A DNA stretch of 64,000 nt, taken from contig NZ_CP063845.1 of NCBI RefSeq assembly GCF_021018745.1, forward strand, positions 4,278,001-4,342,000. Direction: 5' to 3'. Each line of letters begins with the position of its first letter. Positions within the stretch are counted from its first letter, which is position 1. Below, piece after piece: positions 1 through 64,000 of the stretch. Made by a program: the position numbers and the translations under genes. The notes beneath the pieces were generated by a model. It was not told the DNA's origin. It saw only the letters and a program-made list of their open reading frames with translations, and did no database searches. This DNA is from Gloeobacter morelensis MG652769 (lineage in GTDB: Bacteria > Cyanobacteriota > Cyanobacteriia > Gloeobacterales > Gloeobacteraceae).

Positions 1-166
1 CACAGAGCGGCGGCTTGCCCGGACAACCGCAAACTCTCGGCCGCCTGAGCGCGGGTGGCAGCCAACTCCGCCTGCGCTTCCAATACCGAGGCGAGCCTGT
101 TGAGGTGTTCGACGTTGGCACTGTCAATCTCACCAAGGCGGCGCAAGATCTCAGAAGCATAAACCA

Positions 167-185
167 AACGTCAGTTCGGGATAAG
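167..185. repeat. Left terminal inverted repeat of the IS
   Basis: Reads aacgtcagttcgggataag. The reverse complement of 1113-1131 is identical except for one base (ataag versus ttaag). Confidence 0.85.
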
Positions 186-241
186 GAAAGGCGGTCCGCC
201 TAGGCTGGGATTAGCACATCACAAGCCACGGACCGCTCGCT

Positions 242-1117
242 ATGCCCAGTCTAGAAGCGCTCTTTTGCCATGTCGATGACTTCTGCCAACGCTTCGAACC
301 GCTCTGGCAGCAACAATTGCTCGACGATGGCCTGCGACACAGGCGACGGCCACGCCGACTCTGCCTCAGCGAAATCCTGACGATTCTGATTGCTTTTCAC
401 CAATCCGCCTACCGCCACTTCAAGGCCTTCTACACCGAAATGGTCTGCGCTTACTGGCGAAGCGCTTTTCCTGGACTGGTCAGCTACGCGCGCTTCGTCG
501 AGTGGATGCCCTCTACCCTTATGCCGCTCAGTGCCTACCTGCGCCACTGTTTTGGCCCCTGCACCGGCATCAGTTTTATCGATTCGACTCCACTTGCCGT
601 CTGCCATGTGCGCCGCGTCCACGCCCACAAAGTCTTTGTCGGTCTGGCCGCCTGGGGCAAAAGCTCGGTGGGCTGGTTTTACGGCTTCAAGCTGCACTTG
701 GTGGTCAATGAGCGCGGCGAATTGCTGGCGATGAGCGTGACGGCTGGGAACACTGACGATCGCAAGCCTGTGCCTGAACTGCTCAAAGACTTGCACGGCA
801 AAGTGTTTGGCGACCGCGGCTACATCAGCAGCAAGCTTGGCAGGCAATTGCGCGAGGAGCTGGGCATGGCGCTGATCACCAAGTTGCGGCGCAAGATGAC
901 CAATCGGCTGATGGTGATGACGGACAAACTGCTGTTGCGCAAGCGCGGGATCATCGAAGCAATCAATGACCAGTTGAAGAACATTTCGCAGATAGAGCAC
1001 ACCCGCCATCGCAGCGAAGTGAATTTTTTGGTGAACCTGGTGTGTGGGTTGATTGCCTACTGCCACAAACCGAACAAGCCGTCGGTGGCGTCTGATGCCG
1101 ACCAGCTCAATGCTTAA
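242..1117 (+). CDS. IS982-family transposase
   Basis: A 291-residue DDE transposase that would cut and paste the surrounding element. The proposed catalytic residues are Asp in [11 protein letters not shown] (about residue 113), Asp in GDRGYIS (about 190) and Glu in [11 protein letters not shown] (about 239). The Y-rich spacing and the final [14 protein letters not shown] segment are typical of IS982 transposases, whose usual length is about 270-300 residues. The frame is complete with an ATG start, so this copy may be functional. It reads opposite to the gene it disrupts. Confidence 0.9.
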
Positions 1118-1131
1118 CCCGAACTGACGTT
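1113..1131. repeat. Right terminal inverted repeat of the IS
   Basis: Reads cttaacccgaactgacgtt, the inverted partner of 167-185. It contains the transposase TAA stop at 1115-1117. Confidence 0.85.
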
Positions 1132-1532
1132 AAGTAAGATGCACCCAGCTGGCAGTGCTGCCTACCGCTAGATTCGGTGGCAGGGCCTTGGCCGCCTTCG
1201 TTGCCTGTGAAATGGCGCCGTCGGTACCTTGAACCGAACCACCATAGGGGTTGGCACCTTCGGGAAATTTTCCAACTTCCTCGCCTGGAGGAAAGCCGAC
1301 AGCCACACCAACCCGACAAAGATAACCCCCAGAAAAACCCCGGCCACCGCCAAAACCGCCCGTTCATACATTAAGTCTGGAAAAATCCCATAAATTCTAG
1401 AGGCCGACTGGCGGCCATGGATTAAGGGCGGGTGATGCTTTTGTCGATGATTCCGTGTTTGTTGCGCAGCAGCTTTGCCACCGGGGGCTGGCGAAGTCTT
1501 CCTTTGAGAATGCCACGCAGCCCCAGCAAAAA

Positions 1533-1580
1533 CCCTCCCATGAATCGGCACCCTGAGGAGAGAATGCTGCCGTGGGAGGG
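1533..1580. other. Bulged inverted repeat in the intergenic region
   Basis: CCCTCCCA (1533-1540) and CGGCA (1546-1550) pair with TGCCG (1568-1572) and TGGGAGGG (1573-1580), giving 13 base pairs with a 5-nt bulge and a 17-nt loop. It lies between the DUF3134 gene and the broken coiled-coil gene, both on the minus strand. It could be a transcript-end hairpin for DUF3134 or a small structured RNA, but there is no clear T tract. The rest of 1372-1647 shows no convincing gene. Confidence 0.4.
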
Positions 1581-1647
1581 CTCTTTCAGGCTAAGGGCAA
1601 AATTTTGCCGCAGGGCGACTTTTAAAGCTTCTCAATAGAAATTGAGA

Positions 1648-1875
1648 TCACTCCTCATCGTCGGCGGCGGTGTCGTCGTCGTCGTAGAGTTGCTCGTCGT
1701 CGTCGACGAGATCGTCAAAATCTTCGTCCTCGGCGAGGGCTTCTTCATCGACCACATTGCGCGATTGCAGCTTGCCGCTGCGCCGCAGCCATTCGAGGAT
1801 GCTCTCGCGCTGGGTGGAGGGAAGGACCGCGGCCTTCTGGTGGCGGGGTTCTTCGCGTAACTGAGGGTGACGCAT
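1648..1875 (-). CDS. DUF3134 family protein
   Basis: A 75-residue acidic cyanobacterial protein of unknown function. The N-terminal half carries the family-like core LREEPRHQKAAVLPSTQ followed by ESILEWLRRSGKL. The C-terminal third is almost entirely Asp/Glu (EDEDFDDLVDDDE and similar). I chose the ATG at 1875, which opens directly into the conserved RHPQLREEPR; an in-frame TTG at 1890 would add five residues. It sits 45 bp downstream of the HdrB-like gene on the same strand and may share its transcript. The family assignment rests on recognising the REEPRxQ...SILxWL pattern. Confidence 0.7.
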   Translation of the reverse strand: MRHPQLREEPRHQKAAVLPSTQRESILEWLRRSGKLQSRNVVDEEALAEDEDFDDLVDDDEQLYDDDDTAADDEE

Positions 1876-1919
1876 GGGACGGTCCGGCAATTGGGCTTTT
1901 TGATGTTAGCGCATCGGAC

Positions 1920-2816
1920 TTAAAGTCCCAACCGCTCCAGCACCGGCCGGGTCGAAACGATGTGCCGCCCGAGGCCGAGCTGCTCGGGGGAGAGGCCCAG
2001 GGCAAGACCTACCAGCTGCGGCAGGTGCAGCACGGGCAAACCCAGCTTGCGGCCCACCTGGCGCTCGACTTCGGGTTGGCGGGCGTCCAGGTTGAGGTGG
2101 CAGAGCGGACAGGGAGTGACCAGGCAGTCGGCCCCGCAGTCGAGGGCATCCTGCAGGCGAACGGCCGCCATCGAAAAAGACGTGGGAGCGTCGTAGCTCG
2201 ACAGCGGAAAGCCGCAGCACTTGGTGCGACCCTCGAAGTAGATGGGGGTAGCCCCCAGCGCTTCGAAGATCTTCTCCAGCGACTGGGGATTGAAGGCGTC
2301 GTCCACTCGCCGATGCGCCTGGGCGCGTAGTAGATAGCAGCCGTAGAAGCTGCCGCAGCGCAGACCGGTGAGTGGCCTGCGCACCCGGGCGCGCAGATTG
2401 TCGAGCCCCACGTCCTCCAGCAAGATCCACAGCAGGTGGCGCACATCCACCGAGCCGTCGTAATGGTGGCCGCCCCGGGCAAGCAGGGTGTTGATCTCGT
2501 CGCGGTAGGCGGAGCCCCGCTCAGCGCGCAGCTTCTCGCTGACCGCCCCCAGTACCCCCTGACAGGTGCTGCACTGGGTGAGCATGGTCAGCCCCTGCTC
2601 CTCGGCTAGAGCGATGTTGCGGGCGTTGACCGCATCTTGCAACAGTTGCGAATCTTCTTTGAGCGTGCCGGCACCGCAGCAGGAGGCACTTTTGAGTTCC
2701 ACCAGTTCGATGCCCAGCGCTTCGGTGATCAAGGCGGTGGAAGTGTACAGTTCCCGGCAGGCGCCGCGGGCGACACAGCCGGGGTAGTAGGCGTATTTGA
2801 GGGGAGTGGCGATCAT
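1920..2816 (-). CDS. HdrB-like CCG-domain protein, putative succinate dehydrogenase membrane-side subunit
   Basis: A 298-residue protein with two cysteine-rich CCG domains like HdrB of heterodisulfide reductase and the SdhE/SdhC subunit of class E succinate dehydrogenases. The first domain has YYPGC, SCCGAG and QCSTCQG. The second has CGSFYGCYLL, KCCGFPLS and TPCPLCH. These cysteines are expected to hold an unusual Fe-S cluster and let a protein without membrane helices pass electrons toward quinone. The ATG at 2816 overlaps the sdhB stop (ATGA), so the two are translationally coupled. Longer upstream extensions only overlap sdhB coding sequence. Confidence 0.85.
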   Translation of the reverse strand: MIATPLKYAYYPGCVARGACRELYTSTALITEALGIELVELKSASCCGAGTLKEDSQLLQDAVNARNIALAEEQGLTMLTQCSTCQGVLGAVSEKLRAERGSAYRDEINTLLARGGHHYDGSVDVRHLLWILLEDVGLDNLRARVRRPLTGLRCGSFYGCYLLRAQAHRRVDDAFNPQSLEKIFEALGATPIYFEGRTKCCGFPLSSYDAPTSFSMAAVRLQDALDCGADCLVTPCPLCHLNLDARQPEVERQVGRKLGLPVLHLPQLVGLALGLSPEQLGLGRHIVSTRPVLERLGL

Positions 2817-3766
2817 GATTTGGCGTCTTCTTTTTGGATTTCCTCGACCAGGTCGCGCACTTCCTCGCAATGCTCGATGGGCCGGTGGCGCAGCGGCATC
2901 TTGCCCTTGGCGGCCATGCGCACACCCAGAGGCACCAGGCTCCACAGGCCCTTCCAGTCGCGACCGACCACCTGCAGGGCGAAGCGGGCCTCATCGAGCC
3001 AGCCGGATTCTTTGAGCTGGCGCACCATCACCCGGCGGTGGCGCATGGCGGTGTTGGACACACTCGCCTTGTCGATGAGCAGTTCGTGGCGGATCTTCTG
3101 GATTTGATCGAGCGGCTGCACGCCCATCGGGCAGACCTCGTTGCAGTAGAAGCAGCGGGTGCAGCCCCAGGCAAAATCCGGTTGGTTATACAGCGCGTGG
3201 CGCTGGGCGGTCTGGTCGTCGCGGTTGTCGGCCATCACCCGCTGGGCTTTGGCAAGGGCGTGGGGACCGACAAAATTGGGGTTGACCTCGCGGGAGTTGC
3301 ACTCGGAGTAGCAAGCGCCGCAGAGGATGCAGTTGCCTGCCTGCTCGACGGCGGCGCGCTCTTCGGGGGTCTGCAAAAATTCTTTCTCGGGCGTGCGGCG
3401 AGAGGCAGTGCTCACGTAGGGATCCACCTGATCCAGGTGTTGCCAGAAACTGCTCATGTCGACTACCAGGTCTTTGATCACCGGCATGTTGCCCATCGGC
3501 TGGATCAATATCTCGCCGCGCGCGTCCGCCACATCGCGGATACGGCTTGCGCAGGCGAGGGCCGAGCGGCCGTTGATGCGCATCGCGCAACTGCCGCAAA
3601 TTGCGTTGCGACAATTTTTGCGAAAGGCGAGGGTGCCGTCGATCTCGCCCTTGATGCGCATCAGGGCGTCGAGCACCGTGGTGCCAGGATCGACATCGAG
3701 GGCATAGCTTTTGTAATCGGGCGAACCCGATTCGGCCTGGCGGCGGATGCGAATAGTAATTTCCAT
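2813..3766 (-). CDS. sdhB: Succinate dehydrogenase/fumarate reductase iron-sulfur subunit
   Basis: A 317-residue electron-transfer subunit of succinate:quinone oxidoreductase. An N-terminal 2Fe-2S ferredoxin domain has CRNAICGSCAMRING and a later Cys in ALACASR. The C-terminal half carries CILCGACYSEC and CTRCFYCNEVCPMG for the 4Fe-4S and 3Fe-4S centres. It is longer than the usual roughly 240 residues because of a C-terminal extension (about residues 245-317). It is followed, with ATGA overlap, by an HdrB-like subunit rather than by SdhC/SdhD membrane anchors. The flavoprotein subunit SdhA is not in the window. Confidence 0.92.
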   Translation of the reverse strand: MEITIRIRRQAESGSPDYKSYALDVDPGTTVLDALMRIKGEIDGTLAFRKNCRNAICGSCAMRINGRSALACASRIRDVADARGEILIQPMGNMPVIKDLVVDMSSFWQHLDQVDPYVSTASRRTPEKEFLQTPEERAAVEQAGNCILCGACYSECNSREVNPNFVGPHALAKAQRVMADNRDDQTAQRHALYNQPDFAWGCTRCFYCNEVCPMGVQPLDQIQKIRHELLIDKASVSNTAMRHRRVMVRQLKESGWLDEARFALQVVGRDWKGLWSLVPLGVRMAAKGKMPLRHRPIEHCEEVRDLVEEIQKEDAKS

Positions 3767-3880
3767 CTAAAAATTCCGGAGGCAGGGCTGGACGTAGCCA
3801 CCAACACTACCATATCCGCTCGCCGGAACGCCTGGGGCGAATTTTAGTTCAAAATGAACAGTGCTCAGGGCGGCCTGGGA

Positions 3881-4693
3881 TCAAAGTTGCCGGTGTTGCA
3901 GCACGGGCAATTGGCGGCGCACCGCCTCCAGGCGCATGGGGTTGATTTCGCCGATGGCGATGCCGGTGGTGTCCCCGGCGTCGGAGAGCACGTTGCCCCA
4001 CGGATCGACGATCATCGCGTGGCCGTAGGTTTGGCGACGCGGATAGTGCTCGCCGGTCTGGGCGGCGGCGATCACGTAGCAGGTATTTTCGATGGCCCGC
4101 GCCTGCAGGAGCACCCGCCAGTGGTCCTTGCCGGTGAAGGCGGTAAAGGCCGAGGGAACCAGCAGAACTTCCGCCCCCGCCGCCGAGAGGGCCCGGTAGA
4201 GTTCCGGAAAGCGCAGGTCGTAGCAGACCGATAGGCCCAGATTGCCGAGGGTGTCGCTGCTCACCACCACCAGGTCTTTGCCGGGCACGATCGAGTCGGA
4301 TTCGTGGTAAGTGTTGCCGTCGGGCAGGTTGACGTCGAACAGGTGCAATTTGCGGTAGCGGCCCAACTCCTGACCCTCAGGACCCACGAGCAGGGCTGTG
4401 TTGTAGCACTTGGCCGTCTGCTCGGCCATCACCGGGTAGCCGCCGCCCAGCAGCGTCACCGCCCAGTCGCGCGCGGCGGAGACGAGAAATTTTTCGCTCA
4501 TCTCGGCGATGCGCGGGGCGAGGGCGAGTTTCTCAGCCTCCAGTCCCAGAAAGGCAAAATTTTCGGGCAGGCTGACCAGGCGGGCGCCGCGGCGCACCGC
4601 GATGCCAATCAGTGCGTAGGCCTGGTCGAGGTTGGCCTCGATGTCGGCGGTGCTGGTCATCTGGATGGCGGCGGCCAGGTAGCTTTCTATCAC
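3881..4693 (-). CDS. Carbon-nitrogen hydrolase (nitrilase superfamily, Nit1/Nit2-like)
   Basis: A 270-residue amidase of the nitrilase superfamily. The catalytic Glu-Lys-Cys triad is visible in SLPENFAF (about residue 43), YRKLHLFDV (about 115) and SVCYDLRFPE (about 157). The LHLFDV and CYDLRFPELYRAL contexts match the Nit branch that hydrolyses deaminated glutathione, so metabolite repair is the likely role. The start is a GTG at 4693 that abuts the ssb TAA stop directly, so translation is probably coupled to ssb. Substrate specificity is inferred from family membership only. Confidence 0.87.
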   Translation of the reverse strand: MIESYLAAAIQMTSTADIEANLDQAYALIGIAVRRGARLVSLPENFAFLGLEAEKLALAPRIAEMSEKFLVSAARDWAVTLLGGGYPVMAEQTAKCYNTALLVGPEGQELGRYRKLHLFDVNLPDGNTYHESDSIVPGKDLVVVSSDTLGNLGLSVCYDLRFPELYRALSAAGAEVLLVPSAFTAFTGKDHWRVLLQARAIENTCYVIAAAQTGEHYPRRQTYGHAMIVDPWGNVLSDAGDTTGIAIGEINPMRLEAVRRQLPVLQHRQL

Positions 4694-5059
4694 TTAAAAA
4701 TCCTCGTCCATGCTCGGTGCCTCGCCGGTGCTGTCGCGCTTGGAGCCGAGCAATTCCAGGCGGTCGACTTTGATAATCGGGCGCTCTTTGGCTTCTTTGG
4801 TGGCTTTATCCTGCCAGCGGCTGAAGGTGAGGGCGCCGGACACGCCGATGAGCGAGCCTTTGCGCACGTACTCGGCGGCGATCTCGGCGGTCTTGCCCCA
4901 CACTTCGAGGTCGAACCAGTCGGGTTTGTCCTCTTCACCCTTGCGCCGCAGGCGGTTGACCGCGAGGGTGAGGGTGCATTTGACATTGCCCGATTCGAAG
5001 TAGCGCACTTCTGGATCCCGTCCGGCCCGACCGACCAGGGTCACCATGTTCAAACTCAT
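4694..5059 (-). CDS. ssb: Single-stranded DNA-binding protein
   Basis: A 121-residue OB-fold protein that coats single-stranded DNA in replication and repair. It opens MSLNMVTLVGRAGRDPEVRY and has the family features NRLRR, WFDLEVWGKTAEIA and RKGSLIGVSG. The C-terminus is acidic and ends MDEDF, the usual tip that recruits partner proteins. Cyanobacterial SSBs are often this short. ATG 5059 was chosen because it opens the conserved OB fold; an upstream extension adds no conserved sequence. The nitrilase gene follows with no gap. Confidence 0.92.
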   Translation of the reverse strand: MSLNMVTLVGRAGRDPEVRYFESGNVKCTLTLAVNRLRRKGEEDKPDWFDLEVWGKTAEIAAEYVRKGSLIGVSGALTFSRWQDKATKEAKERPIIKVDRLELLGSKRDSTGEAPSMDEDF

Positions 5060-5149
5060 CGCTGCTCTCCCGCGTTTGCCAGTAAAGCATAACAAAACCG
5101 CCGTCTCCAACGCCTGGCAATGCAGGTGCCGTACGGGTGCCGCACACAG

Positions 5150-8100
5150 TTAAAACCGCGACTCAAACTGCACCGAGAGGCTGACGTCGTCGAAGGTTTC
5201 GTTGCCGCTGACGCGGGTGATGATGTTGTCGTTGATGCGGTAGCGCAGGCCGAAGATGACTGGCTGGATGTTGTCGGTGATGTTCTTGAATAGCGAGACC
5301 GACACCGCTGGGGTGAGGTCTTTGATCGCCTCGACGCCGATGCCGATGGCAATGTTTTCGGGGCTGGCGCTCGCCACCCGGCTGGCAAATTCGACGCGCA
5401 GCTCGTCCACACCCAGAAGTGCGGCGAGTTCCTGCTCGACCGGCCGGATGAGGGTCGTGCCCACCGCCGGGATGAGCCCGGTCAGCAGTGAACCAGCCCC
5501 GCCGCCGCCGCCAATCAGCGCGATGATCGCGGTCTCATCGCGGTAGGGACTGGAGGTCAGTTCGATGTTCGGTTTGGAAGCGGTGCCGGTGACGGTCGCA
5601 TCGACTTCGATAGTCGAGGCGCGGCCGAGGTTGGCCTGATCATAAGACAGGCCGGGATTAGACAGGCCGGGATTGTTCAACCCGCTGCTATCGAGGCGTG
5701 CCACCCCGCTGGTGAAAGATTCGCTGACGCGCGCTTCGGCCACCAGGTCCAGGGCCGGATCGAGGCTGCCGCCAAAGTAGAGGGCGTTGCGGCGGCTGCT
5801 GTCGAGGCGGAAGCGCGCCACCCCGATGGTGACCGAACCCTGCGGGACATTGATGTAGCCTTCGACCGCCAGTTTGCCGAGCGGGCCGCTCAAGGCCAGT
5901 AACCCATCGAGCCGGGCGCTCAGGGCCGTAATGTTGACGCGAAACTGCGGGCCGACCCGGATGCGCAACTCGTCGAATTCGACCGGCAGCGCCGGAGCGC
6001 CGTTGCTGTTCGCCGTGCGCAATCCTGCGCCGGAGAGATTTTGAATATCCTGCAGCGACAGCAGCAGATCCCCCGGGCTCACCGTCAGGTTACCGCCGAT
6101 GCGCGGTCCAAGCAGCGCCCCGCCCACGTTCAGCTGGCCGTCGATACCTCCTCTGTAGAGCCCCGGCAGGTTGATATTGCCGTCGATAAACAGAGCCAAG
6201 TCCCCACCCGCCCCGTTGTTCGGCAACAGTGCCAGTTCCCCTTCACCCGTCACAGGCGCACCGCCCAAATTGGCCGCAAGCCGGTCGACCAGCAGCCGCC
6301 GCCGGTTGAAGCGCGCCGCGAACTGGTCGATGGCGAGGGTCGTCTGCAGCCGGGGAATCTGTACCTGGGTGTTGCGCAATTCGACGTTGCCGTCGATGAG
6401 CGGCGCTCCGTAGGTGCCCTGCACGGCGAGGGTCGCTTCCCCTTCGGCGCTCTGCCAGACAAGTTGATCGCTCAAGATGTTCAGTAGCGGCAGGTTCTCA
6501 CCCGTCAGTTGTGCCTGGATATCGATCTGGTCGTTGTCGGGGTTGAGAAACGGGATGGGCAGACTGCCGACCAACTGGACACCACGCCTGCCGACGCCAA
6601 TCGCGGTGTTGGCCAGGGACAGCCGCCCGGAGCGCAGGGTCAGCTCCGTGCGCACCGGATCTACCTGGCGGCCGTTGAACTCCAGCGCCTCCGCCGCGAC
6701 ATTCGCTTGAAAGGCCGGCGATGCGAGGGTACCCGAGAGGACCGCCTCGGTATTGATGGCGCCTTCGATCTGGGTGCCCGTGGGCAGCAGTGGTTCGACC
6801 AGTTCGAGCGGCAAACGGTCGATGACCAGCCGCGCGTTCTGCTCGCCCGCCAGCGACAGGCGCCCCGAGAGGCTGCCGCTGCGCTCGGCGTAGCGGGCCT
6901 GGGCCTGGGTGAGCTCCAGGTTGCCGTCGCGGTAATCGCCCGCGGCCTCGACCGTGTCGAGACGGTACTGATCCCACTGCCAGTTGCGCCCGGCCAGCAC
7001 AAAGCCTACTACCGGGGCGTTGCGGCTGCCGCCCAGCCGGGCGCTCAGATCGTAGCGCCCGCGCAGCCGCCGCAGATCGTCGGGGATAAAGGCACGGGCG
7101 GCGGTGTCGATGCGCGCCAGGGCCACCTCCGAAGCGCGCTGGTAAACGGCAAGCAATTGCTGCAGCGGCAGGGCCGTCCCTCCGAGGGCAAGGGGGCCCA
7201 AATCCACCGCACAGCAGACAGGGGCGCTCTGGTCGGAAAACAGGGTGGTGAGCGAATACAGACCCAGAATCTGTACCAGTTGCTCCAGGCGGCCCCGCTC
7301 GACGCGCAGCTCGAAGGCAATCGGGTCGTCCGCACCCAGACCCGCCTGGCCGCCCAGGGTGTAGCGGCTGTTGCCGAGGGTGATGAGCGTCGGCTCGACT
7401 GTGAGGCGGTTATTGGCCAGGCTCGCCCGCAGTCGGGTGGGGCCGAGGGTAAAGGCGTTGAGGCGGCCCCCGCTGAGGGTGGCATCGACGCGGCCTTCGT
7501 AGCCGCGGGCGGTGCGCGCGAGGTCAACCTCGGCGTCGAGGCTGCCTTCGAGGGTGCGCAGCGGTCCTACCGGGTCGAGCTGCAACCTTTCTAAATCAAA
7601 GTTTTCGACTTGGGCGGCCAGTGTAGTCAGCCCCTGCTCGAAGTCGAAGTAGCCCCGGCTGGCGGCGATGCGCGTCCGGTCGCTCAGCACGTCAAAAGCG
7701 ATCAGGCGCACCCCCTGCGGCTCCAAACGCGCCTCGGCGAGGACGCGCTGGTTGTCGCCCGTCAGGCGCACAGACAGGGTATCGCCCCGCCAGCGCACCG
7801 GGCCGCTCAGCACCGGGGCGCGGTAGCGGCCCACCCCGGCACCGCGCACGCCCAAGTCGAGGGCCAGATCCGGCTGCTCCAGATTGCCGCTAAAGATGCC
7901 GTTTCCATAAAGCTGTCCGTCGACGCGCACCGGCAACGGCAGGGCCGTCAAGTCGAATCGGTCGAGGGCAATGCGCAGATCGGCTGAGCGTAGGAACGGA
8001 CCGGGAGCGCCGCTTAGATTGGGCCGCAACTCGCCCGCGGCCGTCAGACCGTTGAAGGTGAAGCGGTCAAGCTGCACGAGTTGATCGCGCAGGCGAAAGG

Positions 8101-9835
8101 CGGTCTGGATGGGCGGCAGCAACCGGTTGTTGACGAGCGGCCGGGGGACGGCGAAGGTACCGGCTCCCGCCAGCGATGCGAGCGACTGCAAACTGCCGGT
8201 CACTGCAACTTGGCCCTCAGCCGTACCGCCCAGAGCCGGATTCACCAGCGACAGCGGCACTGCGGCGACGCTCAGCTGCGCACCGAACAGGCGGCGGCCG
8301 ACCAGGTTCACCTGACCGCTTGCCAGCAGCTGTGCCCCGGTGCCGTCCAGTTGTACGCGGGTATTTTCGACAAACAGTTCGCTGCCTGCGAGTACGACGG
8401 TGCCGGTGCTCGAAAAGGCTTTTCCCTGCAGCCGGCCGTCGCGCTGGTTAAAGTCGGCCCGCGCCAGCAGCCGGTTGGCAGGCCCGGCGATGCGCGCCTG
8501 AAAATCGAGGCGGCCCACTCGCTCCACGGGCAGCCGGGTGTCGTAGCGCGCCAGAATCTCCTCCGGCACCACCGCTTGGCCATCGGCCGCGATATTGACC
8601 TGCGCCTGCGCCCCGGGGGCAAAGTTCAGATCCGTGCGGCCCGTCACCCGGCCGCGGGCGATCTCGAAGCGAAAGGGGCCGCCAAGGCGCAAATCGGTAA
8701 GCTGCTGCTCGGCTTGAAAGTTATTGGCCACCAGCCGGTCGACCTGCACAGGGGTCTGGGCGCGCACCCGGGCGGCGGCGGTGAGCCGGTCGGGCCTTGC
8801 CAGCGGAATACGCGCCTGCAACTCGGTGCGCGTCACTCCGCGCACTGGCACCGGCGGCGAGGTAAAGGCCGGCACCAGTTGCTCCAGCGGACCGGCGACG
8901 ATCAGATCGAGGCCCAGATCTTCGGGGAGGTTGAACGCCCCGGTGCCGCTCACGCGCGATCCGGCGAGCCGCCCCTCGATGCGCTCCAGGTTGAGCTTCG
9001 GCCAGGCGAGCGTTGCTGCGACATCGAGGTTGGTGAGGGGGGCGCGATAGGGTCTTAACAGCAGTTCGCCTCCGGTGAGCCTGAGCGGTCCGCTCGCGGC
9101 GAAGACTCCGTTTTTGAGCTGCAGTTGCACCGACCCTTCGGCGGTTCCCCGGCGCACCGACAGATCGCCCAGGTTGAGCAGCACCGCCGCCGTCGCCACC
9201 GGGATATTGCGCAGCCGGGCGTCGATCGTGGTGTCAAAGTCGTCGAGATCGCTGTTGCCCTCGGCTTGCACCTCGCCGCGCCCAAAGGGCGCATTGAGCG
9301 TGTAGGCGGCTCCTGTGGGGCCAATATCGGCCAGCACATCGATGCCTGTGACCGTCAGGCTCTTGCCCCCCAGCACCCGGTCGTCGTAGACGAACGTCGC
9401 ATCGTCGATTTCCACCCGACTCAGCAGCTTGTCGATCGTGCCGCCGCTCTGGCTCTCGCTTGCGGCAAAGGGGGGCAGGTTGAAGCGGCCCTGTGCGTCG
9501 CGCCTGAGCCGCAGCACCGGCTTCTCGACGCGGATGCGCGCATCGAGACCCCGGCCGAAGGCAAAGCGCAATAAATTGAACCCGACGCTGGCGCTCGGCG
9601 CTTCGAGCAAGGCCGGCTGCTTGGGTGAAGCGACGCTCACCGGACCCACGTCGATCCGCCAGGGCAAAAGCGTCTGCAATCGACCCAGGCGCACCGGAGT
9701 CTGCAGGGTGCGGCTGAGCTGTACTTCCGCCTGGGCAAGGGCTGCGGGCCCCAGCCAGAGGGTTCCCAGCCACCCCAAGACGACCACCAGCAGCAGCAGA
9801 GCACTGCCTACCAACAACAGCCGCCGGAATTTCAC
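5150..9835 (-). CDS. tamB: TamB-like translocation/assembly module protein (DUF490 C-terminus)
   Basis: A 1561-residue envelope protein. An N-terminal signal-anchor (LLLVGSALLLLVVVLGWLG) is followed by more than 1300 residues of beta-rich repeats (SVSGTGAFNLP, GEGELALL and similar). The C-terminal DUF490 region runs from about residue 1230 and ends GNETFDDVSLSVQFESRF. TamB/AsmA-like proteins span the periplasm as a hydrophobic groove and carry phospholipids or help insert outer-membrane proteins. The start is a GTG at 9835. The LpxB-related gene lies 83 bp upstream on the same strand, consistent with an outer-membrane role. No TamA gene lies nearby. Confidence 0.9.
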   Translation of the reverse strand: MKFRRLLLVGSALLLLVVVLGWLGTLWLGPAALAQAEVQLSRTLQTPVRLGRLQTLLPWRIDVGPVSVASPKQPALLEAPSASVGFNLLRFAFGRGLDARIRVEKPVLRLRRDAQGRFNLPPFAASESQSGGTIDKLLSRVEIDDATFVYDDRVLGGKSLTVTGIDVLADIGPTGAAYTLNAPFGRGEVQAEGNSDLDDFDTTIDARLRNIPVATAAVLLNLGDLSVRRGTAEGSVQLQLKNGVFAASGPLRLTGGELLLRPYRAPLTNLDVAATLAWPKLNLERIEGRLAGSRVSGTGAFNLPEDLGLDLIVAGPLEQLVPAFTSPPVPVRGVTRTELQARIPLARPDRLTAAARVRAQTPVQVDRLVANNFQAEQQLTDLRLGGPFRFEIARGRVTGRTDLNFAPGAQAQVNIAADGQAVVPEEILARYDTRLPVERVGRLDFQARIAGPANRLLARADFNQRDGRLQGKAFSSTGTVVLAGSELFVENTRVQLDGTGAQLLASGQVNLVGRRLFGAQLSVAAVPLSLVNPALGGTAEGQVAVTGSLQSLASLAGAGTFAVPRPLVNNRLLPPIQTAFRLRDQLVQLDRFTFNGLTAAGELRPNLSGAPGPFLRSADLRIALDRFDLTALPLPVRVDGQLYGNGIFSGNLEQPDLALDLGVRGAGVGRYRAPVLSGPVRWRGDTLSVRLTGDNQRVLAEARLEPQGVRLIAFDVLSDRTRIAASRGYFDFEQGLTTLAAQVENFDLERLQLDPVGPLRTLEGSLDAEVDLARTARGYEGRVDATLSGGRLNAFTLGPTRLRASLANNRLTVEPTLITLGNSRYTLGGQAGLGADDPIAFELRVERGRLEQLVQILGLYSLTTLFSDQSAPVCCAVDLGPLALGGTALPLQQLLAVYQRASEVALARIDTAARAFIPDDLRRLRGRYDLSARLGGSRNAPVVGFVLAGRNWQWDQYRLDTVEAAGDYRDGNLELTQAQARYAERSGSLSGRLSLAGEQNARLVIDRLPLELVEPLLPTGTQIEGAINTEAVLSGTLASPAFQANVAAEALEFNGRQVDPVRTELTLRSGRLSLANTAIGVGRRGVQLVGSLPIPFLNPDNDQIDIQAQLTGENLPLLNILSDQLVWQSAEGEATLAVQGTYGAPLIDGNVELRNTQVQIPRLQTTLAIDQFAARFNRRRLLVDRLAANLGGAPVTGEGELALLPNNGAGGDLALFIDGNINLPGLYRGGIDGQLNVGGALLGPRIGGNLTVSPGDLLLSLQDIQNLSGAGLRTANSNGAPALPVEFDELRIRVGPQFRVNITALSARLDGLLALSGPLGKLAVEGYINVPQGSVTIGVARFRLDSSRRNALYFGGSLDPALDLVAEARVSESFTSGVARLDSSGLNNPGLSNPGLSYDQANLGRASTIEVDATVTGTASKPNIELTSSPYRDETAIIALIGGGGGAGSLLTGLIPAVGTTLIRPVEQELAALLGVDELRVEFASRVASASPENIAIGIGVEAIKDLTPAVSVSLFKNITDNIQPVIFGLRYRINDNIITRVSGNETFDDVSLSVQFESRF

Positions 9836-9918
9836 CAGCCCAACCCAAAGAAAAGTTAAGCTTCAGTCTAAAGGGAAGGGCCGCAATTGTTCACCTCCAT
9901 TCGGAGGGAACCGCGCTC

Positions 9919-11070
9919 TCAGCCGATGCGTTTAATCAGGTGTTCGGCGATCCGATCCGCTGCTCCGGGAGTGCCCATGCGCTCGATGCCGTTGCGGCGG
10001 ATGCGCTCACACAGCCTGGCGTCGCCCATGACCTGCCCGATGCGCCGGGCGAGCGTCTCGGGGCCACCGCTCACCAGCTGTACCGATTCGCCCAGAAGCC
10101 GCGTTTGCGCCTCAGCAAAGCGATAGGTAAACTGCGGCCCCTCACCGGGCATCGTGAAGACAGGTTTGCCGAGCCCCACGCACTGCTCGGTGGCTGTCCC
10201 GGCCATGGCGATGGCCAGTTGGGCGCGGTGCAGGCATTCGGCAAAGCGCCCGCGCTCCAGGTGCACCGCCAGATCCGCCCGGCGCAAAACCGTTCCTTCC
10301 AGATGCCAGCCGACAGGCAAATGGGCACCGATACCTGCATCCTCCAGGCTGCCCGCCCGGGCGCACAGCACATGCACGGGTCTATCCGGCACCTCCCCCA
10401 GCCGTTCGACCACTTCAAGCATGCGCGCCAGGTTGCGATAGGCCTCCGGCGGGCGCGATCCCGGCAACAACAGCACCACAAGCGTTCCCTCGGGTACCGC
10501 CAGGGTGGTGGTCGGCTCCAGCCGGTCCATCATCGGATTGCCCAGATAGGTCGCCCGCGGCACCCAGCGGCCGAGGTTCTCGGCGGTGAGCCGGTCGCGC
10601 ACGTAGGAGACCAGACAGGCCCGCCGAGTCATCAGCCAGCGCTCCAGCGGTGTGTAGTCGCTCGGCCGCCCCAACTGGTAATAGTCGGACTTGGCGGTGC
10701 CCACAAAGGCGTAGGGCGCTCCCGTCAGGTATGCCAGGGTGAGGACAACGACGTCGCCCACCGCCAGGACCAGATCGCAGCCGGGGGCCAGCCGGCGCAA
10801 CGTCCGCCACTGTTCGAGGGTGAGCCGGCCGAGGCCGCCGCGCACATCCTTCCAGAACTCGCGCACGTCCATATAGATAAAGCCCCCCGAGGGCATGGTG
10901 CGCGTCGGGCCGACGATCTCGAGGCCCAGGGCGCGGTAGGCCTGCCCCTCGCCGACGATCGGCAGGGCGAGCACCTCGACGTCGTAGGCGAGCAGAGCCT
11001 CGGCGATCCGGGTGGCGATCAGATCTTCACCGTGACCGTTGCTCAAGCACAACAACCGCTTCTTCGACAC
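9919..11070 (-). CDS. Lipid-A-disaccharide synthase-related glycosyltransferase
   Basis: A 383-residue GT-B glycosyltransferase-like protein resembling the cyanobacterial and plant LpxB-related family. It opens LLCLSNGHGEDLIATRIAEAL, the nucleotide-sugar-fold start of the family. The C-terminal half has LLLPGSRPPEAYRNL (about 200-215), AGTATEQCVGLGKPVF (about 295-310) and GPQFTYRFAE. True LpxB joins two acyl-glucosamine units in lipid A synthesis; the substrate of this branch is unknown. The start is a GTG at 11070. It lies upstream of and parallel to the TamB-like gene, so the two may be co-transcribed. Confidence 0.85.
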   Translation of the reverse strand: MSKKRLLCLSNGHGEDLIATRIAEALLAYDVEVLALPIVGEGQAYRALGLEIVGPTRTMPSGGFIYMDVREFWKDVRGGLGRLTLEQWRTLRRLAPGCDLVLAVGDVVVLTLAYLTGAPYAFVGTAKSDYYQLGRPSDYTPLERWLMTRRACLVSYVRDRLTAENLGRWVPRATYLGNPMMDRLEPTTTLAVPEGTLVVLLLPGSRPPEAYRNLARMLEVVERLGEVPDRPVHVLCARAGSLEDAGIGAHLPVGWHLEGTVLRRADLAVHLERGRFAECLHRAQLAIAMAGTATEQCVGLGKPVFTMPGEGPQFTYRFAEAQTRLLGESVQLVSGGPETLARRIGQVMGDARLCERIRRNGIERMGTPGAADRIAEHLIKRIG

Positions 11071-11175
11071 GTGTATTTCCGATGCCTTGGCTGGCCCGAC
11101 GCCGCTACTGGTGCATATTGTAGCCGCCTGCCGGTCGGTGCTGGCGCCGCGCTAAACTGGATAAGCCGAGCGAGA

Positions 11176-12123
11176 ATGTTGAACTTGTACATTCCGAGCA
11201 TCGAGGTGCGCCTGCTGCGCGAAGGCCTCGTCGAATCTGTCCATTACTGCGAGGCGGTCGTCGCCGATCACCGCGGCCGCACCCTGGCCCACGGCGGCAA
11301 CAAGCAGTTGCCCACCACCTTCATCCGCTCGGCCCTCAAACCCTTTCAGGCGCTGCCCGTCCTGCGCAGCGGCGCCCACCAGGCCTACGCTATGGACGAC
11401 GCGGATCTGGCCTTGCTGTGCTCCTCCCACAGCGGCGAGCTCATCCACGCCCGGCGCGCCTTCAATTTGCTCTGGCGTATGGGGCTCGACCCTGCGGTGC
11501 TCGTCTGCCCGGTACCCCCAGGCCGCACCAGCCCGCTCGAGTACAACTGCTCGGGCAAGCACGCCGGCATGCTGGCCGTCTGCCGGCAGCGCTCCTGGAC
11601 CACCGAGCGCTACGCCGACCGGCGCCACCCGGTGCAACTATTGATCGCCAAGACCCTGTGCGAATTGCTCGCGCTTCCATTCGACGAACTGGTCCAGGCG
11701 CGCGACGACTGCGGAGTGCCCACCTACCAGTTGGCGCTTGCCCAGATGGCCTGGCTTTACGCCCAGCTCTCCTCGGGCGAATCGGCCGAACTTGAGTGCC
11801 TGGCGCGCGCGATGATCCGCCAACCGGAGATGGTGGCGGGCGAGGGCCGCTTTGACACAGTCCTGATGCAGATGAGCGGCGGCGACCTGGTGAGCAAGGC
11901 CGGTGCCGAAGGCGTGCAGTGCATCGGTCGCATGGGTCAGGGCATGGGACTTGCCATCAAGGTCTACGACGGTTCCGACCGCGCCAAGTACCCGGTGGTC
12001 ATTCATCTATTGCGCCAGTTGGGCTGGATCGATCCGGCCGTGGCCGATGCCCTGGGTGACCGCTTCGCTGTGCTGGGCGAGCATCAGCGCCTCGAAGTGG
12101 TGGGCGAACTGGAGATGGCTTAG
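11176..12123 (+). CDS. L-asparaginase II family protein
   Basis: A 315-residue protein of the bacterial asparaginase II family, distinct from the E. coli AnsA/AnsB fold, which hydrolyses L-asparagine to aspartate and ammonia. Recognisable segments are KQLPTTFIRSALKPFQALP, LCSSHSGE, NCSGKHAGMLAVC and DDCGVPTY, and later AGEGRFDT and GMGLAIKVYDGS. ATG 11176 starts just before the conserved IEVRLLREGLVES. A very long open frame upstream in the same phase is antisense to the LpxB-related gene and is not part of the protein. The two genes are divergent across about 105 bp. Confidence 0.88.
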   Translation: MLNLYIPSIEVRLLREGLVESVHYCEAVVADHRGRTLAHGGNKQLPTTFIRSALKPFQALPVLRSGAHQAYAMDDADLALLCSSHSGELIHARRAFNLLWRMGLDPAVLVCPVPPGRTSPLEYNCSGKHAGMLAVCRQRSWTTERYADRRHPVQLLIAKTLCELLALPFDELVQARDDCGVPTYQLALAQMAWLYAQLSSGESAELECLARAMIRQPEMVAGEGRFDTVLMQMSGGDLVSKAGAEGVQCIGRMGQGMGLAIKVYDGSDRAKYPVVIHLLRQLGWIDPAVADALGDRFAVLGEHQRLEVVGELEMA

Positions 12124-12189
12124 TCTGGATTAAGCTTTCGCGTGAGGCTGTCGGCGTGTGGCACGAGGCTTCCAAAAGTGAGTTTTTCG

Positions 12190-12363
12190 ATGCCCACGGC
12201 CGAGCAGTTTGTCGCGCTTTTGCGTACCTGCCTGACGCTGAGTGATTTCTACACACCTATCTACCTGGTGCGGGTGGACGAGCGAACCGGCAACTTGGTG
12301 ATCCTGGCTGGTGAGGAGGTTGAAGTGGAGATTTTCCCCGATGGAAGGAGGGAGATTCGATGA
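12190..12363 (+). CDS. DUF6888-like small protein
   Basis: A 57-residue protein: PTAEQFVALLRTCLTLSDFY, then PIYLVRVDERTGNLVILAGEE, then an acidic beta strand. It resembles a cyanobacterial small-protein family that is regularly encoded just before a DUF6887 partner. Function is unknown; the two-gene layout suggests a toxin-antitoxin-like or regulatory pair, which is inference. Its TGA stop overlaps the start of the next gene as ATGA. The chosen ATG opens the conserved PTAEQ segment. Confidence 0.65.
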   Translation: MPTAEQFVALLRTCLTLSDFYTPIYLVRVDERTGNLVILAGEEVEVEIFPDGRREIR

Positions 12364-12581
12364 GCCGCCCCGACTTGGAGCAAATGACCGACAAGCAGCT
12401 GCGGGCTTATGTGCTGGCCAACCGGCAGGATGCCGAGGCGTTCTATCTGTACGTAGAGCGTATGCGGCAGAAGCCGCCAATTGCTGTGCTGGGACCTGAT
12501 GATCCCTTGCCTCCCGAGCTGATCAAACGCCTTGAAGCAGAAGGCCGCAAGTTTCGCTCCAGAGGCGATACAGACGAGTGA
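12360..12581 (+). CDS. DUF6887-like small protein
   Basis: A 73-residue protein: SRPDLEQMTDKQLRAYVLAN, then DAEAFYLYVERMR, then PPELIKRLEAEGRKF. The MTDxQLRAYVLxxRxDxxAFxxYV pattern matches a recurrent cyanobacterial family. It overlaps its upstream partner by four bases and has a strong GGAGG ribosome-binding site inside the partner gene, so the two are translationally coupled. No catalytic motif is visible. The role is unknown. Confidence 0.7.
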   Translation: MSRPDLEQMTDKQLRAYVLANRQDAEAFYLYVERMRQKPPIAVLGPDDPLPPELIKRLEAEGRKFRSRGDTDE

Positions 12582-12589
12582 AAATTTGC

Positions 12590-12709
12590 CTTAACAGCGT
12601 TTTGAAATCGACCTGTGGCAGGCAGGTGCACTCGGAGCCACCGAGCCGATCCATTGGGCCGCCACACAGCAGGTAGTAATCGTCTGTAAAAGCAATTCCA
12701 TCCAGAAAC
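12590..12709 (-). pseudogene. Decayed 3'-end copy of the dockerin-like gene at 13581-14489
   Basis: Minus-strand translation gives DDYYLLCGGPMDRLGGSE, then a PQVDF segment. The intact gene ends with GDYYVRGGPMDRLGGSE, then PQVDLEALRCR. Roughly three quarters of the bases agree over about 95 nt, with one 3-nt gap. The copy has no start and no stop matching the parent. It lies just beyond the 3' end of the HNH gene, while the parent lies just before the RHH gene, so the RHH/HNH cassette is bracketed by the two copies. Confidence 0.7.
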
Positions 12710-13138
12710 TCAATCTTGTGGTGGGTGCCAACCTGCTTTTATCCATTCGTTCCTGACAAGCAGGGCGATCAGATTGTTCAGTTGAAGCGCCACGACCGTT
12801 GCCCGCCCACAGACGGTCCGGCCAAGGACGCGCAGGCCATCGTCACTCCAGGTGAAATGCCGCTTCCAAAGTTGCGAGCGCGGATTGAAGAGCTTGCTGC
12901 GTCGAGCGGTCAGCGGATCTATCCCGTGGGTCTGTGTCCCCTTGAAACCATTGCAGAGCCGACACGCAAGCCAGAGATTGTCCTCTACATCGGTCCCGCC
13001 TCGGGCCTTGGGCACGATATGATCGACTTCCAGTGCACCGAACACATATTTCTGCGCACTCAGGCAGTAGCCGCAGCGATTGAGGGCCTGCAGGTGGATG
13101 CGGAAGCGGACATGCTCTGGAATCCGGCTGGAACTCAC
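12710..13138 (-). CDS. HNH endonuclease family protein
   Basis: A 142-residue protein with a single HNH domain: CGYC (about residue 22), LEVDHIVPKARGG (about 36-48), NLWLACRLCNGFKG (about 54-67). His and Asn in these motifs would bind the metal and activate water for cleavage of a DNA phosphodiester, and the two CxxC pairs would bind structural zinc. The C-terminal 75 residues are not recognisable. Its ATG overlaps the stop of the upstream RHH-like gene by four bases, so they form a coupled pair. Similar stand-alone HNH proteins occur in mobile or defence-associated cassettes. Confidence 0.85.
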   Translation of the reverse strand: MSSSRIPEHVRFRIHLQALNRCGYCLSAQKYVFGALEVDHIVPKARGGTDVEDNLWLACRLCNGFKGTQTHGIDPLTARRSKLFNPRSQLWKRHFTWSDDGLRVLGRTVCGRATVVALQLNNLIALLVRNEWIKAGWHPPQD

Positions 13139-13524
13139 GGGCTGAGCGGTTCTCGCAAACCTCTGCGGACTGCTTCGTGTAAAGCCTGAGCTTTTCTAAG
13201 CAAACCTTCTTGATAAATCTGCATCAAGGCCATCAACTGGGAGCGCTCCCCCTCGGCCAGTTCCCCTGCCTGCTGCCTGTCAAGCAATGCACTCAATTGC
13301 TCATCTTGCTTGGGAGACATTTGCAGTGCAGTCAACGCGAGGACTTCTTCATCGGACATTTCAGCAATTTTTTGGAAATTTTGGGATCGAGAAACCACGG
13401 GCAGCAAAGATAAGGCAATGGCATCGACTAGAATATCAGCGACTTCACGGCTGACCAACTTGGCCAGAGATTCGGCGCGTTGGTACATTTCGTCGGGGAG
13501 GCTGATGGTAATCTGAGTGCTCAT
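13135..13524 (-). CDS. Ribbon-helix-helix-like protein paired with the HNH gene
   Basis: A 129-residue protein. The N-terminus STQITISLPDEMYQRAESLAKL looks like a ribbon-helix-helix DNA-binding motif of the CopG/Arc type. The remainder is helical (DEEVLALTALQMS, QDEQLSALLDRQQAGEL). Similar cyanobacterial proteins occur directly upstream of HNH genes. It may repress the cassette or deliver or neutralise the HNH protein, which is inference. The ATG at 13524 is 56 bp beyond the stop of the dockerin-like gene, on the same strand. Confidence 0.7.
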   Translation of the reverse strand: MSTQITISLPDEMYQRAESLAKLVSREVADILVDAIALSLLPVVSRSQNFQKIAEMSDEEVLALTALQMSPKQDEQLSALLDRQQAGELAEGERSQLMALMQIYQEGLLRKAQALHEAVRRGLREPLSP

Positions 13525-13580
13525 CGGTGTCTGCTCGTCGATCGAGGTTGCAGAGGCATTCTGGGGTGATGGACGCGGGC

Positions 13581-14489
13581 CTAGCGGCAGCGCAAGGCTT
13601 CGAGGTCGACCTGGGGCAGGCGGGCGCGCTCGGAGCCGCCCAGCCGATCCATCGGGCCGCCGCGCACGTAGTAATCGCCCGTGCGCACCCCGCCGCCGAT
13701 GGGCCTACCGCCTCCAAAAAGAAACCCGAATATACCCCCCAGCATGCCGCCCCCCCCGGCGGGGCTGTTGCCGGCGTCGAGCACTTCGACGCGGATGTTG
13801 ATATCGGCGCGGCCGGGGCCGCGGTTGGTGATGTTGGCGGTGGAGGCGAAGACCGCCCCCTGCTGGTCGCGCAGTTGCTCGGTAAAGCTGAAGCGCACGT
13901 CGGAATAATCGTTGACCTGCCAGCACAGCCGGTCGAGGCGCTCGCCGGTGGCGACTTTATAGGTGCTGTAGAGATTGGACAAATCGCCCGGGAGGCTGAT
14001 TTGTTCGCTTTGGGCGTTGCCGCTGCCGCTGCTGAAGCCGCCGCGCGCTTCGTAGATCTGCGATACGAACCGCCAACTGCCGCGCACCCACTCGGGCACC
14101 ACTTCCTCAAGCCCCAGCGAAAACGCCGAACCGCTAGCACTGGCCCGGTAAGGGGCGCGGCGCTGTTCGCCCCCGGCGCGCTCGGCGCTCGCCCGGCCGC
14201 TCAGGGACGGTTCTTCGACCGCGGCTATCCCCAACCGCTGTCTGAGGGCGTTGGCGTCTTTGCCGTCGACCTGCCCGTCGCCGGTGATGTCGGCGCGGCG
14301 GCTCTGCTCTTCGACGAGCAACCCCGAGCCGTCTAAGTACTGCTCCAGCAAAGTGAGATCTGCTCCCTCGGTTTTGCCGTTGCCGTCGATGTCGCCCGCC
14401 TGCTGGGCTGCGAGCGGCCCAACGGACAACAACAGCAGCACAGCGGCAAGCCAGACGCTCTGGATCGACGGGCGGTAAAGGGTCATCAT
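13581..14489 (-). CDS. Secreted dockerin-like (EF-hand repeat) protein
   Basis: A 302-residue exported protein. It has a signal peptide (SVWLAAVLLLLSVGPLAAQ) followed by two calcium-loop repeats of the type I dockerin kind: GDIDGNGKTEGADLTLLEQY and ADITGDGQVDGKDANALRQR. The C-terminal domain (about 95-302) is unrecognised, contains a Gly-rich run (GGGGMLGGIFGFLFGGGRP) and ends YYVRGGPMDRLGGSERARLP. The start is one of two adjacent ATGs (14489 or 14486). A longer in-phase open frame upstream is antisense to the neighbouring flavoprotein gene. A decayed copy of its 3' end lies at 12590-12709. A structural or surface role is likely. Confidence 0.75.
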   Translation of the reverse strand: MMTLYRPSIQSVWLAAVLLLLSVGPLAAQQAGDIDGNGKTEGADLTLLEQYLDGSGLLVEEQSRRADITGDGQVDGKDANALRQRLGIAAVEEPSLSGRASAERAGGEQRRAPYRASASGSAFSLGLEEVVPEWVRGSWRFVSQIYEARGGFSSGSGNAQSEQISLPGDLSNLYSTYKVATGERLDRLCWQVNDYSDVRFSFTEQLRDQQGAVFASTANITNRGPGRADINIRVEVLDAGNSPAGGGGMLGGIFGFLFGGGRPIGGGVRTGDYYVRGGPMDRLGGSERARLPQVDLEALRCR

Positions 14490-14600
14490 CTTGGCGACAG
14501 CCTGCGGGGGCAAAGGGTTCCTCGATTGGACTAACGGGTCAGGGGGCAGAGCCTGGTATCGGTCACAATGAAAGTGTAGCGAGGGGCAAGAATCGTTGTC

Positions 14601-15647
14601 ATGATCCTCAAGCGCGAACACTTCGATGAAAAGCAAGCCCAGCTCTATGACGTGATCGTCGCCGGCGGCGGTGCCGGCGGCCTGTCGGCGGCGGTGTACC
14701 TGGCCCGCTACAACCTCAAAGTCCTGGTGATCGAAAAAGGACGCGGCCGCTCGTTCTGGATGCAGGATCTCTGGAATTATGTTCCCCGGGTGGTCAGCGG
14801 CAAGGAACTCATCGAAGGCGGCAAGGAGATGGCTCTGCATTACGGGGCTGACTGGCTCAACGGCTTTGTCGAAGAAGCCACCGACACCGGCGAAGAATTC
14901 CACGTGCGTGTCAAGTATCGCTTCAAAAACAGCGACTACCCGGTCTTCCGCACCAAATATCTGATCGCCGCCACCGGCCTCATCGACGTGCTGCCGCAGC
15001 TGGAGAACATGCAGAACGTCTACGAGTACGCCGGGTACAACCTGCACGTCTGCTTGATCTGCGACGGCTATGAAATGACCGACCGGCGCGCGGCCCTCAT
15101 CGCAGGCAGCGAAAAGGCGATCAACACCGCCTTCGTGCTCAACTGGTTCACGCCCTACATCACTGTGCTCACCCTGGGCGCCTACCCGGTAGGGGACGAG
15201 ATGCGCGCCAAACTCGCCGATCATGGCTATCCGCTCATCGAAAAGCCGATCGCCCGCTTTCTGGGCAAAGACCACGTCATGGACGGCATCGAATTTGCCG
15301 ACGGCGCCTCGATCAAAGTGGATACCGGCCTCATCTCGATGGGTTCACTCCGCCACGACGGTTATCTCAAAAACCTCGGCTTGCTCACCGACGGCGGCGA
15401 CATCGTCACCGAGTCCGACTGCCGCACTTCTCACCCGCGCGTCTTCGCGCTGGGCGATCTCAAAAAGGGCCTCAACCAGGTGTCGATCGCCGTGGCCGAC
15501 GGCACCCTCGCCGCTACTGCCATTTGGAAGGAGATCCGCCGCGCCAGTGCCCCGCGCAAATGGGCGGCCCCGCTGCAGGAAGCAGCTGCCCGAGCGGAGG
15601 AGTCGGCTCGCCCAGAAATCGGCCTCGGAGCGCCGCGGGGAGGTTAG
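14601..15647 (+). CDS. Thioredoxin-reductase-like FAD flavoprotein without a recognisable NADPH site
   Basis: A 348-residue flavoprotein with the thioredoxin reductase fold. The FAD-binding Rossmann motif is VIVAGGGAGGLSAAVYLARY (about 18-37), a redox dithiol CLICDGY is at 151-157, and the C-terminal FAD motif is ALGDLKKGLNQVSIAVADG (about 290-308). In ordinary enzymes the dithiol is followed by an NADPH-binding GGGxSA and an HRRxxxR motif. Here these read AGSEKA and TLGAYPVGD, so NADPH use looks lost. This matches the pyridine-nucleotide-independent thioredoxin reductases reported from Gloeobacter and other cyanobacteria. It converges on argG with a 5-bp gap. Confidence 0.85.
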   Translation: MILKREHFDEKQAQLYDVIVAGGGAGGLSAAVYLARYNLKVLVIEKGRGRSFWMQDLWNYVPRVVSGKELIEGGKEMALHYGADWLNGFVEEATDTGEEFHVRVKYRFKNSDYPVFRTKYLIAATGLIDVLPQLENMQNVYEYAGYNLHVCLICDGYEMTDRRAALIAGSEKAINTAFVLNWFTPYITVLTLGAYPVGDEMRAKLADHGYPLIEKPIARFLGKDHVMDGIEFADGASIKVDTGLISMGSLRHDGYLKNLGLLTDGGDIVTESDCRTSHPRVFALGDLKKGLNQVSIAVADGTLAATAIWKEIRRASAPRKWAAPLQEAAARAEESARPEIGLGAPRGG

Positions 15648-15652
15648 GGAAC

Positions 15653-16849
15653 TTATTTGCGCACCTGCGCATAGATGCGCGTTGGCAAGCCCCAGACGTA
15701 GATAAAGCCCTCGGCGGCTTTGTGATCGAAGCTGTCCCCTTCGGAGTAGGTGGCCAGATCCGCGTCGTAGAGCGAATAGGGGCTTTTGCGGCCCACGACG
15801 GTGGCGGTGCCTTTGTGCAGGCGGACGCGCACAATGCCGCTCACCCGCTGTTGGGTAAAGTCGATAAATCCGTCGAGGGCGCCGCGCAGGGGGCTGTACC
15901 ACAGGCCGTTGTAGACCAGTTGGGCGTAGGTGTCCTCGATGCCGCGCTTGTAGGTGGATACCTCGCGGGGCAGGGTGAGCGCTTCGAGGGCCTGGTGGGC
16001 CAGGATCAACACGACCCCGGCCGGGCATTCGTAAATTTCGCGCGATTTGATTCCCACCAGGCGGTTTTCGACCATGTCGATGCGGCCGACGCCGTTTTCA
16101 CCGGCCAATCGGTTGAGTTCGCCCACCAGTTTCACGCCGCCTAGAGAAGTGCCATTGAGGGCTACCGGTACACCGCGCTCGAATTCGAGTTCGATATAGG
16201 TAGGCTGGTCGGGGGTGTCCGCCACGCTTTTGCTCATCGCGTAGACCTCCTCGGGCGGCTCCGCCCAGGGATCTTCGAGGACGCCGCACTCGACGGAGCG
16301 GCCCAATAGATTGAAGTCGATCGAGTAGGGCGATTTTTTCTTCACCGGAGCAGGAATGCCGTAGCGCTCGCCGTAGGCGATCGTCTCCTCGCGCGACATG
16401 CCCCATTCGCGGGCGGGGGCAAGCACTTTGAGTTTCGGGTCCAAAGCGCCGATGGACACATCGAAGCGCACCTGGTCGTTGCCCTTACCGGTGCAGCCGT
16501 GGGCGACGGCGTCGGCCCCTACCGCCTGGGCGCACTTGACGAGGATGCGGGCAATCAGCGGCCGGGCGAGGGCGGTGGCGAGCGGGTAGCGCCCCTCGTA
16601 GAGGGCATTGGCCCGCAGGGCTGCAAAGGCATAGTCGTAGACAAAATCTTCGCGGGCATCCTGGACGATCGCCTGAGCCGCCCCGGAGGCGAGGGCCTTC
16701 TGACGCACGGCTTCGAGGTTTTCACCCTGGCCCAGATCGGCCGCCAGGGCCACCACCTGTTGCACACCCCATTCGTGCTTCAGATAAGGAATGCACACGC
16801 TGGTGTCCACGCCGCCCGAGTAGGCCAGTACCACTTTCTTCGCCCGCAT
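15653..16849 (-). CDS. argG: Argininosuccinate synthase
   Basis: A 398-residue enzyme that joins citrulline and aspartate using ATP to give argininosuccinate in arginine biosynthesis. The N-type ATP pyrophosphatase P-loop is [12 protein letters not shown] (residues 9-20). Further family segments are [41 protein letters not shown] and [17 protein letters not shown]. Length and start are standard. It is convergent with the thioredoxin-reductase-like gene and does not appear to be in an operon. Confidence 0.97.
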
Positions 16850-17045
16850 CGCAACCTGCTTGTTGAATACCTATCCGCAGCTATCTTAACGCGCGGGTCG
16901 CTTTGCCTTGGATGGGAACAGCCCGTTATCGAGGTTTAGCGCGTGGCCTGCTTGCGAAAAACGATTGCGATTGTGAGTGTGTTGGCCGACGGACCGGCTT
17001 GTACAGCCCTAGAATAGTAGTCTGACTTACTTTGCCGCCCTTGCC

Positions 17046-17372
17046 GTGAGCCTTAAGGAACTTCAGCCCCAACTGCTCGCCCTTTCTCCCGAAGAAAAAG
17101 CCCAGGCGATTGAGCTTTTGGCTCAAAGTCTCAGCAATGTCTGGCGCGGTGTCGCAAAAATTCCGGGTGTGGTCGGCGGTGATGCCTGTGTTGCCGGTAC
17201 TCGTATTCCAGTTTGGGGTTTGGTCAACTACCGACGCCTGGGAGCCGACGATGCTCGGATTCTCGCGGCCTTTCCCCAACTGACCGCAGCGGACCTGCAG
17301 AACGCCTGGGCTTATGCACAAGCCTTTCCCGACGAAATCGAGATTGCCATCCGGGATAACGAGAACGCATAG
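17046..17372 (+). CDS. DUF433-family antitoxin
   Basis: A 108-residue protein whose core, IPGVVGGDACVAGTRIPVWG followed by LGADDARILAAFPQLTAADL, is the DUF433 winged-helix antitoxin domain. An N-terminal helix (LLALSPEEKAQAIELLAQSL) precedes it. The start is a GTG at 17046. It is followed after 3 bp by a DUF5615-type toxin gene, the standard DUF433/DUF5615 type II arrangement in which the antitoxin binds DNA and masks the PIN-like toxin. Here the toxin is truncated, so the antitoxin may be an orphan. Confidence 0.85.
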   Translation: MSLKELQPQLLALSPEEKAQAIELLAQSLSNVWRGVAKIPGVVGGDACVAGTRIPVWGLVNYRRLGADDARILAAFPQLTAADLQNAWAYAQAFPDEIEIAIRDNENA

Positions 17373-17375
17373 CTT

Positions 17376-17720
17376 ATGGCCCAGTTGTATGCCGACGAGC
17401 AATTTCCGTTTCCGGTCGTCGTTTTGCTGCGGGCACTGGGACACGACGTATTGACGGCTCAGGAGGCCGGCCAAGCTACCAAGGGCATACCAGACGAACA
17501 GGTATTGGACTTTGCTGTCAGTCGACAATGCGCAGTTCTCACCCAAAATCGTCGCCATTTTGTGCGGCTGCATCGCACTTGTCCGGAGCATGCCGGGATC
17601 GTCGTCTGATCTGAGGATTTGAACTGGCAGCGGCTTGCTGACAACATCCACAGGGCGATCGGGGATGAAGAGGAGAATCTGGCAAGAAAATTACTACGGG
17701 TCAATCGTCCTCCCTTATGA
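17376..17720 (+). pseudogene. DUF5615 PIN-like toxin with an in-frame premature stop
   Basis: The frame opens MAQLYADEQFPFPVVVLLRALGH and continues with GIPDEQVLDFAVSRQCAVLTQNRRHF, the conserved PIN-like core with acidic residues near the N-terminus. It stops at TGA 17607-17609 after GIVV. The same frame then continues as SEDLNWQRLADNIHRAIG, ending at TGA 17718-17720, which is what the family has after a Cys or Thr. One nonsense change therefore removes the last 37 codons. The 77-residue product may be inactive, or the TGA may be occasionally read through. Confidence 0.8.
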
Positions 17721-17790
17721 AGCATCGCGGCAGCCGGCGGGTGATGGATAGACTTGCTTGAACCTCGCGGCCGGTTAGCATAGGCGGACG

Positions 17791-18360
17791 ATGAGCCTGC
17801 GTATCTACGGCAACCGCTTATTGCGCACCCCGGGCGGACTCGATACCCGTCCCACTCTGGGGCGGGTGCGAACGGCCGTCTTCGGACGCTGGCACGGCCG
17901 GGTGGAAGGCTGCCGGTGGCTCGATCTGTGTGCCGGGGCGGGCACGATGGGCGCCGAAGCCCTGGCACGCGGCGCGGCAGAGGCAGTCGGTATCGAGCAA
18001 GCCGCCGGGGTGGCGCGCATCGCTGCGGCCAACTGGGACAAAATCGCCCCCGGCCGCGGGACGGTCTACAAAACGGATGCGCTCACCGGCATCGCCCGAC
18101 TGGGACGGCAGGGGCGAGTGTTCGATTTGATTTACTTCGACCCACCCTACCGGGGGGAGTTGTATTTGCCGGTGCTGGAGGCGGTCGGTGCGCGCAGATT
18201 GCTGGAGGCTGGAGGTGAACTGGCCGCTGAGCACAGCGAAGCACTGCCGGATCTGCCCGAGGTGACCGGTTCGCTGGTGCGCCTCGACCGGCGGGTCTAC
18301 GGCGGTACGGTTGTGAGCTATTACGGTTTTTTGGTCGAGGCGGAAGCGAGTAACTCCTGA
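17791..18360 (+). CDS. rsmD: 16S rRNA (guanine-N2)-methyltransferase RsmD-like
   Basis: A 189-residue class I SAM methyltransferase predicted to methylate G966 of 16S rRNA. It opens LRIYGNRLLRTPGGLDTRPT, the family start. The SAM-binding motif is WLDLCAGAGTMGAEALARGA (about 44-63) and the catalytic motif FDPPYRGELY is at about 117-126. Its last 40 bp overlap the 3' end of ftsI on the other strand, an unusually deep convergent overlap. Confidence 0.9.
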   Translation: MSLRIYGNRLLRTPGGLDTRPTLGRVRTAVFGRWHGRVEGCRWLDLCAGAGTMGAEALARGAAEAVGIEQAAGVARIAAANWDKIAPGRGTVYKTDALTGIARLGRQGRVFDLIYFDPPYRGELYLPVLEAVGARRLLEAGGELAAEHSEALPDLPEVTGSLVRLDRRVYGGTVVSYYGFLVEAEASNS

Positions 18361-20165
18361 GGGTGGCTTGGCGGCAGGTTGCCGTAGGAAATCAGTTCCT
18401 GGCAGATTTCGCGCACGATGGGAGCCGCGGTGGTCGAGCCGAAGGCGTTGCCGGACTTGGGTTCATCGAGCACCACCAGCACCACGTAGCGCGGGTTGCG
18501 CGCCGGTAGATAGCCCACGAAGCTGGTGATCTTTTTGCCCGCCAGGTAGCCGCGCCCGCCGATGTTCGCTTTTTGGGCGGTGCCGGTCTTGCCGCCGATG
18601 CGATAGCCCGGGATGCGCGCCGGTTTGCCGGTGCCCTCTTCGACGACGTGCATCATCATCTCGCGCACGGCGGCGGTCGCCTCGGGGGTGAAGATGCGCT
18701 TGTTGGGCCGGTGCTCCGGTTTCCAGAGCACCTGGCCTTCGTCATTCTCGAAGGCGCGCACGAGGTGGGGCTGGATGGCCATGCCGCCGTTGGCGATCGC
18801 CCCGTGCAGACTCGCCAGTTGCAAAGGCGTGAGGGCCACCCCCTGGCCGAAGGCCACCGTCGCCACCTGCACCGGGTATTTGGCGAACTGGGTGCGGTTG
18901 GTGATGATCCCGCGCGTCTCGCCGGGCAGATCGACGCCGCCGGCTCCCCCGATGCCGATTTCGCGCAGTTTGTCGTAGTACGCGGTGGGCGGCATTTTTT
19001 GCATCAGGCGGATCATGCCGATGTTGCTGGAGACCATCAGCACCTTGGTGACCGAAATTGCCCCGCGCGCCCGCCGGTCGTAGTTGCTGAGCGTATAGCG
19101 GCCAAAACTCATCGAACCGGAGTCGTTGACGACCGTGTCTGGACGAATGGCCCCGGCGCTGAGGGCGAGGGCGACGTTGACGGGCTTAAATGTCGATCCT
19201 GGTTCGTACAGGTCGCTTACCGCCCAGTTCTTGAAGTGGGCGGGCGGAAATTCGCCGTAGCGGTTGTTGTCGAAACTGGGGCTCACCGCCATCGCCACAA
19301 TTTCGCCGCTCTGGGGCTCCAGCACAATCGCGGCACCCCGGGTGACGCGGTTGGCTTCGACGCCGCGCTCCAGGGCAAGGCGGGCGGCACGCTGCACGCG
19401 CGCATCGATGGTGAGGGCCAGACGGCCCGGCTCGAAGCCCTCGAACGCCTCGGTGGGCAGGGTGCTCGCCAAGGGCAACCCCCCGGAGCCGAGGGTGACC
19501 GGGTAGCTCGCCGAGGCGCCGGTGAGGCGCTTGTGGTAGAACTGCTCGACGCCCCCCTGGCCCTGGCCGTCGTAGTTGAGAAAGCCCACCAACGCAGCGC
19601 TGTTGGCTCCATCCGGGTAGAAGCGGCGGCGGCGCGAACCGAACTCCAGCCCCGGCAGCTTCGCCTGCACGATGCGCTCGCGGGCGTTTTCGCTGAGGCC
19701 GCGGGCAAGGGCCACGGTGCGGCGATTTTCAGTGAGGCGGGCGGCGATTTCGGCCGCGGGCCGGCCGGTGGCCTGGGCGAGGGCGAGGGCCAGCTCGGAG
19801 CGCAGCGCCTGGCGATGCTGGGCGGCAAGCTGGGCCTCCAGCGCCCCGCGATCGACGCCTTTTTGTCTGGAAGCCTGGCGCGCGGCGAGCAATTTTGCCT
19901 CCGCGTCGATCAAAAACGGGTGGGCATAGAGATCAAAAATCGGCTCATCGAGGGCCAGGGCCACCCCGCGCCGATCGACGATTCCTGCTCGGGGCCGCTC
20001 GGATTTGACCGTGCGCTCGCGCTGGAGGGCGGCACGTTCCTGGAGGGTGCTCGCCTGGGTAACCTGCAGATCGTAAAGGCGGTAGCCCAGGCCGCCCGCC
20101 GCCGCGAGTACACCGACACCCACCAACCACAGGCGGGAGGTGGTTTGCCGCCGGAGCGAACGCAT
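18321..20165 (-). CDS. ftsI: Peptidoglycan D,D-transpeptidase FtsI (penicillin-binding protein 2/3)
   Basis: A 614-residue class B penicillin-binding protein that crosslinks septal peptidoglycan. It has a short cytoplasmic tail, one membrane helix (about 11-30), a dimerisation domain opening RAGIVDRRGVALA, and a C-terminal transpeptidase domain. Active-site motifs are STFK (Ser324-Lys327), SSN at about 387 and KTGTAQ at about 532. It is the last gene of rsmH-ftsL-ftsI; its ATG overlaps the FtsL-like stop by one base (TGATG). The C-terminus overlaps rsmD on the opposite strand. Confidence 0.95.
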   Translation of the reverse strand: MRSLRRQTTSRLWLVGVGVLAAAGGLGYRLYDLQVTQASTLQERAALQRERTVKSERPRAGIVDRRGVALALDEPIFDLYAHPFLIDAEAKLLAARQASRQKGVDRGALEAQLAAQHRQALRSELALALAQATGRPAAEIAARLTENRRTVALARGLSENARERIVQAKLPGLEFGSRRRRFYPDGANSAALVGFLNYDGQGQGGVEQFYHKRLTGASASYPVTLGSGGLPLASTLPTEAFEGFEPGRLALTIDARVQRAARLALERGVEANRVTRGAAIVLEPQSGEIVAMAVSPSFDNNRYGEFPPAHFKNWAVSDLYEPGSTFKPVNVALALSAGAIRPDTVVNDSGSMSFGRYTLSNYDRRARGAISVTKVLMVSSNIGMIRLMQKMPPTAYYDKLREIGIGGAGGVDLPGETRGIITNRTQFAKYPVQVATVAFGQGVALTPLQLASLHGAIANGGMAIQPHLVRAFENDEGQVLWKPEHRPNKRIFTPEATAAVREMMMHVVEEGTGKPARIPGYRIGGKTGTAQKANIGGRGYLAGKKITSFVGYLPARNPRYVVLVVLDEPKSGNAFGSTTAAPIVREICQELISYGNLPPSHPQELLASASTKKP

Positions 20166-20614
20166 CAGTAGCCCGCCGGAATGGCAAGGGCCAGATCGGG
20201 GGCCGCCGCTTGGGGCAGTGGCTTGAGGGGGCGCTCGGGGGCGGCCGGAACGCTGAGCGCCTGGGCGGGGGTGGCCACCCTGAGCGGCGTGTTGAGGGCG
20301 ACGCTGCTTGCCAGGTTGCCGGTGAGCGCTTCGCTAAAAAGCGCCAGTTGTCGCGACTGCGTGCGCAGGCTCACCAACTGCCGGTAGCCGTCCTCCCAGC
20401 GCGCCTGGGTCTGAAAAGTCCACCAGTACAGGCCCGAGGTGGCGACGACCAGCAGCGCGAGGACACCAATCCCGGCGTTGCGCGCCGTGCGCAGCCTGGC
20501 AGCCAGGCGCAGCGTTTTTAGCTCCTCCGGGGTGGGCGGGGCGGCAAGGGGGCGTTCGAGCGGCAGCACGACGCCGGTGTTTGGGGAAACCTGACTCTGG
20601 GGTAGGGCGTTCAC
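20165..20614 (-). CDS. ftsL: FtsL-like cell-division protein
   Basis: A 149-residue bitopic membrane protein: basic cytoplasmic N-terminus, one helix ([20 protein letters not shown], about 46-65), then a short helical segment ([21 protein letters not shown]) and a Pro/Ala-rich tail. FtsL proteins are poorly conserved and help recruit the septal synthase. The call rests on the single helix and on its position between rsmH and ftsI. The GTG start overlaps the rsmH stop (GTGA) and its stop overlaps the ftsI start (TGATG). Confidence 0.75.
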
Positions 20615-21480
20615 GGTCGAGACTCCTCACTGGGTGAAAGGCGGCGGGCCAGGCGCAGCCTGGCCGAACGGGCGCGGGGGTTGGACAGGATCTCAGCTTC
20701 GCCGGCTGTGATCGTTTTGCGGGTGAGCACTTCGAGGCGGGGATCGGCGCGCCAGCGGTGCTTGACCGGCCGGTCCTCAAGGCTGTGGAAGCTGATGACG
20801 GCGAGGCGCCCTCCGGGCACCAGCCAGTCGGGACTGCGCTCAAGAAAGGTTTCCAGCGCCGCGACTTCGCCGTTGACGGCGATGCGCAACGCCTGAAAGA
20901 CGCGGGTGGCGGGGTGAATGGGCTGACGGGTCGGGATGGCCGAGGCGACCACCGCAGCCAGTTCGGTGGTCGTGCGCAGGGGGCGCCGCTCGACGATCCG
21001 CCGGGCGATGCGCCGCGAGAAGCGCTCCTCGCCGTAGCGCCAGAACAGGTCGCTCAACTGTTCGGCGCTGCAGGTGTTGACCAGGTCCGCCGCCGTCTCG
21101 GCCTCGCCCCCGCCGTCCATGCGCATGTCGAGGGGCGATTCGAACCGCCACGAAAAACCCCGCTCGGGGCTATCGAGTTGCATCGAACTGACGCCTAGAT
21201 CGGCGACGATACCGTCGAAGCGCTCCTCCCCCGGCTCGAATTCGGCAAAGTTGATGTGTTCAAAGCGCACCCGTTCGCCGAAGGGGGCCAGGCGTAGCCG
21301 CGCCTGCGCAAGGGCGTCCTCGTCTTGATCGAGGGCGACCACCCGGGTGTTTTCGGTGCGCAAGATAGCCTCGCTGTGCCCACCCAGGCCGACGGTGGCG
21401 TCGAGGTAGAGTCCGCCGGGGTGCACCTGCAAACCGGCAAGGGTTTCTTCCAACAGGACCGATCGATGGAGAGTGTTCAC
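20611..21480 (-). CDS. rsmH: 16S rRNA (cytosine-N4)-methyltransferase RsmH
   Basis: A 289-residue SAM-dependent methyltransferase for C1402 of 16S rRNA, normally the first gene of the division cluster. It opens [13 protein letters not shown] and has the SAM motif [16 protein letters not shown]. Later motifs are [39 protein letters not shown] and [16 protein letters not shown]. The start is taken as GTG 21480, because the upstream in-phase sequence is not conserved and lies antisense to the pheT leader. It is coupled to ftsL by GTGA. Confidence 0.93.
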
Positions 21481-21723
21481 TACGGAGTGGGCGCGACCTG
21501 GATAACCTTGAGTCAGCCTAAAAAATCGCGGAGTTCCTGTCAAGTCTTGTCGCATATTTTCAGGAGTCGATGTGTTCGAAACCGAGCGCGGCAATTTTTG
21601 ACAATTGAGGCAAGCATTTGGAAATCTCAAACTAAAGCTTGAAGGCCGGACCCGCAGGAGCATAGGCGGGTGCCCCGGCAAACTGATAGCATCGAAACGC
21701 TCCATTCGACCGGCTGGCACCCC

Positions 21724-24081
<2,358 letters not shown>

Positions 24082-24114
24082 TGGAACGGGACTATTTTGC
24101 CCTCCTTGACCGCG

Positions 24115-24157
24115 AAAGCGGCGGCTCAGATCCTCAAGATCGAGTAGCCGCCGCTTT
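24115..24157 (+). terminator. Terminator-like hairpin after pheT
   Basis: A 12-bp perfect stem, AAAGCGGCGGCT (24115-24126) with AGCCGCCGCTTT (24146-24157), closes a 19-nt loop 33 bp after the pheT stop. The downstream arm ends in four Ts. It can also act on the opposite strand. Confidence 0.75.
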
Positions 24158-24210
24158 TGCGTTCGGCGGCGCCATCTCAAAATCCGATTGAAACGATCGA
24201 GCAAAAGCGA

Positions 24211-24246
24211 GCGGTCCAGGGCTGAATCTCTTCAGTCCTGGACCGC
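24211..24246 (-). terminator. Hairpin downstream of the RNA-binding-protein gene
   Basis: GCGGTCCAGG (24211-24220) pairs with CCTGGACCGC (24237-24246), and inner TGA/TCA bases extend the stem. It lies 29 bp past the stop of the minus-strand RRM gene. The T tract is weak. Confidence 0.6.
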
Positions 24247-24275
24247 CCGAGCGCCGTGTTCCTGGTCCGGAACGC

Positions 24276-24857
24276 CTAGGCCTTGGTGGTCAATTGGCGG
24301 CGAATGTCGCGCAGGGCGTCGGCCCAGCGCGGGTCGGGCTGGTTCGCCTCATCGGAGGAGACGGTGGTGGCCGCCGGCCGATCGCGGCGGCTATCGCCCT
24401 GGCGGCGACCGCCGTCGCCCTGGCGGTCGCGCTGGCTCTTGTCGGCTTTGCGGATCGGCGGGCGACCGGTGCTGATCGGACCGGCGGCGCGGGCCGGGAC
24501 GGGACGGGGAGCAACGGCACTCTCCACCTGGGGCTCGGTCGCTTCGCCGCCGGCGGCCACGGCGGGGGCGGCGGCTTCGCCGTCACCTTCGTCGCTGCGG
24601 TCGCTCTTGGCTTTGGGCTGGGCCTTCTCGACGCGCAGAGCGACATCTTTGAAGCTGACGCCGTTGAATTGCTCGATGAAGCCGTCGGCGGCTTCGGGGG
24701 TGGAGACGGTCAGAAAACCGAAGCCCCGGCACTTGCCGGTCTTGCGGTCGGTAATCACTTTGAGGGAGACCACTTCGCCGGCGGGGGCGAAAACCGCCTC
24801 CAATTCCTGGCGGGTGACCTCCTCGGGCAAATTTCCAACGTAAAGTCGAACGGACAT
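24276..24857 (-). CDS. RRM-domain RNA-binding protein (cyanobacterial Rbp family)
   Basis: A 193-residue protein with one N-terminal RNA recognition motif: RNP2 RLYVGNLP at the start and RNP1 KCRGFGFLTV at about 43-52, inside the usual 80-residue domain. A disordered tail of about 110 residues follows, rich in Ala, Pro and Arg/Asp (GRRQGDSRRDR), longer than in the small cold-induced Rbp proteins. ATG 24857 was chosen because AGGAG lies at the correct spacing; an upstream TTG would add two residues. Such proteins bind mRNA and are often induced by cold. A long leader precedes it. Confidence 0.9.
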   Translation of the reverse strand: MSVRLYVGNLPEEVTRQELEAVFAPAGEVVSLKVITDRKTGKCRGFGFLTVSTPEAADGFIEQFNGVSFKDVALRVEKAQPKAKSDRSDEGDGEAAAPAVAAGGEATEPQVESAVAPRPVPARAAGPISTGRPPIRKADKSQRDRQGDGGRRQGDSRRDRPAATTVSSDEANQPDPRWADALRDIRRQLTTKA

Positions 24858-25224
24858 ACGCAACTCCTAATGCGATGAACCAGGAACACAAACCATGGGC
24901 AAAAACAGGCGCAGGCGCAAGGCCCCGCCTGCATTTCCAACTCGATCTCGATGCAGACCATCTTCTGAGAAGGGCTGGGATCGGCTGTCCCCTCCGTGGC
25001 CCCTCGTAGGCAGGACAGAGGAACGCGACCGCAACCGTTCGGCGATGGGCAAAAATGGCATAGGTGTGGGTAAAGCTTGGATCCGAGGGTGTCCGAGTTA
25101 CTGTGAGTGCCGTGGGCCTGAGTGGCCCGGCCCAAGACGGTCTCAGGTAACCCCGATGTCCCGGCCTGATCCAGAGTAGCGCAAAGTGCTTCGAATGGGC
25201 AGTGTCCATAGAAACTTCCAAAAG
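24858..25224 (-). promoter_or_regulatory. Long leader/intergenic region upstream of the RRM gene
   Basis: About 360 bp separate the RRM gene from the divergent CCA transferase gene, and no convincing protein is encoded. A hairpin lies at 24911-24932 (GCAGGCG with CGCCTGC, 8-nt loop), about 55 nt upstream of the start. A consensus-like AGGAG precedes the ATG. Cold-induced cyanobacterial rbp genes commonly have long regulatory leaders, so a post-transcriptional control role is a reasonable inference. Both divergent promoters must lie here, but I cannot place them. Confidence 0.45.
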
Positions 25225-26619
25225 ATGATGCCGCAGTTGAATTCCCTGCTCGATGCCATTCCCTTCGACCCGGCCGACTGGCCCGGTTCGCTGGCGCTCG
25301 TGGGAGGCAGTGTGCGCGACGCACTGTTGAACCGCACCCGCGTGCCGCTCGATTTGGATTTCGTCTGCCCCGGCCCGGTCGCCGAGCGCGCCCGCCTTCT
25401 GGCCCGGCGGTTGGGGGCCGGTTTTGCCGTGCTCGACGCCGAGCGCGAGATCGTGCGGCTGGTGTTGGATTCGGGGATCACCCTCGACTTCGCCCGCCAG
25501 CAGGGAGCCGATCTCGTGAGCGACCTGGCCCGCCGCGACTACACCGTCAACGCCATCGCCTGGGACGTGCGCGCCGGGGAACTATCCGATCCTTTTGACG
25601 GCCGGGGCGATCTCACCCGCCGCACGCTGCGCGCCATCGCTGAAGCCAATCTCGTCGACGACCCGCTGCGGTTGTTGCGGGGCTATCGCCTCGCGGCCCA
25701 GCTGGACTTTGCGATCGAGCCCGGCACCCGCGCCTGGATCGGCCTGCACGCCCACCGGCTCGCGGCGGTCTCCGCCGAGCGGGTGCGCGAGGAACTGTGC
25801 GCCCTGATCTGCGCCCCCACCGGCGCGGACGCGCTGCTGGCCGCCTACCGCGACGGGTTACTCGCCGACTGGCTACCGGAAATTGCTCCCATGGAGGCGA
25901 TTGGACCGAGCGGGTACCACCACCTGCCGCTTATCGAGCACACCTTCGAGGTGATCCGCCAGGTGGACGGTGCGATGGCCGATTTTGCCGAGCAGGTGAG
26001 AGCCGACATGGACCGGCAGGTCACGGGGGGCCACAGCGTCCGGACGCTGGTGAAGCTCGGGGCGCTGCTGCACGACATTGCCAAACCCCCCACCAGCAAG
26101 CTCGACCCGGCGAGCGGCCGGATGAGCTTCATCGGCCACGAGAGCCTCGGGGCGAACATGACCCGGCAGATTCTCCAGCGCCTCAAATTCAGCCGCGACG
26201 AGGAGCGCTGGGTGGCGGCCCTGGTGCAGCACCACTTGCGCCCCGGCCAGCTGGCCGCCCACTGGCCGCCCAGCAACCGGGCGGTCTATCGCCTCTGCCG
26301 CGATCTAGGCCAGATGCTCCCTGCCCTGCTGATGCTGGCCCTGGCCGACCGGCGTTCGACCCTCGGCCCCCAGGTCGGCAAAGACGATCTGGTGCGGGCG
26401 GTGGAACTGACCGGCCGACTGCTGGGGCACTACCACACCCCCGGCGACCCGCTCGCCCACCCGCGCATTCTCATCGACGGCAACGGGCTGATGGCCGAAT
26501 TAGATCTCAAGCCGGGGCCGCGGGTGGGCCAGTTGCTCGCCGCCATCCAGGAGGCCCAGGCCACCGGTGAGGTGACCGGCCGCGAGGAGGCGCTGGCGCT
26601 GGCGCGGACGCTGTTATAG
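25225..26619 (+). CDS. CCA tRNA nucleotidyltransferase / poly(A) polymerase family, with HD domain
   Basis: A 464-residue class II nucleotidyltransferase that adds or repairs the 3' CCA of tRNAs. The head has LVGGSVRDALL and LDLDFVCPG, with the two catalytic Asp residues in LDLDF. Next come RRDYTVNAIAWD and DPLRLLRGYRLAAQLDF. An HD domain follows, with LLHDIAKPPTSK, FIGHESLGA and VQHHLRPGQ, suggesting an additional phosphohydrolase activity. The start is uncertain: two consecutive ATGs (25225, 25228) directly precede the conserved part, and an upstream GTG at 25186 is possible. Whether it adds CC, A or all three bases cannot be read here. Confidence 0.9.
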   Translation: MMPQLNSLLDAIPFDPADWPGSLALVGGSVRDALLNRTRVPLDLDFVCPGPVAERARLLARRLGAGFAVLDAEREIVRLVLDSGITLDFARQQGADLVSDLARRDYTVNAIAWDVRAGELSDPFDGRGDLTRRTLRAIAEANLVDDPLRLLRGYRLAAQLDFAIEPGTRAWIGLHAHRLAAVSAERVREELCALICAPTGADALLAAYRDGLLADWLPEIAPMEAIGPSGYHHLPLIEHTFEVIRQVDGAMADFAEQVRADMDRQVTGGHSVRTLVKLGALLHDIAKPPTSKLDPASGRMSFIGHESLGANMTRQILQRLKFSRDEERWVAALVQHHLRPGQLAAHWPPSNRAVYRLCRDLGQMLPALLMLALADRRSTLGPQVGKDDLVRAVELTGRLLGHYHTPGDPLAHPRILIDGNGLMAELDLKPGPRVGQLLAAIQEAQATGEVTGREEALALARTLL

Positions 26620-26666
26620 GCAAAAACAAGGGCTCGGCAAACCGGAACTGCCGTAGAGCGACCCGT

Positions 26667-27062
26667 TCAATCTGTTCTTGTAAACAATTCCATGGGCAAA
26701 TGGGCGTAAGTCTCGTTGTATTCCTCGCTCCCCGGCGAAAAACAGGAGACGATCACCCCCCGCTCGCTGCCGGTGTAGGGCGAAACGTAGCAACTGCCGG
26801 TCTTGGGGTTGAACTTGAGGTACACGCCCCGCTCGTCGATAGGGTCGAACGCCAGAGGCGGCTCGGGGTAATCAAAGGCGGCAAGATACCCTCGCAGAGC
26901 AGTCACCGCCGATTCCACCGAATCGGCACAGATGCCGATCATCTTGTACTCGGCAGGTCCGGCCAGCTGGACAAGCGCCCGGCGCACCAGAGCACGATCG
27001 GCAAAGGCGCTGTTCTCCAGAATGCGCTGGGCTTGCTTGTCGTTCAGTTCGGGCGATTCCAT
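26667..27062 (-). CDS. DUF1824 family protein
   Basis: A 131-residue cyanobacterial protein of unknown function. The pattern AQRILENSAFADRALVRRAL, AEYKMIGICADSVESA and SPYTGSERGVIVSCFS followed by NETYAHLPMELF matches DUF1824. ATG 27062 starts four bases after the SAM-hydrolase stop, so the genes are probably co-transcribed. No catalytic motif or membrane helix is visible. Confidence 0.8.
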   Translation of the reverse strand: MESPELNDKQAQRILENSAFADRALVRRALVQLAGPAEYKMIGICADSVESAVTALRGYLAAFDYPEPPLAFDPIDERGVYLKFNPKTGSCYVSPYTGSERGVIVSCFSPGSEEYNETYAHLPMELFTRTD

Positions 27063-27066
27063 CGCT

Positions 27067-27864
27067 TTAATGTCTGTCCACACTTGGTTGCCCAATCAGT
27101 ATGACCGGGTCACCGACCGTTTGAGCAAGCACCTGCCGGGCGCAACCACCGGCGACGGCCACCTCGACGAAGCCGTGGCTGCCCACCAGTGCCAGCATCT
27201 CTCCCCGAGGAACATCGCTGTAAGTGTGGCCACCGGGAATGGTCCAATTCCCCAGAACGACACGCCACTGTCGGCCCACGACAACCTCGCCCGGAAAATT
27301 GGTAATCAAGTTCCCAAAGCGATCGACAGCCTGGATTGCCCCTGCGTAGCCTTCCGCCGTTGCCCGACAATCGGGCAGATCCAATACCACCAGGCTTGCC
27401 GCATCGATGGGGCAGCCCAGTTGCTCGAAAGGTACGCCGCTCGACAGGTGGGCGCCCACTGGGGCAAAGATGTCGCGCCCGTGAAAGGTGGCACTCGGGG
27501 ATGGGGTGCGCCAGTAGCGACATTCCGTAAGTTCGACAGCAGCCATCGCCGGCGTAACAGCCAGGATGCCACTCAGCAGTCCGTTGTCGGGAGCGACGAA
27601 AAATGCCTCCTCGCAGCGGACAGCCACGGCCCGCCGAGCGCCGCCCACCCCCGGATCGACTACTGCGACGTGGACCGTGCCCACCGGAAAGTACGGACAG
27701 GTACTCATCAGACAGAAGCGCCCGGCGGCGATATCCTGGGGCGGCACCAGATGGGTGATGTCGATTACCTGCGCCTGCGGAGCGATGGCGGCGATTGCCC
27801 CTTTCATCTGGGCAACGTAGCCGTCTACCAGACCAAAGTCGCTCAGCAGCGCAATCAGGCCCAT
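27067..27864 (-). CDS. SAM hydroxide adenosyltransferase / SAM hydrolase (DUF62 family)
   Basis: A 265-residue member of the family that cleaves S-adenosylmethionine with water to adenosine and methionine; fluorinase and chlorinase are relatives. The N-terminal catalytic domain has ALLSDFGLVDGYVAQMKGAI, then VHVAVVDPGVGG and FFVAPDNGLLSG. A GRDIFAPVGAHL segment leads into the C-terminal barrel with QAVDRFGNLITNF. The conserved Asp of SDFG and the DPGVG and APDNG motifs are all present. It lies between a methyltransferase and a DUF1824 gene with gaps of 2 and 4 bp, forming a three-gene unit. Confidence 0.9.
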   Translation of the reverse strand: MGLIALLSDFGLVDGYVAQMKGAIAAIAPQAQVIDITHLVPPQDIAAGRFCLMSTCPYFPVGTVHVAVVDPGVGGARRAVAVRCEEAFFVAPDNGLLSGILAVTPAMAAVELTECRYWRTPSPSATFHGRDIFAPVGAHLSSGVPFEQLGCPIDAASLVVLDLPDCRATAEGYAGAIQAVDRFGNLITNFPGEVVVGRQWRVVLGNWTIPGGHTYSDVPRGEMLALVGSHGFVEVAVAGGCARQVLAQTVGDPVILIGQPSVDRH

Positions 27865-27866
27865 CG

Positions 27867-28553
27867 CTAGGCGCGTTCGACTAAGAACGTGTGCAGGAGT
27901 TCGCCGCTATTTTCAGCCTGGATCGCTCCGACGGCGGCAAGGGCGCGCTTCCAATCGGCAAGCGGCACCGCCACCACCTCCAGACCCAGGTACATCTGGC
28001 CGATGCTCCAGTCCTCGAACCAGGCCGAATCGGGGTCGGCCACTTCCCAGAGCAAGCGGCCCCCGACTTTGAGCACCCGCCGCACCGCCGCGATCACCGC
28101 CTCGCTGTAGCCCAGGGGCACAAATGGGTTGAACCCCGCCGCGATCACCAGGTCGAACTGGCCCTCGGGGTAGCGGTCCAGATCGTGGGGCGGCGCCTCC
28201 TGCAGATCTTTGAAAAGCTTCGAATTGAGCTGGGGGGCGCGGGCGCGCACGGCGCGCACCATCGCCCCGTCGAGATCAGTTCCCCAAAACAACGCTCCCC
28301 ACTCCACCCACGGATCGGTCAGAAAACTGGGGCCACAACCGATATACAGGCAGCGCTCGTTTTTTTGGGGGCGGTGGACCTGCCAGAAAGGGATGCCCAG
28401 GCGCGCCGTGAGCTTGCCCGCCAGCGTCTCGCGCCAAAAAGGCAACGCCTGTACCTCGTCTGGCAACCGCCCAGAAAGCGGCAGGCGGGAATTGTTTTCG
28501 CGCTCCCGGTGCTCCGCCAGCGCCTGGAGCATCGGTATCCATTCACTCTGCAA
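27867..28553 (-). CDS. Class I SAM-dependent methyltransferase, cyanobacterial
   Basis: A 228-residue methyltransferase-like protein. SAM-binding motif I is RCLYIGCGPSFLTDP (about 67-81) and the acidic motif II is FWGTDLDGAMV. Later motifs are FDLVIAAGFNPFVPLGY and VLKVGGRLLWEVADP. The substrate is unknown. The apparent start is TTG 28553; an ATG at 28532 is an alternative. It heads a unit with the SAM hydrolase, which could remove SAM or by-products locally; that is speculation. Confidence 0.75.
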   Translation of the reverse strand: MQSEWIPMLQALAEHRERENNSRLPLSGRLPDEVQALPFWRETLAGKLTARLGIPFWQVHRPQKNERCLYIGCGPSFLTDPWVEWGALFWGTDLDGAMVRAVRARAPQLNSKLFKDLQEAPPHDLDRYPEGQFDLVIAAGFNPFVPLGYSEAVIAAVRRVLKVGGRLLWEVADPDSAWFEDWSIGQMYLGLEVVAVPLADWKRALAAVGAIQAENSGELLHTFLVERA

Positions 28554-28793
28554 TGCGCTTACCTCTCAACAGAACTGCAATTCGCTCATCGATTCCATGC
28601 AGGAATGCTTATAAAACACAAGAAAATTTCTGCTAAAGCAGCCTTTTCGCAGTTGCTTCGTCTTGCCTATAACTTTATCGCGGAAAATCCAGGTCATATT
28701 TGCCCACGAAAGGTATAGCGCAGGACTTCGCTCCCTAGTGAGCCCGCAATAGACTGCTCTTGTTTGACTAATTGTTTCCTGTAAGGAGTGGGC

Positions 28794-30212
28794 ATGGTTC
28801 GAAAAGTCGGCGGGGTTGCTTCAGTTGTAGCAGCGTTGGGTTTGTTGCTGAGTGCTCGGGCGCAGGCGTTCGAGATCGCGGGCACCACTTCGCCCTGGTC
28901 GGCAAGCGGCACCTTTGAGCTGTGGCAACTCGACAGCCTCCTGCGCCGTCCGTCGGCCCCCCAACCGTCCGCCGTGAGCCCGGAAGACCCGGTGAGCAAC
29001 GCGGTCGTGGCCAATTTTGACTTTGATGAATTCTTTGAGCCGCTGGAGGCAGCCGTCCCGGGCGGCAGCGGCAACTTCAGCTCGGCACTGCTGGCGAAGT
29101 TGGGCGGCGGCCAGGTCGGCTTTATCGGCAGCAGCCTCGCCAATACCAGCAGCGGCATCTATGCCGTGGGAATCGACGGAACGGGCCCCAGGCGGATCGT
29201 CGATACGACCACGGCGGTCCCGGGCGGCAGTGGTCGCTTTGTCAACGGCGGCTTCGACGTGCTGGGCATCGAAGGACAGAATCTCTTGTTCACCGGCACC
29301 GACGCCGCGGGGGATCTGGGTTACTTTCTGGCCAGTGGCACGTCCCTGGCGCGCCTCGACGCGGAGCGCTTCGCGCTGCCCGGCGGGGCGGAGCTGTTCG
29401 ACATCGAAGGCATCAAGATCGACGGCGGCCAGTTTTTCTTTCGGGCGAGCTTTTTTGAGACCGCCGGCGGCACCGCCCGCGAAGGCATCTTCAGCAGCAA
29501 CCTGGATCTGAGCGGTCTTTCGACGCTGCTCAGTACCGCCGGTTTGCCCCCGAGCACGGTCTTCGCCGCCGACACCACCGACCTGCGCGGTCTCGACGTC
29601 CAGGAGGGCAACGTCGTCGCCATCACCGGCACCCGCGACTTCGGCGGCTTCGTTCCCCAGGGCCTCTACGCCAATTTCGGCGGCGATCAAATGGAAATCG
29701 TCGTCCTCGGTGAGACCCGCGCGCCGGACGGGGGGGTGTTCACGAGTTTCTCAGCTTCGCGCAATGTCTCCCTTGACGGCACGTCGCTGGCCTTTTTGGG
29801 GCGCACCGATGCGGGCCAGAGCGGCGTGTACGCCTACGTGGGCGGCAGGCTGGTCACCATCGCCAATCTGGGCACAGCGGACCCGAACGGGGCCGGCAAC
29901 CTGACGGCCTTCGGTGGGAACGTGCTGGTCGAAGGCAGCCGGGTCTACTTTGACGCGCTCAACGGCAGCGGACAACTCACCAACTACGTGGCGAACCTGG
30001 ACGGACAGATCCTGGGCACCTTTGAGTCCGACGGCAACATCTTCGTGCCCACCGACCGCCGCGACGGCGACATCATCGTCAACGCTCCTTTTGAGACCAC
30101 CGAAATTCCCGAACCGACCGTCGGGGCAGCAGGCGGGATGCTGGCGCTTTTGGGTGCGGCGGCCTGGCGCCGGCGTCCCCGGCGCCGGGCGCGTCCGGTC
30201 GCCAAGAGCTAA
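28794..30212 (+). CDS. Exported repeat protein with a PEP-CTERM-type sorting signal
   Basis: A 472-residue secreted protein. A signal peptide (ASVVAALGLLLSARAQA) is followed by repeats of about 45-60 residues with the pattern VPGGSG..F..LGG..V.F.G....GIY, consistent with a beta-propeller. The C-terminus IPEPTVGAAGGMLALLGAAA followed by RRRPRRRARP is a PEP-CTERM sorting tail: PEP, hydrophobic helix, basic end. An exosortase would cleave it; none is in the window. AAGGAG lies before the ATG at 28794. Its stop overlaps the valS stop on the other strand by a few bases. Confidence 0.8.
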   Translation: MVRKVGGVASVVAALGLLLSARAQAFEIAGTTSPWSASGTFELWQLDSLLRRPSAPQPSAVSPEDPVSNAVVANFDFDEFFEPLEAAVPGGSGNFSSALLAKLGGGQVGFIGSSLANTSSGIYAVGIDGTGPRRIVDTTTAVPGGSGRFVNGGFDVLGIEGQNLLFTGTDAAGDLGYFLASGTSLARLDAERFALPGGAELFDIEGIKIDGGQFFFRASFFETAGGTAREGIFSSNLDLSGLSTLLSTAGLPPSTVFAADTTDLRGLDVQEGNVVAITGTRDFGGFVPQGLYANFGGDQMEIVVLGETRAPDGGVFTSFSASRNVSLDGTSLAFLGRTDAGQSGVYAYVGGRLVTIANLGTADPNGAGNLTAFGGNVLVEGSRVYFDALNGSGQLTNYVANLDGQILGTFESDGNIFVPTDRRDGDIIVNAPFETTEIPEPTVGAAGGMLALLGAAAWRRRPRRRARPVAKS

Positions 30213-32902
30213 CTTTCCAGACGGGAAAGCTGCTCGGCTAATATTGCCGCTTGAGCCCTCTGCTCGGCGAGTTTGGCGCGGCTTTCGGTCACCAGTTCGG
30301 CCGGGGCATTCGCCAGGTAGCTCTCGTTATCGAGCCGGGCGGCGAGCGCGCCGCTTTCTTTATCCAGCTTCTCTAAAGAGCGCCGGATCTTCCCCGCCAG
30401 AGCCGCCACGTCCACCAGCCCGCCCAAAGGCAGCATCACCTGTACGGTACCGGCCACGCCCACCGCCACCTGCTTGAGGTGCTCGTCGGCCACCTCTTCG
30501 AGGGGCAGTTGCTCGACGCGGCCCAGATAGGCGATGGCCTGGCGGGTCGCTTCGATGGCGGCGCGCTCCTCGGCGTTGCGCGAAGCCAGGCGCACCGCGG
30601 GCAGGGTGCGCAAAGGCGGCACCTGGGCAAAGGCGCGCAAGTTGCGGATCGTGCGCACTATCTGCTGCATGAGGACAAATTCGGCAGGGGGCTCCTCGGG
30701 CAGGTCCGTTCCCGTGGGAAAGGGCTGCACGCAGATCGAAGCCACTGCCTGAGGCTGGTGGAGCAGTTGCCAAATCTCCTCGCTCAGGTGCGGCATCCAG
30801 GGGTGCAGCAGGCGCAAGGTCCGATCGAGTACGGCCGCAAGCACCTGCTGGGCGCCTCTGCGGGTCTCGAGCGCCTCCAGGCGGGGCTTGGCCAACTCCA
30901 CATACCAGTCGCAAAAATCGTCCCAGATAAATTCGTACAGAGAACGCGCCGCTTCCCCGAGGGCGTAGCGGCCCAGTAATCCGTCGATCTGCCGTGCTGT
31001 CTGGCCCAGCCGACCCAAGATCCAGCGATCTTCTAAGGTGAGCGAGCCGGGATCCGGTGCCCCGAGTACGGCGGGGGTGAGTTCATCCAGGTTCATCAGC
31101 ACGAAGCGGCTGGCGTTCCAGATTTTGTTGGCAAAGCGCTTGCTCGCGTCGACTGCGCCCGATTCGCCCGTCTTGCGGTTGTAGTCGAAGCGCACATCCT
31201 GCCCGGCCCCCGTCACCTCGCGCACGAGGGTGTAGCGCAGAGCGTCGGTGCCGTACTTGTCCATCATTTCGATGGGGTCGATGCCGTTGCCCTTGGTCTT
31301 CGACATCTTCTGGCCTTTTTCGTCGCGCACCAGGCCGTTGATATAAACGGTCTCAAAAGGAATCTGGCCGGTAAATTCGCCCGCCATCATCGCCATGCGC
31401 GCCACCCAGAAGAAGATGATATCGAACCCGGTCGACATCAGCGCGTTCGGGTAAAAGACTCCCAGATCTTCGGTCTGCTCGGGCCAGCCCAGGGTGGTAA
31501 ACGGCCACAGCGACGAGCTGAACCAGGTGTCGAGGACATCTTGATCGCGCTGGAGCTGCACAGCCGGCCCGTAGCGCTCACGAGCGACGGCGAACGCTTC
31601 CGCTTCGTCGTGGGCCACCACGTACTCGCCCTCGCTTCCGGCCACAAACCAGGCGGGAATCTGGTGGCCCCACCACAACTGCCGCGAGATATTCCAGGGA
31701 CGGATGCGCACCAGCCAATCGCGGTAGACCTTGCCCCAGCGTTCGGGCACGAAGGCGGGCTGATTCTGGCTGTCGAAAGCTTCGAGTACCCGGGCGGCCA
31801 TCCCCGACACATCGAGAAACCACTGATCCGACAGGTACGGTTCGATGGGCACGCCCCCCCGCTCCGAGTAAGGCACGTTGTGAATGTGGTCTTCGATGCC
31901 CACCAGCCAGCCTTCGGCCTCGGCCCGGGCGACTACCCGCTTGCGCACCACAAAGCGATCGAGCCCTGCGTAGGGACCGGCATTCTCGTTGTAGGTACCG
32001 TCCGGGTTGAGCAGGTTGATCATCGGCAAACCGTGGCGATGGCCGATTTCAAAGTCGTTCGGGTCGTGGGCGGGGGTCACTTTGACCGCCCCGGTGCCAA
32101 ATTCGCGATCCACCGCCGCGTCGCCCACGATCACGATGCGCCGTCCGAGAATGGGCAGCACCGCCTCGCGGCCGATGAGGTGTTTGTAGCGCGGATCCTC
32201 CGGATGCACCGCAACTCCCGTATCCCCCAGCATCGTCTCGGGGCGGGTGGTGGCCACCACCAGAAATTCGTCGCTATCTGCCACCGGGTACTTCAGCTGC
32301 CACAGGTGGCCTTTTTCTTCCTTATCGTCCACCTCCAGATCCGAGACGGCCGTCTGGGAGGCCGGGCACCAGTTGACCAGGGACTTGCCGCGGTAAATCA
32401 AGTTCTTGCGGTGCAGATCGACGAAGACTTTCACCACCGCCCGGTTGCGCTTCTCATCGAGGGTAAAGCTCTCGCGCGTCCAATCGAGCGAGAGCCCGAG
32501 ACGGCGCAACTGGCTGCGGATGGTATCCTGCGACTGCTCTTTCCAGGCCCAGGCGCGCTCCAGGAACGCCTCGCGCCCCAGATCGAAGCGGGTCTTGCCT
32601 TCTTGGCGCAGTTGTTTTTCAAGCACCGTGTGCACGGCGATGCTCGCGTGGTCGGTCCCCGGCAGCCAGAGGGTCTTGAAACCTTTCATGCGCCGGTAGC
32701 GCACCACCACGTCCGGCAGCGTAAAACAGAGGGCGTGGCCCATGTGCAGCGAACCGGTGACGTTCGGGGGCGGCAGCACGACGCTGTAGGGTTCCCCGGG
32801 GCTGTCGGCGGCGGGCGAAAACAAGCGGTGCTCCTCCCAGAAGCGTTGCCAGCGCGGTTCGGCGTCGAACGGATCATATTGACTGGGTAGGGTGCGCGCC
32901 AT
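30209..32902 (-). CDS. valS: Valyl-tRNA synthetase
   Basis: An 897-residue class I synthetase that charges tRNA-Val. The HIGH motif is in PPPNVTGSLHMGHAL (about 43-57) and the KMSKS motif in KGQKMSKTKGNGIDP. The CP1 editing domain includes TTRPETMLGDTGVAV. A C-terminal coiled-coil arm (about 830-897) is typical of ValRS. The ATG at 32902 precedes the conserved RTLPSQYDPFDAEPRW; an in-phase upstream extension has no family similarity. Confidence 0.97.
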   Translation of the reverse strand: MARTLPSQYDPFDAEPRWQRFWEEHRLFSPAADSPGEPYSVVLPPPNVTGSLHMGHALCFTLPDVVVRYRRMKGFKTLWLPGTDHASIAVHTVLEKQLRQEGKTRFDLGREAFLERAWAWKEQSQDTIRSQLRRLGLSLDWTRESFTLDEKRNRAVVKVFVDLHRKNLIYRGKSLVNWCPASQTAVSDLEVDDKEEKGHLWQLKYPVADSDEFLVVATTRPETMLGDTGVAVHPEDPRYKHLIGREAVLPILGRRIVIVGDAAVDREFGTGAVKVTPAHDPNDFEIGHRHGLPMINLLNPDGTYNENAGPYAGLDRFVVRKRVVARAEAEGWLVGIEDHIHNVPYSERGGVPIEPYLSDQWFLDVSGMAARVLEAFDSQNQPAFVPERWGKVYRDWLVRIRPWNISRQLWWGHQIPAWFVAGSEGEYVVAHDEAEAFAVARERYGPAVQLQRDQDVLDTWFSSSLWPFTTLGWPEQTEDLGVFYPNALMSTGFDIIFFWVARMAMMAGEFTGQIPFETVYINGLVRDEKGQKMSKTKGNGIDPIEMMDKYGTDALRYTLVREVTGAGQDVRFDYNRKTGESGAVDASKRFANKIWNASRFVLMNLDELTPAVLGAPDPGSLTLEDRWILGRLGQTARQIDGLLGRYALGEAARSLYEFIWDDFCDWYVELAKPRLEALETRRGAQQVLAAVLDRTLRLLHPWMPHLSEEIWQLLHQPQAVASICVQPFPTGTDLPEEPPAEFVLMQQIVRTIRNLRAFAQVPPLRTLPAVRLASRNAEERAAIEATRQAIAYLGRVEQLPLEEVADEHLKQVAVGVAGTVQVMLPLGGLVDVAALAGKIRRSLEKLDKESGALAARLDNESYLANAPAELVTESRAKLAEQRAQAAILAEQLSRLES

Positions 32903-33038
32903 GGCGGTGAATCGACAAACGGTGCCCTCCATCGTAGCGTCCGGGCCCGAGTGGCCGAAAGCGCAGGTATCGACGGCAACTTGCGATCGGGGGCCTGGCT
33001 GATTACCGTGGTGGCAGTGGCAGTTAAGGAATCGCAAC

Positions 33039-33830
33039 ATGCTTGTCGGCCTGCACAACCACACCTGCTTCTCGGACGGTCGCTATAGCCCCGCCGCCCT
33101 GGTCGCCCAGGCGGAAGCCCTGGGATACGAGCGGCTCGCCATCACCGACCACAACTCGGTGGCGGGCTGGCAGAGCCTCGAATCGCTGCCCGCCTGGGTG
33201 GTGCCTGGGATTGAATTGAGTACGCTCAGCGACGGCGGCACCGAGGTGCATATCCTGGGCCTGTGGCTGGAGCCCCAGGGCCGCCTGCTCGAACATACCC
33301 GTACTTTTCAAGACGAATACAACCGCCTATGGCGCGACGGCATTCAAGATGCCACCGGCGACGCGGATCTGGCCACCCTCGCTTTTGACCCGACCACCCG
33401 CGATCAAGTCATCGATCGCCTAGGCTCCACCGTCGGCGCCCTCAAAGCGCTGCACGCCTGGGCCGCTGCCCACAGCGACGCCTACTTGGAGCGGCTCAGG
33501 CCGCGCATACCCCACTGGCGCGACGGTATCGCCTGGCTGCGCGAGTCGCAGGCGACCGTGGGCCTCGCCCATCCCCAGCGCTACCCGGATCTGCCCGAGA
33601 TGGAAGAGTTGCTTGCAGCGGTCGATGCCATCGAAGTGATCCACCCGGATCATCCCCTCGACCGGCAGCAGTACTGGCTGGAGCAAGCGCAAAAGCGGGG
33701 CAAAGCCTGCTGGGGCAGCCACGACTACCATGGCTGGTCGGGCTCCCAACGCGACGGCCTGCTCCCGCCTATCGGTCTCGAAGACGGCTGGCTCAGTTCG
33801 AGTCGGTGCGTGAATACGCCTTTGCCTTAA
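33039..33830 (+). CDS. PHP-domain metal-dependent phosphoesterase
   Basis: A 263-residue protein of the polymerase-and-histidinol-phosphatase superfamily. Metal-binding motifs are LHNHTCFSDGRYSP (residues 5-18), AITDHNSVAGW (about 35-45), PGIELST with a later EVHILGLW, and C-terminal WGSHDYHGW. Relatives hydrolyse nucleoside 3',5'-bisphosphates or oligoribonucleotides; the substrate here is unknown. AAGGA precedes the ATG at 33039. Its end overlaps the convergent small membrane-protein gene by 38 bp. Confidence 0.87.
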   Translation: MLVGLHNHTCFSDGRYSPAALVAQAEALGYERLAITDHNSVAGWQSLESLPAWVVPGIELSTLSDGGTEVHILGLWLEPQGRLLEHTRTFQDEYNRLWRDGIQDATGDADLATLAFDPTTRDQVIDRLGSTVGALKALHAWAAAHSDAYLERLRPRIPHWRDGIAWLRESQATVGLAHPQRYPDLPEMEELLAAVDAIEVIHPDHPLDRQQYWLEQAQKRGKACWGSHDYHGWSGSQRDGLLPPIGLEDGWLSSSRCVNTPLP

Positions 33831-34101
33831 GGGCGCTGTCGTCGAAATAGTTGGTCTGGTAGACCTCGATGTGACTAAATAGCGTCGTCACGAACGCAAA
33901 GAGCAAAAACGGCAGCGAGACGACGATAATCAGCCCGATCGCTCCGAGGGCCAGTACCGGTGAACTCCCCATCAGCGACAGCGACAGCGCCAGGATGACG
34001 AAGATGCCGATGAGCCAGACGACGACCTGGCCGTAGATGTCCCCGAAGGTCAGCGTGCATACAAGTCGATACTTTTTGGTGAATTTGTCCAGGCCGTTCA
34101 T
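33793..34101 (-). CDS. Small two-helix membrane protein, uncharacterised
   Basis: A 102-residue hypothetical protein with two predicted membrane helices: VVVWLIGIFVILALSLSLMG (about 26-45) and an Ala/Leu/Ile-rich helix (about 50-73). The N-terminus is charged (NGLDKFTKKYR) and the soluble C-terminal tail includes SHIEVYQTNYFDDSALKAKA. No known family is recognised. Its 3' end overlaps the PHP gene on the other strand by 38 bp. Confidence 0.7.
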   Translation of the reverse strand: MNGLDKFTKKYRLVCTLTFGDIYGQVVVWLIGIFVILALSLSLMGSSPVLALGAIGLIIVVSLPFLLFAFVTTLFSHIEVYQTNYFDDSALKAKAYSRTDSN

Positions 34102-34206
34102 ATTGCGTCCCTCCGCCTTCCTTCGAGGAATTCAACGAATACATAAATTGTAGTGAGCTTCTCGAAGGCGTTGAGAATGATTGCGATATATTTCAGCAGT
34201 CAGGCT

Positions 34207-34812
34207 CTAAAATGGCAGCCGCTTCGTCAGGTTGGCGTGGTTCTGGGCGCGCAGGTATTCGACGAAGCTGAGCAGTTCCTCGTCACTCAGTTCATTGCGG
34301 CTGCGCTTGCCGTAGGTCTGTACCAGATGGCTGCGGCCGGCTTTGGCGTCCATGTCGATGGCCGACATCAAGCTCAAGCTCTCAGTCATCAGTGCGTCGC
34401 GGTCGAACGGTTCGCCCGCCGCCTCCGGGGGTTCCTCCTCGAAAGGGGCGGCCGGTTCGATGTCCGGTTCCGGGTAGAGCGGGCCGCTGTTGTCGAACAG
34501 TCCCGGCCGCGCGGGCTGGGGGGCGGCGGCCGCCTGCGGGGCGGGAGCCGGGGGAGCGGGCGGCGGTACGACCGCGAGCAGCCGGCCCGACTCCAGACCG
34601 GCGAAGGCGCAGGCGCGCAAAATCGCCTGCTCCTCGGCGCGGCCGACGTCCGCGGTATTTTCGCAAGGGGCGTGGGCGGTAAATTCCTGCTCCGCGAGCA
34701 CTAAGGTCGCCCGCACCACCAACCCGTCACCCAGGGCCGCAACTTCGGTGCGCAGGGCGCGCAGATCCGATTGGCGTGCTTTTTCCAAAACTGTCTTTAG
34801 TGCTGCGTCCAT
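34207..34812 (-). CDS. Uncharacterised cyanobacterial protein with a Pro/Ala linker
   Basis: A 201-residue protein with three parts. The N-terminal domain (1-77) opens MDAALKTVLEKARQSDLRAL and has ALGDGLVVRATLVLAEQEF. A Pro/Ala-rich acidic linker covers about 80-135. A C-terminal helical domain has YGKRSRNELSDEELLSFVEY followed by LRAQ. I do not recognise the family. The ATG at 34812 opens the conserved-looking domain; the open frame extends upstream only as a shadow of the neighbouring gene. Confidence 0.6.
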   Translation of the reverse strand: MDAALKTVLEKARQSDLRALRTEVAALGDGLVVRATLVLAEQEFTAHAPCENTADVGRAEEQAILRACAFAGLESGRLLAVVPPPAPPAPAPQAAAAPQPARPGLFDNSGPLYPEPDIEPAAPFEEEPPEAAGEPFDRDALMTESLSLMSAIDMDAKAGRSHLVQTYGKRSRNELSDEELLSFVEYLRAQNHANLTKRLPF

Positions 34813-34858
34813 ATAATGATCCCGACTTCGCGCTAGCCGTAGTTTAGAGCACCGGCCG

Positions 34859-35221
34859 TTAGGAAAGCCAGCGGGTGAGCAGATTGCCCACCTGATCGAG
34901 CGGCGAAAGCGCGGGCAGATCCGCCCGGCGCACCTCGACAAGCACGCGCTTGCCCAAAGGCGTCAGCCGAAAGCGATCGGTGATGCCCTGGCCGTCCACT
35001 TCGCGGCGCACCACCCCGACTCGAAAAAGCCACATCAGTTCGTCCTCGGCGGCACCCTCAGAAAGGGGCTGCCGGGTCAGGCCACCTGCATGGGCGCGCT
35101 CACCGGCGAACTCGGCCACCGCGAGGCTGCGCTTGGCCATCGAAGCAAGCCCCGCCGCTGCAATCGCCCCAAGGCGCATCGCCCGCACCGCCCGTTCGAC
35201 TGTCTGAAGGTCGAGATCCAC
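34859..35221 (-). CDS. Npun_F0494-like winged-helix protein
   Basis: A 120-residue protein that looks like a small helical/winged-helix domain. Helices are LQTVERAVRAMRLGAIAAAG and SMAKRSLAVAEFAGE, followed by DELMWLFRVGVVRREVDGQG and a wing-like strand, then FRLTPLGKRVLVE, typical of the end of a wHTH. It resembles a cyanobacterial family of unknown function (Npun_F0494-like); that match is from memory of the pattern and is moderate. A DNA-binding role is plausible but unproved. Confidence 0.55.
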   Translation of the reverse strand: MDLDLQTVERAVRAMRLGAIAAAGLASMAKRSLAVAEFAGERAHAGGLTRQPLSEGAAEDELMWLFRVGVVRREVDGQGITDRFRLTPLGKRVLVEVRRADLPALSPLDQVGNLLTRWLS

Positions 35222-35274
35222 GCAATCGCTCTCCTGACTCGTCCGTTTTGCCGAATCTTTGTTAGTGTAAAGTT

Positions 35275-35448
35275 ATGTTAACCACAGCGATTATAGCAGT
35301 GTTGTTGTTGGGGTGGGCTATCCACCTGGTCGAGCGGGGCTGGCGGCAGCGGGAGGAGGACCTGGTGCTTGCGGGTGGCCTGGTCGTCCTGACTGCCGGA
35401 GCCGTATTGCTGGTTTACTCGTTAATCTCGCGTTTGTTCAGCCTCTAG
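35275..35448 (+). CDS. Small 57-residue two-helix membrane protein
   Basis: ATG 35275 opens MLTTAIIAVLLLGWAIHLVE, then RGWRQREEDL, then a second hydrophobic stretch (VLAGGLVVLTAGAVLLVYSL) and a TAG at 35446-35448. It is a hairpin of two membrane helices with a charged connecting loop. It sits between the divergent Npun_F0494-like gene and the atp cluster. The clear helix-loop-helix pattern supports a real gene, but there is no recognisable family and no strong ribosome-binding site. Confidence 0.5.
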   Translation: MLTTAIIAVLLLGWAIHLVERGWRQREEDLVLAGGLVVLTAGAVLLVYSLISRLFSL

Positions 35449-35546
35449 TCGGGCACCGAGCGAGTACCCGGCATTGGGAATGCACAACTTCTGTCGACTA
35501 AGCAAAAATTCCTACTGAATCTTAAGGTTTGTTGCGCAGCCTATGG

Positions 35547-35552
35547 TATAGT
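35547..35552 (+). promoter_or_regulatory. Candidate -10 element for the atp cluster
   Basis: TATAGT lies 48 bp before the atpI start in an otherwise G+C-rich sequence. No convincing -35 box is at the right distance (TTAAGG at 35522 is 19 bp away), so this is tentative. Confidence 0.3.
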
Positions 35553-35599
35553 GAAGCCGAAAACCTGTTTTCGCAGCCGATCTGGTTCAGCGGGGGAAG

Positions 35600-36004
35600 A
35601 TGTTGAGCGAATCGCCGGCCGAGGGATCCCAACCGACAACGGTGGGTGATTCCATGGCAGACTACCACGCGCTGAGGCGGCGGATCTATCTGACAGTTGT
35701 CGTCATTGCTGCTTTTGCGTTCGTGGTGGTCGGTTTCGCTTATTCATTGAATACGGCTTTAAGTTACCTTCTGGGTGCGGGCGGTGGCCTACTATACTTT
35801 CGGATGCTCGATCGCAGCATCCAGGGTATTGGCGAGGGCAACCGCCGTCTAGGAGGGCCGGCGCGCGTCGGACTTTTCGCCGTCCTGATGGTGATGGCAA
35901 TCAAGTCCGGATCACTCGAGATTCTGCCGACTTTCTTTGGTTTTTTGACCATCAAGGCGGCGATCCTCGTCGACACTTTGCGGACGCTGTTCGGTGACGT
36001 TTAG
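35600..36004 (+). CDS. atpI: ATP synthase protein I
   Basis: A 134-residue membrane protein that helps assemble the c-ring of F-type ATP synthase. A polar N-terminus is followed by helices at about 30-52 (YLTVVVIAAFAFVVVGFAYS), 55-72 and 90-125. It is the first gene of the atp cluster in its usual cyanobacterial position, 27 bp before atpB. The start may instead be the ATG at 35654 (MADYHALRRR), since the purine-rich stretch before 35600 is very close to the ATG. Confidence 0.8.
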   Translation: MLSESPAEGSQPTTVGDSMADYHALRRRIYLTVVVIAAFAFVVVGFAYSLNTALSYLLGAGGGLLYFRMLDRSIQGIGEGNRRLGGPARVGLFAVLMVMAIKSGSLEILPTFFGFLTIKAAILVDTLRTLFGDV

Positions 36005-36031
36005 ACGGGTTGGCACTTGGAGGACGGTTGG

Positions 36032-37071
<1,040 letters not shown>

Positions 37072-37093
37072 GCCGCTGGCGGAGGGGTTGATC

Positions 37094-37618
37094 GTGGATA
37101 TGCTGTTTGACCCGGGTTGGGCCGCTCACCTGCTGCTTTTGGCGGCTGAGGAAGCGGCGGCGGTAGAAGCCGAATCGGGCGGACTGTTCGATTTCGGCGG
37201 CACGCTGGTGCTGCAGATTGTCAACTTTCTGCTACTGATGACCATCTTGAGCGCGGTTTTCTATGGGCCGATCTCGCGGGTGATCGAGGAGCGCAGCGAG
37301 TACATCCGCTCGAACGCCGGCAGTGCCCAGCGCCGCTTCGACGAGGCCAAGGCCCTCGCCGATCAGTACGAGCAGGAGCTGCGCATCACCCGTCTGGAGG
37401 CGCAGCAGGTGATCGCAGCGGCGGAAGCCGAGGCGCAGAAGATCCGCGCCCAGCAGCTTGCCGAAGCCCAAAGAGAAGCCCAGGAGCGCATCGCGCAGGC
37501 CCAGGCCGACCTAGACAGGCAGAAGCAGGCGGCTTTGGCCAGCCTGTCGGGCGAGGTGGAGGCGATCAGCCGCACCCTCAGCGAGAAGTTGTTGAGCGAT
37601 TCGGGCAGGAGGTTCTGA
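37094..37618 (+). CDS. atpG: ATP synthase F0 subunit b' (b2)
   Basis: A 174-residue stator subunit typical of photosynthetic bacteria, which use a b/b' heterodimer. A short N-terminus precedes one membrane helix ([20 protein letters not shown]), and the rest is a long Ala/Gln/Glu-rich coiled coil. A GTG at 37094 fits the GGAGG at 37081-37085; TTG 37088 is too close and ATG 37100 is possible. The stop overlaps the atpF start as TGATG. Confidence 0.92.
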
Positions 37619-38145
37619 TGGATTGGATGCCGCTGTTTCTGGCTGCCGGGGAGGCCGAAAGTCGCGGGTTCAGCCTCAATCTGAACCTGCTTGAGACGAA
37701 CATCATCAACATCGCCATTGTGCTTGGGTTGCTCATCTTTCTGGCGCGCGGCTACTTCAGCCGGGTGTTGGGCGAGCGAAAGAGCGAAATTGAAAGCAGC
37801 ATCCGCGAGGTCGAAAACCGGGGCCGTCAGGCGGAGCAGGAACTGGCCACCGCCCGCCAGAATCTCTCCCAGGCCCAGGTTCAGGCCCAGCAGATTCTTG
37901 CTTCTGCCCGCACCAACGCCGAGCGGGTGCGCGCCCAGGTTCTCGATCAAGCCCAGATCGATATCGCCCGGGTGCGCGAGACAGTCGATCAAGACCTGCG
38001 CAATGAGCAGCAGCGTATCCTCACCCAGGTGCGTCTCAAAGTGGTAGGCGACGCCCTGGACCGCCTGCGCGAGCGCCTGCCCGGCGAACTCGACGAGGCC
38101 ACCCAGCGCCGCCTGCTCGATCGCAGCATTCAATTACTGGACTAG
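37618..38145 (+). CDS. atpF: ATP synthase F0 subunit b
   Basis: A 175-residue peripheral-stalk subunit. An N-terminal segment ends in NLNLLETNIINIAIVLGLLI, the membrane helix that opens F0 b subunits. A coiled coil follows (ERKSEIESSIREVENRGRQA and on). It forms the second half of the b/b' stalk and is coupled to atpG by a one-base TGATG overlap. Confidence 0.95.
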   Translation: MDWMPLFLAAGEAESRGFSLNLNLLETNIINIAIVLGLLIFLARGYFSRVLGERKSEIESSIREVENRGRQAEQELATARQNLSQAQVQAQQILASARTNAERVRAQVLDQAQIDIARVRETVDQDLRNEQQRILTQVRLKVVGDALDRLRERLPGELDEATQRRLLDRSIQLLD

Positions 38146-38148
38146 ACC

Positions 38149-38706
38149 ATGCAGCAAGGCAAAGACAGCGAACAGATAGCCCAGCGCTACGCCGAGGCGC
38201 TCAAAGAACTCGCCCTTAGCGAGACGGGTCTTCTGGAGCAATTCGGCAGCGACACCGGCGGAATGCTCCAGGTGATGGAGGAATCTCCCGATTTTGAGCG
38301 CTTCCTGGCGGTGCCCATCATTGCGATGGCGGACAAGAAGCGCCTGCTGGTCGAAGCCTTCGGCGGCAAGGTGCACCCCTACATGCTCAACTTTTTGCAG
38401 TTGATGGTCGACCGGCGGCGGATTGCACTTTTGCGCCCCGTCTGCGCGAGCTACCAGCGCATTTTGCGCGAGCTGCAACAGACGACCCTGGCGGAGGTGA
38501 TTTCGGCGGTGCCCATCAGCGAGGAGCAGGCAAGCGCCCTCATCGAGCGCATCCGCCGACGCACCGCCGCGGTGCGCGTCGAGTTGCGCCGACGCGTCGA
38601 TCCGGATCTTTTGGGCGGCATGATCATCAAGATTGGCGACGAAGTGATCGACGCCAGTCTGCGCGGCCAGCTGCGCAAGCTCACCTTGCAGCTCACGCTT
38701 TCTTGA
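38149..38706 (+). CDS. atpH: ATP synthase F1 subunit delta
   Basis: A 185-residue protein that joins the peripheral stalk to the F1 head. The N-terminal helical domain has [19 protein letters not shown], the later segment [19 protein letters not shown] is typical, and the C-terminus is [20 protein letters not shown]. The gene starts 3 bp after atpF and ends 16 bp before atpA. Confidence 0.95.
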
Positions 38707-38722
38707 AAATCGAGAGGTAGCC

Positions 38723-40264
<1,542 letters not shown>

Positions 40265-40285
40265 TGGCAGATTTCGTTCAACCTC

Positions 40286-40316
40286 AAAGGGCGCGCGCTT
40301 CGGCTGCGCGCCCTTT
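40286..40316 (+). terminator. Rho-independent terminator after atpA
   Basis: A very G+C-rich stem, AAAGGGCGCGC with GCGCGCCCTTT closing a short loop (GCTTCGGCT), is followed by a run of Ts. It begins 22 bp after the atpA stop and should end the atp transcript. The rest of 40317-40495 shows no gene or clear structure. Confidence 0.9.
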
Positions 40317-40495
40317 TTCTTCGGGCCGATTGTGCGCGGGGATCAACAAAAGGTATGGTTCCGCGCACTACCGGCGCTCGCTCAAGGGCATGTCGCCTAT
40401 GTCCTTGGGATGTTCTCCTCCGCAAGTCGGATGCTGACGCTGCTGAATGCGCCGGGATGGGCGACGAACCTAGATAGCCCGTTTTGGCTGCACTT

Positions 40496-41407
40496 TTAAC
40501 CGGCAAGAAAGCGCTCAACCCGTTCGGCGCTCTGTTGTTCAAGGGCCCGCCATCCTGCCGCTTCATCGAGCCAGTGAATGTCGGGTTCAGCGCGAAACCA
40601 GGTCATCTGGCGCTTGGCGAACTGGCGGGTGTGGACGACAACCTGGCGGATCGCCTCCGCCAGATCCCATTGGCCGTCCAGGTAGGCGCCCAGTTCGGCG
40701 TAACCGAGGGTACCCAGAAGCGGCAAATCGGGGCCGTATTTGGTGCGTAGATACTCGACTTCCGCGAGCCAGCCCGCGTCGATCATCCGGTGGGTGCGCT
40801 GCTCGATGCGGCGCACCAGCGCTTCCCGGCTACTGCCCACCCCCAGGACGAGGAGCGAAAAGTCCCGCGCCCGCAGGTGGCGCTGGGCACTGGATGGTTG
40901 GCCGGTTGTCAGGCACACTTCGAGGGCGCGCTCGATGCGCACCCGGTCGTTGGGGTGGACGCGCCCGGCGGATTCGGGATCGCGCTGTTGCAGTTGCCCG
41001 TAAAGCGCGTCCAGCGGTTCGGCCGCCAGCCGGGCGCGCAGAGCCGGGTCGGGGGGGACGGCGGGCGGTTCGAGTCCGCCCGATACCGCGCGCAGGTACA
41101 GACCACTGCCCCCCACCAGGAGGGTGGGTTTGCCTTGCCGGGTCAGCCGGTCCATCTCCGCATCGGCCAGCTCCCGGTAGCGCGCCACGTTGAAATGTTC
41201 CGTGGGCCAGGCGACATCGATGAGGCGGTGCTCGACGCAGGCTTGCTCCTCCCGGGTCGGCTTGGCGGTGCCGATATCAAATTCGCGATAGACCTGCCGG
41301 GAATCGGCACTCAGCACCGGTACCCCGAGGCGCTGGGCCAGATGCATTCCCAGGTGGCTTTTGCCGGCGGCGGTGGGGCCGCAGACGACGATGATTTTTT
41401 TCACCAA
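40496..41407 (-). CDS. miaA: tRNA dimethylallyltransferase
   Basis: A 303-residue enzyme that adds an isopentenyl group to A37 of tRNAs reading UNN codons. The P-loop is VVCGPTAAGKSHLGMHLAQ. Next come LSADSRQVYREFDIGTAKPT, TLLVGGSGLYLRAV and RIERALEVCL, and C-terminal VVHTRQFAKRQMTWFR. Its start overlaps the 3' end of the upstream DUF1995 gene by 7 bp, so the two probably share a transcript. Confidence 0.95.
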   Translation of the reverse strand: MVKKIIVVCGPTAAGKSHLGMHLAQRLGVPVLSADSRQVYREFDIGTAKPTREEQACVEHRLIDVAWPTEHFNVARYRELADAEMDRLTRQGKPTLLVGGSGLYLRAVSGGLEPPAVPPDPALRARLAAEPLDALYGQLQQRDPESAGRVHPNDRVRIERALEVCLTTGQPSSAQRHLRARDFSLLVLGVGSSREALVRRIEQRTHRMIDAGWLAEVEYLRTKYGPDLPLLGTLGYAELGAYLDGQWDLAEAIRQVVVHTRQFAKRQMTWFRAEPDIHWLDEAAGWRALEQQSAERVERFLAG

Positions 41408-42087
41408 CTGTCAAAAAAGCTCGGTCCTTTAAAAAAGCGCTCCACCGCCTGCAGAGGAGCCATTCGCTCGTTGAAGGCGGCCAGTTCTTTGGGGGAAAAA
41501 ATCGTTTCCGATTCACGCGCCAGGGCGAACCCGTCCTCCTTGCGCTCCCAGAGTTGCCAGGGCTCCGGGAAGCGGTGAAACAGCACTACGGGCCGATAGC
41601 GAAAAGCCTGCAGGAAATAAGCGACCTCGACGGTGCTGCGAAAGGCGTTGCGCGTCGATTCTTTGCCCCGGCCAACGCCGGTGAGACCCGGACCCTCGGG
41701 CCAGTTGTTGACCATCAGCAGCACTTTGTCCCCGGCCCTGGCCCGCTCGGCGTAGATCTGCACTTCGTCGACGTCGATCGAACTGGCGTCCATCAACACC
41801 AGCGACCGCCAACTGTTGCCGATAAATTCGCGCTCGCTGATATTGAGCAATTTGTAGGGGGTCTCCCCCCAGAGCGTGTAGGCATAATCGGCGATCCCCG
41901 TGCCTGAGACGGCCAAAACCGGCTGGGGTAAGACATCGAGCAGGGGCCGGGTGATTGCGGTAGCCGACTTGCGGGCGGTCTGGATTTCGACTTGCAAGCG
42001 GGTGCGCCCGGCTTCGAGGGCATTGCGCACCGAGCGCTGGGCCTGCAGGAGAGCTTGTTCGAACGTTTCGGGTAGAGGACAGGTCAT
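41401..42087 (-). CDS. DUF1995 family protein
   Basis: A 228-residue soluble protein of the DUF1995 family found in cyanobacteria and plastids, where the plant relative LPA3 is tied to photosystem II assembly. It opens PLPETFEQALLQAQRSVRNA. Other recognisable features are RLQVEIQ, LTGVGRGKESTRNAFRSTVE, AYFLQAFRYRPVVLFHRFPE and PWQLWE. A role in photosystem II biogenesis here is inference by family. It is upstream of and overlaps miaA. Confidence 0.8.
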   Translation of the reverse strand: MTCPLPETFEQALLQAQRSVRNALEAGRTRLQVEIQTARKSATAITRPLLDVLPQPVLAVSGTGIADYAYTLWGETPYKLLNISEREFIGNSWRSLVLMDASSIDVDEVQIYAERARAGDKVLLMVNNWPEGPGLTGVGRGKESTRNAFRSTVEVAYFLQAFRYRPVVLFHRFPEPWQLWERKEDGFALARESETIFSPKELAAFNERMAPLQAVERFFKGPSFFDSW

Positions 42088-42140
42088 CGCGATGCGCCAG
42101 AGTCACTGAGCCATTGTGCCATCGCCAACCGAGGTGCCGT

Positions 42141-42901
42141 CTACGGTGCGTCCGGGTCCACGCCCAGCCGCCGTAGCTTTTTAGCCGGCGCCTCGGCGCG
42201 CTGCCGCTCGGCGTGGACTTGTTGCTCGGCAAGTTCGGCCCGCCCTTCGGCAAGCGAGGCTTGCTCCCAGCCGCTCGGCAGCAAACGCCCATTCGCCTCC
42301 CACCAGCGCAACCAGGGCAGCTCCACATCCAGATAACTTCCCTGCCAGATCCCCAACTCCACGCCCATCAGCGCAATCGGAAAGTGGCCGCGCGGGTTGG
42401 GCGGCAATTGCCGGTAGCGGCCCGCCACCAATTCGTAGAATTCGACGGCGGCTTTTTGGACCTCGTAGATGCCGTAGTAGGCAGCCGAATCACCCGCTCG
42501 TAGATCCAGAACTTGCCCGTGTACGGGGTGACGTCCCTTTCCTCACTGCCGTCACCGGAAGCAAATTCGAGCACAATCAGCGGTGGAATCAGTTCTTGCC
42601 ACAGCACGTAGGAGCGTCGGTACGGGCCCGGGGGCAACGGTGTCACGTCCGGCACGTAGAACCAGTCGGGAGCCTCCGCTCCCCGCTCCGGCGGCTCGGT
42701 GAGCCGCCAGTAGATGCCGCAGTCCTGTCCAATGGCGTAGTGCCCGTCCGGGTGTAGGTTCTTCAGGCGGGGGCGAATGCTGTCGGTGAGCAGGACGCTC
42801 TGGGGGTGCTCCTGAAAATTTTGCACGAAGGTGCCGTCCGACTCCGGAAGCTGGGTGTGGTCGGGCAGGGCAGAAGTAAAAATAGAAGGCTGGCTGACCA
42901 T
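42141..42901 (-). pseudogene. Uma2-family endonuclease gene with a frameshift
   Basis: The first frame (42901 down to about 42483) has the Uma2 PD-(D/E)XK core: APDWFYVPDVTP, then LIVLEFASGDGSEERDVTPY, then GKFWIYERVIR. At that point the family sequence continues in another frame: AYYGIYEVQKAAVEFYELVA, then GRYRQLPPNPRG to 42141, ending in a Glu/Arg coiled coil. One base missing near 42480-42490 explains the break. Function is unknown; Uma2 genes multiply in cyanobacteria. It may be a real pseudogene or a sequence error. Confidence 0.85.
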
Positions 42902-42988
42902 CGATGGTAGAAGTTTTCCATTTGCGCCGGCAAGCTAACGCCGGGTGCGGATGCGGTTACGATCGAGGCAGATTCAGGAGGATGGCTT

Positions 42989-43390
42989 GTGCCTGCGACG
43001 GTGATCTACGACGGCCTGTGCAATCTGTGCGTCAATCTGGTGCAGGGGCTCGAACACCTGGATAAGGGCCGTCAATTTCGCTACGTGCCGATGCAGGATC
43101 AAACCGGTCTGGAGCGCTACGAAGTGACCCCCGGCCAGTGCGAAGCGGGGATGATCCTCATCGATCCCGGCCCGCCCGAGCGCCGCTACCAGGGCAGTGC
43201 CGCCGCCGAGGAGATCGCCCGCCGGATACCCGGAGGCGAAGCGGTAATTGCCGTTTATCGCTCCGTGCCGGGATTGCCTGGGCTGGGGGATGGTTGTTAC
43301 GTTCAGATCCGCGACCACCGCTACGACTGGTTTGGTCGGCGCAGTGAAGTTTACCGTAGTGCCTACCCGCCGGTCGTTACGGTGGTCTGA
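42989..43390 (+). CDS. DCC-family thiol-disulfide oxidoreductase-like protein (DUF393)
   Basis: A 133-residue protein of the DUF393/DCC family. It has VIYDGLCNLCVNLVQGLEHL near the N-terminus with the DGxCxxC motif, and RDHRYDWFGRRSEV near the end. The two cysteines suggest a redox role, but no substrate is known. The start is a GTG at 42989 with AGGAGG 7 nt upstream. An ATG at 42982 is in a different frame and was rejected. Confidence 0.85.
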   Translation: MPATVIYDGLCNLCVNLVQGLEHLDKGRQFRYVPMQDQTGLERYEVTPGQCEAGMILIDPGPPERRYQGSAAAEEIARRIPGGEAVIAVYRSVPGLPGLGDGCYVQIRDHRYDWFGRRSEVYRSAYPPVVTVV

Positions 43391-43408
43391 AAATGCAGGC
43401 GTTGCGCA

Positions 43409-44113
43409 CTAACTTTCCATTAGATCTAGCAGCACCCGAACGGGAACGATCGCATCGGCAAAAGCTGCGGGCGAAACCAACTCATCCTCTGTGCAAATCC
43501 TTTCGCTGCGGTATTGCGACGGCCCCGGTTGGGTGAAGACAAAAACCCGGCGGTTGTTGATATCCACGACCCAGTATTCCTCGATGCCGGATCGCGAGTA
43601 CGTTTCATTTTTGATGGTGAGATCGTAAGTGAGGGTTGTGTCCGCCACTTCGACTACAAACCGGATGTTCTCGGGCTTTGGATGATTGGTGACGTACCTG
43701 CGGGGGCGCTGACCCGAGACGGTCATGTCCGGTTCCGGTTGACCCAGTTCGCCCAGGTCCACGGGCTGCTCTCTGCGCAACCGGGCGCGCCCTTCGAACA
43801 ACCCTTGAAGACAACTTTCCAGGTTGTTGACGATCTCGGTGTGCACCGGACCCTTCGGACTTATGGAGAAAATTTGGCCATTGATGAGTTCGACGCGCTC
43901 GGCAGGGTGCAGTATACCCACCTCGGCCATCCGATGGTACTCATTGGCGGTAAATAGACGTGCTCGACGCGTATCTGCGGACACAACACAGCCGTTTACC
44001 AGTACCTGCTGCTCGTGCGCGAGCAAAATTCTTGCTTCCTGCAGGCGATGGAACTCGCCTGCACTGAAGGCGCGCGGATGCGGAGCAATCCCTTCTTCAA
44101 GCAGTGAGGGCAT
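43409..44113 (-). CDS. Uma2-family endonuclease-like protein with a duplicated N-terminal segment
   Basis: A 234-residue Uma2 protein. The PD-(D/E)XK-like core has QPEPDMTVSGQRPRRY, IRFVVEVADTTLTYDLTIKN and GIEEYWVVDINNRRVFVF. The segment that normally begins the protein, RLFTANEYHRMAEVGILHPA, then ERVELINGQI, is preceded by a degenerate copy: RAFSAGEFHRLQEARILLAH, then EQQVLVNGCVV. Such proteins are common in cyanobacteria and have unknown roles. ATG 44113 was chosen because upstream sequence is antisense to the HNH gene leader. Confidence 0.85.
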   Translation of the reverse strand: MPSLLEEGIAPHPRAFSAGEFHRLQEARILLAHEQQVLVNGCVVSADTRRARLFTANEYHRMAEVGILHPAERVELINGQIFSISPKGPVHTEIVNNLESCLQGLFEGRARLRREQPVDLGELGQPEPDMTVSGQRPRRYVTNHPKPENIRFVVEVADTTLTYDLTIKNETYSRSGIEEYWVVDINNRRVFVFTQPGPSQYRSERICTEDELVSPAAFADAIVPVRVLLDLMES

Positions 44114-44240
44114 CGTATGTTCCGATTGAACTTGCTTGCTTCCGATGATACCCGGCTGTTTTTCCAAGGCGCTGGTGTACATAAAGCCTGGTGCAGACCT
44201 GGATGGGAGGCGCTTTGGGCCTCCGGGTAGGATGGGTGGC

Positions 44241-44822
44241 ATGCACCGCTGCCCCCATTGCCTTCAAGATTTTTTGCTGCGCACCGAGCCCTGTCCGGGT
44301 TGCATAGATCTGGCCGCCGTGCGCTCGCGCGCCAAAAAAGCGAAGGAGCGCCGCGCCGCCTACGACCCGGTGGGTCAAATCGAGGAGTGGGAATTTTGGG
44401 ATCTGCTGCGCTGGTACCGCGCGTGTCCCTGCTGCGGCAAGCCCTGGGCCACCGCCGGGATCGTCGCCCGCGATCACATCGTGCCGGTCAGCCGCGGCGG
44501 CCCCAACGCGGCGAAGAACCTGCAACCGCTCTGTCAAAGTTGCAACCTCTGGAAGAGCGATCACATCATTTACTTCGACCGCCACTTTGCTGGCCGCTGC
44601 GCCCCGCTGCCGGAATACCTGCTGGCTTATCTACCCGCCATCCAGGCGGACCCCTCGGTACAACTGCCCCTGATTGCCCCTGGTGCGGTGGATTCGACCC
44701 TGCGCTACCCGCAGGCCACCCCTCGCCAGCTCGAAGCGATTACCCTCGTCCTGAGCAGCAAACTGCCCAATTGCGAAGGTCAGATAGCCGTGGACCCAGT
44801 CGATTTATGGTTGGATCTCTAA
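44241..44822 (+). CDS. HNH endonuclease family protein
   Basis: A 193-residue protein with an N-terminal zinc-ribbon-like region (HRCPHCLQ, CPGC) and an HNH domain: ACPCCGKPWATAG, VARDHIVPVSRGGPNAAKNL and QPLCQSCNLWKSDH. His and Asn residues are in place for metal-dependent DNA cleavage. The C-terminal 80 residues are unrecognised. It diverges from the second Uma2 gene. It does not resemble the other HNH protein in the window outside the domain. Confidence 0.85.
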   Translation: MHRCPHCLQDFLLRTEPCPGCIDLAAVRSRAKKAKERRAAYDPVGQIEEWEFWDLLRWYRACPCCGKPWATAGIVARDHIVPVSRGGPNAAKNLQPLCQSCNLWKSDHIIYFDRHFAGRCAPLPEYLLAYLPAIQADPSVQLPLIAPGAVDSTLRYPQATPRQLEAITLVLSSKLPNCEGQIAVDPVDLWLDL

Positions 44823-44883
44823 AACCTGATCCCCACTTCTGAGCGGGCTGTAACATTTTGTTATAAGCAGTGGGACGGTAACG

Positions 44884-45852
44884 ATGAAGATCCTGGTGAT
44901 GGGTGCGACGGGCAACCTGGGACGGCAGGTGGTGCGGCGGGCGATCGACGAGGGACATACGGTCCGCTGCGGGGTGCGCAACCGCGAGAAGGCGCAGTTT
45001 CTGGAGCAATGGGGGGCACAACTGTTTGGCGGTGACTTGCGCGAGGCGGACTGCTACGAGCCGCTGCTTGCCGACATCGAGGCGGTGATTCTCACAGTGA
45101 GTGCTCTTGCAAGCCGCGACGGACGCGACAAGACCAACAACATCGACAACGTGGATGATGTCGGCGTGCGCGCCTTTGTCGATGCGATGCGCGGTCGGCC
45201 CCTCCAGCGGCTGGTCTACACGTCAGTACTGCGCTGCGACGAATTTGCGGGCAACAAAATGATGTGCATCAAGCGCAAAGTCGAGGAGCATATCGAGCGC
45301 TCGGGGGTGCCCTACAGCATCCTGCGGCTGAGTGCCTTCATGCAGGGGCTCATTCCCGAATTTGCCCTGCCGATTCTGGAGAAAAAACCCGTGCGCATCC
45401 AGCGCAACCCCTCGCCGATTGCCTACATCAGCACCCTGGATGCGGCGAAATTCGCAGTGGCCGCCTGCACCCTCCCTGCCCTCGAAAACCGCACAGTTGG
45501 GGTAAGCGGCCCCGAAGTCTGGGATGTCCAGGCCATCATCAAGTTGTGCGACGATCTGTCCGGCATCAAGCAGATGCCCAAGGTGAGCATTCTCTCTGAA
45601 GGCCAGAAGCGCATCAACGAACTATTGGCCAGAATGCTCAATCCGAACCTTATCGAGCTGTTGCGCTTCAGCGAGGCGTTCGCCACCGGCCAAACCTACA
45701 GCGCCGATATGGAAGCGGCGGGAGAGCTGTTCGGCATTCCCGCCACATCGCTAACCAAGGTAGAACCATTCCTGCAGGAGTACTTCGCAATCATCAAGCG
45801 GCGGCTGCGCGAGAAGAACTACCAGGAGCCCAAGATCAAGTCGCCGTTTTAA
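44884..45852 (+). CDS. Ycf39-like NAD(P)-binding protein (NmrA/atypical SDR)
   Basis: A 322-residue protein with an N-terminal Rossmann motif, KILVMGATGNLGRQVVRRAI (2-21). Then come VRNREKAQFLEQWGAQLFGG, RLVYTSVLRCDEF and PYSILRLSAFMQGLIPEFAL, which fit the Ycf39/HCF244 group that helps make photosystem II D1 protein. The function here is inferred from family. A short hairpin follows the stop. Confidence 0.85.
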   Translation: MKILVMGATGNLGRQVVRRAIDEGHTVRCGVRNREKAQFLEQWGAQLFGGDLREADCYEPLLADIEAVILTVSALASRDGRDKTNNIDNVDDVGVRAFVDAMRGRPLQRLVYTSVLRCDEFAGNKMMCIKRKVEEHIERSGVPYSILRLSAFMQGLIPEFALPILEKKPVRIQRNPSPIAYISTLDAAKFAVAACTLPALENRTVGVSGPEVWDVQAIIKLCDDLSGIKQMPKVSILSEGQKRINELLARMLNPNLIELLRFSEAFATGQTYSADMEAAGELFGIPATSLTKVEPFLQEYFAIIKRRLREKNYQEPKIKSPF

Positions 45853-45870
45853 CCCCCTTTGCTAAGGGGG
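45853..45870 (+). terminator. Hairpin after the Ycf39-like gene
   Basis: CCCCCTT (45853-45859) pairs with AAGGGGG (45864-45870) around a TGCT loop, directly after the stop. There is no T tract. It could be a terminator for both convergent genes. Confidence 0.5.
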
Positions 45871-45891
45871 GCAGCGAAGCCGGGGGAGCGA

Positions 45892-46908
45892 TCAATACCC
45901 GCTGCTGATCCACGAACCCAGGGTGCTATTTTTACTCGAATCGATGCGGGTGCCGCTATTCGAGGAGCCGCCGTTGGTGTGGGTGGCGAAGACCGTGAGC
46001 GTGCTGCCCGACGACTGGTAGACGCCGCTGCCGCTCTGGCCGCCGTAGGTGTCGATGTTGTAGGTGACCCGGTAGGTGCTGGCGCTGATCACCGGGTCGT
46101 TGTCGTACCACATCGTCGAGCCGCCTTTGTCGCCAGGATACCCGGCGATGTTGCCGGTGGTGCCGACGATCGTCGAATCGTAGCCGTAACCCATCCAGCC
46201 GGTGGTGTTGCCCACGGACGAATTGAGGGTGATCAGCGCCATGTCGTAGTTGGGATCGCTATAGGAGGTCCAGGAGCTGAAGGTGCGGATGTAGGTGGCG
46301 GAGTAGGCGCCGTAGGGCTGATAGGAACCGCTCTGGCCGGGGATCACCTGGACGCTGGTGGCCCAGCCGCCGGAACTGGGGCTGTAGATGCAGTGCCCGG
46401 CGGTGAGCACGTACTTGGCGGCAATCAAAATCCCGGAGCAGCCGCCGGCACCGTAGGGAAACTGGACGTTGAGCTTGGTGACCGCCCGGTAGGGAAAGGT
46501 GGTAGTGCTGGTAATCTGCACGCGGTTGTCGGTGCCGATGACGCTGTCGGCACCGGGGTCGGCGTTATCTCCGTCCGGACCCGCGTAAGCGGGGGTGAAG
46601 CTGGAGAGGTTGCCCACCGGCAGCTTCACCGGGGCACCCGTGCGCACCTCACCGGTGAGCGGGTTGTAGCCTACTTCTCTGAGGGCCAGCGATTCCGGCA
46701 GCCGGGGACTATTGGAGTCGTAGGGCGGCGGGACGAGGTCCGGCAGCCCCATAAACGCCGGATCGGCCTGGGCGGCGGGGTGGTCGACGGGCAGAGGCCC
46801 GCCTGCAAGATCGGCAACGGGAGGCTGGGCGTGGGCAACGGCGCCCATCGTCAACAGCGAGACGCACAGACTGGCACAGAACCCGCGCATGGATGTGATG
46901 TGGATCAT
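45892..46908 (-). CDS. Secreted trypsin-like serine protease (V8/glutamyl-endopeptidase type)
   Basis: A 338-residue protein with an N-terminal signal peptide (ASLCVSLLTMGAVAHAQ), a propeptide-like region to about residue 130, and a chymotrypsin-fold domain. The catalytic triad is His172 in LTAGHCIYS, Asp222 in NYDMALITL and Ser292 in YGGQSGSGVY. The NYDMALI and GGQSGSG contexts are those of bacterial V8-like S1B enzymes. It is preceded by an inverted repeat that covers the ribosome-binding site. Confidence 0.9.
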   Translation of the reverse strand: MIHITSMRGFCASLCVSLLTMGAVAHAQPPVADLAGGPLPVDHPAAQADPAFMGLPDLVPPPYDSNSPRLPESLALREVGYNPLTGEVRTGAPVKLPVGNLSSFTPAYAGPDGDNADPGADSVIGTDNRVQITSTTTFPYRAVTKLNVQFPYGAGGCSGILIAAKYVLTAGHCIYSPSSGGWATSVQVIPGQSGSYQPYGAYSATYIRTFSSWTSYSDPNYDMALITLNSSVGNTTGWMGYGYDSTIVGTTGNIAGYPGDKGGSTMWYDNDPVISASTYRVTYNIDTYGGQSGSGVYQSSGSTLTVFATHTNGGSSNSGTRIDSSKNSTLGSWISSGY

Positions 46909-46914
46909 AGCTTC

Positions 46915-46972
46915 GGCTCCTCGATAAAAGTCCCGGCTGATACCGACCGCAATCGATACCCGTTGAGGAGCC
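46915..46972 (-). promoter_or_regulatory. Inverted repeat overlapping the ribosome-binding site of the protease gene
   Basis: On the minus-strand transcript GGCTCCTC (46972-46965) can pair with GAGGAGCC (46922-46915). The second arm contains the GGAG that lies 8 nt before the ATG at 46908. The 8-bp perfect stem would hide the ribosome-binding site. Confidence 0.5.
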
Positions 46973-47148
46973 TATAGGGATGGCGCACTCTCGCGCACGC
47001 TTCGAATGGGCAATTCCCCAAAATCGAGAGAAAACGTAGGAATTGGCAAAATGTGTTGACTTTAATTCACGTCCGGCAGGGTGCCAAAAGCCGCAGGATG
47101 AGGCTCATGCCGCCACCATCCGGTCGGAGCTGTTCGCACCGACGTTCC

Positions 47149-48672
47149 TCAAAATTCCATGCGCCGGTAATCGGCGCTCATGCTGTCGGCCGGCCGGGCA
47201 CGGTGCTTTGCCCACTTGCGCAATGCCGACACTTGCTCTGTCATCGTTTGCGAAAGGGGCGATGTCGATTTGAAGGCGGCCAGAATGTCGAACTGGTTGA
47301 ACTCCCGGTTCTGGGCGAAGGCGCCGTACATGGCCGCCACCAGCCCCTGCTCGATCTCGGCTCCCGAGTAGCCTTCGCAGGAACTGGACAGCTCGGCAAT
47401 GTCGAAGCCGGAAACATCGTCCCGCCGCTTGCTGAGGTGGATGCGGGCGATTTCTTGACGTTCCGTGTCGCTGGGCAAATCGACGAAGAAGATTTCATCG
47501 AAGCGGCCCTTGCGCAAAAACTCGCTCGGCAAGCGCTCCACCCGGTTCGCCGTCGCCATCACGAACACCGGAGAGGTCTTCTCCTGCATCCAGGTGAGAA
47601 ACGAACCGAAAATCCGCATCGAGGTGCCACCGTCGGAGTCCGAGGAGCCCCCCGCACCGGCAAACGCCTTGTCCACTTCGTCGATAAACAAAATCACCGG
47701 TGAAATCGATTCGGCCACCCGCAACGCGTTGCGCAGGTTCGCCTCCGAGCGGCCCACCATCGAACCGTCGTAGACCCGGCCGATGTCCAGGCGCAGCAGC
47801 GGCAACCCCCACAGCCTCGCAGTGGTCTTGGCGATCAGCGACTTGCCGCAGCCGGGCACCCCCAGGATGAGCATGCCTTTGGGTTGGGGTAGGCCGTACT
47901 GGCGGGCGCGCTCGGTGAAGGCGTCGGAGCGCTGGGTGAGCCAGCGCTTCAGTTCGGCTAGTCCGCCGACCGAATCGATGGTGTCGTCGAATTCGAGGTA
48001 TTCGAGGATGCCGTTGCGCTTGATGATTTGTTTTTTTTCGGAGAGGACGATGTCGACTTCGGTTTCGGTGAGTCTTCCGGAGACGACTTCGGCTTTGCGG
48101 TAGACCTTGTCGGCTTCGTCCTTGGTGAGTCCCAGGGCGGCCTTGAGCAGTTTCTCGCGCCCCTCGGTACTCAGGCTGCCACCGCTGCCGAGAGCTTGGC
48201 TGAGGTGCTCGTTGAGCACCGCATTCAACTCGCTGAGTCCCGGAAGGGGAAATTCGACGACGACGACCTCTTTTTCCAACTCGGCTGGGATCTGCTGGAT
48301 GGGCGACATGAGCACGAGGGCTTTGTCGCTGCCCTTGAAGCTGGCTACAGCATCGCGCAGCCAACGCTTGACCGGCGCCAGGTCGATGAATGGGTGCAGA
48401 TCCTTGAAGATGAAGATGCCCGGCTCGCCTCGCCGCACCACCCACTCGATGGCCGCCTCGGGGGAAACGGTGTTGTGCTGGGCGGGCGCCCGCGCCGACC
48501 CGTATTCGACGATGCCGTGGGTGAGGGTCCAGACAAAAAGCTGGCGCGGCGGCTCGATTTGGGAGATGGCGGCGATGGCTTGCTCGGCGCGCTCCTCCTC
48601 AGAAGTCAGCAAGTAGATAAGGGGATAGCGGGCCTCAAACAAGACTTCGAGTTCATGCACGAGAATCGCCAC
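47149..48672 (-). CDS. Ycf46-like AAA+ ATPase
   Basis: A 507-residue cyanobacterial and plastid-type ATPase. The N-terminal half (about 1-230) opens LVHELEVLFEARYPLIYLLT. The AAA+ module has Walker A MLILGVPGCGKSLIAKTTAR (about 269-288) and Walker B VILFIDEVDKAF. The sensor-1-like ATANRVERLPSEFLRKGRFD and the C-terminal EGYSGAEIEQGLVAAMYGAF follow. Relatives are linked to CO2-uptake or photosynthetic regulation; no partner is evident here. A 60-residue gene lies upstream on the same strand. Confidence 0.9.
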   Translation of the reverse strand: MAILVHELEVLFEARYPLIYLLTSEEERAEQAIAAISQIEPPRQLFVWTLTHGIVEYGSARAPAQHNTVSPEAAIEWVVRRGEPGIFIFKDLHPFIDLAPVKRWLRDAVASFKGSDKALVLMSPIQQIPAELEKEVVVVEFPLPGLSELNAVLNEHLSQALGSGGSLSTEGREKLLKAALGLTKDEADKVYRKAEVVSGRLTETEVDIVLSEKKQIIKRNGILEYLEFDDTIDSVGGLAELKRWLTQRSDAFTERARQYGLPQPKGMLILGVPGCGKSLIAKTTARLWGLPLLRLDIGRVYDGSMVGRSEANLRNALRVAESISPVILFIDEVDKAFAGAGGSSDSDGGTSMRIFGSFLTWMQEKTSPVFVMATANRVERLPSEFLRKGRFDEIFFVDLPSDTERQEIARIHLSKRRDDVSGFDIAELSSSCEGYSGAEIEQGLVAAMYGAFAQNREFNQFDILAAFKSTSPLSQTMTEQVSALRKWAKHRARPADSMSADYRRMEF

Positions 48673-48734
48673 CTTTGGGAAGCAGAAAGGGCTCGGTAAT
48701 CAAGACAACCTTGGCCCCTCTATTCTCCCCCGGA

Positions 48735-48917
48735 TTACTCCGCTCGCCGCTTCCCGTCTTCGTTGCCCATGAGGTAGGCAATGTTGACCAGCTGCTTGAT
48801 CACTCCGGTAAGCTGTAAACTGACGAGCGGGTCAAGCTGTTCTGTGACGCCAAGCACGAAGCGCTCCGAAGAAATCAGCAGCGGCTCCGGTGCCTGGGCG
48901 ATCGTAGGACTATCCAT
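48735..48917 (-). CDS. Small hypothetical protein, 60 residues
   Basis: A 60-residue soluble protein: MDSPTIAQAPEPLLISSERF, then VLGVTEQLDPLVSLQLTGVI, then a helix ending MGNEDGKRRAE. An AGGA lies before the ATG, and a hairpin lies upstream. No family is recognised. The gene is separated from the Ycf46-like gene by 62 bp and may be co-transcribed with it. Confidence 0.6.
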   Translation of the reverse strand: MDSPTIAQAPEPLLISSERFVLGVTEQLDPLVSLQLTGVIKQLVNIAYLMGNEDGKRRAE

Positions 48918-49217
48918 AGGTATTTCCTGTAGTGATGTTTTGTCTGCGCCGACAGGTGCCAGGCACTCTATCGGTTTGTCGGCGGGACTTCGGATCCTGC
49001 AATTCTCAACTGGTTCCAAAACCTGCCGCGGGAGCGGCCAAGCAATAGCGCCGGGGAGAATCCTGCTCCACTGCACCAAGCCGACGATTGGACCCCCTAC
49101 CGGGAAAGTAAAGGATCCGCGCCGTCACACAGATCCGTATGGATGTCAAACAGCTTCTGTGCAGAGGCTTGAAGCCAACCGAAAATAAACTGAACCCGAA
49201 GTCCGACCGACCAAAAT
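48918..49217 (-). other. Intergenic region with a hairpin; no gene seen
   Basis: No convincing open frame on either strand. An inverted repeat, CGCCGACA (48947-48954) with TGTCGGCG (48977-48984), has a 22-nt loop and lies 30 nt upstream of the 60-residue gene, so it would sit in that gene's leader. Nothing else stands out. Confidence 0.5.
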
Positions 49218-49367
49218 TTAGAACAGGTTCAGCACGTCGCGCAGCAGGACATAGGTGGCCACCAGCATGGCCAGCCGCCCATTCCAGATTTCGGCCTGCG
49301 GGGAAAGACCGAAGACAAAAGCGTTACGATCCTGCCCGTTCATCTCAATGTTTTTGTTGGTAGACAT
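49218..49367 (-). CDS. hli: High-light-inducible protein (one-helix, CAB/ELIP/HLIP family)
   Basis: ATG 49367 opens a 49-residue protein: STNKNIEMNGQDRNAFVFGL, then SPQAEIWNGRLAMLVATYVL, ending LRDVLNLF. FGLSPQAEIWNGRLAM is the chlorophyll-binding helix of HLIPs (ExxNGRxAM); the Gly usually two places after AM is Val here. HLIPs bind chlorophyll and carotenoid in the photosynthetic membrane and dissipate energy or help chlorophyll recycling during stress. No HLR1-type element was found upstream. Confidence 0.9.
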   Translation of the reverse strand: MSTNKNIEMNGQDRNAFVFGLSPQAEIWNGRLAMLVATYVLLRDVLNLF

Positions 49368-49488
49368 GGGCGAAGCCTCGAATGTAAAGAATCTTTAAGA
49401 CTTTCCCAGCTTGCGTTGCCGCAAAGGCGACCGTCATCTGTCTGAAGGCATAGAAATTTCTAAACACCGACGCCTGTCATTGGGCGAA

Positions 49489-50031
49489 TCATCGCTGCAG
49501 GTACGGTTGAGCCAAAAGCCAGAGAATCAGGCTTTTGCCGTCTTCGATGCGGCCTGAGAGGACGCGGCTTTCGAATTCTTCCACCGCCAGCCACTCCAGG
49601 GCAATCTCCTCCTCGGGATCGATGCCGTAGCCGCTGGCGGGGGAAAGCTCGGCGGCCAGATAAAAGTGGGTGCGTTCGTTGGAGTTGCCCGGCATGCGAA
49701 AGACCGGCGGCAGCGTCACCCAACGCGCCGCCTCCAGGCCGGTCTCCTCCGCCAGTTCGCGGCGGGCGGCGTGGGCGGGATCTTCGCCCGCCTCGACGAT
49801 CCCCGCCGGAAATTCGAGCAAGTCCTGGCCGATGGCGTAGCGGTACTGGCGCACCATCAATACCCGGCCCCCGTCCGGTCCGCTCTGATACGGCAAGATC
49901 ACCGCCACCGGCGGCTGCTCAAGGATGTCCCAGGTGCGCACCAGGCCGTTGGCCAGGCGCACGCGGTCGCGAAATAGACGCAGCCGGCTGCCGCTGTGGA
50001 CCGGTTGGCGATCGAGGCGTTCGATGCTCAT
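49489..50031 (-). CDS. NUDIX hydrolase, ADP-ribose pyrophosphatase-like
   Basis: A 180-residue protein with the Nudix box GIVEAGEDPAHAARRELAEE followed by TGLE (about 88-110), which binds metal and hydrolyses nucleoside diphosphates linked to another group. The flanks VLMVRQYRYAIGQDLLEFPA and YLAAELSPASGYGIDPEEEI fit ADP-ribose pyrophosphatases. ATG 50031 (MSIERLDRQPVHSG) was chosen; upstream in-phase sequence is antisense to lptA. It diverges from lptA. Confidence 0.87.
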   Translation of the reverse strand: MSIERLDRQPVHSGSRLRLFRDRVRLANGLVRTWDILEQPPVAVILPYQSGPDGGRVLMVRQYRYAIGQDLLEFPAGIVEAGEDPAHAARRELAEETGLEAARWVTLPPVFRMPGNSNERTHFYLAAELSPASGYGIDPEEEIALEWLAVEEFESRVLSGRIEDGKSLILWLLAQPYLQR

Positions 50032-50119
50032 GGACGAAATCTCTTCGGCTTCCTGCGCCATGGTACCGGGTACGTCCGGCGCTCGTGGCATCATAGGAAA
50101 AAGTGAGGGTTGGTTGAAG

Positions 50120-50575
50120 ATGGGACGAATGGCACTTTGGGCAATAAGCGCGCTGATGGCCGCGAGTGTTCTAATGTCCCAGGCAATTGCCGCCCAGACC
50201 GCGAGCCGGGCCGGTGCCGGCGGCGGGGGACAGCTTAAAATCACTTCCGATATTCAAGAAGCCGATACCAAGTCCGGCGTCGTCATCGCCCGCGGCAACG
50301 TGCGCATCGAATATCCGGCGCGCAAGGTGGTGGCGACCGCCGAAAAAGCGACCTATCTGAGGGACGAGAAGAAGATCATCCTCTCGGGAAACGTACGCGT
50401 TGTGCAGGATGAAAACCGCATGAACGCCGAGGTGATGACTTATTTTATCGACAAGGGTCTGTTTGATGCCCAGCCTCCTTCGGGTAAACAGGTAGAAGCC
50501 GTCTACACTGTTCCACCGTCCGAAGATCCGCAGGAGCCGCCGCAGAAAACCTCCGAATCCAAGCCGCAGCAGTGA
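50120..50575 (+). CDS. lptA: LptA/OstA-like periplasmic LPS-transport protein
   Basis: A 151-residue exported protein. A signal peptide ([20 protein letters not shown]) is followed by one beta-jellyroll domain of the LptA/OstA_N type: [40 protein letters not shown] and [18 protein letters not shown]. It would carry LPS across the periplasm. The tail is Pro/Gln-rich. The gene overlaps lptB as GTGA, the usual gene order for the Lpt system. Confidence 0.9.
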
Positions 50576-51300
50576 AAATCACCGTCGATCGAATCTCCAA
50601 ACAGTACAGCAAGCGGGTCGTGGTCGACGCGGTGAGCCTTGCCGTCGAGCAGGGTGAAGTGGTAGGGCTACTTGGCCCCAACGGCGCGGGCAAAACCACG
50701 ACGTTCTATATGATCACGGGCCTGGAGAAGCCCGACAGCGGCAGAATTGAGCTGGACGAGCGCGACATCACCACCCTGCCGATGCACCGGCGCGCCCGGC
50801 TCGGCATTGGCTATCTGCCGCAGCAGCAGAGCATCTTTCGCCGCTTGAGTGTCGAAGAAAATATTCTGCTGGTGCTCGAGCAGACGCGCGTACCCCGCAA
50901 GTTCTGGCGCAAGCGCCTGGAGGAACTGCTGGAGGAATTTGGCATCACTACCATCCGCAAAAGCCTGGGTGTCCAGGTTTCAGGCGGCGAGTCGCGCCGG
51001 GTCGAAATCGCCCGGGCCCTAGCGGCGGGCATGGAGGGGCCGCAGTTTTTGCTGCTCGATGAACCGTTCGCCGGCATCGATCCGATCGCCGTCTCCGACA
51101 TCCAGAAGATGATCGCCAGGTTGCGCGATCGGGGCATCGGCATTTTGATCACCGACCACAACGTGCGCGCCACCCTCACCACCACCGATCGGGCCTACAT
51201 CATGGCCCAGGGGCGGGTCTTCGCCGCCGGCACCCCCGCCGAGATGGCCGTCAATCCGCTGGTGCGCCAGTACTACCTGGGCGAAGATTTTCAGCTTTAA
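50572..51300 (+). CDS. lptB: LPS export ABC transporter ATP-binding protein
   Basis: A 242-residue ABC ATPase that powers LPS extraction by LptFG. Walker A is [20 protein letters not shown] (about 32-51), the Q-loop lies in [18 protein letters not shown], and the signature is [15 protein letters not shown]. Walker B is [16 protein letters not shown]. The start is GTG 50572, overlapping lptA. LptF, LptG and LptC are not in the window. Its last four bases overlap the convergent propeller gene. Confidence 0.95.
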
Positions 51301-53243
51301 AGCAACTGAAAGTTCACGGTAGCCGAGGTGTACTGCGTGCCGTTGACGGTTACCACGGCGTACAGGCTGTGGGTACCGGCGGTGAGATTGGTGGTGCTAT
51401 AGCCGTTGGCATCGTTCTGCTGGTTACCTCCCAGCCAGTAGGGCGCCGTTTTCTCGCTCCCGACCGCTTTGCCGTCGATATAAAACTGGACGCTCGCAGG
51501 TTGGGTGCTCGCCGCCACCGAAGCCTGGGCGTAGATCTTGGCTCCCCGGGCGTAGACGACTTTATCCAGAATGACGCTTGCCTGCGGGGCAGGGGGGGCA
51601 ACAATCTCAAACTGCACGGCGGATGAAGTATACGCCACACCCTTGACGGTCATCTTGGCGCTCAGGCTGTGGGAACCTACCCCCAGGCCGCGCGTCGCGT
51701 ACCCCGGCACCACGCTGCCGCCGTTTTGATCCCCACCCAGCCAGTAGGGTGAGACGCCCTCCGTCCAGATCGCTTTGCCATCTACAAAAAACTGCACACT
51801 GGAGGGGGCCGAGGACGAAGCGACCGCCGCCTGGGTGTACATCACTTCTCCCTGCAGATAGCTTGGGCGATCGCTCACGACGCTCAACACCGGGCCGGTC
51901 TTGGGGGTGAGCTTGTAGATGGCCCCGCTCGCATCGTCGGAGATGAGCAAGTTTCCCTGGGCATCGACGGCGGTATCCACCGGCCGCCCCCAGTACTCCT
52001 GGGTGGCGCTATCCACCCAACCGGTCACTAGATCCACCTGCGCACCGGGCCTTTGGGTGGAACTGTCCCAGGCGAAGTGAGCCACTTTGTAACCGGTGCG
52101 CTGGGTGCGGTTCCAGGAGCCGTGCAGCCCGACCACCGCACCGTTGCGGTAGAGCGAGGCGAAATTGGTCGATTGCAAAAACGTCAGCCCGAGCGGGGCG
52201 GAATGGGCCTGGATGCCCCGGTCGATGCGGTCCATGGCGCCACAATCGACACTGCCACTGGCGTTCATTTCGTAGTCGCGGTCGAAGGGCATGTTGAAGT
52301 AGCCGTTGGCCGTATCGGGGTTGGGATTGCAAAACGGCCAGCCGTAGTTGGCTCCGTCCACCACGCGGGTAAATTCTTCGGGCGGGTGGTTATCGACGTA
52401 GGCAGGCACCACCTTGCCGTAGTTGCCGGTCGAATCGTCAAACGGATAGGCGATGTTGTCGCGGTTGTTGACCACTGCCCAGAGGTTGGCGGTGCCGGGC
52501 ACAAAGGCGAGGCCCTCGGCGTTGCGCAGCCCCTCGGCAAATAGCCGTCCGTCTGTGCCGTCGGCGTTGTAGCGGTAGATGGCGGCGCGCACCGGATCGC
52601 TGGTGGTGTCCGAGGTGCAGACGTTGCAGGTCGATGCGATCGACACGTAGAGCTTGTTGTTGGCGTCGAGGGCCATGTTTTTCAGTTCGTGGCCGTAGGC
52701 GCCTTCGAGTTCGGGCAGACTGCTGTCGGGCAGGTCGGTGACCACCGCCTGGCGGCTCTGGGCGGTCGTATCGCCGCTGGTATAGATGTAGCGATTGATC
52801 TGGTGGGTCTCGGCGATGTAGACATACTGCGTTGAGCCGATTTGATGAAAGACGATGTCGTGGGGCTTGCGCAGATCACTGGCAAAATCGTAAATCGTCG
52901 GGTCGCCGCTGCCGTTGGGTCGGACAAGCAGCACCTTGCCGGTACTCGGTTGGGAGACAAGCAAGTCGCCATTGGGGGCGACTGCTAGAAAGCGAGCCTT
53001 GCTGATGCGGGCGTAGACCGAGATGTCGAAGTTGGGCGGGATATTTAAGTAGCGCTCGACCGAAAATTTGTCGGTGCGCATGCTGGTGGGCACCTGGACC
53101 TTCGTGCGGACCACCGCCCCCGGTACGGTCGGCATGGCGGAACCATTGACCTGCATCAGCAAACAGGTCGCCACGCCGAGCGCAGCCCCTACAGCCGAAG
53201 CACGACCGGGCGACAACCGCGCCCACAGACGGTCTGGCATCAT
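51297..53243 (-). CDS. Secreted sugar-dehydrogenase-type beta-propeller with two Ig-like repeats
   Basis: A 648-residue exported protein. A signal segment ([20 protein letters not shown]) is followed by a six-bladed propeller like PQQ-dependent glucose/sorbosone dehydrogenases ([79 protein letters not shown]). Two tandem C-terminal domains of about 80 residues share [20 protein letters not shown]-like sequence. ATG 53243 follows AGGAG closely; the next ATG at 53240 is also possible. Confidence 0.87.
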
Positions 53244-53502
53244 CGATCTCCTTGGCATGTATATGTATTGACGCTGATTTCTGGGGGCGGCCGCTGATTT
53301 CTTCAACTGCTTGCGCACTGGTCAGTGTATCAGCCTGCATCAAAATAGTTGATATTTTTTGATAATTTTAAGCTTCTTTTGGGTACGCCTGTTTCGCAGC
53401 CGAGAAGGTGCATTTCAGGTCCAACTGTACTGCGTTCGATCCCCTGAACTGCAGGCTGCTCCGGGTGCTAGGGTCGTGGACGATCCAATTCAGACACTGT
53501 CG

Positions 53503-54210
53503 ATGCCGGTCTATTTATCCTCCTGCTTGTTGGGCCTGGCGCTGCTTTTGGCCCTCGCTTTTCCCGCCTGCGCTCAAGAAGTCCAGCCCGAGCGCACGTT
53601 GACGGTCAGTGGCCGCGGGGTCGCCTCGCTGCCGTTTACCGACGCCGTCTTCAACCTCGGGGTGCAGGCCGAGGGCCGCACCGCCGCCGATGCCCAGGCG
53701 CAGTTGCGCGAGCGCATCAATCCGCTGGTCGCCCGCCTCAAACAATTGCAGGTGCAAAAGCTTGCAACCACCAGCGTGCAACTGTATCCCCGCTACAGCG
53801 ACCCCACCCCCAAAGACGGCCCCAGCCAGGTCGTGGGCTTTACGGCGAGCAGCAATCTCCAGTTTCAGGTGCCCCTTGCCCAGGCCGGCACCGTCCTCGA
53901 TGCGGCCGTAGGCAGCGGCGCCAACGTCGTCCAGAACCTGAGCTTCACCGCCCCGGACGCGCAGTACGCCGAGGCGCGCGCTGACGCCCTCGCGCGGGCG
54001 GTCGCCGACGCCCGCGCCCAGGCGGAGGTGGTGCTCAAGAGTTTGGGACTGGCGGCCAAACAGGTGCGCACCGTCCAGGTCGGGAGCCCTCCCCGCCAGC
54101 CGCCGATGCCCTTTATCAAAGCCTCCAGGCCCATCGAAGCAGACTCCATGCCCATCGAGGGGGGTGCCGCCGAGGTCGAAGCGACGGTCACTTTGCAAAT
54201 TAGCTATTGA
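53503..54210 (+). CDS. SIMPL-domain (DUF541) periplasmic protein
   Basis: A 235-residue exported protein. A signal peptide (SSCLLGLALLLALAFPACAQ) is followed by the SIMPL domain: RTLTVSGRGVASLPFTDAVF, VQLYPRYS, then GFTASSNLQFQVPLAQAGTV. ARADALARAVADARAQAEVV and the C-terminal VEATVTLQISY fit. DUF541 proteins are periplasmic or outer-membrane proteins of unclear role, and some help resist oxidative stress. ATG 53503 begins the signal peptide. Confidence 0.87.
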   Translation: MPVYLSSCLLGLALLLALAFPACAQEVQPERTLTVSGRGVASLPFTDAVFNLGVQAEGRTAADAQAQLRERINPLVARLKQLQVQKLATTSVQLYPRYSDPTPKDGPSQVVGFTASSNLQFQVPLAQAGTVLDAAVGSGANVVQNLSFTAPDAQYAEARADALARAVADARAQAEVVLKSLGLAAKQVRTVQVGSPPRQPPMPFIKASRPIEADSMPIEGGAAEVEATVTLQISY

Positions 54211-54260
54211 ATACGCTCGGAAGCTGCCAAAATAGCTAGCGGTTGTGTTGCAAGGAAGAT

Positions 54261-56363
54261 ATGGGCAGTTACAGGCTGAGATGGCCGGGAGCGCTTCTGG
54301 CGCTGGTGCTGATCCTTTCGGGCGGCGGCGGCACCGAGTCGGTGGCGAGCACCCCGCCGCCTGCCACCCGCACCGAGCCGGTGAGCAGTACCTACGGCGC
54401 GCTGAAGGTGGAAGATCCCTACCGCTGGCTTGAAAAAGCCACATCCCCCGAAGTCCAGCGCTGGATCGACGCCCAGAACGCCCATGCCGAAAAGGTGCTC
54501 AGCCGCTACCCCGAGCGGGAGACAATCGCTGAGCGCGTGCGCGCCCTGTCGCTTACTTCCGAGCAACGCACCAAGCCGCAGCTGGTGGGCAATCAACTTT
54601 TTTATCTGCGCCAGGTGCCGCCCCAGGAGCAACCGGTATTGGTATCGCAGCCCTGGCCCACCGGCAAGGCACGGGTACTGGTCGATCCCAACCGCGGGGG
54701 CGGCCTCACCGCCGTCACCGAATTTTGGCCCTCGCCTTCCGGCCACTACGTAGCCTACGGCACCGCCGACAAAGGCACCGAAGACACGGTGATTCGGGTA
54801 GTCGATGGGCGCACGGGCCGAATGCTCCCGGAGGTGCTCCGGCGGGCGGGCGGGGGTACCACCCCCTCGGATCTCGTCTGGGACGCCGATGAAAAAGGTT
54901 TTATCTACACGCGCTTTCCGGTGGACAGCGTCGCTCCGTTCAATGTGGCGCTCTTTCACCACCGCCTGGGCACCCCCGCCTCCCGGGACACACTGCAGTT
55001 CGGTGCAGGCCTGTCGCCCTACGCCGAGTACGACCTGCTCGCCTCCAAAGACCACAAGTACGTTGCTGCTCTGGTGATGGCCGGTGACGGCGAACCCCAA
55101 TCGCTCTACGTGCGCGAGGCAGACGAGTGGCTGCCGCTGCTCAAGCCGCGCGAAGGGGTGATCGCCGGCACGTTCCTGGGGGAACGCATTCTGGTGATTG
55201 CCACCGGCGGCTCGCCGAAGGGCCGGGTGGTCGTCGTCGAAGGGGGCACCTTCCGGACGCTGGTGCGCGAGGGCGACTGGGCGATGCGCGACATCGCGCC
55301 GCTCGGGGAGAGTGGCTTTCTGGTCACCGAGGTCTGGGGAGCCGATTGGCGGGTGCGCCAGTTCGACAAAGACGGCCGGTTCGTGCGCACACTTTCGCTA
55401 CCCGCAAGCGGCATCGGCATCGATGCCATTGCCTCGGATGAGCGCTCATCCGAGGCACTCGTGGCCTACTCAGGCTGGACCGAACCGGGCCGCTGGGTGC
55501 GCTACGACGGTACCGCCGGCAAGTCGAGCGAAATGTTTGCAGTCAAAGCGGCGGCGGACTATTCGGGTGTAAAAGCTACCAAAATCGAAGCGCTGTCTAA
55601 AGACGGCACCCGCGTGCCGGTGACGGTGCTTGCTAGGCAGGGCACGACCCCCGACGGCACCGCCCCGGCCATTCTCTACGGCTACGGCGGCTACGGCATC
55701 AGTGTGCGGCCGACGTTTCTGGGAGCGAACCTGGCCTGGCTCGAACGGGGCGGCGTCTACGCGGTGGCCAATCTGCGCGGCGGCGGCGAATTTGGCGAAC
55801 AGTGGCACCTGGATGGCCGACTTACCCGCAAGCAAAATGTCTTCGACGATTTTGTCGCGGCGGCTGAAGCGCTGGTGCAAACGCGCTGGGTTGCCCCCGA
55901 CAAACTGGGCATCCTGGGAGGCAGCAACGGCGGCTTACTAGTAGGAGCAGCCCTCACCCAGAGGCCGGAACTGTTGCGGGCGGCGGTCGGCCAGGTGGGC
56001 ATCTACGACATGCTGCGCGTCGAGTTGCACCCGAACGGCGCCTTCAACGTCACCGAGTTTGGGACGGTCGACAATCCCGACCAGTTCGCCGCCCTTTACG
56101 CCTACTCGCCTTTGCACCGGGTCAAAGACGGCACCGCCTATCCGGCCGTGCTGCTGTTGACCGGCGAGAACGACCCGCGCGTGGATGCTTACCAGTCGCG
56201 CAAGATGGCCGCACGGCTGCAGGCGGCCACCCGCTCGGACCACCCGGTGGCGCTGATTACCCGCCGCGCCGCGGGCCACGGCGTCGGTGCGTCGTTCAGC
56301 CAGCGCACCGGCGACCGCGCCGCGGCGCTGATCTTCTTTGCGGGCGAACTGGGGTTGCCGTGA
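54261..56363 (+). CDS. Prolyl oligopeptidase family serine protease (S9A)
   Basis: A 700-residue protease with a putative N-terminal signal segment (GALLALVLILSGGG). A seven-bladed beta-propeller (about 80-420) follows. The alpha/beta hydrolase domain has Ser in GGSNGGLLVGAAL (about 562), Asp in TGENDPRVDAYQ (about 645) and His in AAGHGVGAS (about 680). KVEDPYRWLE at the N-terminus is the family start. The enzyme would cut peptides after proline. A Shine-Dalgarno-like AAGGAAG lies before the ATG. Confidence 0.93.
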   Translation: MGSYRLRWPGALLALVLILSGGGGTESVASTPPPATRTEPVSSTYGALKVEDPYRWLEKATSPEVQRWIDAQNAHAEKVLSRYPERETIAERVRALSLTSEQRTKPQLVGNQLFYLRQVPPQEQPVLVSQPWPTGKARVLVDPNRGGGLTAVTEFWPSPSGHYVAYGTADKGTEDTVIRVVDGRTGRMLPEVLRRAGGGTTPSDLVWDADEKGFIYTRFPVDSVAPFNVALFHHRLGTPASRDTLQFGAGLSPYAEYDLLASKDHKYVAALVMAGDGEPQSLYVREADEWLPLLKPREGVIAGTFLGERILVIATGGSPKGRVVVVEGGTFRTLVREGDWAMRDIAPLGESGFLVTEVWGADWRVRQFDKDGRFVRTLSLPASGIGIDAIASDERSSEALVAYSGWTEPGRWVRYDGTAGKSSEMFAVKAAADYSGVKATKIEALSKDGTRVPVTVLARQGTTPDGTAPAILYGYGGYGISVRPTFLGANLAWLERGGVYAVANLRGGGEFGEQWHLDGRLTRKQNVFDDFVAAAEALVQTRWVAPDKLGILGGSNGGLLVGAALTQRPELLRAAVGQVGIYDMLRVELHPNGAFNVTEFGTVDNPDQFAALYAYSPLHRVKDGTAYPAVLLLTGENDPRVDAYQSRKMAARLQAATRSDHPVALITRRAAGHGVGASFSQRTGDRAAALIFFAGELGLP

Positions 56364-56382
56364 GCTTTTGTCGGATGTTTGT

Positions 56383-56742
56383 CTAAAAACTTCGAGGTTC
56401 AATCGGCAAATCCAGAGCGATCATCAGTGCCCGCTCCAATGACTGCATCGCCTCGATCGGCAACTCGCCGCGCAGACGCAGCAGACGGCTTTTTGCGAGG
56501 ACACGCACCTGCTCCCCAAGGGCCAGCGAGTCAACCTCGAGACCACCTGCGGGAGCGCGCAATAGTACCTGACTTGGATACAGGCGCTGTCCCGCCCGGT
56601 AGGTCGTGCAGGGAACCGCTAGAATCACCGGACTGGCAGTATTGATGGCGTTGCGGCTGACAACGATAACAGGGCGCGTTCCTGCCTGCTCGGAGCCCTC
56701 GGTCGGATCGAGGCGAGCCTGGTACACTGCGCCCCTTCTCAA
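56383..56742 (-). CDS. MazF/PemK-like toxin
   Basis: A 119-residue type II toxin of the CcdB/PemK fold, predicted to be an mRNA interferase. The family core is MRRGAVYQARLDPTEGSEQA followed by GTRPVIVVSRNAIN and VILAVPCTTY, then LEVDSLALGEQVRVLAKSRL. The start overlaps the stop of the RHH antitoxin gene by four bases (ATGA). The pair lies between prolyl oligopeptidase and phospholipase-D-like genes. Confidence 0.88.
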   Translation of the reverse strand: MRRGAVYQARLDPTEGSEQAGTRPVIVVSRNAINTASPVILAVPCTTYRAGQRLYPSQVLLRAPAGGLEVDSLALGEQVRVLAKSRLLRLRGELPIEAMQSLERALMIALDLPIEPRSF

Positions 56743-57029
56743 GGATCTGGCTCGCCCTCGCCCAACTGCAGTGCCTCCCAGTCGGCAAAAGCGAATTCCT
56801 CCGCCAGAGTCCTTGCTTGCTGCTGGTAATGTGGATCCTCGGCCATGGCTGCAAATTCGGCATCAATTCGGCCACGCTCCAGCGCTGCAAGCTCCCGGCG
56901 CACGGCAAAAGCCGTGAATTCGTTGCGGCTGTGGAATGCACCGCGTTGCACTTCAAGATCCATTGCTTCTAGTAGATCTGCCGGTAGCGCCAACGTGGTG
57001 CGAATAATTTTGACGGAACGCCGGTGCAT
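56739..57029 (-). CDS. Ribbon-helix-helix antitoxin of the MazF-like toxin
   Basis: A 96-residue protein: basic N-terminus and an RHH-like motif, KIIRTTLALPADLLEAMDLE (about 7-26), followed by SRNEFTAFAVRREL and an acidic helical tail (FAAMAEDPHYQQQARTLAEE). It is expected to bind the toxin and repress its own promoter. ATG 57029 starts just before the RHH; a longer frame would add 13 residues. Confidence 0.8.
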   Translation of the reverse strand: MHRRSVKIIRTTLALPADLLEAMDLEVQRGAFHSRNEFTAFAVRRELAALERGRIDAEFAAMAEDPHYQQQARTLAEEFAFADWEALQLGEGEPDP

Positions 57030-57087
57030 GAGTGCCACGAAATCTGGTGTCACTATTGATGTTATCATTGCCGCTTATGATGATGAT

Positions 57088-58470
57088 TCAGGTGGTTTGC
57101 GCTTGGGTACAGGTGAGGGTTTTCGGGCCGCGTTTCGGTGGACCGAGCAGTACGCGACTATACAGCCGCTCGAACTCGCGCCGGAAGTGGGCGGCGACGA
57201 TAGGGCTTTCGATAACCAAAAAACTTTCGTCGTTGCGCCGATCGGCGGCGGCCGACCAGTTGTGGGAGCCTGTGAGGACCGTGCCGTTATCGAGAAGGGC
57301 AAACTTGTGGTGAAGTTTGTCGCCGCGCGGCAGGAGCGCCACTCCGACCGATCGAATCGGGTGAGGTTTCTTCGCAGCACATGAGCGCATTCCCCACAGA
57401 TCAAAGCCCATCGAGTAATCGCGGTAGGCAAATCCGCTGTCGAGGGCGCCGCGCACCCGCACTCCACGCCCGGCGGCACGCCGGATCGCTTCGGCGATTT
57501 CGGGGGCGCTGAAGACGAACAGGGCAAAATCGAGCGATCGGCGCGTCTTCGTCACCTGACGGGCAATCAGGGCGTTGATGCCCGCCTCGCCCTCCCCAGG
57601 GCCGAACTGCACACCGATGCGCGCCTCGCCCACCTCCATCGATTGCAATGGGCGGACAGGCTTGCGCCGCCCGAACAGGCTGTCGGGAGCGCCGCCCGGT
57701 CCGTCCCCCCACATCCAGGCGAACTCTGCGGCAAATAGCCCGGCCACCTGGGCGCTTTCGATCACAATCAAATGATTGACGTTGCCCAGGGTGCGCGGGT
57801 CGGCCGGGTCGCCGTGGACGTCGCTGGTGGTGAAATTGGTTGAGCCGGTGACGACGCGGCGGTTGTCGATGATCAAAAACTTGTGGTGCATGATGCCGCT
57901 GCCGCGCGTACCGCCGTCGGTGTCGTCAATCACCGCAATCTTGGCCTGCCTCAAGATCCCGACGGCATCGCGCTTCTGCAATTCGCCATAATCGACCCGG
58001 CTGTCGCCATTGGCATCTACGAATTGCCGCCACCGGTCGTAGGCTTCGCGATCGGCGCTTTTGAGGCGATTCGGAAAAGCCACAGACGCGAAGTCGCGGT
58101 GGTAGGTGTGCTCCAAGATGACGCGCACGGCCACCCCGCGCCGATCGCATTCGCCGAGCGCCAGGGCGATTTCCGGTAAATTCAACTCGTGAATGGCGAT
58201 ATCGACGCTGGAGCGGGCACGGCCGATTTCTTCGACGATGCGCCGCTCCAGATCGTCGCCGGGGCGCTCCAGACCCCGGTAATCGACGTAGCGCCCGGAG
58301 CGCGCCTGGTTGAAGTAGACCCGGATCAGCGGGTGCTGCGGCAAAGCCGGTGCCTGGGAGCCGGCCGAACCGGCCGGACCGAGGGGCGACTGGGGCTGCC
58401 AGCGCACCCAAAGCGAGATGATGAGCAGTCCCCCGGCGAGACACCAGAGGAGCATTCGAAACTTTTTCAC
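57088..58470 (-). CDS. Phospholipase-D-like protein with an EF-hand-like insert
   Basis: A 460-residue protein with an N-terminal membrane anchor (MLLWCLAGGLLIISLWV) and two HKD half-sites: MHHKFLIIDNRRVVTGSTNF (about 193-212) and LHHKFALLDNGTVLTGSHNW (about 388-407). In the first half a calcium-binding-like loop, DANGDSRVDYGEL, is inserted at about 151-163. Such bitopic PLD-like proteins act as phospholipases or nucleases outside the cytoplasmic membrane. The substrate is unknown. Confidence 0.87.
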   Translation of the reverse strand: MKKFRMLLWCLAGGLLIISLWVRWQPQSPLGPAGSAGSQAPALPQHPLIRVYFNQARSGRYVDYRGLERPGDDLERRIVEEIGRARSSVDIAIHELNLPEIALALGECDRRGVAVRVILEHTYHRDFASVAFPNRLKSADREAYDRWRQFVDANGDSRVDYGELQKRDAVGILRQAKIAVIDDTDGGTRGSGIMHHKFLIIDNRRVVTGSTNFTTSDVHGDPADPRTLGNVNHLIVIESAQVAGLFAAEFAWMWGDGPGGAPDSLFGRRKPVRPLQSMEVGEARIGVQFGPGEGEAGINALIARQVTKTRRSLDFALFVFSAPEIAEAIRRAAGRGVRVRGALDSGFAYRDYSMGFDLWGMRSCAAKKPHPIRSVGVALLPRGDKLHHKFALLDNGTVLTGSHNWSAAADRRNDESFLVIESPIVAAHFRREFERLYSRVLLGPPKRGPKTLTCTQAQTT

Positions 58471-58606
58471 CCGATCACCACAGCCTGCAAACGCAACCGC
58501 CCGTCAGTCTGCATCAACCGGCGAAACTGCCGCCTTCGGATGCTGGAAACTGGGCTGACATCGGCGCCGGACGTGTGGTCGAGCTTGTCTGAGATCCGGT
58601 TCTAAA

Positions 58607-59200
58607 GTGAAAGTGGAGGATTGGCGCGATCGACCGATGGCTGAGGATTTTCTGAATCTGGTGGATTTTGCCGCCTACCTGCGCGCAGGCGGTGTAGGAG
58701 CAATGCCCACCGACACAGTGCCGGGCCTGGTCTGCCTGCCCGAGTACGCCGAGCAAATTTACGCCCTCAAAGGTCGCGACGAGCATAAGCCGCTCATTTT
58801 GCTGGGGGCGGCGGCGGCGGATCTGGCTTTCTACACCGCACCATGGCGCTCGGAGTGGACAGACCTGGCCGAGCGGGGTTGGCCCGGAGCCTTGACGCTG
58901 GTGCTGCCTGCGGGCGGCCGGGTGCCTGCCGCCGTCCACCGGGGGGGCAGGACTGTCGGCGTGCGCATCCCGAACCATCCCGACACCTGCGCACTGCTCG
59001 CAAAAACCGGTCCCCTCGCTTCCACCAGTGCCAACCGCTCGGGCCAACCGGTGCTCAGCGAACCGCAAGCGATCCGCCGGACCTTTGCTGGGGTGGCACT
59101 GCTCGCAGGCACCTACCGCGGCAGCGGCACCGCCTCGACGGTGGTCCGCTGGAAGGACGACGGCTGGCAGGTGCTGCGCCAGGGTGATTTCAAGTTATAA
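58607..59200 (+). CDS. L-threonylcarbamoyladenylate synthase (Sua5/YrdC/YciO family)
   Basis: A 197-residue protein that makes threonylcarbamoyl-AMP for the tRNA t6A modification. Family motifs: GVGAMPTDTVPGLVCLPEYA, then YALKGRDEHKPL, WPGALTLVLPAGG, GVRIPNHPDTCALL and PLASTSANRSGQPVLS. The Sua5-type C-terminal domain is absent, so it is of the YrdC/YciO size class. ATG 58607 is used; a second ATG at 58637 is possible. Confidence 0.9.
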   Translation: MKVEDWRDRPMAEDFLNLVDFAAYLRAGGVGAMPTDTVPGLVCLPEYAEQIYALKGRDEHKPLILLGAAAADLAFYTAPWRSEWTDLAERGWPGALTLVLPAGGRVPAAVHRGGRTVGVRIPNHPDTCALLAKTGPLASTSANRSGQPVLSEPQAIRRTFAGVALLAGTYRGSGTASTVVRWKDDGWQVLRQGDFKL

Positions 59201-59247
59201 ATAATTGCAAAGCGGACGCCCGTCGCTGCGACGGTAAACGGATGCGA

Positions 59248-59448
59248 TCAGGGGCGATGGCGCGAAATGAATTTTTCGTATTCGGCCTGGCTTTGGTAGA
59301 GCAAATTGTGGCAATGGTTGCTGGTATCGAGGGCGCTCGGCAACAGTTTGCGGGCCTGCAACGCCATGTGCAACTGCAGATGGGCTACGTAACCGCCGAT
59401 TTCGCCGGCGGCTTCGATCGGGTTGTGCGGATGCAGCGGTGTACTCAA
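59248..59448 (-). CDS. Small hypothetical protein, 66 residues
   Basis: TTG 59448 with AGGAG just upstream opens STPLHPHNPIEAAGEIGGYV, AHLQLHMALQARKLLPSA and a helix ending SQAEYEKFISRHRP. It is probably helical and soluble, and it is rich in His. No family is recognised, so confidence is limited. It lies between the convergent threonylcarbamoyl-AMP synthase gene and the divergent RecJ-like gene. Confidence 0.5.
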   Translation of the reverse strand: MSTPLHPHNPIEAAGEIGGYVAHLQLHMALQARKLLPSALDTSNHCHNLLYQSQAEYEKFISRHRP

Positions 59449-59578
59449 GGGGCTCTCCTAACTCTCGCCAACTGCTCGTGAGCCCACGTTACCATGCAGT
59501 ATTAACGCCGGTAAGACCGCGCAACACTCCTTAACGCTCCGACAACCACTCCAGGAAACAGGATACTTTTGGTTCGGT

Positions 59579-61567
59579 ATGGCCTCCCGCTGGAACCCGC
59601 AGCCCGCTCCGTCCCACCTCCACCCGGAGGTGCGCGCCCTGGTCGGTGAATACGGCGCAAGGGCACTGGGATCTCTGGGAATTGCCGATCCCCAGTCGGC
59701 AAGGGCGTTTCTGTGGCCCGAGCGATCCCCGCTCGGGCATTGCCCCACCTGGCCGGAACTTGAGAGGGCAGCGCAGTGGATTGCACAGACAATTTCTGAA
59801 GGAAAATCGATCACTCTCCAGACTGCCGATCGCTTCGAGAGTGCAGTAGCCGCGGTCCTGCTGCAGGAGGCGCTGCGGGAGGCGGGGACGGAACTGACGG
59901 TAGTTATTGGTGCGCAACCCGTTGCGCAGAGCTTGCTCATCGCCGTGGGCTCGATGCCCGCCGCCCCGCCCGGCTGTCGGGTGATCGCCATCGAAGCGCG
60001 CTTGGGCGAGGCGTCCGGTGAGGGTCTGGTGGCCCTCAACGCCCTGCAACTGGCGCTCGATCACCCGTTGCGGTTTCTGCCGGAGGCGGCGGTGGCCCGG
60101 ATGCTGGTAGAGGCGTTGCTTGGCCAACTGAATAGACAACCGCCTCGCGATCGATGGGCGGATCTGTTGCTGGCCGGGTGTGTGGCGGGGTTGGTCTCCC
60201 TTGCCCATTGCCGCCCACAGGTGCTGGCGGGTTTGGCCCAAGACGGCGGCGGATCGCATCCGTTGCTGGCGGCACTGATCAACTCCCACCGTCGGCAGAT
60301 CTTCAAGATGGCGGCACCGCTCGACGCCCTGGGTGCCCGGGCGACGGCCTGGCTTGCGGGCGAATCCGATGGGGGCTGGGAGCTGCTGTGGCGAGAGCAC
60401 GAGGCCCGCATCGCCCGGGTGGTGCAGGAGGGGGCGCTTGCCATCGAGAGTCTGGGCCTGCCATCGCAGAGGGTCGCGGTGCTCGCCCGGGCCCACTGGC
60501 CACGGCAGGCTCTGCCCCTGGCGGCAGCCAGGCTCGCGGGGCGCTACGGCCTGGCGGTGGTGCTGATCGCTTGCCCGGACGCAGAAGCGCTTGCCCACGG
60601 CTCGGGTTACGCGCCGGAAGGTACCGACTTGATCGCTGCTCTGGCAGCGATCAGGCCGCTATGGGTAGAGGCGGGCGGCCGGCCGGAGGCGGTGCGCCTG
60701 GTGTGCGAAAGCCGGTGGGTCGCCGCGCTGCAAAGAGAACTCGGCCGCGATATCGCCCGGCGGGTTGCCCGCGAAAGACTGGACCCTCCAGTGGCCATCG
60801 CGATTGACGCGGAGACCACCCTCGATTTGCCCGCCGAGCTCGACCGGGCCTTTCACGAACTGGAGCGGCTCGCTCCTTTCGGACCCGGACAGCCGCGCCC
60901 GCGGGTGGCGGTGCACAACTATCGGCCGCAATTTACGCTCTCCCGCGACGGGCGGCATCTGGAGTGCAAAGTTGGCCCGCGCACGCTGCGGCTGCGCGAC
61001 GGGGCCGAGGAGCGCGCCCGCTGGCAGGAGGCGGGTCTGGTGGAACTCATCTTCGAGATGGAGCCGTGGGAGGCGAATCTCTGGTGGGGGCGGCTGCACG
61101 CGGTGCAGCCGGCGGAGCCTCGCCCGGCGCTCCTCGCCGAAGCCGGGCGGCAGATCCAGGTGGAGGATTTTCGGCGGATGAGCGCGACACTGCCCGATTC
61201 GCTCCCGGCGCTCATCTTGCGGGAGTGGCCGCTCTGCGCCGAGGAATTCGCGGTGCTGCTCAGGCAAAGCCCCTGGTCGACGGTGGCCCTCGCCGGCCGC
61301 AGCCGCGATTGGTCGCGGGTGCACGCGCGGCTGCCGGTGCTGGTGCAGCGCTGGGAGCAAGGGGAGCGCTTGCCGGAGGCGCTTGCCGATTCGGAATTGC
61401 CCGAGCCGGTCGTGGTGCGCATTGTGGCGCGCTGCCGAGCGGGCGGTGCTGTGGCCCGGGCGGCTTGTGCCGTACTGCGCGAAGCCAGTGCCTTCCAGCG
61501 CTGGCTGGATAGGGCCCCGGCGGCGGAAATTGCCCGGCTGTGCAACCGGCTGGTTCAGGATGTCTGA
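59579..61567 (+). CDS. RecJ-like protein lacking the DHH/DHHA1 catalytic signatures
   Basis: A 662-residue protein with the layout of RecJ single-strand exonuclease. N-terminal VRALVGEYGARALGSLGIAD and SARAFLWPE match the RecJ start. At the DYDxDG metal motif it reads TADRFES (82-88), at DHH it reads AIEARLG (137-143), and at the GGHxxAAG motif it reads GGRPEAV (366-372). The OB-domain hallmark LERLAPFGPGQPRP (428-441) is conserved. The essential Asp and His residues are therefore missing, so it is probably a non-catalytic DNA-binding relative. Its stop overlaps the UvrD-like gene by 8 bp. Confidence 0.7.
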   Translation: MASRWNPQPAPSHLHPEVRALVGEYGARALGSLGIADPQSARAFLWPERSPLGHCPTWPELERAAQWIAQTISEGKSITLQTADRFESAVAAVLLQEALREAGTELTVVIGAQPVAQSLLIAVGSMPAAPPGCRVIAIEARLGEASGEGLVALNALQLALDHPLRFLPEAAVARMLVEALLGQLNRQPPRDRWADLLLAGCVAGLVSLAHCRPQVLAGLAQDGGGSHPLLAALINSHRRQIFKMAAPLDALGARATAWLAGESDGGWELLWREHEARIARVVQEGALAIESLGLPSQRVAVLARAHWPRQALPLAAARLAGRYGLAVVLIACPDAEALAHGSGYAPEGTDLIAALAAIRPLWVEAGGRPEAVRLVCESRWVAALQRELGRDIARRVARERLDPPVAIAIDAETTLDLPAELDRAFHELERLAPFGPGQPRPRVAVHNYRPQFTLSRDGRHLECKVGPRTLRLRDGAEERARWQEAGLVELIFEMEPWEANLWWGRLHAVQPAEPRPALLAEAGRQIQVEDFRRMSATLPDSLPALILREWPLCAEEFAVLLRQSPWSTVALAGRSRDWSRVHARLPVLVQRWEQGERLPEALADSELPEPVVVRIVARCRAGGAVARAACAVLREASAFQRWLDRAPAAEIARLCNRLVQDV

Positions 61568-63527
61568 GGCGGTGGTCGGCTGGCCGCGCGGCGGTCTGAG
61601 CGGGGCGTGCCTGGAGCGCTACCGCGAACTGATAGTCACTGGGATGGCGCCCGAGCGCATCGTGGTGCTGGCGGCGGGACGCGAGGAAGCCCAGCGGATG
61701 AGTGCCCGTCTGGAGGGCGCCTTCGAGCGCTTTGCCGGGCCTTTGCGCGTCGAGACATTGATGAGTTTTGCCGTGCGCATGCTGGCAGAATTCTGGGGGG
61801 AGGTGCTGGGCTGTGAGCCAACCCTGGGTACGACCTTCGAGCCAGTCGTGCTCAATTTTGCCCTGACGCGCCACTGCGTCGAGCGCGCCTGTGCCCTGTG
61901 TCCCGACCACGAGGCGCGGTTTGAAAACTGCGGTCTTAAAGAAGAGCGCGTCTGGGATCAAATCGCCAGTGCCGCCTGGATCGCCTGCGCCTCCGGGATT
62001 TCCCTCGAAGCGGTGGGTGAGCGGCTGAGGGCCGCCTGGCCCAACGGCGAGGATACTCAACGCCTCGCGCTGCTAGGAGCCTTGAGCTGCTGCACCCGCC
62101 GCGCTCGCGACTACATCCGCGAGCGCGGCGCCATCGACGCGGCCGGGGTGATGGAGCTGTTCGGGCGCGTGGTGATGGGCCTGGATGCCTTCTGGGGCAG
62201 CTTCGATCACCTGGTGGTCGATCGCGCCGAGGACAGCTGCGCGGTGGCACTCGATTTTTATAGCCGCTGCCAGGAGCGGGGGAAGGGGCTCTTTTTGGCC
62301 TATACCGTGGGCGGCGGCGGCTTGTACGCCGGGGTGCCCCAACTGGCCGCCGAGTTCGTGGTCCGCCGCACGCGCTTTCGGTATCTGGAGCGGCCGGATC
62401 CGGCCGGGGAGGCTCTGCGCTGGCTCGCCGACCGCATCGCCCGCCGGATCTACCCGGAATTTAAAAATCCCCTGCCCGTGGCGGTGCCGGATCCGATTCC
62501 CCAGCCGGTTCTTCTGGAGGGCCAGACGGTCATCGACGCCGCCGAGGCCGTCGCCGCCGCCATTCGCGCTCTGTTAGCCACCGGTGTCCTCCCGGGACAG
62601 ATCGCCGTCGTCGCTCCGCTCATCGACGCTCCGGCGGCCACGGTGATCGAGAATGTCCTCGGCCTGCCGCTGCATACGCCCCGCCCGCCCGCCCCCCTCC
62701 TGCAGCAGCCGCTGGTGCGTGCCCTCGTCAGCGCCCTGGATCTGGCCTATCCGCAGTGGGGACGGTTTCCAACTTTTAGCGAGACGCGCCTGATGCTCGG
62801 TTTGCTGCTGGATCTAGACCCGGTGCGCGCCGAGTTGCTCGCGGCCGACGTGTTCGACCCGGTGGGCCGGGGCCTCAGAAGCCGCGAGGCGGTGCGCTAT
62901 CCCGAGCGCGTCGGCTTCGAGAAGCTCGATCGCTATCAAGATCTGGTCGATTGGTTGGCGGACAACCCGCCGCAGGACGCGCCCGATTGCACCCTGGGCA
63001 GGCTCTACACCGATCTGCTGAGCGAGGTGATCTGTGAACCTGCCGAGCAGGAACGATGCTTTGAACTGATCGGACTGGCCCGCCGCGTGCGCCTGAGCGG
63101 CATTGCCGCCGTGCCTGAGGGGCTTGGCGCGGTGCTGCGCTTTGCCCACGCACCCGTTAGCCGTCCCCCATCCCCCGACCGGTTGGTGTTCTCGACCCCT
63201 TGGAGCTACATCAACCAGGGTTTTGCGGCTGACTACCAGTTCTGGTTCGACATTACCTCCGAGCGCTGGTCGCGTCCGAGTTGGGTGGGACTCTACAACC
63301 ATCGGGTGCTCACCCCGGAATGGGACGGGTGCCGCTACGACTTCCAGCGCGACCAAAATAGCCGCACCCGGCGATTGGCCCGAACCCTTTTCAATCTGTG
63401 CTGCCGCACTACCCGGGGGCTCTACCTGGTGCGCTCGGCCCTCAGCGCCCGCGGCGAAGCCAACAGCGGCCAACTCGATCGGTTGATTTTGTCCGCCGCC
63501 GGACAGTCGGAACCGTTGTCTCGTTAA
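61560..63527 (+). CDS. UvrD/AddB-like helicase-fold protein without Walker A and with altered Walker B
   Basis: A 655-residue protein similar in order to superfamily I helicases. Where the Walker A GxxGxGKT should be it has GGLSGACLERY (11-21). It then keeps ERIVVLAAGREEAQRMSARL and RVETLMSFAVRMLAEFWGEV, which follow it in helicases. The DEAQD box is replaced by HLVVDRAEDS (217-226). ATP binding and hydrolysis are therefore doubtful. The remainder has RLMLGLLLDLDP and a C-terminal core around RLARTLFNLCCRTTRGLYLV. It is translationally coupled to the RecJ-like gene. Confidence 0.65.
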   Translation: MSEAVVGWPRGGLSGACLERYRELIVTGMAPERIVVLAAGREEAQRMSARLEGAFERFAGPLRVETLMSFAVRMLAEFWGEVLGCEPTLGTTFEPVVLNFALTRHCVERACALCPDHEARFENCGLKEERVWDQIASAAWIACASGISLEAVGERLRAAWPNGEDTQRLALLGALSCCTRRARDYIRERGAIDAAGVMELFGRVVMGLDAFWGSFDHLVVDRAEDSCAVALDFYSRCQERGKGLFLAYTVGGGGLYAGVPQLAAEFVVRRTRFRYLERPDPAGEALRWLADRIARRIYPEFKNPLPVAVPDPIPQPVLLEGQTVIDAAEAVAAAIRALLATGVLPGQIAVVAPLIDAPAATVIENVLGLPLHTPRPPAPLLQQPLVRALVSALDLAYPQWGRFPTFSETRLMLGLLLDLDPVRAELLAADVFDPVGRGLRSREAVRYPERVGFEKLDRYQDLVDWLADNPPQDAPDCTLGRLYTDLLSEVICEPAEQERCFELIGLARRVRLSGIAAVPEGLGAVLRFAHAPVSRPPSPDRLVFSTPWSYINQGFAADYQFWFDITSERWSRPSWVGLYNHRVLTPEWDGCRYDFQRDQNSRTRRLARTLFNLCCRTTRGLYLVRSALSARGEANSGQLDRLILSAAGQSEPLSR

Positions 63528-63599
63528 ACGCTTGTGGGGGCCGGAAACCAGGCTGCTGAAAAATTATGATGAAGCCAGAATGCAACCGTGGTGCAAGCG

Positions 63600-64000
63600 A
63601 TGGAAGCACAAACCGGCAACATCGACGAACGGCTCGATCGGCTTGTTGCCGCAACGGCACAGCTTCTTGCCTCTTCTGAGGCCGATCGCCGAACGATGCT
63701 TGAGGGCTTCGAGCAAACCCGCCGACAGATGCGCGAAGGTTTTGAGCAAACCCGCGAGGAGTTCGAGCAAACTCGCCAGCAAACCCGCGAGGAGTTCGAG
63801 CAAACTCGCCAGCAAACCCGCGAGGAAGCCCGCGTGCTGAGCGCCCAGATTCAACAGCAGCTTGCTATTGCCGAACAACAGCGCATCACAGTTCAAAGTC
63901 TTACTGGCGGCTTTAGCGAACAGGCGCGAGCCATCGCCGAGTTGTCGCGTGCCTCCCGCGAAGTGCTCGAAACCGCCCGCCGCTCCTCCCAGGCCAGTGA
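63600..64000 (+). CDS. Coiled-coil protein with 11-residue repeats, running off the right edge
   Basis: ATG 63600 opens MEAQTGNIDERLDRLVAATA, then a long Gln/Glu/Arg-rich helix with TREEFEQTRQQ repeats and then LSAQIQQQLAIAEQQRI, with no stop before 64000. The frame is about 133 codons so far. It looks like a soluble coiled coil; a membrane segment may follow beyond the window. An in-frame GTG a few codons upstream could be the start. No family is assigned. Confidence 0.75.
   Translation, partial: MEAQTGNIDERLDRLVAATAQLLASSEADRRTMLEGFEQTRRQMREGFEQTREEFEQTRQQTREEFEQTRQQTREEARVLSAQIQQQLAIAEQQRITVQSLTGGFSEQARAIAELSRASREVLETARRSSQAS
63748..63828 (+). repeat. 33-bp tandem repeat inside the right-edge coiled-coil gene
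   Basis: 63748-63780 and 63781-63813 are identical 33-bp units (QTREEFEQTRQ), followed by a partial third unit to 63828. More divergent copies of FEQTR lie just upstream, so the array grows by in-frame duplication of 11 codons. Confidence 0.9.

Follow-up and report, generated by a model that had tools for sequence, protein, structure and literature searches.

The insertion of restriction-modification genes is accompanied by long target duplications of variable length, as PMC1643837 and PMC3031569 describe from the work of Nobusato et al. (2000, Gene 259:99). In E. coli, circularised incoming DNA that enters by a single crossover generates partial duplications of 109 to 950 bp (PMC3240628), and entry by single-crossover or illegitimate recombination has been proposed for arrays of T6SS effector-immunity genes (PMC5361080). 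Addiction-like modules have a wide and scattered distribution in bacterial genomes and lack visible transposases. Our literature search found no paper on toxin-antitoxin insertion with target duplication and no paper on an HNH toxin combined with an RHH antitoxin.

Here we describe a two-gene cassette of Gloeobacter morelensis MG652769 (G000) that lies between the 3' end of a gene and a decayed copy of that end. The window, i.e., the whole stretch of 64,000 nucleotides that was analyzed, covers positions 4278001 to 4342000 of contig 1, and three other genomes of the genus were compared with it. We consider it likely that a small mobile module, probably toxin-antitoxin-like, inserted just past the stop codon of a dockerin gene, whose last ~100 bp were duplicated in the process. 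Insertion with a long target duplication at this site is well supported by sequence comparison; more broadly, duplicated host gene ends recur in front of addiction-like modules.

The cassette and the two ends of its target gene

On the minus strand, the locus consists of a Dockerin_1-domain gene, a spacer of 56 bp, an RHH gene, an HNH gene and then a copy of the dockerin 3' end, ~98 bp long. The dockerin gene (13581..14489; PF00404, E = 8e-11), which is the target, is intact and encodes 302 amino acids, with orthologues of 96%, 92% and 74% amino acid identity in G001, G002 and G003, respectively. Its intact 3' end, the gene-side duplicate (13579..13682, minus strand), was delimited by a repeat search and by alignment with these three genomes. 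The antitoxin-like RHH gene (13135..13524; 129 amino acids) was assigned from weak family matches, a structure model and an intact G001 orthologue, and the HNH endonuclease gene (12710..13138; 142 amino acids; PF01844, E = 1.9e-12) has a GTG start. The two genes overlap by 4 nt and together occupy 12710-13524 on the minus strand. With their promoter region they form the inserted cassette (minus strand, approximate limits 12688..13578), which begins directly past the target stop codon and is absent from G002. The orphan, decayed copy of the target 3' end (12590..12687, minus strand) was identified by collinear alignment with G002 (L023) through the junction of DUF6887 and the gene end. Past this copy, the plus strand carries genes for DUF6887 (12360..12581; PF21826), DUF6888 (12190..12363; PF21828) and asparaginase II (11176..12123; PF06089, E = 1.5e-109). 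Both DUF genes are collinear in G002 and are neighbors older than the cassette, and the asparaginase gene is the left boundary of the variable interval. Farther along the window, positions 17046-17609 hold a DUF433/DUF5615 pair, of which G002 keeps 99 bp (17396-17494) between two deletions.

The first-pass annotation had placed the RHH/HNH pair between the dockerin-like gene's 3' end and a copy sharing the residues GGPMDRLGGSE, and this bracketing was confirmed. Positions 12601-12668 and 13599-13666 form an ungapped direct repeat of 68 nt with 82% identity, followed after a 3-bp offset by a second block of 19 nt with 84% identity (12669-12687 and 13664-13682); the decayed copy reads ...GGPMDRLGGSE..., and the bracket, at ~12590-13682, is a little longer than had been annotated. 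The local score across the real cassette was 51, compared with a maximum of 21 among 298 size-matched fake cassettes within the window. Relative to the consensus of intact ends, 9 of the 12 differences in the decayed copy are C>T or G>A, and its GC content is 55%, compared with 73.5% for the intact end, as expected for a released, non-coding copy.

A cassette-free relative was found in G002, where a single gene end directly follows DUF6887. Window positions 12046-12682 align with G002 at 82% identity through DUF6888 and DUF6887 and straight into the target 3' end, and similarity for the remainder of the target gene resumes at window position 13582, at 93%. The orphan copy occupies the position that the gene end has in G002, and since collinearity with G002 runs through the copy into the gene, what has decayed is the original end, still at its original location. 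The cassette (~0.89 kb) separates this end from the gene, which now carries a duplicated intact end. Insertion at the 3' end with the end itself duplicated, as first proposed, is thus supported. Downstream of the target gene, G000 and G002 are similar up to about the stop codon, so one boundary of the cassette lies there; in the window, the precise junctions have been blurred by decay.

At the same junction to the target gene, G001 has an intact RHH gene (129 amino acids), with the HNH gene cut to its first codons and with the copy, DUF6887 and DUF6888 replaced by ~1.1 kb with a HAD-like gene (identified by eye) that is broken. This broken hydrolase gene lies between asparaginase and RHH (L022, reverse complement of 4405-5514). 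Between G000 and G001, dS is 0.18 for RHH and likewise 0.18 for the target gene, indicating that RHH was inherited at this site. In G004, which belongs to a related genus, the asparaginase and dockerin genes converge directly, and none of these inserts is present. The cassette insertion probably dates to the stem of G000 and G001.

These comparisons leave the reading in which the copy is left over from an earlier duplication of the dockerin gene, or is a chance resemblance, unrelated to the cassette, extremely improbable. Dockerin paralogues do exist elsewhere in the genome (46% identity in the C-terminal part), but the copy is limited to the last ~100 bp of the gene, and relatives from the same genus and the same family show one gene end here, not an older tandem array. 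Chance is already contradicted by the fake cassettes, of which 0 of 298 in the window reached the real score.

According to a second alternative, which we regard as unlikely, the HNH-RHH pair already stood beside the gene, and a foreign segment composed of asparaginase tail, DUF6888, DUF6887 and gene tail entered later, with its left side exchanged by homologous recombination and its other side joined illegitimately upstream of HNH; the orphan end would then have come with DUF6887. The orphan end is indeed collinear with the DUF6888/6887 side, the segment common to the window and G002 is 82% identical compared with ~92% in the surroundings, and G002 has a 78-bp asparaginase tail beside DUF6888 while its full asparaginase gene is on another contig. 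However, the dS of DUF6887 (0.43) is near that of vertically inherited neighbors (0.32-0.38) and compatible with descent, the copy places best with G000 and G001 rather than with G002 or outside, and recurrent bracketing elsewhere (see below) needs no DUF6888/6887.

The placement of the copy used a tree of ~95 nt, on which the stem of G000 and G001 had the best likelihood (RELL 0.60), with other placements unrejected. A distantly foreign origin of the copy, raised in the first-pass annotation, was thus unsupported by this weak result, which leaves alternatives; the divergence of the copy fits relaxed constraint.

In G002, the full-length asparaginase gene is on one contig and the extra 78-bp 3' end beside DUF6888 on another (L228 contig 12, 45566-45643; L221 contig 10). 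This tail is a second gene-end duplication in the interval, perhaps produced by a rearrangement.

Bracketing repeats at other loci

RHH-HNH pairs are widespread in cyanobacteria and also occur in Chloroflexi, Acidobacteria, Planctomycetes and other metagenome-assembled genomes (MAGs). For 97 distinct pairs, we compared the 500 bp upstream of RHH with the 500 bp downstream of HNH, using same-size fake cassettes in the same contigs as controls and a score of at least 40 as the repeat threshold. Direct repeats at this threshold bracketed 13 of the 97 pairs, compared with 9 of 1,019 fake cassettes (P = 2e-9), with 84 pairs having none; inverted repeats were found at 0 of 97 pairs. The end duplication that had been suggested for the window thus recurs at RHH-HNH pairs in other genomes. 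Among the 69 pairs fetched after the effect was first seen, the counts were 5 versus 9 of 1,017 fakes at a score of at least 40 (P = 0.001) and 9 versus 12 of 1,017 at a score of at least 30 (P = 2e-6). The excess of repeats remained after the pairs were clustered at 85% identity.

The bracketing repeats usually represent the end of a neighboring gene, and the clear cases are at unrelated genes, each of which was left whole. The duplicated sequence is the 3' end of PutA (L039), of an open reading frame (ORF) of 142 amino acids (L086), of a PSCyt2/PSD1 gene (L166, where the copy starts 3 bp past the HNH stop codon), of PIG-L (L162) and of a helix-hairpin-helix gene (L111), and the 5' end of Uma2 (L053); a further case (L158), with a score of 38, involves the leader of a gene that by eye resembles argS. 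Repeat length is ~98 bp in the window, ~40-210 bp at other pairs and 67 to 945 bp at PutA, and the module may be oriented either way relative to its target gene. Ambiguous brackets were set aside, namely L046 (two DUF433 paralogues), L153 (paralogous neighbors), L050 and L051 (a dispersed cyanobacterial repeat), and L038 and L176 (repeats rich in GCGATCGC).

Several loci in this collection differ from the clear cases. The second RHH-HNH pair of G000 (L260) has no flanking repeat (scores of 13). At L083, a 79-bp repeat of the RHH leader region lies downstream of a decayed HNH gene, which suggests a partial cassette duplication. A MAG filed under Klebsiella pneumoniae, probably in error, also has an RHH-HNH pair (L115), and its HNH shares 67% identity with the HNH of the window.

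The PutA 3' end, at which different cargos entered repeatedly at one gene, was found in four genomes of one genus (G115, G091, G411 and G236). G115 lacks a cassette and has a single PutA end, making PutA the second site with an empty relative. In G091, the PutA end is present three times, together with an RHH-HNH cassette. In G411, a BrnT-BrnA module is bracketed by a 67-bp copy of the PutA 3' end (L262; L195, 2605-3185), and its antitoxin-like ORF runs into this copy, so that its last residues are the C-terminal peptide of PutA ('...RQGFAPIEGVD'); BrnT was confirmed by Pfam, and its BrnA partner was named from position and sequence. In G236, an insert of 5.6 kb at the PutA end is bracketed by a 945-bp copy with 95% identity (L264, 744-1688 and 7296-8240). 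The G091 locus is also an array with host-gene ends as separators, the PutA-end copies separating RHH-HNH and then a 977-amino-acid AAA/HSDR_N-like gene and an antitoxin-like ORF (L261, contig 1, 1124500-1133500).

Beyond PutA, bracketing repeats were present at 5 of 29 BrnT loci (P = 2e-5 against the fake-cassette rate, which is not BrnT-matched); two cassette extents were tried per locus, and several of the repeats are rich in GCGATCGC. DUF6888/6887 modules were not frequent carriers of the footprint (0 of 20 loci at a score of at least 40). One G004 locus has a DUF6887 gene flanked on one side by a tRNA-Leu gene and on the other by a degenerate repeat of the 3' part of this tRNA (L101, 1154-1241 and 1784-1850).

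HNH homing endonucleases can nick DNA. The first-pass annotation had cast the HNH nuclease as a homing enzyme, and in such a mechanism HNH would nick both strands ~100 nt apart and repair would insert the cassette with a long target duplication. Besides the ability of HNH enzymes to nick, this agrees with the HNH-side repeat copy beginning no more than ~25 bp from the HNH stop codon in most cases. On the other hand, the targets are unrelated in sequence and orientation, the 945-bp duplication at PutA brackets a 5.6-kb insert of other genes, and BrnT/BrnA modules, which have no DNA endonuclease, show the same bracket, once at the very gene end (PutA) that is used by an HNH/RHH cassette. Gene-end-duplicating insertion thus does not need the HNH protein, and we consider homing by HNH quite unlikely. 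Very unlikely in our estimate is also the related idea of the RHH-HNH pair as a minimal self-mobile element, with its own HNH making the paired nicks that give the duplication and RHH guiding or restraining it; if true, it would be a sub-kilobase transposable addiction module spreading across phyla. The interpretation first given to the locus was therefore partly supported: insertion with end duplication was retained, and neither the distantly foreign copy nor HNH homing was.

The RHH-HNH pair as a candidate addiction module

Gene order and spacing in RHH-HNH pairs are constant, with an overlap of 4 nt in 61 of 98 pairs. About 10 of 28 RHH-seeded loci have RHH without an intact HNH gene. HNH-seeded loci included no complete HNH of the close family without RHH; at L110, RHH is 157 bp away. 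RHH thus survives alone and HNH rarely does, as expected of an antitoxin and its toxin.

Family matches of RHH were weak (RHH_5, FitA-like RHH, RHH_1 and Arc). An AlphaFold2 monomer model (mean pLDDT 86) has an extended N terminus, helices at residues 11-24 and 28-47 and a helical C terminus, and its PDB matches included VapB, AtaR, CopG, Arc and TacA2, all with E > 1, so that the predicted RHH fold of the first gene is weakly assigned. As in type II toxin-antitoxin systems, two small, co-directional genes overlap, the first has a predicted DNA-binding domain (a weakly RHH-like N terminus), and the antitoxin-like gene outlasts its partner, with the reverse being rare. The pair is probably a toxin-antitoxin-like addiction module, in which RHH would act as antitoxin and autorepressor and HNH as toxin.

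A role of HNH as a defense nuclease was considered and rejected, as PADLOC gave weak PtuB-type HNH matches only. NCBIfam searches with HNH returned solely HNH-domain matches to IscB/Cas9, far below the cutoff.

Proposed route of insertion and relation to known systems

In the insertion that we favor, the RHH-HNH module entered just after the target stop codon and duplicated the last ~100 bp, the target gene retained one functional end, and the second copy, stranded beyond the cassette beside DUF6887, decayed mainly by C>T and G>A changes. The duplication may arise by host recombination, through one crossover with circularised incoming DNA that carries the gene end, or alternatively by homology-facilitated illegitimate recombination. 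Selection may retain only those insertions that leave the gene intact, which would produce the bias toward gene ends. In both routes, the cassette must arrive on donor DNA that has the gene end beside it, and neither accounts for the first invasion of a new gene end; the analysis revealed no recombinase, no donor molecule and no recent event. Comparison with integrating elements had also been drawn in the first-pass annotation; the cassette holds only RHH and HNH, with no recombinase gene, and instead of a fixed short att core the repeats vary in length, sequence and target-gene orientation.

The recurrent footprint, consisting of a duplicated host gene end, an intact gene and empty relatives, offers a testable route for module spread and a sequence signature by which insertions can be dated and oriented. 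It suggests a general way for such modules to settle without breaking genes.

Among known systems, free-standing HNH homing endonuclease genes are similar in that a small HNH protein is encoded between host genes, but our case differs from them in its constant upstream RHH gene and in the occurrence of the repeat bracket around non-HNH cargo as well. Type II toxin-antitoxin systems with RHH antitoxins (VapB, AtaR, TacA, FitA-like) share the RHH gene in first position, the overlapping downstream gene and the loss of the second gene with the first kept, whereas here the partner is an HNH nuclease and the RHH fold is a prediction with weak support (best PDB match at E > 1). Single-crossover or homology-facilitated illegitimate recombination resembles our case in the partial duplication of a homologous end and in the possibility of displaced orphan gene pieces; single-crossover entry differs in that it needs target homology on the incoming DNA. 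The closest resemblance is to the insertion of restriction-modification genes, as far as the accounts cited above describe it: one relative has the cassette and another lacks it and has a single repeat copy (G002, and G115 for PutA), the direct repeats are long, variable and of target origin, the cassette has no dedicated transposase, and the cargo can be addictive. Unlike in those accounts, the cargo here is an RHH-HNH pair (or BrnT/BrnA) with no methyltransferase, the hosts are cyanobacteria and other phyla, and the targets are mostly gene ends that stay intact. By analogy, the process appears to work like restriction-modification insertion with long target duplication, yet it is not a restriction-modification insertion, and it would extend what is known for those genes to the RHH-HNH pair and BrnT/BrnA.
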